DNA of 34,253 bases. Source: Bacteroidales bacterium (lineage in GTDB: Bacteria; Bacteroidota; Bacteroidia; Bacteroidales; UBA932). The notes under the pieces are model-generated. The model was not told the origin of the DNA, ran no database searches, and was given only the letters and a program-made list of their open reading frames with translations. Shown piece after piece: positions 1 to 34,253 of this stretch. Both the position numbers and the translations under genes were made by a program. Position 1 is the stretch's first letter. Every line of letters starts with the position of its first letter. The stretch spans positions 1 through 34,253 of the forward strand of contig JAGBVR010000005.1 of NCBI GenBank assembly GCA_017630215.1, read 5' to 3'.

Positions 1-432
1 AATGTTGTGAACAAGTGTACCGAGCGGAATCTCTGAGAGAAGAAGAGTGTTACCTACCTCAGGAGCAACACCTGCACCTGAAGCGATCTCCTGTCCTACC
101 TTAAGTCCGTTAGGAGCGATGATGTATCTCTTTTCACCATCCTGATACTGTACCAATGCGATACGGGCGCTACGGTTTGGATCGTACTCGATTGTCATTA
201 CTGTAGCTGTGCACTCATCCTTGTCGCGGAGGAAGTCGATCACACGATACATTCTCTTGTGACCGCCACCGATGTAACGCATAGTCATCTTACCCTGATT
301 GTTACGTCCACCTGACTTCTTAAGAGGTTCGAGGAGGGACTTCTCAGGTCTCTTTGCGGTAATATCGTCAAAAGCACTGATTACCTTATTTCTCTGTCCG
401 GGAGTTACCGGTTTGAATTTTCTTACTGCCAT
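1..432 (-). CDS. rplB: 50S ribosomal protein L2, N-terminal part (cut by window edge)
   Basis: L2 binds 23S rRNA near the peptidyl-transferase centre. The visible 144 residues start [15 protein letters not shown] at the ATG read from 432 down. They contain the family stretches [35 protein letters not shown] and [14 protein letters not shown], and end at GTLVHNI, about half of the usual ~274 residues. There is no stop because the gene runs off the left edge of the window. It follows rplW by 12 bases in the same operon. Seen: frame and motifs. Known: L2 family. I see no alternative identity. Confidence 0.97.
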
Positions 433-444
433 TGCTCAATCACC

Positions 445-735
445 TTAAATGTTTGCGTAAAAATCAATCTTATCCTCGCCAGCAAGTGTCACATACGCCT
501 TCTTGAAGTGGTTTGTGCGACCCTTGAGCATACCAGCCTTGGTATAACGAGCCTTTCTCTTTCCATGATAGTTTACAGTGTTTACATCTGCAACTGTCAC
601 ATTGTAGAGCTGCTCCACCGCAGCCTTGATCTGAAGCTTGTTGGCCTCGCGGTCAACAATAAATCCGTAACGGTTCAACTTTTCGCCCTGAACCGTCAAC
701 TTCTCAGTTACTATTGGCTTAATTATAATTCCCAT
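445..735 (-). CDS. rplW: 50S ribosomal protein L23
   Basis: L23 sits at the polypeptide exit tunnel and docks trigger factor and SRP. The 96-residue product has the expected length. It opens MGIIIKPIVTEKLT, and the KPIVTEK start is diagnostic for the family. It carries the YGFIVDREANKLQIKAAVE helix and the basic KRKARYTKAGM loop, then ends in a short beta strand (DKIDFYANI). It lies 12 bases downstream of rplD and 12 bases upstream of rplB, so translational coupling within one mRNA is likely. Nothing unusual was seen. Confidence 0.96.
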   Translation of the reverse strand: MGIIIKPIVTEKLTVQGEKLNRYGFIVDREANKLQIKAAVEQLYNVTVADVNTVNYHGKRKARYTKAGMLKGRTNHFKKAYVTLAGEDKIDFYANI

Positions 736-747
736 CTCTCAATCGGT

Positions 748-1377
748 TTATCGTCTGATTCTTGATGCAAGGATATCCTGAACGCCGTCAACAAGTACGA
801 GTGAATATGCATTCATGATCGCGTAAGTGTTGATCTCGTCAACAGTGATAACCTTAACCTCAGGAAGGTTACGAGACGAAAGGTAAATATTTGTCGAATT
901 CTCTGGAAGTACGAAGAGTACCTTTCTGCTTCCAGCCTTGATGTTGTTAAGGATCTGGATGAACTCCTTGGTCTTAGGTGCCTCCATTACGAATGGCTCA
1001 ACCATTGTGATTGCGTTCTCCTGAGCCTTGTAAGAAAGAGCTGAGAATCTTGCAAGCTGCTTGAGCTTCTTGTTAAGTTTCTTGCGATAGCAACGTGGCT
1101 GTGGGCCGAATACGCGTCCACCACCTACATAGATACCAGCCTTGAGTGAACCGTGACGTGCGCCACCTGAACCCTTCTGGCGGATAAGCTTCTTAGTGCT
1201 GTATGCAACCTCGCTGCGGTCCTTAGACTTAGCTGTTCCCTGACGCTGGTTAGCAAGATACTGCTTAACGTCGAGGTAGATAGCGTGGTCGTTCGGTGTG
1301 ATACCGAAAATCTCCTCATTGAGAGTCACTGTCTTAGCAACAGTACCGTCGATTTTGTAAACTGACAACTCCATCAT
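748..1377 (-). CDS. rplD: 50S ribosomal protein L4
   Basis: L4 binds 23S rRNA and lines the exit tunnel. The 209-residue product has the family core: HAIYLDVKQYLANQRQGT, then the basic loop KKLIRQKGSGGARHGS, then GGGRVFGPQPR. A later stretch, YLSSRNLPEVKVITVDEINTYAIM, is also typical. Two ATG codons are adjacent (1377 and 1374) and either could be used; the second matches the MEV-type start of related L4 proteins. The rplC stop is only 3 bases upstream. L4 autoregulates the S10 operon in gamma-proteobacteria, but no such leader is recognisable here. Confidence 0.96.
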   Translation of the reverse strand: MMELSVYKIDGTVAKTVTLNEEIFGITPNDHAIYLDVKQYLANQRQGTAKSKDRSEVAYSTKKLIRQKGSGGARHGSLKAGIYVGGGRVFGPQPRCYRKKLNKKLKQLARFSALSYKAQENAITMVEPFVMEAPKTKEFIQILNNIKAGSRKVLFVLPENSTNIYLSSRNLPEVKVITVDEINTYAIMNAYSLVLVDGVQDILASRIRR

Positions 1378-1380
1378 AAC

Positions 1381-2004
1381 TTAGTCCTCCACGATTACAT
1401 ATGAACCCTTAGCTCCTGGTACAGAGCCCTTTACTACGATAAGGTTGTTCTCAGGCATAACCTTGATAACCTCGAGGTTGATAACAGTTACACGCTGGTT
1501 ACCCATGTGTCCTGCCATACGCATTCCCTTGAATACGCGTGAAGGCCATGAACATGCACCGAGTGAACCAGGGTGACGGAGACGGTTGTGCTGACCGTGA
1601 GTCTGGCCACCTACACCGGCAAAGCCGTGACGCTTAACTACGCCCTGGAAACCCTTACCCTTTGATGTTCCGACAACATCCACGAACTTAACACCAGAGA
1701 AGATGTCAGCTACCGAAAGAGTGTCGCCGAGCTTAAGCTCCTGTGCGAAGTCTGCCTTGAACTCGACAAGCTTGCGCTTAGGAGTGGTTCCTGCCTTTTC
1801 GAAGTGGCCCTTGAGAGCCTTGCTGGCGTGCTTTTCTGAAATTTCGTCATAGGCAAGCTGTACAGCGGCATAACCATCTTTCTCTACTGTACGAATCTGC
1901 GTAACAACACACGGACCAGCCTCAATAACAGTGCACGGTATGTTTCTACCGTCGGCACCAAAAACGGAAGTCATTCCGATTTTCTTTCCAATTAATCCAG
2001 GCAT
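1381..2004 (-). CDS. rplC: 50S ribosomal protein L3
   Basis: L3 is an early-assembling large-subunit protein reaching toward the peptidyl-transferase centre. The 207 residues begin [15 protein letters not shown], the family signature. They include the long extension with [17 protein letters not shown], a glutamine in the [12 protein letters not shown] stretch where many L3 proteins are methylated, and [15 protein letters not shown]. It is the first gene of the operon in this window. A Bacteroidota-type promoter lies about 60 bases upstream. rpsJ, which usually precedes rplC, is absent; the next gene upstream on this strand encodes a phosphatase. Confidence 0.97.
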
Positions 2005-2066
2005 TGGTTTGTTTTAATTAATTGATTATAAATACTTTATATCCCACAACACATTTTTGCGGGCTG

Positions 2067-2097
2067 CAAAGATACGAATAATATTTTCATTTTCAAC
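2067..2097 (-). promoter_or_regulatory. Bacteroidota-type promoter for the rplC operon
   Basis: On the minus strand, TATCTTTG (2074 to 2067) matches the Bacteroidota -7 consensus TAnnTTTG. A GTTG (2097 to 2094) lies exactly 19 bases upstream as the -33 element. A start site near 2060 would give a leader of about 55 bases before the rplC ATG. Both elements and their spacing fit the consensus, and this is the best promoter in the window. Confidence 0.85.
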
Positions 2098-2116
2098 ATT
2101 TTATGCAAAAAAATTG

Positions 2117-3286
2117 TTAATAACTTTTTTCGGAAGCATAAAATGAAGTCTGCACTCCCTCTGTATTGTATGTATGTATGACATAGCCGTTTACATCTGC
2201 TTCGAACTCCAGACGGTCGGTATCATCATTGGCCAGGATAGGGAAAGCATTGCCGCATTCGCCAGGCTTGACATAGATATGCCTGTGATGATGCCCGCTC
2301 AGCATAATGTCCACTCCCGCCTGATTCAGTACTGGAACAAAGTGTTCGCTCACCCACTTCTGCCCGTACCAGCTGTCGGCACGACCGATTGACGGTATGT
2401 GCATAACGGCCACCTTGACCGGTGCTTCAGAGAACAGCGGATCAGCCACAGCCTGTTTGAGCCACTGCAATTCTTCCATACGATAGCTGTCAAAGTCTGC
2501 CATTCCCGAATATTCCGCATTGCGGTCAGGCTTGTCCTCGCCCGCATCGAGAATAAGGATGGCCACCGGACCCTGTCGGAGAAGATGGTAAGGCTCTCCT
2601 GTAGGAGTCGGGGCATATTGCTTCATGGCGGCAGCATCCCTGCCGCGGGTCTCATGATTACCCCTGACCCAGACCGAAGGGACATCAGCGACAAGTTCAG
2701 GCACGGTTCCGAACACACTTGAAAGAGCAGTCTCAATATCACTTATGTATGAGACCATATCTCCATTCATTATCAAAAGATCCAGAGTATCAACCCCTTG
2801 AGTCAAGGCGCGATAACGATCCGTGTTGCCATGAATATCGTTCAACATCACAAAACGACAGGTCCGAGCATCCTTGTCCAGAGTCTTGAACACCCCATCT
2901 CCACCAAACTTCAGTCTGTGTGCAAGACCGAAATCCACACCGTAAGGATCACTGTCATCCTTGACAAGCTTTCCATAGATACGGTATCTGTAAGTCTGTC
3001 CGGGAAGAAGTCCCGTAATTCTTACAGAATGAGTTGTTCCGGATATACGTCTTCCCGACACCGTATGATAGTATCTGGGACGGGCACATGCTTCGAAAGC
3101 AGTACCGTCATCCGGCGCCACTTCCACCCACGCAAAGACATTTTCCTGCGATGTCCACAATATCGTCACTTCAGTTTCACCGGCATTCTGAATCCATGGA
3201 CCACACTTGATATCCGGTCTGGCAGCGGTACAAACGCCGGAAAGCCCTAACGCAAGGGCTGCTAAAAGAGCTGAAATCCTTTTCAT
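2117..3286 (-). CDS. Secreted calcineurin-like / purple-acid-phosphatase-like metallophosphatase
   Basis: Predicted two-metal phosphoesterase acting outside the cytoplasm. I chose the ATG at 3286 because it starts a clear signal peptide (MKRISALLAALALGLSGVCTA); an upstream in-frame ATG at 3454 would read through the divergent promoter region and the start of cdaA. The 389-residue product has an N-terminal fibronectin-III-like beta domain (about 25-135), as in purple acid phosphatases. The metallophosphatase core follows in order: NDIHG, NGDMVS, RGNHET, VMHIPS and SGHHHRH, which supply the metal ligands. The substrate is unknown; phosphomonoesters or nucleotides are plausible. It is transcribed toward rplC with about 110 bases between. 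Confidence 0.88.
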   Translation of the reverse strand: MKRISALLAALALGLSGVCTAARPDIKCGPWIQNAGETEVTILWTSQENVFAWVEVAPDDGTAFEACARPRYYHTVSGRRISGTTHSVRITGLLPGQTYRYRIYGKLVKDDSDPYGVDFGLAHRLKFGGDGVFKTLDKDARTCRFVMLNDIHGNTDRYRALTQGVDTLDLLIMNGDMVSYISDIETALSSVFGTVPELVADVPSVWVRGNHETRGRDAAAMKQYAPTPTGEPYHLLRQGPVAILILDAGEDKPDRNAEYSGMADFDSYRMEELQWLKQAVADPLFSEAPVKVAVMHIPSIGRADSWYGQKWVSEHFVPVLNQAGVDIMLSGHHHRHIYVKPGECGNAFPILANDDTDRLEFEADVNGYVIHTYNTEGVQTSFYASEKSY

Positions 3287-3306
3287 AAACATTCTGTTAA
3301 AGTATG

Positions 3307-3314
3307 CAAATATA
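3307..3314 (-). promoter_or_regulatory. -7 box for the metallophosphatase gene
   Basis: On the minus strand TATATTTG fits TAnnTTTG, 21 bases upstream of the chosen ATG at 3286. No TTG is found at the ideal 19-21 base spacing upstream, so only the -7 half is supported. Confidence 0.5.
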
Positions 3315-3355
3315 AGATATTTTGAGTTATGGGAACGATATACGCAAATTATGAG

Positions 3356-3363
3356 TATCTTTG
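3356..3363 (+). promoter_or_regulatory. -7 box for cdaA and the downstream run
   Basis: TATCTTTG matches the Bacteroidota -7 consensus, 21 bases before the cdaA ATG at 3385. The -33 element is not recognisable: the nearest TTTG, at 3321, is too far upstream. It lies back-to-back with the phosphatase -7 box at 3307-3314. Confidence 0.6.
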
Positions 3364-3384
3364 CGCGGATATATATAAAGGTAT

Positions 3385-4194
3385 ATGATACTGGCGATTT
3401 TCGGATTTCTTCAGCTTTCGCTGGCCGACATACTGGACATTCTGCTCCTTGCACTTCTGATCTACATTGTATTCCGCTGGATCAGAGGTACTTCTGCGAT
3501 GAGCATCTTCGTGGCTATCATCTCCCTGTATGGCATCAGACTCATAGTTTCCGCATTCAACATGAGGCTGATGACCAACATTATGGAGACTGTGCTGGAC
3601 GTGGGAGTCATTGCTTTCATAGTTATCTTCCAGCCTGAGATAAGGAAATTCCTGATGAGGCTGGGAAGCAGGTATATAAGCAGCAAACAGGGAAAAGCCA
3701 TACTGGACAGGATATTGGGGAAAGCCCGCCAAAGCGCCGATATCAGTAAAAGTGAAGCTGTAAACGACATCACCCAAGCATGCCGGAGAATGTCAGAAGA
3801 CAAGACAGGGGCATTGATCGTAATAGGACACAAGGCTTCCCTTGAAGACATCATCAACACAGGTGACCGTATCGATGCTGCTATCCACCGCCGACTGATA
3901 ATGAATCTGTTTTTCAAGAATTCTCCCCTCCACGACGGAGCACTTGTCATAACGGGAGGACGTATTGTAGCGGCAAGATGTACATTACCGATTACCGAAA
4001 GGAGCAATATCCCCGCAAATTTCGGAATGAGGCACAAGGCTGCCATCGGCATTACCGAAGAAACGGATGCAGATGCAATCGTAGTATCTGAAGAGACCGG
4101 AAAAATATCGTTTGTAAAGAGTGGAGCGGTTACACCTATCCAGAACATCAACGAATTGAAACTTCTCATCAGCACATCTCTGGGAGAAGAATAG
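3385..4194 (+). CDS. cdaA: Membrane diadenylate cyclase (c-di-AMP synthase, CdaA/DacA type)
   Basis: Condenses two ATP to c-di-AMP, a second messenger for potassium and envelope homeostasis. The 269 residues show three N-terminal membrane segments (about 3-30, 38-58, 70-84) and then a DisA_N catalytic domain. The DGA motif is at 184-186, followed by GGRIVAARCTLP. The second motif reads GMRHKAAIGI (216-218), so the usual RHR triad is RHK, a conservative change in a nucleotide-contacting position. The ATG at 3385 is 21 bases downstream of a -7 box and keeps the first membrane helix complete. mutS2 starts 46 bases after the stop. Confidence 0.93.
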   Translation: MILAIFGFLQLSLADILDILLLALLIYIVFRWIRGTSAMSIFVAIISLYGIRLIVSAFNMRLMTNIMETVLDVGVIAFIVIFQPEIRKFLMRLGSRYISSKQGKAILDRILGKARQSADISKSEAVNDITQACRRMSEDKTGALIVIGHKASLEDIINTGDRIDAAIHRRLIMNLFFKNSPLHDGALVITGGRIVAARCTLPITERSNIPANFGMRHKAAIGITEETDADAIVVSEETGKISFVKSGAVTPIQNINELKLLISTSLGEE

Positions 4195-4225
4195 GAGCCG
4201 GACCCCGTGAGGGAGAAGGCTGCAT

Positions 4226-4232
4226 AAAGGAG
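4226..4232 (+). promoter_or_regulatory. Strong Shine-Dalgarno deciding a TTG start for mutS2
   Basis: AAAGGAG ends 8 bases before a TTG at 4241. Bacteroidota genes often lack such sites, so this one supports the non-ATG start. No ATG occurs in frame until after the conserved N-terminal motif. Confidence 0.65.
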
Positions 4233-4240
4233 AGAAAGAA

Positions 4241-6790
4241 TTGGAAGAGAAAAAGAGAACAATCGACACAAGGCTCGAACAGAAGATCGGATTTGACAGA
4301 ATAAGAAGAATCATATCCGACAGATGTTCGACTGCATATGCTGTGGAAAGGGCTGCAACAGAGACCTTTTCGACAAACCCGTCACATATACGCAAAAGAC
4401 TGCTCCTGACAGACGAAATGCGCCTCATAATGATGTTTGAGGACAGTTTCCCTTCAGGCGGCTTCATCGACTGCATTGATTTCCTGAAGCCACTGGAAAG
4501 AAGTTCTGCCGCAATTGACCTTCTGTCACTGCGCAAACTCCGGACTATGCTGGAGACACTCCGAAAGATCACATCCTTTTTCGACGGAGTAAAGGATGGA
4601 GTGTATCCTAACTTGAAAAGAATGAGTTCACGTATCCTGAGTTTCCCTGAAGTACAGCGAAGGATAGACCTTATACTCGACCGATACGGTGACGTAAAGG
4701 ACACGGCATCTGATGCCTTGTATGAAATCAGGAGGGCATTGAAAGAAAAGGAGGGAACCATTTCAAGACGAATGGCAGCCATTCTGAAAAGGGCTCAGGA
4801 AGAAGGTATTGTTGACAGCGATGCAGGAGTCTCCATTCGAGACGGAAAGATGCTCATACCGGTAAGTGCTGCGAACAAGAAGAAGATTCCGGGATTCATA
4901 TACGATGAGTCTGCTACTGGAAAGACAGCATTCATAGAGCCGGCAGAAGTGGTCGAACTTGACAATCAGATAAAGGAACTAAGATTTTCCGAGCAGAGGG
5001 AAATTCTGCGCATTCTGCTGGAATTCACGGAATTCCTTCGTCCTTATATCGCTGATCTTCTTACTGCAGCGAAATATCTGGGAGAAATTGACTTCATCAT
5101 GGCGAAGGCGCAGATTGCCTTGGACTTCATAGCGGGAATGCCGATCATTTCGGATGACGGCCAGATGAACCTTCGCAAAGCCAGACATCCGCTGCTGGAG
5201 CGGGCATTGCGAAAGGAAAAGAAGGAAATCGTGCCTCTTACCGCCACATTGACCAAGGAAAAGCATATTCTTCTGATATCCGGTCCTAATGCCGGAGGTA
5301 AGTCGGTATGTCTGAAGACTGTCGGTCTTCTTCAATATATGTTCCAGTGGGGAATGCTGATTCCTACATCAGAAACTTCCGAGATGCTGGTGTTCGACAG
5401 GATAATGGTCGATATCGGAGACGACCAGTCGATAGACAATGACCTCAGTACCTACAGTTCATTTCTGGGCAACATGAAGGACATGCTCTCATGTGCCGAC
5501 GAAAAGACACTCGTGCTGATAGACGAATTCGGTTCCGGCACCGAGCCTGCTGCCGGAGGTGCCATCGCAGAGGCCATTCTGAGCGAACTCGACAAGAGAG
5601 GAACTTATGGCGTAATCACCACCCATTATACGAATCTGAAGCTATATGCATCACCAGAGACCGGAGTATTGAACGGAGCAATGATGTTTGACGTGAAGAA
5701 CATAGCACCTCTGTTCAAGCTTGAGATGGGACTGCCGGGCAATTCCTTCGCATTTGAACTTGCACGCAAGATGGGACTGCCGGAAAACATAATCAAGGAT
5801 GCAGAATCACGAGCTGGTGAGGAGTTTGTCGGTATCGAGAGAAACCTGCGCAAGATTGCGCGCAACAGAAAAGCTCTGGATGAAAAACTTGAGCGTATCA
5901 AGCATACCGACAGGACCCTGGAAAACATCACCGAGAAATATCAGAAGGAGCTTCAGCAGATAAAACAGCTCAAGAAGGAGATCCTCGACCAGGCGAAAAA
6001 GGAAGCGCAGGAAATAATCCAGGGCGCCAACAAGCAGGTGGAAAACACAATCAAGACCATCAAGGAATCACAGGCCGCCAAGGAAGAGACTCAGGAAGCA
6101 AGAAGAGGGCTCCAGGACTTCATGGCAATACTTGCCGCAAAGAAAGAGCAGGAGCAGAAGGAAAAGGAAGATTACATCGAGCGCAAGATAAAGCAGATCG
6201 ATGCCCGCAAGGAAAGGCAGAAACAAAGAAAGGCTAGGAAAGCCGATGAAAAGGCCGCACAGGAACTTCTCGAGCAGCAGGCAGAGAAAGAAAGAATCGA
6301 AGCATTCAAGTCTGCTCCTCTGAAAGTCGGAGAGAAAGTTAGAGTGAAGGAAAACGGCATGGTAGGAGAGATTGCCAAGGTTTCTGCGAAAGCCGTAGTC
6401 GTGGTAATCGGCAATATCAGCAGCAAGATGCCTCTGGACAAGGTGGAAAGAATCACTTCCAATGAATTCAAGAGTGCCGTAAAAGAGACCGCAAGGCCTG
6501 TTTCAACTATCAGATACGATTCGTCCATCAGCGAAAGAAAGCTGAATTTCAGCACCGAAATGGATGTAAGGGGCGAAAGATTGAACGATGCTGTGGAAAA
6601 GGTTACCAGATATGTCGATGATGCCGTCATGCTCGGGGTACCTTCAGTGAGGATCATCCATGGAAAGGGAACAGGTGTCCTTCGCGACGAGCTTCAGAAA
6701 CTTATCCGTACAATACCGGGAGTAGCAAGCGTAAAGGACGAGCACATCCAGTTCGGCGGAACAGGAGTCACCATTGTAACATTTGACTGA
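4241..6790 (+). CDS. mutS2: Endonuclease MutS2 (MutS-family ATPase with Smr domain)
   Basis: MutS2 proteins bind branched DNA or collided ribosomes, depending on species, and carry a C-terminal Smr nuclease-like domain. The 849 residues include the conserved N-terminal EQKIGFDRIRRIIS, which begins about 13 residues after the TTG start and so fixes that start. A MutS core and clamp follow. The Walker A GPNAGGKS is at 348-355 and Walker B LIDEFGSGTEPA has D428/E429. A long charged coiled coil runs about 520-690, then a KOW-like stretch (KVGEKVRVKENGMVGEI). The Smr domain has MDVRG at 774-778 and HGKGTG from H807. All key motifs are intact. It lies in a run with cdaA upstream and a DUF4878 lipoprotein downstream. 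Confidence 0.95.
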   Translation: MEEKKRTIDTRLEQKIGFDRIRRIISDRCSTAYAVERAATETFSTNPSHIRKRLLLTDEMRLIMMFEDSFPSGGFIDCIDFLKPLERSSAAIDLLSLRKLRTMLETLRKITSFFDGVKDGVYPNLKRMSSRILSFPEVQRRIDLILDRYGDVKDTASDALYEIRRALKEKEGTISRRMAAILKRAQEEGIVDSDAGVSIRDGKMLIPVSAANKKKIPGFIYDESATGKTAFIEPAEVVELDNQIKELRFSEQREILRILLEFTEFLRPYIADLLTAAKYLGEIDFIMAKAQIALDFIAGMPIISDDGQMNLRKARHPLLERALRKEKKEIVPLTATLTKEKHILLISGPNAGGKSVCLKTVGLLQYMFQWGMLIPTSETSEMLVFDRIMVDIGDDQSIDNDLSTYSSFLGNMKDMLSCADEKTLVLIDEFGSGTEPAAGGAIAEAILSELDKRGTYGVITTHYTNLKLYASPETGVLNGAMMFDVKNIAPLFKLEMGLPGNSFAFELARKMGLPENIIKDAESRAGEEFVGIERNLRKIARNRKALDEKLERIKHTDRTLENITEKYQKELQQIKQLKKEILDQAKKEAQEIIQGANKQVENTIKTIKESQAAKEETQEARRGLQDFMAILAAKKEQEQKEKEDYIERKIKQIDARKERQKQRKARKADEKAAQELLEQQAEKERIEAFKSAPLKVGEKVRVKENGMVGEIAKVSAKAVVVVIGNISSKMPLDKVERITSNEFKSAVKETARPVSTIRYDSSISERKLNFSTEMDVRGERLNDAVEKVTRYVDDAVMLGVPSVRIIHGKGTGVLRDELQKLIRTIPGVASVKDEHIQFGGTGVTIVTFD

Positions 6791-6791
6791 T

Positions 6792-7214
6792 ATGAAAAGA
6801 ATATTGATCCATATCGCTGTGGCAGCCATCCTGTTGGTCGGTTGCAAAGGGGGCGGAGAAGGAAAGAAGACAGAGATGAGTCCGGAAAATGTGACGGAGA
6901 CATTTACAAGGCATATTGCCTCAGGAAAATTTGACCAGGCCATGGAGCTTTGCGACACCACATCGATGCAAGCTTATATCGACAGGTGCATAGCCGTCTG
7001 GGAAAGCCTGGAAAAGAATGACAGCAGCGCTCTTGCCATAGCATCGTCACTTCTTGCCGGAGCGGATATAAAGATAGCGAAAACGGAAAAGACCGACATA
7101 GGACGGGATGTGTATTACAGTATTGAGGCCGACGGTAATCTGAAAGAAAAGAAGGCGACACTGGTCAAAGAGGAGGGAGAATGGAGAATCAGGACGATCA
7201 CCGACGTAATCTAG
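6792..7214 (+). CDS. DUF4878-like lipoprotein
   Basis: Small predicted lipoprotein of 140 residues with unknown function. The ATG at 6792 begins MKRILIHIAVAAILLVGC, an SPII signal with lipobox LVGC. An in-frame TTG at 6783 would overlap the mutS2 stop and is less likely. The mature part has the DUF4878 pattern: an N-terminal helix (SPENVTETFTRHIASGKFDQAMELC), a middle helix, then beta strands ending KKATLVKEEGEWRI, as in NTF2-like folds. It begins one base after the mutS2 stop, and its last 34 bases overlap yraN in another frame, so translation is probably coupled. Confidence 0.75.
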   Translation: MKRILIHIAVAAILLVGCKGGGEGKKTEMSPENVTETFTRHIASGKFDQAMELCDTTSMQAYIDRCIAVWESLEKNDSSALAIASSLLAGADIKIAKTEKTDIGRDVYYSIEADGNLKEKKATLVKEEGEWRIRTITDVI

Positions 7215-7570
7215 GCCGCAAGGGTGAAGATATTGCCTGTGAGCTTCTTAGAAGCATGGGGCATAGCATTCTGGAAAGAAACTATAGGAACGGACATTTT
7301 GAAATTGACATTATTTCAATAGATGCTGATGGAATACATTTTGTAGAGGTGAAGGCCCGCAGAGACAGCATACAGGCTCCTCCGCAATACAATGTGGACA
7401 GGATCAAGCAAAGCCGCATCACAAAGGCGGCACTTGGATTCCTCCACAGCAGCAAAGGGCTTCCGCTGAGCAGCTATGAATGTCATTTCGATGTGGTGGC
7501 TATAACCTTTGCAGGTGACTCATACAGTACCGAATGGTTCCCTCAAGCCTATATACCTATATATGTATAA
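7181..7570 (+). CDS. yraN: YraN family putative endonuclease (UPF0102)
   Basis: The 129-residue product has the YraN/UPF0102 restriction-endonuclease-like fold. GRKGEDIACELL is at 12-23, then ERNYRNGHFEIDIIS supplies the E and D, and FVEVKARR supplies the ExK of the predicted nuclease site. The biological role is unsettled in the family. Its start lies 34 bases inside the DUF4878 gene. No alternative in-frame ATG would keep the GEDIA motif, so the overlap is real. manC follows 15 bases after the stop. Confidence 0.92.
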   Translation: MENQDDHRRNLGRKGEDIACELLRSMGHSILERNYRNGHFEIDIISIDADGIHFVEVKARRDSIQAPPQYNVDRIKQSRITKAALGFLHSSKGLPLSSYECHFDVVAITFAGDSYSTEWFPQAYIPIYV

Positions 7571-7585
7571 GTAAGAATTTCTATA

Positions 7586-8680
7586 ATGAACAGAAACAAC
7601 CGCTATTGCGTCATTATGGCCGGAGGCGCAGGTACAAGATTCTGGCCTATCAGCAAGACGGCAAAGCCGAAGCAGTTCCTCGATGTAGCCCAGACAGGCA
7701 CGACTTTCATCAGGCAGACATACGAGAGATGTCTCATGATCGTGCCACAGGAAAACATTCTGGTCGTTACTGCAGAAAAGTATCAGGATCTGGTACGCGA
7801 ACAGCTTCCCGAACTTCAGAGTGAAAACCTCCTTCTGGAGCCATACATCAGGAACACCGCCCCAGCAATTGCGTATTCCACATATTCACTGCTCAAGCGT
7901 GATCCGGAAGCAATGGTGGCAGTCCTTCCGTCAGACCATATAATAGATAATGACGAGCTGTTCTCACAGACAATCAACACCGCATTCGATTACATCGATC
8001 AGAATGACGTGCTCATGACCCTGGGCATCATCCCGTCAAGACCGGATACGAATTACGGATATGTCCAGGCTTACGGAGGACGAGAGGCATACAAGTCCAA
8101 TGAACCTTTGCAGATAAAGACATTTACCGAAAAGCCGGACAGGACTTTGGCTGAAATATTCATAAGCACCGGAGAATTTCTGTGGAATGCCGGAATCTTC
8201 CTTTGGAAAGCGCAGACTATCAGACAGGAGATGGAAAGACACACACCAGCGATTACCGCTCAGTTCAGCGGATGGGAGGGTGCCATAGGATCAAAGATAG
8301 AAAGAGAATTTATCCAGAGAGCTTACACCGGATGTCCTAACATATCCCTGGGATACGGAGTAATGGAAAAGACAGACAGAGCATGGATCTATCCGGCAAA
8401 ATTCGGATGGCAGGATATCGGAACTTGGGAATCACTCTACAATTACATCCCTAAGGATGAGAAGCAGAATGCCATCAGTGCTGACAAGACCCTTCTAGAG
8501 AATGCAGAAGGCAATCTGATAGTTACTCAGGAAAAGAAAAAACTGATAGCAGTAAAGGGACTTGAGGATTACATGATCATCGACACCGAGGATGCTTTGG
8601 TCATCTGTCCGAAAGACGACAAGAAGTTCAAGGACTTCATTTCAGGAATAGCGATGCCGGGATTCGAAAGCTACAGATAA
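7586..8680 (+). CDS. manC: Mannose-1-phosphate guanylyltransferase
   Basis: Makes GDP-mannose from mannose-1-phosphate and GTP for glycan and GDP-fucose synthesis in the cytosol. The 364 residues are the short form, without a fused isomerase domain. The signature GGAGTRFWPIS is at 13-23, followed by KPKQFLDV. Then come the nucleotidyltransferase core VAVLPSDHII, the FTEKPD motif and WNAGIFLW, and a C-terminal left-handed beta-helix-like region. Members are often labelled manC/rfbM. It is the last gene before a palindromic repeat and probably belongs to the cdaA-mutS2-yraN run. Confidence 0.93.
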   Translation: MNRNNRYCVIMAGGAGTRFWPISKTAKPKQFLDVAQTGTTFIRQTYERCLMIVPQENILVVTAEKYQDLVREQLPELQSENLLLEPYIRNTAPAIAYSTYSLLKRDPEAMVAVLPSDHIIDNDELFSQTINTAFDYIDQNDVLMTLGIIPSRPDTNYGYVQAYGGREAYKSNEPLQIKTFTEKPDRTLAEIFISTGEFLWNAGIFLWKAQTIRQEMERHTPAITAQFSGWEGAIGSKIEREFIQRAYTGCPNISLGYGVMEKTDRAWIYPAKFGWQDIGTWESLYNYIPKDEKQNAISADKTLLENAEGNLIVTQEKKKLIAVKGLEDYMIIDTEDALVICPKDDKKFKDFISGIAMPGFESYR

Positions 8681-8708
8681 CCGCCATCCCCGATAACAAT
8701 CAAAAACC

Positions 8709-8735
8709 GTCATTCCCGGCTGGACCGGGGATTCT
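8709..8735. repeat. Palindromic intergenic repeat, ATCCCCGG/CCGGGGAT family, copy 1
   Basis: GTCATTCCCGGC, a 4-base loop, then CCGGGGATTC form an imperfect hairpin (one mismatch in the stem). A shorter fragment, CATCCCCGAT, lies just before it at 8685. It sits between manC and yqeY. Related copies are at 22617-22707 and 24349-24369. Confidence 0.75.
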
Positions 8736-8748
8736 AAATAAAAGAAAT

Positions 8749-9192
8749 ATGGAAAAAAGGATACAGGCCGACATGGTATCGGCAATGAAAGCAAAGGAAA
8801 CTGTAAAACTTGCATCACTCAGAGCCATCAAGGCTGCCATCACGCTTGCCAAGACAGCAGAAGGGGCAACCGGAGAGATCGATGATGCGGGAATTGTGAA
8901 AATAATTCAGAAGCTCGTGAAGCAGCGCAAGGAAAGCGCACAGCAGTATAACGACGCAGGACGTCCTGAACTTGCTGAAAACGAGCTCGCTGAAGCAGCG
9001 GCAATGGAGGTATATCTTCCCAAGCAGCTTTCTGAGGCTGAGGTGGAAGAGCAGCTCAAGGCTATCATAGCTGAGGTAGGAGCCAGCAAGCCATCTGATA
9101 TGGGAAAGGTCATGGGCGTAGCTACCAAGCGTCTTGCCGGACTCGCAGAAGGCCGTCTTATTTCCACACTTGTAAAGAAGCTTCTTTCATAA
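8749..9192 (+). CDS. yqeY: GatB/YqeY domain protein
   Basis: YqeY-like proteins resemble the tail domain of the amidotransferase subunit GatB and may bind tRNA; their role is unproven. The 147 residues have the usual length and pattern: an N-terminal helical half (MEKRIQADMVSAMKAKE, then LRAIKAAI), the central LVKQRKESAQQYNDAGR, then EVYLPKQLSEAEVEEQL and the C-terminal MGKVMGVATKRLAGLAEG. The gene ends 20 bases before the convergent fimbrillin-like gene. Confidence 0.93.
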   Translation: MEKRIQADMVSAMKAKETVKLASLRAIKAAITLAKTAEGATGEIDDAGIVKIIQKLVKQRKESAQQYNDAGRPELAENELAEAAAMEVYLPKQLSEAEVEEQLKAIIAEVGASKPSDMGKVMGVATKRLAGLAEGRLISTLVKKLLS

Positions 9193-9204
9193 GAATCTAT
9201 ACCT

Positions 9205-9231
9205 GCGTCCTGTCAGTCTCTGACGGGACGC
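9205..9231. terminator. Hairpin between convergent genes (candidate bidirectional terminator)
   Basis: GCGTCCTGTCAG (9205-9216) and CTGACGGGACGC (9220-9231) form a 12-bp stem with one G-T wobble and a 3-base loop. It contains the stop codon and last codons of the minus-strand lipoprotein gene. There is no strong T-tract on either side, so termination is inferred from position and stem strength. Confidence 0.5.
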
Positions 9232-10646
9232 ACTGGTAATCCGAAGTGTCTGTACCAATATCTATACGCTACGACACCATGACCGTTTTCGCAATTTATG
9301 ATATAAGCTTCCTCATTCTTTCCCGATCCTATAGTCGCTGACCAGAATAGGCCGAAACTACCCTCAGGATAATCATCATCAAAATATTGGGAAGAATTCT
9401 GCCAGTAGCCCGCATTAGGTATAAAGATAGAATTCCCATTAGGTCCTGTAATTCTATTGCCACCCACACGATTTACACGAGCCTGCGTCCATTCACAAAA
9501 ATCCACAAGCTCCTGTATTTCTGCCATTGTCGGCATTCTCCATCCCTCTCCCCAATTGGCCGTGGCAGCATCATACTTTGTTCCGCTTATATCTTCACCT
9601 ATATCCTGATAGGCCATTAGCTGGGAATCAAAATATGCGTAATTTCCCTTTGAGAAAGATTTCTTTTCTTCTGTTTCTCCCCACGCATAGTAATGTCCAT
9701 ACTCCTCCGGAGCTGAAGCTCCCACATTCATAGTCGCCCATTTCACACTTAATCCAAGATCTACAAAAGGTCCAGACATGTCTTCAAGAGCAAACTCCGG
9801 CATATGCAGGATTCCTGATCTTTTCACACTTTGCGGCTTGCCCGTCTGCTTTACCAAGGTTCCCTTTTCGCCATAGTCAAAAGTCACAGTGAATCCGGAA
9901 GTGAATTCCACAGGAGGAAGAGAAAAATAAAGGTCTGCTACTTTATCCTCGGACAAAACCAGTGGAGGATCACACAAAAGCGATATGGAAGCGGAAGCAT
10001 TATCATGCATTGCTATAACAGGCAGATTTCCCTGCGTCACAGTCACGGATGCATTACCGGAAATGAATTCTCCCGCATTGGATTCAAGAATAACTTTGCT
10101 GACACTTCCATTGCCTCTGACTTTCAGATGAAGCACACCACCCAGATTACGGAACTGCAGTTCGTTTTCTCCGGCAGGATTGACTGAAATCATAGGAAAT
10201 GAAGAATTGGCAAATGAAGAGGATAGATATTTCTGTTCAGATGGATACAGGACATTATCAAGGGTCAGTGCTCCATCCTGGGCGCAAGACAAGATCAGGT
10301 CTGAACTGCAAGGATAGAAGGCCACAACAGATCCCGTTTCCTTACCAGAGGCTTCTGTCACAAAATCTCCGGAAGGTATAAACTCTCCGGAAGCGCGGCC
10401 TGAAGAAGCCTGATCAAGGACATAAGACTTTCCGGCATCATTGCCATCAAAAACCATTATCATATCTCCGGAAGACCACAACACCTGATTCCCGACCAAT
10501 TCTGTCCTGGTATCAGGGACAAAGCCTTCCATTGCGGCAACATACCTATGCCCAGGTATAGATCCTGTTTCCTGAATATCTTCCGACAGCTTACATCCTG
10601 AAAGCATCAGCATAAATATAACAGCAAATATCTTTATAGTCTTCAT
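9213..10646 (-). CDS. Fimbrillin-like / FISUMP-domain surface lipoprotein
   Basis: Predicted surface lipoprotein of 477 residues. The start at 10646 (MKTIKIFAVIFMLMLSGC) gives an SPII signal with lipobox LSGC; an ATG two codons upstream is also possible. About 25-295 is beta-rich and resembles Mfa/fimbrillin-type domains (TRTELVGNQVLWSSGDMIMVF, then LQFRNLGGVLHLKV). About 300-477 has the FISUMP/DUF1566-like pattern: VDLGLSVKWATMNVGAS, HYYAWGETE, WRMPTMAEIQELVD and the terminal GLPVRPVRD. Such proteins are common, variable adhesin-like components in Bacteroidales. It stands alone between convergent yqeY and the divergent ferredoxin gene. The ligand is unknown. Confidence 0.82.
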   Translation of the reverse strand: MKTIKIFAVIFMLMLSGCKLSEDIQETGSIPGHRYVAAMEGFVPDTRTELVGNQVLWSSGDMIMVFDGNDAGKSYVLDQASSGRASGEFIPSGDFVTEASGKETGSVVAFYPCSSDLILSCAQDGALTLDNVLYPSEQKYLSSSFANSSFPMISVNPAGENELQFRNLGGVLHLKVRGNGSVSKVILESNAGEFISGNASVTVTQGNLPVIAMHDNASASISLLCDPPLVLSEDKVADLYFSLPPVEFTSGFTVTFDYGEKGTLVKQTGKPQSVKRSGILHMPEFALEDMSGPFVDLGLSVKWATMNVGASAPEEYGHYYAWGETEEKKSFSKGNYAYFDSQLMAYQDIGEDISGTKYDAATANWGEGWRMPTMAEIQELVDFCEWTQARVNRVGGNRITGPNGNSIFIPNAGYWQNSSQYFDDDYPEGSFGLFWSATIGSGKNEEAYIINCENGHGVVAYRYWYRHFGLPVRPVRD

Positions 10647-10715
10647 AACCATATTTTTATATCAGCAATATTAGCCATTTTTTATGTATTATGCTATAAT
10701 TTCCTTCTTTTTGAT

Positions 10716-10723
10716 TATCTTCG
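10716..10723 (+). promoter_or_regulatory. Possible -7 box for the membrane ferredoxin gene
   Basis: TATCTTCG is one base from TAnnTTTG. A start site about 6 bases downstream would make the ATG at 10730 almost leaderless and favours the ATG at 10748. No good -33 element was seen. Confidence 0.35.
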
Positions 10724-10747
10724 TGGAATATGAATTTTTATAAAATT

Positions 10748-12763
10748 ATGGCAAAAAGATCTACGATAATCAGAAATTGGCCTAAGTATCTCCTTCAGTG
10801 GGGTGTGCTTGCGGCATTGGTTGCATTCATAACAGGACTGGTTCCTTCCGAAACCGCTGTGGATCCCGAGGCTTATTGTCCTATGGGAGGCCTTCAGGCA
10901 TTGGCGACTTACCTTGCCAATAACAGTCTTCCATGCAGCATGTCGTCACTTCAGGTGATGATGGGTATAGCTCTAGTAGCTGCTGTTGTGCTTTTCAGCA
11001 AGCTTTTCTGCGCATACATATGCCCTCTTGGTACTGTGCAGGATCTGATTGCAAAGGCACGCAATGCCATGCACATCAAGAGTATCAAGGTTCGCAACGG
11101 TTCTGCAATCGACAAGATTCTCCGTATCGTGAAATATGCTCTCGTATTCTGGATCTTCTATATGACAGTGAATGCAAGCGAGCTTTTCTGTAAGAACCTC
11201 GACCCATACTATGCAGTTGCAACAGGATTCAAGGGAGAGATAACCCTCTGGATGTCAATTGTATCCATCAGCGTAGTCGTACTGGGAAGCTTCCTGATCG
11301 ACATGTTCTGGTGCCGTTACCTCTGCCCTCTGGGAGCCATTTCCAACACACTGAAGTTCTGGATCTGGATCGGTGTGCTTTTCGGAGCATATTATGTAGC
11401 TGACGTGCTTGGAGCAGATATTCCATGGGCTGTGCTTCTGGGAGGATTCTGCATTGCGGGATATCTTCTGGAAATTCTGCATTCGAAGCCTAAATTCCAG
11501 ATTCTCCATGTAACTAAAGATGACAATGCCTGCACCAATTGTGGCCTGTGTACAAAGAAATGTCCTTACCACATCGATGTGAAGTCAGTTCACAGCGGAA
11601 AGGTATGCCACGTGGATTGTACACTTTGCGGAGAGTGCGTTGCGGCATGTTCGACAAATGCACTGAATATAGGCGTATGCAAGCCAAGAAGAAGCAAGAT
11701 CTGGAGAATTGTCCCAGCCTTGCTTACCGTGGGTCTTATTGCATTCGGAATGTGGGCCGGAGGAAAATTCGAGCTTCCTACCATCGACATGAAATGGGGA
11801 ATGGAGAAGGTCAATGAAGATGGCTCAGTAACAAAGCTCGTGGATGCTGATGCACTTCAGACAATCTCGATTGAAGGTCTCCGTTCAGTGAAATGCTACG
11901 GAAGCTCAATGGCATTCAAGGCGAAGCTTGAAAAAATTCCGGGAGTGTATGGAGTGAAGACATTTGTGAAGAGACATTCTGCCGACATCCTTTTCGATCC
12001 TTCGAAGACAGACGCAGACAAGATCCAGGAGGCTATATATGTACCTTCTAAATTCAGGGTACAGACTCCTGACCACACTGCCATCGACACTCTTAAGATA
12101 GTGACTATCAGAACTGAAGGCATGTATGACAAGATGGACATCAACTATCTGGGAATGCAGATGCGCCTGACCGGAAAAAGGATTTTCGGTCTTGAGACAG
12201 AGTTTGCCTGTCCTCTTATAGTACGTGTATATATGGATCCTTCAGAAGACCTTGACGAGGACTGGTTCGAGGAAATCGTGGAGAAAGAGACTCTGGAGAT
12301 GCCTGTTCACGGCGGAGGAGTCAATGAAATCGAACTGAACTACAAGTTCGAGGATTATGAAGGCGAAACCGGACGTATCAGCACTGAGCAGTTCATAAGA
12401 AATATGTTTTCACCTTTCAAGGTGCAGTGGAAGAGCCGCATCGAGGCTGCAGAAGGAAAGCAGCAGCATGTATATGAGATCGTGGACAAGAACTACGAAA
12501 AGCCTATCATCCTTCGCAACATGCCTTTCCTGAGCAATCATCTTTCAAGACATGAGGGTGTGATCGGAGTATATCTTGACTTGAACAAGGATCTCCAGCC
12601 ATCGATCCAGATACGATATGCCGAGCCTATGACAGAGGCTAAGCTCTGGGAGCTTATGACAATGCAGACCTGGACCATCACTTACAAGGCTGATGATGTG
12701 CGCGAGGAACCGGCAAAACTCAGTTTCAAGGCTCAGGGAACCTCATATGAATATAATGAATAA
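10748..12763 (+). CDS. Polytopic NapH/NosR-like 4Fe-4S protein with degenerate HMA domain
   Basis: Predicted inner-membrane electron-transfer protein of 671 residues (677 if the ATG at 10730 is used). Residues 1-245 hold about five membrane segments with two CxxxCP motifs (C88/C92 and C189/C193) as in NapH, NosR and CcoG-type proteins, plus CPMGG at 44-48. Two ferredoxin motifs follow, C262-C265-C268-C272 and C291-C294-C297-C301. One more helix lies about 320-338. Residues 372-430 have the heavy-metal-associated fold pattern (SIEGLRSVKC, KIPGVYGVKTF, SADILFDPS), but the metal-binding CxxC is not kept. The C-terminal 230 residues are unassigned. No partner oxidoreductase is adjacent, so the redox partner is unknown. 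Confidence 0.85.
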   Translation: MAKRSTIIRNWPKYLLQWGVLAALVAFITGLVPSETAVDPEAYCPMGGLQALATYLANNSLPCSMSSLQVMMGIALVAAVVLFSKLFCAYICPLGTVQDLIAKARNAMHIKSIKVRNGSAIDKILRIVKYALVFWIFYMTVNASELFCKNLDPYYAVATGFKGEITLWMSIVSISVVVLGSFLIDMFWCRYLCPLGAISNTLKFWIWIGVLFGAYYVADVLGADIPWAVLLGGFCIAGYLLEILHSKPKFQILHVTKDDNACTNCGLCTKKCPYHIDVKSVHSGKVCHVDCTLCGECVAACSTNALNIGVCKPRRSKIWRIVPALLTVGLIAFGMWAGGKFELPTIDMKWGMEKVNEDGSVTKLVDADALQTISIEGLRSVKCYGSSMAFKAKLEKIPGVYGVKTFVKRHSADILFDPSKTDADKIQEAIYVPSKFRVQTPDHTAIDTLKIVTIRTEGMYDKMDINYLGMQMRLTGKRIFGLETEFACPLIVRVYMDPSEDLDEDWFEEIVEKETLEMPVHGGGVNEIELNYKFEDYEGETGRISTEQFIRNMFSPFKVQWKSRIEAAEGKQQHVYEIVDKNYEKPIILRNMPFLSNHLSRHEGVIGVYLDLNKDLQPSIQIRYAEPMTEAKLWELMTMQTWTITYKADDVREEPAKLSFKAQGTSYEYNE

Positions 12764-12766
12764 ATT

Positions 12767-12847
12767 GTCATTCTGAGCGAAGCGTGAGAATCTATACAAA
12801 GACTCCCTCTGATAGATTCTCACGTCGCTATCGCTCCTCAGAATGAC
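12767..12847. repeat. Long inverted repeat, GTCATTCTGAG type
   Basis: The left arm starts GTCATTCTGAGCGAAGCG (12767-12795). The right arm (12812-12847) is its reverse complement, with an insertion GAGCGATAGCGAC. Both ends are CATTCTGAG/CTCAGAATG, and the inner ends are GAGAATCTAT/ATAGATTCTC around a 16-base loop. The hairpin fills most of the 126-bp gap between the ferredoxin gene and the S46 peptidase gene. Similar elements are scattered in many bacterial genomes; it may also end transcription. Confidence 0.8.
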
Positions 12848-12892
12848 AGAAGACGATAAGGATGACTGGAAAACGCCATTAAACAACAGGTG

Positions 12893-15154
12893 ATGAAGAA
12901 ATTATTGATATTGACGTTAACGATATTGGCAGGAATAAGTGCAAAGGCTGATGAGGGAATGTGGATGATCCACGCTATCGATTCGGCACTGGAGAAGAAG
13001 ATGCAGGAAAGAGGCCTGGAGCTGTCTGCTGGTGAGATTTACAACGCCGATGCCCCGGGAGCGACTATTGCAGACGCAGTTGTATCCCTTGAATTCGGCT
13101 GCACCGGAAGCATCATTTCCGACAACGGACTGATGATCACGAATCATCACTGCGCATACGGCGACGTACACAAGCTCAGCACCCCGGAGCACAATTATCT
13201 CGAAGACGGTTTCTGGGCAATGCATTCCAACGAGGAAGTCAACATAAAGGGCAAGAGCGTCTTATTCCTCAAAAGGGTCCTGGATGTGACAGAGCAGGTG
13301 AACCGGATGAGAGAGGAACTCAACACCCAATCCAGACCTATGGGTATGAGAAAGCTCAGCTACCTTCTCGAGACAGAGTACAAGGAAAAGACAGGACTGG
13401 AAGCATACCTTGGCTCTATGTGGGACGGATCAAAATACTATATGGCTCTGTATGAAGTATATAAGGATGTACGTCTGGTGGCAGCGCCTCCGGTGTCATC
13501 TGCAGCATTCGGCGGAGACATTGACAATTGGGAATGGCCTCAGCACAAGTGCGATTTCGCAATGTACCGTATATATACGGCACCGGACGGATCTCCCGCG
13601 GAATATTCTTCGCAAAATATCCCTCTCAAGCCGAAGGCGAAATTGAACATTTCTCTCGATGGGTACAAGGCCGGAGATTACACCATGGTGATCGGATTCC
13701 CGGGCAGCACCAACCGCTACAGCAATTCATACGAGGTCAATTTCAACCAGACTGTGAGACAGCCTATCTGCAACTCCCTCCGCGGCGATCAGATGGCCAT
13801 CATCAAAAAATGGATGGATACCGACCCTGAAATACGTCTGAAATATTCTGACTATTATTTCAATCTCAGCAATGTGCAGGAGCTGTACAGCGGAGAGGTG
13901 GAGTGCATCGACAGATTCGATGTGATCGGAAAGAAAGCGGCATTGGAAAAGGAAGTACAGGAGTGGATAGAAGCTTCCCAGGAGCGCAGGCAGCGCTGGG
14001 GTAATCTTCTGAATGATCTGAAAGCCAAATATCTGGCAGTGGTAGTTCCGGAAACCAATGTAAACTACTACCGCGAGACCTTGGTACGAGGAACCCGCAT
14101 TTCGAGGGCCTGCACAAAACTCAATTCCTTCCGCACTGCCGTAATGACAAGTCAGGGAATCACTCCTAAAAAGATAATTGAGCTGGTCGATGGACCGGAC
14201 CCTGCCGAGACTGAATTCTGCAATACATTCCGGTTCCGCGGAAAGGATTACAAGAAGCAGATCGATGCGATATTAAAGGAATACGAGGGCATCGACCTAA
14301 GGGTGGAAAAAGACCTTTTCAGATATGCAGTGGAGCAGTTCTACACCAATGTGGACCGTTCTCTGCATGGAGAATATCAGAAGAGCCTCTATAATGAAAA
14401 TTCATATTATCTTACAGGAATTGACGGAGGTTATAGAGTGGATTACGGTAAAATAGCGGATCATATCTGGGAGAACAGCTTCTTTACAGATATCGCCCGC
14501 CGGGATAAATTCATCTCAGAGGAGCACACTATAGCTGAGTATCTCGCAGATCCGCTGTTCCGTTTCCTCCAGGAACTTAGAATCACAAGCTTCAACGAGG
14601 CTACAGCTGCAGCAGAGGGAGAACCGACACGTTCCGCACTGAACAAGGAGTTCACCCACGCCCTCTACCAGATGCGTCTGGACAAGGGTATCGTGCAATA
14701 CCCTGACGCGAACTCTACAATGCGCATCACTTACGGTACCGTCGGAGGATACGAACCACGCGACGGAGTAGTATGCGACTGGAAGACCACTCCTGCAGGA
14801 ATCCTGGAGAAATACGTACCGGGAGACTTCGACTTCACCCTCAACGACCGCCAGAGCCAGCTATACCGCAAAGGTGACTGGGGCAGATGGGGATTCGGAG
14901 ACAATGGCTCCCAGATGTATGTCAATTTCCTTACGGACAATGACATCACAGGAGGCAACTCCGGAAGCCCTGTCCTTAACTCCCGCGGCGAGCTCATCGG
15001 CCTGGCCTTCGACGGAAACAAGGAGTCGCTTGCCAGCGATGTCTACTGTACGGAAGGATACAACAAATGCGTCTGCGTAGACATCCGTTTCGTGCTGTGG
15101 ACGCTTGATCAGTATGCCGGAATGGGCAGGATAATCGAGGAAATCGGGCTGTAA
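12893..15154 (+). CDS. S46 family dipeptidyl peptidase (DPP7/DPP11 type)
   Basis: Secreted serine exopeptidase removing dipeptides from N-termini in the periplasm, typical of peptide-using Bacteroidota. The ATG at 12893 starts a signal peptide (MKKLLILTLTILAGISAKA); a GTG one codon earlier is possible. The 753 residues have the family order: H85-H86 in TNHHCAYG, D221 in QHKCDFAMYR, and S690 in GGNSGSPVLN, giving the chymotrypsin-like triad. The position 18 residues after the serine, which is Arg in DPP11 and Gly in DPP7, reads Gly (FDGN). This favours DPP7-like hydrophobic rather than acidic P1 preference. It is followed by a hairpin with a T-run. Confidence 0.93.
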   Translation: MKKLLILTLTILAGISAKADEGMWMIHAIDSALEKKMQERGLELSAGEIYNADAPGATIADAVVSLEFGCTGSIISDNGLMITNHHCAYGDVHKLSTPEHNYLEDGFWAMHSNEEVNIKGKSVLFLKRVLDVTEQVNRMREELNTQSRPMGMRKLSYLLETEYKEKTGLEAYLGSMWDGSKYYMALYEVYKDVRLVAAPPVSSAAFGGDIDNWEWPQHKCDFAMYRIYTAPDGSPAEYSSQNIPLKPKAKLNISLDGYKAGDYTMVIGFPGSTNRYSNSYEVNFNQTVRQPICNSLRGDQMAIIKKWMDTDPEIRLKYSDYYFNLSNVQELYSGEVECIDRFDVIGKKAALEKEVQEWIEASQERRQRWGNLLNDLKAKYLAVVVPETNVNYYRETLVRGTRISRACTKLNSFRTAVMTSQGITPKKIIELVDGPDPAETEFCNTFRFRGKDYKKQIDAILKEYEGIDLRVEKDLFRYAVEQFYTNVDRSLHGEYQKSLYNENSYYLTGIDGGYRVDYGKIADHIWENSFFTDIARRDKFISEEHTIAEYLADPLFRFLQELRITSFNEATAAAEGEPTRSALNKEFTHALYQMRLDKGIVQYPDANSTMRITYGTVGGYEPRDGVVCDWKTTPAGILEKYVPGDFDFTLNDRQSQLYRKGDWGRWGFGDNGSQMYVNFLTDNDITGGNSGSPVLNSRGELIGLAFDGNKESLASDVYCTEGYNKCVCVDIRFVLWTLDQYAGMGRIIEEIGL

Positions 15155-15174
15155 ACACCTTGGTCTCTCCTCAC

Positions 15175-15208
15175 AAAAACCTCTACAATTCCTCTCAGAG
15201 AGGTTTTT
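15175..15208 (+). terminator. Rho-independent terminator after the S46 peptidase gene
   Basis: AAAAACCTCT (15175-15184) pairs perfectly with AGAGGTTTTT (15199-15208). An alternative inner palindrome, CCTCTC-A-GAGAGG (15191-15203), is followed directly by TTTTT. It begins 20 bases after the stop and could work in both directions. Confidence 0.75.
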
Positions 15209-15336
15209 AAAAAGACAGAAATATGCGTATCCATCTTACTCATTATCAGATAGATACGCTTTATCTTTATATAGTACACATTTAACTCAAAATTCATAGC
15301 TAGTACCTCTACAAGAGAAAATTCGGCAGCAAATAC

Positions 15337-15344
15337 TAACTTTG
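15337..15344 (+). promoter_or_regulatory. -7 box opening the phosphate-themed block
   Basis: TAACTTTG fits TAnnTTTG, 24 bases before the ATG at 15369. No TTG is present at ideal distance upstream. It follows a terminator and a 130-bp AT-rich gap with no gene, so this is a natural start for the plus-strand run that follows. Confidence 0.55.
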
Positions 15345-15368
15345 GGGATAAATATCCGCGTAATTAAC

Positions 15369-16124
15369 ATGAAAACTTCTCTTTCTTTTTTGATTTCAGC
15401 GATGGTGCTGATCATATCATCGTGTTCCGATTCGACAAACTATGCAGTGCCCACAATGGGAGACTACACCATATACGAAGTGGAAATAGGTGAGCTGTCA
15501 GGCATATGTTTCAACAAAGAACGTACAGGATTCCTTGCTTGTGGAGATAAAGGAATAATCAAATCCATATCATTCGATGGCAAGGCTACGGATTTATGGA
15601 AGAATCCTTCTGACATGGAAGGTATCAGCCTCGATCCGTCAAATGGCGACATTTACCTTGCAATCGAAGGAAAGCAGGAGGTACACCGTATTTCAGCACC
15701 GGAATACAACGAACAGAAAGTTCTGTTTGCAATCCAGGAGGCTGTCGACGGACAGTATAAGAACAGCGGTCTGGAAGCCATCGAGTATTACAAGAAGGAC
15801 ATGGTGTTCGTTGGTAGTCAGAAGCAGGCTAATTTATGGAAATGCAAAGTAAACGGAAAAGTGATTTCAAAGGTTTCTCTCTCTGAGTTTGCCGCTGAAA
15901 TAGCTGGCCTTTGCTATGATCCGGAAGCGGAATGGCTATGGATATCAGACTCAAAAAATGCACAGATCTACATATGCAACACTGAGGGCAAACTTCTCGC
16001 AACCTATGACATTCCTTTCATAGACAACGCTGAGTCCATCTGCGTAGACAGGGCTGCAGGATACGTATGGGTGGGAAGCGACGAGGATGCTACCAAATTG
16101 TATAGAATCAAGTTTGAATTCTAA
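15369..16124 (+). CDS. SdiA-regulated / phytase-like beta-propeller lipoprotein
   Basis: The 251-residue lipoprotein starts at the ATG at 15369 (MKTSLSFLISAMVLIISSC, lipobox ISSC, C19). A TTG at 15342 would spoil the signal and overlaps the -7 box. The mature part repeats a beta-propeller blade pattern: ELSGICFNKERTGFLACGD, DMEGISLDPSNGDIYLAIE, GLEAIEYYKKDMVFVG, EIAGLCYDPEAEWLWISD and NAESICVDRAAGYVWVGSD. This fits the SdiA-regulated family, which is related to phytase-like propellers. Enzymatic activity is unproven. It is 11 bases from the DUF47 gene, so it probably shares its mRNA. Confidence 0.8.
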   Translation: MKTSLSFLISAMVLIISSCSDSTNYAVPTMGDYTIYEVEIGELSGICFNKERTGFLACGDKGIIKSISFDGKATDLWKNPSDMEGISLDPSNGDIYLAIEGKQEVHRISAPEYNEQKVLFAIQEAVDGQYKNSGLEAIEYYKKDMVFVGSQKQANLWKCKVNGKVISKVSLSEFAAEIAGLCYDPEAEWLWISDSKNAQIYICNTEGKLLATYDIPFIDNAESICVDRAAGYVWVGSDEDATKLYRIKFEF

Positions 16125-16135
16125 TATCCTGTAAG

Positions 16136-16783
16136 ATGTTTGGACGCAAAAAAATAAATAAGCTCATAGAAGATATAGATCGTTATTTCGATCTTATCGA
16201 CCAATCTATGCTTGTATTCAAAGAGGGCGTGCGTAACTATCTCTATTCAAATCCAAAAGATTTTTCGGAAAATCTCAAGAATATTTCCCTTTATGAGGGT
16301 CAGTCAGATATCCTCAGAAGAGAAATAGAGAATGCATTGTTTACCCAGACAGCCCTCACCCATTCAAGAGGAGACATAATGCGTCTGCTGGAAAAGACAA
16401 AAAACATCATAGACCTTCTGAACGACAGTCTTTTCCAATTCGAGATAGAGACACCTTTCATTCCGTCGGAGCTGAATCCTGAATTCATGAAGCTGACAGA
16501 GTTTTCCACATTGGCCATAGAGGCGGTAATTCCTGCAGCCAAGGCATACTTCAAGGCATCGGAAACCATTCCCGATAAAATCAGCAGGGCGTATTTTTAT
16601 GAGAAGGAAGCTGTAAAATATTCTCAGACGATCAAACGCACGGTTTTTCACAATATGACTTCTCTCAAGCTTAGTGAGAAGTTTCATTTGAGGTATTTTG
16701 CCTTGCACATTGAAAATCTTTCCAAGGCAGCGGAAGCTGTTGCAGATCAGCTCGCTGTAATGGCTATCAAGAGAAGTTTGTAA
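16136..16783 (+). CDS. DUF47 / PhoU-like phosphate transport regulator
   Basis: A 215-residue all-helical cytosolic protein. It has the DUF47 signatures YEGQSDILRREIENALF (53-69) and SRGDIMRLLEKTKNIIDLLND (77-97), plus a second acidic PhoU-like helix near the C-terminus (HIENLSKAAEAVADQL). DUF47 proteins are encoded next to PiT-type phosphate permeases and are thought to modulate them. Here the stop codon is one base before the start of a gene whose product has a PiT-like membrane domain, so coupling is likely. The ATG at 16136 leaves an 11-base gap to the upstream lipoprotein gene. Confidence 0.87.
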   Translation: MFGRKKINKLIEDIDRYFDLIDQSMLVFKEGVRNYLYSNPKDFSENLKNISLYEGQSDILRREIENALFTQTALTHSRGDIMRLLEKTKNIIDLLNDSLFQFEIETPFIPSELNPEFMKLTEFSTLAIEAVIPAAKAYFKASETIPDKISRAYFYEKEAVKYSQTIKRTVFHNMTSLKLSEKFHLRYFALHIENLSKAAEAVADQLAVMAIKRSL

Positions 16784-16784
16784 A

Positions 16785-18413
16785 ATGCAGGTGCTCTGTC
16801 TCATATTATTCCTGTCCGTAGCTGCTCTTTGGTTCTTCACCAATGAGTACAACACCTTGTTCGGCGTTTACAGACCGGCATGTTCCATGAGAATCATGAG
16901 CTTCAACTTCCTGCTTTTCATCGGCCTCCTCACAGCCTTGAATTTCAGTAACGATGTAAGAAACTCCACGACTGATGCATTGGATATCAATAATTTTGAT
17001 AACAATCTGGCAATGCTTGCACTTCTTCTGGCACTTATTGTCCTGATGATATTGAAATTCCTTGGTATCAAAGGTTCGGCTACATATGCCATTTTAGGAT
17101 CACTTATGGCTTATGGCTTAATAACCGACGAAGCTTATCATTTGAAATGGAGCTTTATCGCATCCTATCTTGCAGCACCTGTCATGGCCTTTACTATTTC
17201 AGCAGGTATAAGATATTTATTGAAGACAGTATTTTCCAAAGTCCGCATTCACCTGATAACCATGTCTTACTATATGAGGATGGTGATTATATTGTGCATA
17301 GTACTGACAATCATTTCTTTAGGTCTTAATTGGGGAGGCATGCTGCTTGGAATAGGATATAAACTTGCAGAGGGGAAGGCCGTAGCCATATGCGCATCAT
17401 TCATAGTTGCCGGCATCATATTGATAACCAGAATTTTCGACAGAACTTACGAGCACCAGAGTACCGGAATGTATGCTGATTTCTCCATCTATGCAATCGC
17501 TTCCGTCGGATTTTCTGTTGCAGCCACATTGATGATTTTCTCCTTCGGCTCCATCACTGCACTTGCAAGAATCTCTCCGGTTCCGCTTTCTGTACCTACA
17601 CTCGTAACATGCGCTATTGCCGGTACAGAAATCATACAGAAAACGCGGCTTATCAGTAATTCCGATTATATAAAAGAAGGTATAGCTTCAATTGCAACTC
17701 CGGGGTTATCATTCATATTTACATTCATTGTTCTGGATATAATGGGAGAGAATCCTGCTGATGGTATCAGAGATCTGACTTCGATAGCAGCATCGTTAGT
17801 GATTCTGGCAGCTATTTCATTCGCAGGATATGTGAGACGGCAGCAGATGCTGAAAAAAGCCACAGAAAGGCTTGTATATACCCAGCAGCAACAGATATAC
17901 GAAAATTCACGTGCGCTCAATGATATGGAGCTGAAGGTAGTGATTTCTGAAAATCAAGCATTGCACAATGCCGTGGAAATGAAGAGACAGGAGGTGATGA
18001 ACATTGCTTTAAGTATCGTGGAACAGAAGGAATATCTTCAATCCTTGAATGAGATTGTCAAGAAACTATCTTCATCAAAGGACGAAGAAGAAAAGAACGG
18101 ATATATTTCCCAGCTCAGCTCTTCCCTCCGACAAAGGATTTCATACAACAGCGAAATAGATTCACAATATTTCTATGCACAGGCCGAATCTCTTCACGAA
18201 GACTTCAACGCCAAGCTGTCAGAGAATTTTCCGGATCTGACTCTGCAGGAAAAGCGTCTGGCAACCCTTCTCAGGCTTGGATTTTCATCCAAATACATTG
18301 CCTCACTGATGAATATAACACCTAAAAGTGTGGAAATAAGCAGGTATAGGCTGAGGCAGAAATTAGGCTTGTCAAAAGGAGACAACCTTGTAAATTATAT
18401 AAAATCTATATAA
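16785..18413 (+). CDS. PiT-permease-like membrane protein fused to a C-terminal LuxR-type HTH
   Basis: The 542 residues form an unusual fusion. Residues 1-350 hold about eleven membrane segments. An FSNDVRN stretch (54-60) and IKGSATYAILGSLMAYGL (95-112), followed by a W and an AAP-containing helix (122-145), resemble the ND and PxSTTH-G-G motifs of PiT phosphate permeases. A weaker second copy (GLNWGGMLLG at 180-189, PLSVPTLVTCAIAG at 267-280) has lost key residues. A coiled coil (about 352-430) and a linker lead to an HTH (485-542; LQEKRLATLLRLGFSSKYIA, then TPKSVEISRYRLRQKLG) like those of Bacteroidota LuxR-type regulators. I infer a transporter-derived membrane transcription factor. The PiT assignment is by eye; the HTH is firm. 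Confidence 0.75.
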   Translation: MQVLCLILFLSVAALWFFTNEYNTLFGVYRPACSMRIMSFNFLLFIGLLTALNFSNDVRNSTTDALDINNFDNNLAMLALLLALIVLMILKFLGIKGSATYAILGSLMAYGLITDEAYHLKWSFIASYLAAPVMAFTISAGIRYLLKTVFSKVRIHLITMSYYMRMVIILCIVLTIISLGLNWGGMLLGIGYKLAEGKAVAICASFIVAGIILITRIFDRTYEHQSTGMYADFSIYAIASVGFSVAATLMIFSFGSITALARISPVPLSVPTLVTCAIAGTEIIQKTRLISNSDYIKEGIASIATPGLSFIFTFIVLDIMGENPADGIRDLTSIAASLVILAAISFAGYVRRQQMLKKATERLVYTQQQQIYENSRALNDMELKVVISENQALHNAVEMKRQEVMNIALSIVEQKEYLQSLNEIVKKLSSSKDEEEKNGYISQLSSSLRQRISYNSEIDSQYFYAQAESLHEDFNAKLSENFPDLTLQEKRLATLLRLGFSSKYIASLMNITPKSVEISRYRLRQKLGLSKGDNLVNYIKSI

Positions 18414-18446
18414 CCTAACTAAATATTAACATTAAACCTTACAAAA

Positions 18447-19880
18447 ATGAAAAAGGTAATTTTACTTTCTGCATTGGCATTATCAATGTCATTTGCTGCA
18501 GTAGCTCAGCAGAACGATGCTGTAGAGACTGAGGTAAACCAGTATGGCCAGAAGGTTGCCGCACTGCCTGTCGATGCGACAGTCCAGGATGGTATCCTCG
18601 TATTCCAGAACAAGAGCGCAAACTACAAGATGTGGTTTGACGCACGTCTTCAGGCAGATGCTGCCGTTTATTTCGGCGCTCCTGATTTCTGTGCAAAGGA
18701 ACTCGACGGAAAGAGCAATACAAGCCATATCGGTAACGGTATGAGCCTTCGTCGTACCCGTTTCGCTGTAAAGGCACAGCTCGACAAGAACTGGTATGGT
18801 GAAATCGACACAGACTGGACAAGCGGTACACCTGAGATCAAGGATGCTTACCTTGGTTTCACAGGTGTAAAAGGCCTCGAAATCAAGGCCGGTAACTTCA
18901 AGGAGAACTTCTCTATCCAGAGAAACACCACCTCACGTTACCTTATGTTCATGGAGCGTGCAATGGTGACTTACCTCGCTCCATCTCGTCACCTTGGTAT
19001 CAATGCAAGATACTCTCACAATTGGTTCTGGGCTTCAGCTGGTGTTTTCGGTCCTGAGCTCAGCAGCTCGGAGGAGCAGGTAGCGATGGAGGACGGTAAT
19101 AAGGACTATGGATACAACGAGGGACTTTCTTACACCGGTAAGCTCGTTTTCCGTCCGCTCTACAAGTCAACAACATCTTCTCTCCACATCGGTGGTGCGG
19201 TTTCATACAGAAATCCTAAGCTCACAAGCACTGACGGTTATTATGTAGGCCGCTACAGCTCACGTAACTCGACAAACATCAACCGCAAGAAGTATCTTGA
19301 TACTGACGACGTAAAGGGTCTCGACCATGAGCTCGCATGGACAGTAGAGCTCGCAGGCCACTGGAAACAGCTCCGTTATGAGACTGCATACATCGCACGC
19401 GGTATGTATCTTGACCAGAAGGTGAATCCGCTCCCTACACAGTGGGCTGAGGGTTGGTATGCACAGGCAAGCTGGCTCCTCTTCGGTGGTACACAGAACT
19501 ATGATGCTGATGGTGCGAAGTATACTCGTACTACATCTGAGCACAAGTGGGGTAACCTCGAAATTGCATTCCGTTATGAGTATGCCGACTTCAACACAGG
19601 TAAGCTTTTCTCAAGCAAGGCAGCTGATACAAACATCTTCGGAGGTAGCGGCGAGGCATACACTATCGGTCTTAACTACTACCCTTCAAAGAACGTAAAG
19701 ATCGTCCTCAACTGGCAGTATAACAACAACGACCGTTATGCTAACGCAAAGGGCAAGAGCTACGTAGGATACGATGCAAAGGGACTTCCTACAAAAGATC
19801 CTAAGAAGGTCGATGCTCCGGCAGGCAAGGCTGGTGTAGATTACCAGATGCTTGCTCTTCGTTTCCAGGTTGCATTCTAA
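18447..19880 (+). CDS. Porin O/P family outer-membrane protein
   Basis: Predicted outer-membrane beta-barrel of 477 residues in the phosphate-selective porin O/P family. It has a signal peptide (MKKVILLSALALSMSFAAVAQ). The conserved opening covers DGILVFQNKSANYKMWFDAR and GMSLRRTRFAVKAQLDKNWYGEID. Next come KDAYLGF, then KAGNFKENFSIQ and RYLMFMERAM. The barrel ends in a terminal phenylalanine (ALRFQVAF), the outer-membrane assembly signal. Codon use is strongly biased (CGT, CTC, AAG, TAC), like the ribosomal genes, implying high expression. In Pseudomonas the family takes up phosphate or polyphosphate; many Bacteroidota members have unknown substrates. It follows the PiT-HTH gene by 33 bases. 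Confidence 0.9.
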   Translation: MKKVILLSALALSMSFAAVAQQNDAVETEVNQYGQKVAALPVDATVQDGILVFQNKSANYKMWFDARLQADAAVYFGAPDFCAKELDGKSNTSHIGNGMSLRRTRFAVKAQLDKNWYGEIDTDWTSGTPEIKDAYLGFTGVKGLEIKAGNFKENFSIQRNTTSRYLMFMERAMVTYLAPSRHLGINARYSHNWFWASAGVFGPELSSSEEQVAMEDGNKDYGYNEGLSYTGKLVFRPLYKSTTSSLHIGGAVSYRNPKLTSTDGYYVGRYSSRNSTNINRKKYLDTDDVKGLDHELAWTVELAGHWKQLRYETAYIARGMYLDQKVNPLPTQWAEGWYAQASWLLFGGTQNYDADGAKYTRTTSEHKWGNLEIAFRYEYADFNTGKLFSSKAADTNIFGGSGEAYTIGLNYYPSKNVKIVLNWQYNNNDRYANAKGKSYVGYDAKGLPTKDPKKVDAPAGKAGVDYQMLALRFQVAF

Positions 19881-19907
19881 AGATTACAAAATAACATCCA
19901 TTAAAGT

Positions 19908-21467
19908 ATGAAAAAGATATTTTTGGCCCTTGCCGGCCTTGCTGCCTTGGCAGCTGTCTCTTGTGTAAGAGACGAAAATCCTGATTACGTTCCACCTCCA
20001 ACAACAGTGTCAGGTGTCGTGATCAATGAGGTTTACACTTTCAGTAATCAGTCTGAACCAGATGATCTTGACTGGATCGAGCTTTACAATACAACTGATG
20101 CAGATATCGATCTTACTGGTGTTCTCATGTGGGAGAGCGGCGGACAGGAAGAGGCTTGGGCATTCCCTAAGGGATCTGTGATCAAGGCGAAAAGCTACTT
20201 CGTTGTTGACAGCGACAAGTACGGTCTTCTCAACGACCCTATCAATCATCCTGCATGGGGTCTTAGCAAGGGTCCGGATGAATTCATGGTACTCGCTAAC
20301 TCTGACTTCAAGATTATCGATGAAGTGAAGCTTCCAAGCTTGAATGACGGCGAGACATATGGCCGTATAACCGACGGTTCAAGTGAATGGCAGGTATTCC
20401 AGACAGGAACAAAAGGTAAGAAGAACGAAGGTCCTGCACGTCCTGAGTTCACAAACACTCTCGGACTTTACATCAACGAGGTTTACCACGACAACTCTGA
20501 CATCTTCTCTGCTTCAGGCTGGGATTCTTCAGTGGACTTCATCGAGCTTTACAATGCTACAGATGCAGATATCGACATCTCAGGCTTTGAGATTTATGAC
20601 GACACTCAGGCTGATGACAAGAAGTATGTAGTTCCGGCAGGAACCAAGGTTCCGGCTAAGGGTTTCCTTACTTATGACGTTTACAAGGAGAATCCTGCAG
20701 GTCCTGCATTCGGTCTTGGCGCAAGCGGTGACTGGGTATTCATCTTCAAGCCAGGCAAGTCTGAGCTCGTAGACCAGATCGAGATTCCTGCATTCGGCAA
20801 GGATTCAGGTCTTAGAGATATGGGTTATACTTTCGGTCGCAAGCCGGATGGATCAGACAAACTCTTCATCTTCACAGAGGCAACCAGAAACGCTTCTAAC
20901 AACAATGCTCCTGTTCTTGAGGGCTGGGCACCTGAGCAGCCGGAAGATCCGAAGCCAGAGGATCCGAAGCCGACTGCAGCTTCAGTTGTCTTCAACGAGC
21001 TCTGCGGTAACAAGGCATACGACGGACAGAAGTTCATCGAGCTTTACAATGCCGGTGATGCAGAGGTAAGCCTTGCAGGATGGACTATCAGAAAGTATGC
21101 TGCTGATGCAACTGACGTAGAAGGCAAATACAACAACTGCTGGGTAGCTATTGAGGGAATCAAGATCGCTGCCGGCGGATACCTCGTGCTCGCTGCTGAC
21201 CAGACTGACCCTACACTCGGATTCAACGCAGGTCTTTCAGCTAAGAAGGGCGTGAAGTTCGAGCTCGTTGATGCAAGCGGAAAGGTAGTGGACAAGTTTG
21301 TTCGCGGAACTGATGCTGATCCATTCGAAGAGGAGCCGCTTTCAGAGAACAAGGAAGCTTCTTACTCACGCGTTCCTAACGGAACAGGTGACTGGGCTTA
21401 TGCAGCACCTACTCCTGGCGCAGCAAACGGTGAAAAGACCGGTGACATTGAAGGTTATAATAAATAA
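19908..21467 (+). CDS. Lipoprotein with three lamin-tail domains
   Basis: A 519-residue lipoprotein starting MKKIFLALAGLAALAAVSC (lipobox AVSC, C19). Three lamin-tail (LTD) immunoglobulin-like domains cover about 36-165, 185-335 and 358-505. Each has the NE(V/L)..(F/W)IELYN(T/A) signature, at I57, I212 and I377. A PEDPKPEDPKP linker separates domains two and three. The 15 bases ATCGAGCTTTACAAT are identical in all three (20076, 20541, 21036), pointing to internal duplication. Bacterial LTDs are linked to surface or secreted hydrolases, but no enzyme domain is fused here. The gene lies between the porin and two probable triphosphate-binding proteins and shares the porin's biased codon use. Function unknown. 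Confidence 0.85.
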   Translation: MKKIFLALAGLAALAAVSCVRDENPDYVPPPTTVSGVVINEVYTFSNQSEPDDLDWIELYNTTDADIDLTGVLMWESGGQEEAWAFPKGSVIKAKSYFVVDSDKYGLLNDPINHPAWGLSKGPDEFMVLANSDFKIIDEVKLPSLNDGETYGRITDGSSEWQVFQTGTKGKKNEGPARPEFTNTLGLYINEVYHDNSDIFSASGWDSSVDFIELYNATDADIDISGFEIYDDTQADDKKYVVPAGTKVPAKGFLTYDVYKENPAGPAFGLGASGDWVFIFKPGKSELVDQIEIPAFGKDSGLRDMGYTFGRKPDGSDKLFIFTEATRNASNNNAPVLEGWAPEQPEDPKPEDPKPTAASVVFNELCGNKAYDGQKFIELYNAGDAEVSLAGWTIRKYAADATDVEGKYNNCWVAIEGIKIAAGGYLVLAADQTDPTLGFNAGLSAKKGVKFELVDASGKVVDKFVRGTDADPFEEEPLSENKEASYSRVPNGTGDWAYAAPTPGAANGEKTGDIEGYNK

Positions 21468-21491
21468 TAACAATATTAATATCAACGAATT

Positions 21492-22130
21492 ATGGCAGAA
21501 TTGAAAATCGGTGAAATCTCAAAGCCACGCTTTGAGTTCCGCTCTTTCGGACAGTGCTTCTGTGAGGCACACAAGAGAATGGCTCGTCTTTCTGTTCCTG
21601 TACCTGAAAAGGTATGGGAGCGTCACAGTGACGAGATCTACATCATCTCTAACAAGAACGACATCAACAACACAAAGATCCGCGACGGCAAGATGGACAT
21701 CAAGACTTATGTCCAGACAGTTGACGGACTCGAGCAGTGGAACCCTCTCATGAAGGGTGAGTTCCCTATCTCACGTACAGTTCTCGAGAACGAGGTATTC
21801 CCTGCATTCATGGTGGAGATGCCTGCTCTTGACAAGGACGAGTACACATACGAGGAGTTCATCGCAATGGTAAAGGCCAATCCTGATCTCGCTGCCGTAC
21901 GCGTTCACAAGCAGCGCTTCGGCTATATGGTAAACAACACAATCTGCGAGGTAGGTAACGTACTGATCAACGGTGCGAAGATCGTTACCATCAACTCAGA
22001 GTCAACAGAAATCGAGGATATCAAGAAGACAATCGCTGACTGCGGTCTCGAAGGTGTAGAGAACATCAACTACCTCCAGGCTATCAAGCGCGTTATCGGA
22101 ATGTCAGACAAACCACTTGCAAACGAATAA
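21492..22130 (+). CDS. Probable divergent CYTH/triphosphate-tunnel-like protein
   Basis: I do not recognise a named family with certainty. The 212-residue soluble protein has alternating charged beta strands typical of triphosphate-tunnel folds: RFEFRSF near the N-terminus, then DEIYIIS, NNTKIRDGKMDIKTYVQ and GLEQWNPLMKGEFP. Later strands are AAVRVHKQRFGYMVNN, TICEVGNVLING and a terminal SESTEIEDIKKTI. The canonical ExExK is not exact (FEFRS). The stop codon is 4 bases before the ATG of a true CYTH gene, so a functional link is likely. Codon use is strongly biased. The assignment rests on strand pattern and neighbour only. Confidence 0.55.
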   Translation: MAELKIGEISKPRFEFRSFGQCFCEAHKRMARLSVPVPEKVWERHSDEIYIISNKNDINNTKIRDGKMDIKTYVQTVDGLEQWNPLMKGEFPISRTVLENEVFPAFMVEMPALDKDEYTYEEFIAMVKANPDLAAVRVHKQRFGYMVNNTICEVGNVLINGAKIVTINSESTEIEDIKKTIADCGLEGVENINYLQAIKRVIGMSDKPLANE

Positions 22131-22134
22131 TATC

Positions 22135-22608
22135 ATGGCACAGGAAGTAGAAAGAAAATTCTTGGTTGCAGGCGACTTCAAGCCGTTTGCAAAGAAGGCT
22201 ACCCGCATCACTCAGGGTTACCTCAGTTCAGTTCCTGAGCGCACTGTACGTGTACGTATCAAGGGCGAGAAGGGATTCATCACCATCAAGGGAATCGGCT
22301 CAGCAAGCGGAGCAAGCCGCTATGAGTGGGAGAAGGAAATCCCTGTAGCAGAAGTAGAGGAACTCCTCAAGATCTGTGAGCCGGGCGTGATCGACAAGAC
22401 TCGTTACCTCGTAGAGGCTGGCGAACACACTTATGAAGTAGACGAATTCTACGGTGACAACGAAGGCCTTACAGTAGCCGAAGTGGAGCTCTCATCTGAG
22501 GACGAGGCATTCGCTAAGCCTGAGTGGCTCGGAGAAGAGGTTACCGGAGATGTGAAGTACTACAACTCTATGCTCATGAAGAACCCATATAAGAACTGGG
22601 CGAAATAA
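22135..22608 (+). CDS. CYTH domain protein (triphosphate tunnel metalloenzyme)
   Basis: A 157-residue CYTH protein. The ATG at 22135 puts the diagnostic ExExK (E4-V-E6-R-K8) at the very N-terminus. A TTG at 22117 overlaps the previous gene and is unlikely. Later tunnel strands read RTVRVRIKGEKGFITIKG, RYEWEKEIPV, DKTRYLVEAGEHTYEVDEF and LTVAEVELS, giving the alternating Arg/Lys and Glu residues that hold metal-triphosphate. Relatives hydrolyse inorganic triphosphate or nucleoside triphosphates, and class IV adenylate cyclases share the fold. Bacterial members of this size are usually triphosphatases. It is followed by a cluster of palindromic repeats. Confidence 0.9.
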   Translation: MAQEVERKFLVAGDFKPFAKKATRITQGYLSSVPERTVRVRIKGEKGFITIKGIGSASGASRYEWEKEIPVAEVEELLKICEPGVIDKTRYLVEAGEHTYEVDEFYGDNEGLTVAEVELSSEDEAFAKPEWLGEEVTGDVKYYNSMLMKNPYKNWAK

Positions 22609-22616
22609 TTTTTTGA

Positions 22617-22707
22617 GATTGCCGATCAAGCCGGCAATGACGCAACAGTCATCCCCGGCTTGACCTGCAATGACGAAAGAGTCATCCCCGGCTTGACCGG
22701 GGATCTC
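22617..22707. repeat. Cluster of three ATCCCCGG-family repeat units
   Basis: Three units lie between the CYTH gene and the SLC13 gene. Unit 1 (22617-22641) is GATTGCCG-ATCAAG-CCGGCAATGAC, in reverse orientation. Unit 2 (22648-22674) begins GTCATCCCCGGCTTGACC and ends TGCAATGAC. Unit 3 (22681-22707) begins identically and ends with the full complement CCGGGGATCTC. Units 2 and 3 share 18 bases. Unit 2 looks like a hybrid of the CCCCGG type and the TTGCCGG type. Confidence 0.85.
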
Positions 22708-22730
22708 TTTTAAAACAAATTTAAACCACT

Positions 22731-24341
22731 ATGACAGACAAGAACACTGAACTGGACCAGGAGCAGGTTTTCGACCCGCTGGACATGAACAATTACAAGG
22801 TGGAAAAACTTCCGAAGATGGAGAAATCCGGCTTCGAGAAATGGATGGCCCGTCTGGGTGGACCTATTGCCGCCATTATATTCATCCTGATATATTGGGT
22901 GATTGATATCCCATTGTTTGACAATCTGGATTTCTCCGGACTTTCAGACAAGGCTCAGGCCAGACTGAATGTAATCGGCGAAGCGGCATTCATCAGGGCC
23001 TGCTACGCAATGCTGGCAATATTCTGTGCTTCCATCGTGCTTTGGATTACAGAAGCCGTACAGAGTTACCTGACTTCGCTTATGGTGATTCTTGGTGTCA
23101 TCTTATGCGGCGTAACGACTCAGAAGGATGCTTTTGCACAGCTCGGACATCCGGTGATGTGGCTGAATATCCTTTCATTCATTCTCGCCAGCATGCTGGT
23201 GAAGACACGTGTTGCAAAAAGATTTGCGCTCTGGTTCGTACTGAAGTTCGGTAAGAGCGCTACCGGTGTCTTCTTCAGTTTTCTTGTAATCAATGTAGTA
23301 TTGTCCCTCTTTATTTCAGCTACGACCGTCAAGGCGACAATACTCCTTCCTATCTTCATGGTCGTGGCAGCAATATTCGGAGCAAGTCAGGGCGAGCGCA
23401 ACAACTTCGGACGAAACCTTGTGCTCCAGAATCTTTTCCAGATCAATATCGGTGCAAGTGCGTTCATGACAGGCTCCGGTGCCAACCTGCTCGCCGTATC
23501 ACTTCTTACAGGCGCATACAGCTCTGTCTCGATGATATATTCAGACTGGCTTGCAGCAGCTTTCCCACTTGCCATGATACTTCTTCTTATCGGCTGGTTC
23601 ATCGGAGCGAAGGTCATATTCCCTCTCAAACCGGAAGAAAGAAAGCCTCAGATCCAAGGTGGAATGGAACGTCTCCGTCAGGAACTGAATTCCATGGGCA
23701 AGATGACTGTCGACGAATTCAAAGCGATTGCGATATTCGTAGGCGTGCTTGCCATGTGGGTTACTGAAAACTGGCACGGAGTTTCCGCAGAGGTCGTGGT
23801 ATTGATCGGCGCAGTCATTGCATTGCTTCCGGGCATCGGCGTTGTCAAATGGAACGATGTGGACATTCCTTGGCATCTCATGCTTTTCTCAGCCGGTGCA
23901 TATGTCATCGGATCAGGACTTAACGCTACCGATCTCCCTTCAATGATGGTAGGTGCAGGAATGGATGCCCTCGGCATCACGGCCCAGACTCCTTTCTTCG
24001 TCCTGTATCTTCTCCTTACCGGTCTGATGCTCTTCAGTGCATTGGTCTTCCAGTCAAAAAACATGAGAGCATTGGTTTTCATACCGATTGCCATAGGAGT
24101 CGAGCAGCAGTTCGGCTTGCCACCTCTCTGTCTCTCATTCCCGGTATCTCTTCTGATCGAACATGTTTACGTGCTGCCGTTCAACAGTAAACCTGCAGCG
24201 CTGCTATATACTACCAACCATTACAGCTGGAGCGACACTTTCAAATTCGGAATCACAATGATGCTCATCGCCTGGGTAATGATTCTGGTATGGGGAGAGA
24301 CTGTCCTTCAATGGCTTGGATACACACCTGGTTTGTTTTAA
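22731..24341 (+). CDS. SLC13/DASS family sodium-anion transporter
   Basis: A 536-residue inner-membrane protein with an N-terminal soluble stretch of about 45 residues and roughly eleven membrane segments. It has DASS features: LWITEAVQSYLTSLMVILGVI near the start and the first hairpin SATTVKATILLP (S196 onward), corresponding to the SNT substrate and sodium motif. TGSGANLLAV (T247 to V256) follows. A second half repeats the fold (LFSAGAYVIGSG, then a region ending FNSKPAALLYTTNHYSW). Family substrates are dicarboxylates, sulfate or phosphate, and the sequence alone does not decide. Next to porin O/P, DUF47 and CYTH genes, phosphate is a reasonable guess. Codon use is less biased than in the preceding genes. 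Confidence 0.87.
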   Translation: MTDKNTELDQEQVFDPLDMNNYKVEKLPKMEKSGFEKWMARLGGPIAAIIFILIYWVIDIPLFDNLDFSGLSDKAQARLNVIGEAAFIRACYAMLAIFCASIVLWITEAVQSYLTSLMVILGVILCGVTTQKDAFAQLGHPVMWLNILSFILASMLVKTRVAKRFALWFVLKFGKSATGVFFSFLVINVVLSLFISATTVKATILLPIFMVVAAIFGASQGERNNFGRNLVLQNLFQINIGASAFMTGSGANLLAVSLLTGAYSSVSMIYSDWLAAAFPLAMILLLIGWFIGAKVIFPLKPEERKPQIQGGMERLRQELNSMGKMTVDEFKAIAIFVGVLAMWVTENWHGVSAEVVVLIGAVIALLPGIGVVKWNDVDIPWHLMLFSAGAYVIGSGLNATDLPSMMVGAGMDALGITAQTPFFVLYLLLTGLMLFSALVFQSKNMRALVFIPIAIGVEQQFGLPPLCLSFPVSLLIEHVYVLPFNSKPAALLYTTNHYSWSDTFKFGITMMLIAWVMILVWGETVLQWLGYTPGLF

Positions 24342-24348
24342 AGATATT

Positions 24349-24369
24349 ATCCCCGGCCTTACCGGGGAT
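24349..24369. repeat. Palindromic repeat, ATCCCCGG/CCGGGGAT family, last copy
   Basis: ATCCCCGG (24349-24356) and CCGGGGAT (24362-24369) are a perfect 8-bp inverted repeat with a 5-base loop, 7 bases after the SLC13 stop and 14 bases before the next ATG. It could act as a weak terminator or mRNA end stabiliser. Confidence 0.8.
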
Positions 24370-24383
24370 TGCAATTCCATATT

Positions 24384-25844
24384 ATGATATCGATACAGGC
24401 AAAGAAACACGACAACTTCTCCATTGAATTCAAATTCGGTTTCAACAGCAAAGAAGGCGGAGTCCGCGATGACTTCTCAGTCAACGCGTGGATGTTCGTA
24501 CCCAACAGCCTTGATATCAACCCTGAAAACTACGGTAAAAAGCAGTTTTACAGAGATATAAAGTCCAATATAAGGCTGATTACCCCTGTGTACCTTATGC
24601 GTGATATTGCACAGGATAGCTCCCTCCCTCTGGTATCTCTGAAAAGAGCGTTGGAAAATATTGTAAGTACCCCCTCTCAAGAGAATCTGGATGCATATGA
24701 ATATCATCTGAAGATGTTTGCTGCAATATTCAAGAGCGCTCTGCGTGATCTGGCAGCTCATATTTCAGCTGTCAGATGTCTGGAGTCGGCAGAATATCTT
24801 GTGGATGACTACACCTGCAATTCGATGCTTGTACTGGAAAAATTCAGGGCATTGTATCAGATAATCGACGTACCGACAGTCACAGAAAAGACCCGCAGAC
24901 TTTTCCGCCTGTGTGATGAATTCATGAGTCATGTCGTGGAATTGAGGACTATCAGGATCATCAAGGTAATTGATGAGGAAACTGATTCTCCTATGTACAT
25001 CAAGATCCGCGAGAAATTCATGTCTCTCATCATTAGCGAGCATGATTACAAACTATCTCAAGGATACGGTGTGATGAACGAAGATGCTTCCCATAACAGG
25101 AATCTGGTCTTTCACAGGGGAATGCTGAAGAAATTCATCGAAAGCGAGCTATACATCCGCCTGGATAAGAAGAAGGACGGAGTAGCAGTTCAGCAGATAT
25201 ACTACAGCATAGCTGCAGGAGTCGCCATGATTTTCGCCACAGCGGTTGCCTGGTATTCACAGGTCAAATATGGAAACATCACCTGGCCTCTATTTATTGT
25301 TCTTGTGGTAAGTTACATGCTCAAGGACAGGATAAAGGACCTCCTGCGATATTATTTCGCACACAGGCTAGGCAATAAATACTACGACAAGAAAGCGACA
25401 ATAACCATCGGAAAGACGCGTGTAGGCGAGATAAAGGAAGGCTTTGACTTTATTTCCGAGACCAAGACTCCTGCAGAAGTCCTGAAGATGCGTGAACAGT
25501 CATCATCTGTCGAGGATGAATCAAGAATATTTGAAGAAAAGATACTCCTCTACCGCAAGCACGTCACCATAGATGACGAGGCACTTGCTGCAAATGATGA
25601 TTATCCGATGAGAGGCATCAATGAGATTATGCGTCTGCACCTTAACAGGCTTACCCATAAGATGGACAATCCCGAAGTGCCCATAGACTCAATAGACGAA
25701 AACGGCAATATCCTGCAGCTAAAGGTCCAGAAACTATATCATGTCAATATAGTATTCCAGCTTCAGCATGATAGTGAAACGGAGTATCACCATTTCCGCA
25801 TATCAATGACCAGAAACGGAGTTATCGATATAACAAAACTTTAG
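24384..25844 (+). CDS. Two-TM protein of unknown function
   Basis: I do not recognise the family. From the ATG at 24384 it has 486 residues; a TTG at 24369 lies inside the palindrome and is unlikely. About 1-265 is soluble and mixed alpha/beta, starting SIQAKKHDNFSIEFKFGFNSK, with helical stretches rich in charged residues. Two membrane segments follow (about 273-292 and 299-315), then a basic stretch and a second soluble domain of about 165 residues ending in beta strands (LYHVNIVFQLQHDSETEYHHFRIS). The stop codon overlaps that of the convergent GH5 gene by three bases (TTAG at 25841-25844). It is the last plus-strand gene of the block. Function unknown. Confidence 0.75.
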   Translation: MISIQAKKHDNFSIEFKFGFNSKEGGVRDDFSVNAWMFVPNSLDINPENYGKKQFYRDIKSNIRLITPVYLMRDIAQDSSLPLVSLKRALENIVSTPSQENLDAYEYHLKMFAAIFKSALRDLAAHISAVRCLESAEYLVDDYTCNSMLVLEKFRALYQIIDVPTVTEKTRRLFRLCDEFMSHVVELRTIRIIKVIDEETDSPMYIKIREKFMSLIISEHDYKLSQGYGVMNEDASHNRNLVFHRGMLKKFIESELYIRLDKKKDGVAVQQIYYSIAAGVAMIFATAVAWYSQVKYGNITWPLFIVLVVSYMLKDRIKDLLRYYFAHRLGNKYYDKKATITIGKTRVGEIKEGFDFISETKTPAEVLKMREQSSSVEDESRIFEEKILLYRKHVTIDDEALAANDDYPMRGINEIMRLHLNRLTHKMDNPEVPIDSIDENGNILQLKVQKLYHVNIVFQLQHDSETEYHHFRISMTRNGVIDITKL

Positions 25845-27460
25845 TCTGCTACCACCAGTTCGACCTCACATCCCCAGAACACTGACGGCATACATTCTTC
25901 TTCAGTTCCGTCGTTTCTGACCAGAGCCGTGCGTTTCAAAGTAAGAGTAGTACCACCTTCCTTAAGATATTGGAGGGTGGTTCTTCTTGCTTGAGAACCA
26001 AGTATTTGCGGATCAAACGCGACATATGCGGAAGCTCCTTCGAAACCGGTGTACTGTTCCTTGCCTTCCTCATCTCCATAAATCTTGATATGGAACAGAT
26101 CTTTGACAGGAGCCTCTGCCAATTCAAACTTGACACCCTTATACAAGGCAAGGTCCACTTCCCCTTCCGTCATATTCAATTCAGACCAGCGGTCGTAATA
26201 GGACACCTTGTAATTCAAGTCATAATCACCGATTACCGGTATCACCGGAGCGAATCCGTCACCGTGATAACCTTTGACTATGGCTTCTGTTATCTCCGGT
26301 TCATTGAAACAAGGTATTGACCTGTATATGCCATCTGAAAGGAGCATCCAATGAAAGGTACCTATGCCGCGTCTTTTACATTCGCTGACGAAATAGCGGG
26401 CATAATAGCAGAAATTCTCCAAAGTGGGATTATCGCTGAAAGTTCCCCACTCGCCTACTATGACCGGTCCTCCAAGCGGCTCCAGATATGTTTCCAGATC
26501 ATCCAGCATCTGAGTGACCTCGCGTTCCATTGCAGCCAGATCATCGATCATAGGATAATTATGCACCTGGAAGATTATATGGTCGCCAGGATCTGAAGGC
26601 TTTTTCATATTCTTTAGCGGATCCTGAAGATGCGGATTCCAATTGCCCGAACCGCTGCAGGCTCCGTATGTGTTGACCACCAGATTTCTTGCGGCATTGT
26701 TTCCGCCTGTGGCACGTACGACATTCACAAAACTCTGATTATACGCATTTATCGCATCATACGCTCCTTTTGCTATCGCTTCATCATATCCCATTGAAAG
26801 AGAAGCGAAAGACCACGAACGGCCCTCATCAAGCATCTCGTTGAAAGACTCGAAAAGAAGCCTCTGATCATAGTTTCTGAACCTTTCAGCTATCTGCCTC
26901 CATAGTCCTTCGTATATGGCTTTATTTCTTGCATAAGCCTCCGGAGAAGCCACCAGCCAGGCCAGTTCCTCATCAGCTCCTGTATCGTGATGGACATTGA
27001 TAATACAGTACAGACCGGCATCAATGACATAATCCACAACTTCCTGGACACGATTCATCCACTCGTCATATACCTTTCCATCCGCATCCATATGCACTCC
27101 CCACGACACCGGCACACGGATGGCTCCGAAACCGGCATTCTTCATCATCTCCATCAATGCCGGAGTAGTCACCGCCTGGCCCCAACCGGTCTCCCATCTT
27201 CTCCAATCCCTTCCGTCGGTATCTCCAGTCCAGACAGGCTCCAGGGTATTTCCCAGATTCCATCCCACACCCATATTGGCCACGGCTTCGTATGATGTCT
27301 CGAAAACCGGAGCAGGCTCAGGAGCAGGCTCAGGATCAGGTTCCGGCTTTGGTGTAGGAGTCTCTGTGTCAGGTTTCTTTTCTTCCTCCAGAGGTTCTTC
27401 CTCAGGGGTACAGGCCAAGACTCCTAAGAATATCGATATAATAGCAATTATCTTATGCAT
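25841..27460 (-). CDS. GH5 endo-beta-glucanase lipoprotein (GH5_4-like)
   Basis: Predicted surface or periplasmic endoglucanase, possibly xyloglucan- or mixed-linkage-glucan-active. The 539 residues start MHKIIAIISIFLGVLAC (lipobox VLAC, C17). A Pro/Glu/Asp-rich linker (18-52) leads to the GH5 barrel: GVGWNLGNTLE (64-74), AIRVPVSWG, NVHHD (155-159), acid/base E208 in FESFNE and nucleophile E337 in IVGEWGTF. About 385-539 is an extra beta-rich domain, possibly carbohydrate-binding. Subfamily placement is by motif only. The gene is separated from GH94 by a strong hairpin and ends overlapping the convergent gene. Confidence 0.92.
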   Translation of the reverse strand: MHKIIAIISIFLGVLACTPEEEPLEEEKKPDTETPTPKPEPDPEPAPEPAPVFETSYEAVANMGVGWNLGNTLEPVWTGDTDGRDWRRWETGWGQAVTTPALMEMMKNAGFGAIRVPVSWGVHMDADGKVYDEWMNRVQEVVDYVIDAGLYCIINVHHDTGADEELAWLVASPEAYARNKAIYEGLWRQIAERFRNYDQRLLFESFNEMLDEGRSWSFASLSMGYDEAIAKGAYDAINAYNQSFVNVVRATGGNNAARNLVVNTYGACSGSGNWNPHLQDPLKNMKKPSDPGDHIIFQVHNYPMIDDLAAMEREVTQMLDDLETYLEPLGGPVIVGEWGTFSDNPTLENFCYYARYFVSECKRRGIGTFHWMLLSDGIYRSIPCFNEPEITEAIVKGYHGDGFAPVIPVIGDYDLNYKVSYYDRWSELNMTEGEVDLALYKGVKFELAEAPVKDLFHIKIYGDEEGKEQYTGFEGASAYVAFDPQILGSQARRTTLQYLKEGGTTLTLKRTALVRNDGTEEECMPSVFWGCEVELVVAD

Positions 27461-27511
27461 AAACTTCTATATTAACCTAGCACATCAGCTAAACCGCTTT
27501 CCTGTAATCAG

Positions 27512-27558
27512 TTATGCATTCTGCGTGCTCCCCAAAGTGCGGCACGCAGAATGCATAA
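27512..27558. repeat. Perfect 17-bp hairpin between GH94 and GH5 genes
   Basis: TTATGCATTCTGCGTGC (27512-27528) and GCACGCAGAATGCATAA (27542-27558) are exact reverse complements around a 13-base loop. It lies in the 117-bp gap after the GH94 stop. It has no T-run, so it is either a terminator-like or mRNA-stabilising stem, or an interspersed repeat related to 33607-33643. Confidence 0.85.
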
Positions 27559-27577
27559 TCAGCTATACTTCAAGTAG

Positions 27578-30049
27578 TTAACCGAGCTGCACGATCACTT
27601 TGTGGTCTCCTGGAATGCACGGAACGATGTTTCCTGCTACAGGCTGGCCGTCAAGGAGAATCTCTCTGACACCCTTGCAGACTCCGTCAGGGTTCTTGAC
27701 AGTGATTTCATAGAGGGAACCACGGAAACGACGGGTGACGGTGTATTCCTTCCACTGCGAGCAGATGCACGGATCGATCTGCAGACCGTTATAAGCTGGC
27801 TTGATACCGAGGATGAACTGGGTAATGGCATACCAGTTCCAGGCAGCAGTTCCAGTGAGCCAGCTGTTCTTTGCTTCACCTGGCTTGGCAGCATCCTTAC
27901 CGGCAATCATCTGTGAATAAACATACGGCTCGACCTTGTGGAGTGCACTGTTCTGTTCAGTATATGAAGGGCAAATCTTGCGGAAATAATCCCATGCATA
28001 GTTTCCGCGTCCGAGAACAGTCTCTCCGATGATGACCCAAGGATTGTTGTGGCAGAAGATTCCGGCATTTTCCTTATAACCTGCCGGATATGATGAAATT
28101 TCACCGTATTCCACGAGATATTTAGTGAATGCCGGATTGTTGAGGACGATTCCGTGCTCGCAGTCCAGGCGCTCCTTGACAGAATCCAGGGCCTTCTGCA
28201 CCATTCCTTCCTCGAGACCGATTCCGGCCATTGTACACCAGCCCTGAGACTCGATGAAGATCTTACCTTCCTCATTCTCCTTCGAGCCGACCTTGCGTCC
28301 GAAATAGTCGTATGCACGGAGGTACCAGTCACCGTCCCAGCCATGCTTCTTCACTGCCTCGACCATATCCTCGACACATTTCTCAGCTCTGTCAGCCTCA
28401 GCATCAAGTCCTCTTTCACGGCAGAGTTCCACATAGTCACGTCCGCATACCACGAAGAGTCCTGCAATCATAAGTGATTCAGCCTTGGAGCCTTCTGTCT
28501 TGTTCTCAGTGGTCTGGAAAGATTCATTCGGATCCCATGAGAAACAGTTAAGGTTCAAGCAGTCGTTCCAGTCTGCACGACCGATCAAAGGAAGGAGATG
28601 AGGTCCGAGATTGTTCACCACGTGGTCGAACGAGATACGAAGATGCTCCATGAGGCTTACCTCAGAACCCGGTTCATTGTCAAATGGAACCGGCTCTTCG
28701 AGGATGCTGAAGTCTCCTGTTTCCTTGATATAGGCCACAGTTCCGAAGATGAGCCACATAGGGTCGTCATTGAATCCGCCTCCGATGTCATTGTTTCCTC
28801 TCTTTGTAAGTGGCTGATACTGGTGATAGCAGCCTCCGTCAGGGAACTGAGTGGAAGCGATGTCGATGATACGCTCACGGGCACGCTCCGGAATCTGGTG
28901 CACGAAGCCCACGAGGTCCTGGTTAGAGTCACGGAAGCCCATTCCGCGTCCGATTCCGCTCTCGAAGAAGGATGCCGAACGGGACATATTGAATGTGACC
29001 ATGCACTGATATTGGTTCCAGATATTGACCATTCTGTCGAGCTTCTCCTCAGGACTCTTCACTGAATAGATGCCCAGGAGGCTGTCCCAATATGCATTGA
29101 GCTGTGCAAAGGCGGCATCCACTTTGGCTGTGGTGTCGAGAGAGGCGATCATTGCCTTTGCCTTGGTCTTATTGATGATCGGAGAACTTCCGCTATGGAG
29201 AAGACCTGGTTCTGCCTCGACCGCAAATTTCTCATCCTGAGCATTTTCCACATATCCCAGGAGGAAGATGAAATCCTTGCTCTCCCCTGCTTCAAGCTCA
29301 ACCTCGATACAATGAGAAGCTATCGGGCTCCATCCGTGAGCCACGCTGTTTCCAGCCTCGCCGGCCAGTACATTCTGAGGATCGCGGAACTCATTGTAAA
29401 GACCGATAAAAGTCTCTCTGTCGGTATCGAAACCATTGATCGGAGCATTCACACTATAGAACGCATAATGATTACGACGCTCCTTGTATTCTGTCTTATG
29501 ATAAATGACCGAGCCGTCGATTTCCACTTCACCTGTAGAGAAATTGCGTTGGAAATTCTCCATATCTGTGGCTGCATTCCATAGGCACCATTCAGCAAAT
29601 GAGAAGAGCTTGAACTTCTTTACCTCCGAAGAAGTATTGCGAAGGGTCATCTTCTGCACCTCACCCCATACTCCCAGCGGCACGAAGAACAAGACACTTG
29701 CCTCAAGACCGTTCTTGGCTCCGGTGATGCGGGTATAGCTCATTCCATGACGGCACTCGTAGAAGTCCAGCGGAGTCTTGCAAGGCTTCCAGCCCGGTGA
29801 CCAGACTGTGCCGCCGTCATTGATATAGAAATATCGTCCGCCATTGTCCATAGGGACAGAGTTGTAGCGGTAGCGGGTGATTCTGCGGAACTTGGCATCC
29901 TTGTAGAAGGAATATCCACCGGCAGTATTGGAAATCAGCGAGAAGAAGTCCTCATTGCCCAGATAATTGATCCAAGGCCAAGGGGTCTTGGGATCTGTGA
30001 TGACATATTCGCGGGATGCGTCGTCAAAATGTCCGAATGTCTGCTTCAT
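27578..30049 (-). CDS. GH94 cellobiose phosphorylase
   Basis: Cytosolic inverting phosphorylase converting cellobiose and phosphate to glucose-1-phosphate and glucose, saving ATP. There is no signal peptide. The 823 residues match the length and opening of cellobiose phosphorylases ([20 protein letters not shown], then [20 protein letters not shown] and [14 protein letters not shown]). The catalytic barrel has [11 protein letters not shown] and [11 protein letters not shown] (D428/D429), where the family's catalytic acid Asp lies. [19 protein letters not shown] follows near the phosphate site. Cellobiose is preferred over laminaribiose or chitobiose because the N-terminal motifs match that branch. 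It lies between GH36 and GH5 genes with hairpins on both sides. Confidence 0.93.
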
Positions 30050-30097
30050 AACTTGTGTGTGACTTGTAATATTTTAGATATCAATCTTTTAGATGAT

Positions 30098-30125
30098 ATG
30101 CCTGCTGCGCAGATGCAGCAGGCAT
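30098..30125. repeat. Perfect 11-bp hairpin between GH36 and GH94 genes
   Basis: ATGCCTGCTGC (30098-30108) pairs exactly with GCAGCAGGCAT (30115-30125) around a 6-base loop, in the 103-bp gap after the GH36 stop. No T-run follows on the minus strand, so it is more likely an intercistronic RNA stem than a strict terminator. Confidence 0.75.
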
Positions 30126-30152
30126 TTGAGTTAACTGACTGATAGTCAACGG

Positions 30153-32345
30153 CTATTCCGCTACCAGGTAGAGGACGCGACTGCTCCAATCGTCCTGCTT
30201 ATGATAGTCGACTATATGTTTGGTAGGAATCTCCAGACCGTTTTCCATCAGGAACTTTCCGCTGAAAGAAAGTCCTTCATAAGGAAGAGGCTGATTGTCA
30301 ATACGGTTCAACTCGCGGATCTTGTATCGTTTTTCCGGATCCAATCCGGCCATCTTCACTCGTGGGAGATGATCGTCGTAGAATGTCTCGATCTTCCACC
30401 AATAGAATACAGCCTTATCCTTTGAAGGATCCACATACATCATCGAAGCCATATTGTGTCCGCCGTATGGAGAAACAAGGCGATAGATATCACCCATCTG
30501 CACCACTGGACGGATCTCCTTGTATTCTGATATTGCCTTACGGCAGAGGGCTTTCTCCTCATCTGTCATATTCTTAGGCTGGATCTCCATTCCCAGACGT
30601 CCGCTCATAGCCACATCGATACGGTATTTGATCGAAGTGGTACGAAAGACAGTGTGGTTAGGGGTAGCGCTGATGTGGGATGCCATTGCGATTGCAGGGA
30701 AAAAATATGATGTTCCCCACTGCATATATACTCTCTGGAGAGCATCGGTATTGTCACTTACCCAGAATTCATCGAACCAAGGGAGGACTCCCCAGTTGGC
30801 ACGTCCGCCGCCGGATGCACAGGCCTGGATAGTCACATCAGGATATTTTGCACGGATTCTGTCGCATACAGCCGCAAATCCGCGGTGATATTCGATGTAG
30901 AGATGGCTCTGCTTGTCCTTTGGAAGATACTGTGATCCGTGGTTGGATACAGGCATATTTGCATCCCACTTGATATAGTCGATTTCAGGATTCTCAGACA
31001 TTATGCGGTCGAATACTCCGAATACGAAATCCTGAACTTCAGGATTGGCCAGGTCGAGAACCAGCTGTGTGCCTCCACGACCCAGAACAGGGTCACGCTC
31101 AGGTGCTTTAATCACCCATTCAGGATGCTTTTCATAGAGTTCGCTGACTGAATTGGTCATTTCAGGCTCGATCCAGATACCGAACTTGATGCCGTGCTTA
31201 TGAGCCTGCTCCACAAGCCAGCTGATGCCGTTAGGAAGCTTGTTCTTATCTACTTCCCAGTCTCCAAGGGCGCAATTGTCGGTAAGACGCGGATATTTCA
31301 CTCCGAACCAGCCGTCGTCCATCACGAAGAGTTCTCCTCCCATAGAGGCAATATCACCCATCATCTGGTCCATTCCGGGCTCATTGATATCGAAATACAC
31401 GCCTTCCCAGCTGTTCAGAAGAATCTTACGTTCCTTATCACCGTGAGCCAATTTATACTTTCTACCCCAACGATGGAAGTTACGACTTGCTCCGCTGAGT
31501 CCCTCATCCGAATAAGTAAGAGCGAGCTCAGGAGTCTTGAACACTTCCTTTGAAGCAAGGATATATGCTGAATTATCAGGATTTATTCCTGCAAAAAACT
31601 CGTGATAATCAGTGTCTTTGGTATCAATGCGCAGCTCGTAATTTCCGCTGTAGCAGAGTGCGGCACCGATTACACGACCTGAGTTCTCCTGAGGCTTACC
31701 GTCCAATGAGAACATAACTTCAGCGTGATCGGTATGGGAGTTACGGGATCCGTCCTTGTTCTTGATGACTCTCATACCTCTGTCGAGAGGTTCCTGAACC
31801 AGACGGCCTTCTGCTGCCCATGTGCCATGAAGATGACTCAGCCATACATCACCCACGCGTACAGGAAGATATCCTGAATCGAAACGGGTAAGTGTTACCG
31901 GCTTTTTTTCAAGGTTCTCTATCTCTGTCCAGGTCTCGATCATATCCACATCCTTGTATGCACGGTAGCATACGGTCACATAGAGAGGATACACGGTGTC
32001 CTTGAGTCTGATGCGGGTTACTTCTGCAGTCGGTTCCTCAGTCTTGGATACGCTTTCCACTGTAAGGACAGTAGACATATTTCCGTCACAGTGTGTTGCA
32101 GCAAAAGCCGGTTCGGAAGCACAATTGAATCCATAGGGCTGATAGGCGTTGTGATTCGGTACTCCTGCTGCTTGAAGATTGGCAAGGTCAGCATCCGAGA
32201 GTCTGGCACCGAAGTACTGGATCTGAAGGGTCTTTCCCTGCTCCGCTTTAAGTACCATTTCGGTAGCAGGTGTAGCGATTCGGATCTGGGCAGAAGCCGT
32301 CAGAGCCGCTGCAAACAACAAGATAAAAAATCCTAATTTTTTCAT
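30153..32345 (-). CDS. GH36 alpha-galactosidase, secreted
   Basis: Removes alpha-1,6-galactose from galactosylated glycans or raffinose-type sugars. I chose the ATG at 32345, which gives a signal peptide (MKKLGFFILLFAAALTASAQ) and 730 residues; the ATG at 32372 puts nine basic residues before it. The layout fits GH36: an N-terminal beta-supersandwich, then the barrel with NSWEGVYFDINEPGM, DDGWFG and GIWIEPEM. The nucleophile is D461 in YIKWDANMP. CASGGGRANWG follows, and the acid/base lies in SDNTDA (D531-D534). All key residues are present. A C-terminal beta domain ends the protein. Predicted periplasmic. It lies between the GH5_2-like and GH94 genes. Confidence 0.93.
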   Translation of the reverse strand: MKKLGFFILLFAAALTASAQIRIATPATEMVLKAEQGKTLQIQYFGARLSDADLANLQAAGVPNHNAYQPYGFNCASEPAFAATHCDGNMSTVLTVESVSKTEEPTAEVTRIRLKDTVYPLYVTVCYRAYKDVDMIETWTEIENLEKKPVTLTRFDSGYLPVRVGDVWLSHLHGTWAAEGRLVQEPLDRGMRVIKNKDGSRNSHTDHAEVMFSLDGKPQENSGRVIGAALCYSGNYELRIDTKDTDYHEFFAGINPDNSAYILASKEVFKTPELALTYSDEGLSGASRNFHRWGRKYKLAHGDKERKILLNSWEGVYFDINEPGMDQMMGDIASMGGELFVMDDGWFGVKYPRLTDNCALGDWEVDKNKLPNGISWLVEQAHKHGIKFGIWIEPEMTNSVSELYEKHPEWVIKAPERDPVLGRGGTQLVLDLANPEVQDFVFGVFDRIMSENPEIDYIKWDANMPVSNHGSQYLPKDKQSHLYIEYHRGFAAVCDRIRAKYPDVTIQACASGGGRANWGVLPWFDEFWVSDNTDALQRVYMQWGTSYFFPAIAMASHISATPNHTVFRTTSIKYRIDVAMSGRLGMEIQPKNMTDEEKALCRKAISEYKEIRPVVQMGDIYRLVSPYGGHNMASMMYVDPSKDKAVFYWWKIETFYDDHLPRVKMAGLDPEKRYKIRELNRIDNQPLPYEGLSFSGKFLMENGLEIPTKHIVDYHKQDDWSSRVLYLVAE

Positions 32346-32421
32346 TATGCGTCTATTATAGTATAATTTCAATTATCATATTGACCGCAGTGAAGTACCT
32401 GTAAGGAAATATTCTTCTGCG

Positions 32422-32604
32422 ACAGTTATGACATTTGCTGACGCCTATGTATTCCGAAGGCCCCCGCCTTCGCTATGCTCAGGCACCCCCTAGTCCTGCT
32501 CCGCAGGCTGTTCGCTGCAAAAGCCCACTGGGCTGTTTGCTGAACGCTCTCGAGGTGGCATGCCTTCTACATACATAGGCATACAGCTTAAATGTCATAA
32601 CTGT
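32422..32604. mobile_element. MITE-like element with ~40-bp terminal inverted repeats
   Basis: The left arm (32422-32461) starts ACAGTTATGACATTT and continues through GCTG, GCCTATGTAT and GAAGGC. The right arm (32562-32604) is its reverse complement with a few changes. The 100-base core has smaller hairpins: CGAAGGC/GCCTTCG (32455-32472), CCTGC/GCAGG (32495-32507) and AGCCCA/TGGGCT (32522-32534). It encodes nothing recognisable. Its right end supplies the last codons and stop of the GH5 gene. No transposase or clear target duplication was seen, so a structured RNA or complex terminator is the alternative. Confidence 0.6.
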
Positions 32605-33569
32605 TCCTTTACATACTTACCCCAAGGTCTGAGGTCCGAATCCGCCCACGGGCCTTCTGAAACAGCAGATGGAAGAAGCATCGAACAAGTCTCCTCCTTA
32701 TCGGAAATTGACCAGAAAGCATAGCTGATATCATTCTCGTCCATCCACTCGATCCAAGCCTCTGTAGATTCCTCGTCGATAGGTCCCTGGCCATCCGCAT
32801 TCATTCCTCCGCACTCGGTAACGAAAAGAGCAAGCCCCTTGCTTATCGCGTAGTCACCCTTCTCGCGGAGCCACTCCTTATGAGTTCCGGCATAGAAATG
32901 AAGGGTGTACATCAGATTGTCATAACCTTCGATAGGGTCATTGGCTGCATCATCCACATTCTGTGACCAGCGAGGGGTACCTACAACGATGACCGCGTCC
33001 TTCTCGATAGCACGTATTGCTGCAATGACAGTCTCCGAATATTCCTTGATTTCCGCCCATGTGTAGTCGATCTGATTCTCGTGATCCTTATAAGAAGGCT
33101 CATTGCAGATCTCATAGATGACATTAGGCACACCCTTGTACTTGGAAGCCATATATGTAAAGAATTCTACGGCGGCCTCCGGATGAAGACCGTGAGCGTG
33201 CCAGTCCACAAGGACATAAACGCTATTTGCTATAGCTGCGTCCACTATTGTACAAGCACATTGCTTTCCGAATTCAGGATCCTTCAGGTAGCACTGTGCC
33301 TGACACTCGGCATTGTCGATTTCCACTCCGACTGCGGCACGCACAAGCTCAGCATCCCAGTCACGCACGACGTGCTTCACCGCATCGGCATTGTAGAAAC
33401 GAGGCCAGAGAACATTCCATCCGAAGCTCATTCCTTTGAGTTCCACAGTATCGCCCGACTCATTCATCAGAGCTGTTCCCTCAACGTGCAGACGCTCCAC
33501 TTTCGGGGGTAATTGCGAACAAGCTGCCAATAAAATCATCACAGCAGCAGAAAATAACACCTTTCTCAT
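32595..33569 (-). CDS. GH5 endo-beta-1,4-glucanase lipoprotein (GH5_2-like)
   Basis: The 324-residue lipoprotein starts MRKVLFSAAVMILLAAC (lipobox LAAC, C17). The GH5 barrel shows KGMSFGWNVLWPRFYN (45-60), VRAAVGVE, VDWHAH (121-126), acid/base E157 in ICNEPSY, LHFYAGTH (223-230) and nucleophile E252 in FVTECGG. These match the GH5_2 cellulase branch. It is a bare catalytic domain without a carbohydrate-binding module. The final QL and stop codon (CAG TTA TGA) lie inside the end of the inverted repeat at 32422-32604, so the C-terminus may have been set by that element. It is probably attached to the outer membrane and works with the symporter and phosphorylase. Confidence 0.92.
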   Translation of the reverse strand: MRKVLFSAAVMILLAACSQLPPKVERLHVEGTALMNESGDTVELKGMSFGWNVLWPRFYNADAVKHVVRDWDAELVRAAVGVEIDNAECQAQCYLKDPEFGKQCACTIVDAAIANSVYVLVDWHAHGLHPEAAVEFFTYMASKYKGVPNVIYEICNEPSYKDHENQIDYTWAEIKEYSETVIAAIRAIEKDAVIVVGTPRWSQNVDDAANDPIEGYDNLMYTLHFYAGTHKEWLREKGDYAISKGLALFVTECGGMNADGQGPIDEESTEAWIEWMDENDISYAFWSISDKEETCSMLLPSAVSEGPWADSDLRPWGKYVKEQL

Positions 33570-33606
33570 AGGAGATCTTCAATTCATTGATTATCAGCGA
33601 CTTAAA

Positions 33607-33643
33607 TAATCTACGTGCCTTCCCAGGGGGAGCACGTAGATTA
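33607..33643. repeat. Perfect 12-bp hairpin between symporter and GH5 genes
   Basis: TAATCTACGTGC (33607-33618) and GCACGTAGATTA (33632-33643) are exact reverse complements with a 13-base loop that ends GGGGGA. Its right arm, GGGGGAGCACGTAG, is the complement of a CTACGTGCTCCCC motif that resembles the left arm of the hairpin at 27512. It lies 24 bases after the symporter stop (minus strand). Confidence 0.8.
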
Positions 33644-33667
33644 CATATCTCATTATGTGTCAGCGCA

Positions 33668-34253
33668 TTAAGCCCCGCGCTTCACGGCGAGCTCTGCCTG
33701 AACACCTTCCATCTTCTTCTTGGTCAATGGGTAGAACCATACAACGAGGATAGAAAGTGCAGCAACAAGGGCAGGACCCCAGCTCATCAGGATACGGAGA
33801 CCAAGGATGGCAGTGTCTGTCTGGACTGCACCTGCAACGGTATTGTAACCGAAGGCTGCAAGGAGCCACATCACAGCCGAGCCACCGAAGGCACCACCGA
33901 ACTTCTGCGCCATTGAGGCTGAAGAGAAGATAAGACCGGTAGAGGCAGTTCCGTCCTTAAGTTCCGAATAATCAGCGACATCTGCATACATACTCCAGAC
34001 AAGCGGCGAAATGATGCCGGTAAATGTAGAGATGAGGATCTGGAATAAGAGCATTGCCCAGTATCCGCCGGTAGTGGCAGGAAGGAAGAAGAATGCAATG
34101 CTGAGGACAATAAGAACTGCCATCGACAGCATATATGTGCTCTTCTTTCCAAGATTCTTGGACATAGGTACAGCAATCACTACTCCGACCATATTGGCAA
34201 TCTCACCTATTGAGAGGAATATTCCGGCAGAAACAAGGAAAGCCCACTGCGGC
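33668..34253 (-). CDS. GPH/MFS family sugar-cation symporter, C-terminal part
   Basis: Partial gene entering from the right edge; the visible 194 residues are the C-terminal half of a roughly 450-residue transporter. At least four membrane segments are visible. Typical glycoside-pentoside-hexuronide features are LVWSMYADVADYSELKDG, the family's D-Y-x-E loop, and TGLIFSSASMAQKFGGAFGG. The tail is short and basic (LTKKKMEGVQAELAVKRGA), with a TAA stop at 33670-33668. It probably imports the oligosaccharides released by the neighbouring GH5 and GH36 enzymes for phosphorolysis by GH94. The substrate is not readable from this half. Confidence 0.9.
   Translation of the reverse strand, partial: PQWAFLVSAGIFLSIGEIANMVGVVIAVPMSKNLGKKSTYMLSMAVLIVLSIAFFFLPATTGGYWAMLLFQILISTFTGIISPLVWSMYADVADYSELKDGTASTGLIFSSASMAQKFGGAFGGSAVMWLLAAFGYNTVAGAVQTDTAILGLRILMSWGPALVAALSILVVWFYPLTKKKMEGVQAELAVKRGA

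Follow-up and report, generated by a model that had tools for sequence, protein, structure and literature searches.

The 542-amino-acid protein encoded next to a DUF47 gene in the window (the whole 34,253-nucleotide stretch of Bacteroidales DNA analyzed here) is probably a membrane-embedded one-component activator that descended from a DUF47-coupled PiT permease, reads phosphate, a related oxyanion or the state of DUF47, and switches on its own operon. In the mechanism we propose, (i) reading would take place in the PiT fold, whose pocket is re-shaped; (ii) DUF47 would dock on the cytosolic side and modulate the PiT-HTH protein; (iii) the signal would travel through an extra transmembrane (TM) segment, a 104-residue helix and a coiled coil to a dimeric LuxR-type helix-turn-helix (HTH); (iv) the HTH would bind CTCTACAA boxes in front of its own operon, adjoining a -7 element; and (v) the bound HTH would turn on the genes for the porin, the lipoprotein, the CYTH protein and the DASS symporter. 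DUF47 proteins are thought to modulate ordinary PiTs. A sequence-only reading of this DNA had already proposed a one-component regulator, tethered to the membrane, that derives from a PiT and has DUF47 as a possible partner. This remains the best reading, but the motif residues named in its support were misassigned, and the phosphate ligand and the loss of transport are still what we infer.

The DUF47 gene and the 542-aa ORF (16785-18413) are separated by a single base, as first described, and a profile match identifies the DUF47 product (Table 1). In a profile search, GerE (the LuxR HTH) matched residues 485-531 of the 542-aa protein at 26.4 bits, above the cut-off of 23.5; profile and fold both place it in the LuxR/GerE family, and the complete LuxR-type HTH that had been claimed is present. 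PHO4 (PF01384) matched residues 42-162 (1.2e-7, 31.5 bits), just below the membership threshold of 33.7. The earlier count of about eleven membrane helices agrees with an AF2 model, in which 12 helical elements, including two short ones, precede a 104-residue helix (residues 327-430); hydropathy gives nine membrane segments. By structure comparison of the model, residues 1-325 have the PiT fold, and the unrelated fold that would have spoken against a PiT origin of residues 1-350 did not appear; the list of matches in this comparison was filled by HTH entries, and few other membrane folds were compared. With TM segments and a DNA-binding domain on one chain of one-component type, the protein is a transmembrane transcription regulator, and Pfam and NCBIfam scans returned no histidine kinase domains in it.

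Table 1. Features of the operon and its promoter in the window.
Feature	Position	Strand	Basis or remark
Distal candidate regulator box, ACCTCTACAA	15179..15188	+	exact repeat, spacing 126
Terminator-like hairpin and T-run between the boxes	15191..15203	+	sequence
Proximal candidate regulator box, ACCTCTACAA	15305..15314	+	CTCTACA begins 30 bp ahead of the -7 element
Presumed -7 element, TAACTTTG (TAnnTTTG)	15337..15344	+	pattern match
Beta-propeller-type gene (SdiA-regulated / Phytase-like), possible TTG start at 15342	15369..16124	+	profile search
DUF47 (PhoU_div), 215 aa, proposed cytosolic partner/modulator	16136..16783	+	PF01865, 43.7 bits (cut-off 24.4)
PiT-fold membrane domain, residues 1-325	16785..17759	+	E21 replaces Asp, W183 replaces Asp/Asn, S98 and S269 kept
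Extra TM and long helix / coiled coil, residues 327-475	17763..18209	+	model helix 327-430, alignment
LuxR/GerE HTH, residues 476-542, recognition-helix Lys514	18210..18410	+	profile, fold, alignment
Porin_O_P (phosphate-selective porin family), operon partner	18447..19880	+	profile, neighborhood
Protein with lamin-tail domains (three stretches)	19908..21467	+	profile, neighborhood
Conserved operon protein, no Pfam/NCBIfam match	21492..22130	+	neighborhood
CYTH protein	22132..22608	+	profile, neighborhood
DASS / SLC13-type anion symporter	22731..24341	+	Pfam/NCBIfam matches
Conserved 491-aa protein, no Pfam/NCBIfam match, closes the conserved block	24369..25844	+	neighborhood

By alignment, the PiT signature of the window protein is WFFTNEYNTLFGVYR (residues 16-30). 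The string FSNDVRN, formerly taken for a PiT motif, lies at residue 54, where relatives show no conservation, and was ruled out. The S-T-G-G segment followed by an AAP helix could not be recovered: the string is absent, the sole STG is at residue 226, and an AAP is at 130. When 73 relatives are aligned with the window protein, the PiT signature SLGANDAANIFG falls on WFFTNEYNTLFG (residues 16-27), PVSTGQ on KGSATY, YSLGANNIAN on ISLGLNWGGM and PVSSTQ on PLSVPT. Where the two GANDVANA signatures with their critical Asp belong, the window protein has TNEYNT and GLNWGG; the critical Ser of both halves is present by alignment (S98 and S269), S269 being absent in some relatives (e.g., L033 and L040). 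The second PiT half has indeed lost its signature, as had been stated, but so has the N-terminal half (Asp to Glu). The available text on human PiT2 reports that its transport requires D28, S113, D506 and S593 (PMC3126765), residues that our own alignment would place at these window motifs; by that alignment, both Asp positions are altered, one of them conservatively, and the Ser positions persist. Twenty close sequences show no variation at E21, G180, N182, G184 and P267, and S98, like W183, is kept in 95%, which makes the first signature position Glu in 20/20 and the second Asp/Asn position Trp in 95%. In every row of the wider degenerate clade, position one is Glu or Asp, and position two is variable with Asn in several, indicating that the pocket has not been uniformly destroyed. 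Even fusions that we call intact deviate, with GANN instead of the second GAND.

Conservation has shifted from the PiT part to the tail in proteins of the window type. Close relatives (L032-L051) are 34-48% identical to the window in the PiT part and 72-86% in the tail. Intact-type fusions compared with L143 have identities of 47-86% in the PiT part and 20-75% in the tail (the value of 20 is from L155, truncated by a contig end), and PiT identity exceeds tail identity in 23/25. The PiT part has dN/dS values of 0.11-0.22 and the tail values of 0.02-0.06 (seven of eight pairs finite for each, three with saturated dS), so neither part resembles decay. A neutrally decaying transporter with a useless tail, which the low PHO4 score and the fast-changing membrane part might suggest, is for this reason a very improbable explanation; moreover, no stop codons interrupt the 21 aligned proteins, and the motif residues are invariant.

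The same purifying selection on the PiT part fits a bifunctional transceptor, in which a protein of the window type would still move an anion and use the HTH to report the state of its own transport. This alternative, which we consider unlikely, would also account for the acidic residue at the first signature position of every degenerate row and for the retention of S98 and N182. In other families, this position of the operon is taken by fusions with intact motifs, and the available text of two reports presents CbrA as transporter and kinase in one (PMC7096432, PMC13022988). Set against it are the Glu and Trp that the close set carries at the places of PiT2 D28 and D506, both needed for transport by the account cited above (PMC3126765), the move of conservation to the tail, and the DASS symporter in the operon. 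We prefer a regulator that may have lost transport.

The operon context is conserved. A contig search of genomes found DUF47 immediately upstream in 21/22 relatives (the exception, L052, is a partial match at a contig edge), arguing that the pairing of DUF47 with PiT-HTH is beyond chance. In 20 of those 21, Porin_O_P is immediately downstream, with a propeller gene in its place in L038. Beyond the porin, the block continues with the LTD protein, a conserved unknown, CYTH, the DASS symporter and a second conserved unknown; not every locus has the complete series. Propeller-like genes occur in the equivalent operons of L048, L081, L149-L151 and L154. The first conserved unknown is 96-98% identical among close relatives, above DUF47, PiT-HTH and porin there. 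A scan of 149 genomes of the window's family found 11 loci (L003-L013) sharing the DUF47 / PiT-HTH / Porin_O_P triad, in nine window-type genomes (the window's own excluded) and two intact-motif genomes (G012 and G111). The intact-motif fusions of these two (loci L075 and L076) are 583 and 582 aa long and match GerE, and they match PHO4 at 188 and 185 bits across nearly its whole profile. Across the order (393 genomes), a match over nearly the full length of the G111 fusion is present in 22 genomes, spread over 14 families. The permease-HTH fusion is thus not confined to the window, being present in at least 22/393 genomes of the order, where the PiT motifs are mostly intact. Among the best 30 loci of the order, DUF47 is upstream in 29 (L116 starts at a contig edge) and Porin_O_P is next in 22, and the HTH is absent from L117, L119, L120 and L122. 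The adjacency of DUF47 and the PiT gene, on which the sequence-only reading had staked its case, therefore holds in close relatives and across the best loci of the order alike. Many of the genomes compared are gut or ruminant-gut MAGs.

A scan of 296 genomes from elsewhere in the phylum gave ten relatives outside the order (L128-L137), all PiTs of 387-507 aa without an HTH; DUF47 precedes in nine, a porin follows in nine, and a DASS-type gene is upstream in six. Six of these PiTs (L131-L134, L136 and L137; 490-507 aa) extend at the C-terminus by a segment that does not resemble the HTH tail, and their first signature is GANH or GANN, another route away from the canonical PiT. Two PiTs within the order (L152 and L156; 455 and 411 aa) have no HTH and still end in the extra TM, so the tail may have been lost. 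The window's family also has a second type of DUF47 gene (L054-L071); these orphans were rejected as further regulator partners, the stretches examined at the 18 loci holding no adjacent PiT and no PiT/HTH relative.

In a tree of 66 DUF47 rows, with rows from outside the order as outgroup and L036, L037, L045, L099, L116 and L155 omitted, all 28 degenerate rows group as a single clade (100/98) nested in intact-motif rows, and the HTH-less rows of the order are scattered. Both intact-type loci from the window's family fall together with L141, from a different family, and were thus either retained or horizontally acquired. The DUF47 at L141 (5902-6546; genome G464) shares 84% identity with its counterpart in G111 (L076), possibly through horizontal operon transfer; the L141 PiT has a damaged N-terminal signature, GAQGASN. 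In G066, DUF47 and HTH share a single 327-aa frame with no membrane part, a porin next and one CTATACA upstream. One other of the 26 genomes of its genus (G543) has a separate DUF47 and a window-type PiT-HTH. Since G066 is a single fragmented MAG with a run of N inside the frame, we treat the fusion as a lead only. Tentatively, and at somewhat less than even odds, one operon slot may hold every stage by which a transporter became a transcription factor: DUF47 with an HTH-less PiT, DUF47 with an intact-motif PiT-HTH transceptor, DUF47 with the PiT-HTH of the window and its re-shaped, transport-dead pocket, and the DUF47-HTH of G066 without a membrane domain, with DUF47 as the immediate signaling partner of the HTH. 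If so, Bacteroidales would have a phosphate switch without PhoR/PhoB and without a kinase, relatives would preserve candidate intermediates in the conversion of a permease into a gene regulator, and the role of DUF47 beside PiT transporters would have a possible answer.

We favor phosphate as the ligand, to which the neighbors DUF47, Porin_O_P, CYTH and the Phytase-like propeller point. There is a case for sulfate or another oxyanion as signal and cargo, since the symporter bears the Pfam name sodium:sulfate symporter and the best NCBIfam PiT-like match of intact relatives is the sulfate permease NF053884, at 69 and 91 of 400 bits, far below the cut-off. We rate this rather improbable, given the neighbors; NF053884 hardly discriminates, since L084, an ordinary PiT, scores 64 bits with it too (PitA leads there with 115). 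Replacement of the lost PiT by another PiT was considered and rejected: a PHO4 search at E 0.001 drew no match in the window-type genomes G097, G108 and G129. Na/Pi cotransporters (PF02690) are present in 12/13 family genomes tested, the window's included, and PstC is above cut-off in one of the 13, with sub-threshold matches in seven more.

The candidate DNA target of the HTH (15179-15314) lies outside 16136-18413. The window boxes and TAACTTTG, whose pattern TAnnTTTG we take to be the Bacteroidota-type -7 element, sit upstream of the propeller gene, which leads the operon there. The recurrent box in front of these operons is CTCTACAA in the window's family. Upstream of 27 loci, C(T/A)(C/A)TACA has 61 forward matches (2.7 expected from shuffles) and five on the reverse strand; in 22 of these promoters, CTCTACA reaches a density 62 times that of the remaining sequence of those loci (53 in 5,500 nt against 43 in 278,647). 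Paired copies are 11 bp apart in seven loci and 13 bp in four, and the distal and proximal boxes are 123-127 bp apart in close relatives. In 17/20 close loci, a box copy lies 20-21 or 30-31 bp ahead of TAnnTTTG; these two spacings differ by one helical turn and, together with the placement beside the -7 element, are suggestive of an activator. Outside close relatives, the spacing is 44 in L053 and 34 in L073 and L082, and the other HTH rows tabulated show none. Hairpins, several with T-runs and differing in sequence, lie between the distal and proximal boxes of the window (15187-15305) and of L033, L035, L038, L043, L046 and L078; they may be a terminator of the upstream gene, an attenuator or a small RNA.

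The box tracks the HTH. C(T/A/C)(C/A)TACA, a final consensus fitted partly on the rows that were counted, occurs within 350 nt upstream in 49/51 HTH operons vs 4/22 HTH-less operons (L131, L136, L196 and L200; Fisher 2e-11, kinship ignored), and the reverse strand gives no comparable difference (11/51 vs 3/22). The strict CTCTACA, first recognized in the window's family, was found in 12/23 HTH and 0/13 HTH-less operons in the rest of the order (Fisher p 0.002, kinship ignored). HTH calls were by HMM, and L053 (overlapping ORFs) was counted as HTH. Left out were near duplicates (L036, L037 and L045), loci with short upstream sequence (L044 and L158), L048 (propeller gene upstream), L122 (shares its genome with L200) and L155 (HTH cut by a contig end); also outside the tally are L041, L116 and L135, where the script found no DUF47 gene, and L052. 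Because HTH and box vary by clade, independent contrasts, run on an earlier tally of 45/50 vs 4/23, had three pairs on supported branches, too few for significance (median p 0.5; about two agree with expectation and 0.2 run against it). The recognition-helix Lys (window K514) is present in all 49 HTH operons with a box, and the two box-less HTH operons, L079 and L148, are the sole Lys losers among the 51. L148 has a wrecked recognition helix and L079 carries Ala; the L079 promoter has three CTTTACA, of four on the plus and two on the minus strand across the 13-kb locus. This co-loss of Lys and box, in two genomes, is our best evidence that the HTH would read the box.

Copies 11 bp apart resemble the direct repeats typical of PhoB/OmpR sites. 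The boxes could accordingly serve another regulator, e.g., of the PhoB type, with the HTH acting elsewhere or only repressing. Bacteroides fragilis does have a PhoRB system and a Pho box before pst, although the available text of that account gives no box sequence (PMC3547664). We consider this alternative quite unlikely, because the box follows HTH presence and the recognition Lys and because box plus element occurs nowhere else in 2.26 Mb of the window's genome (57.8% complete). Counts of box plus element in 14 genomes (L032-L053) barely differ from the backwards control (21 vs 20, 13 of the 21 being the operon site by letters), giving no sign of further targets; 32/40 genomes have a match, PiT-HTH carriers and non-carriers together. 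CTCTACA itself occurs 12 times on both strands of the whole window (4.2 expected, largest shuffle 10), ten of them outside the promoter. If the HTH does activate its own operon through these boxes, a kinase-free phosphate (or oxyanion) switch with a proposed DNA target is predicted for Bacteroidales.

A literature search, with thin coverage of subscription journals, found no description of a PiT-derived, PiT-LuxR, DUF47-HTH or DUF47-coupled regulator. Transmembrane transcription regulators are membrane-tethered one-component proteins abundant in Bacteroidia; the window protein shares the tethering, and the available text mentions no PiT-derived case (PMC10269533). A related coiled coil and HTH tail occurs elsewhere: window residues ~336-542 match, at about 30%, Bacteroidota ORFs of ~950-1000 aa of the Reg_prop-Y_Y_Y-TM-HTH type (Reg_prop and Y_Y_Y were confirmed in the three tested, L016-L018), and here a PiT fold replaces the propeller/Y_Y_Y sensor. 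PiT/SLC20 permeases with DUF47 (TmPiT, 6l85) share fold and gene pairing with the window protein, which differs in its lost signatures, sub-threshold PHO4 match and added HTH tail. CbrA likewise joins a transporter fold (SLC5) and a signaling part in a single polypeptide but, in the text available, signals by kinase domains to CbrB (PMC7096432, PMC13022988), whereas the window chain carries its own DNA-binding domain and no kinase. Similar in layout are the 12-TM LuxR regulators of Coriobacteriia (DadR, HcdR and CadR; 10-12 TM), which combine an N-terminal polytopic membrane domain with a C-terminal LuxR HTH and are described, in the accessible part of the report, as transcriptional activators that respond to catechol substrates, several encoded near their targets (PMC9734109). 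By that description, the window protein is set apart from them by its PiT fold, its DUF47 partner and its phosphate-type operon.
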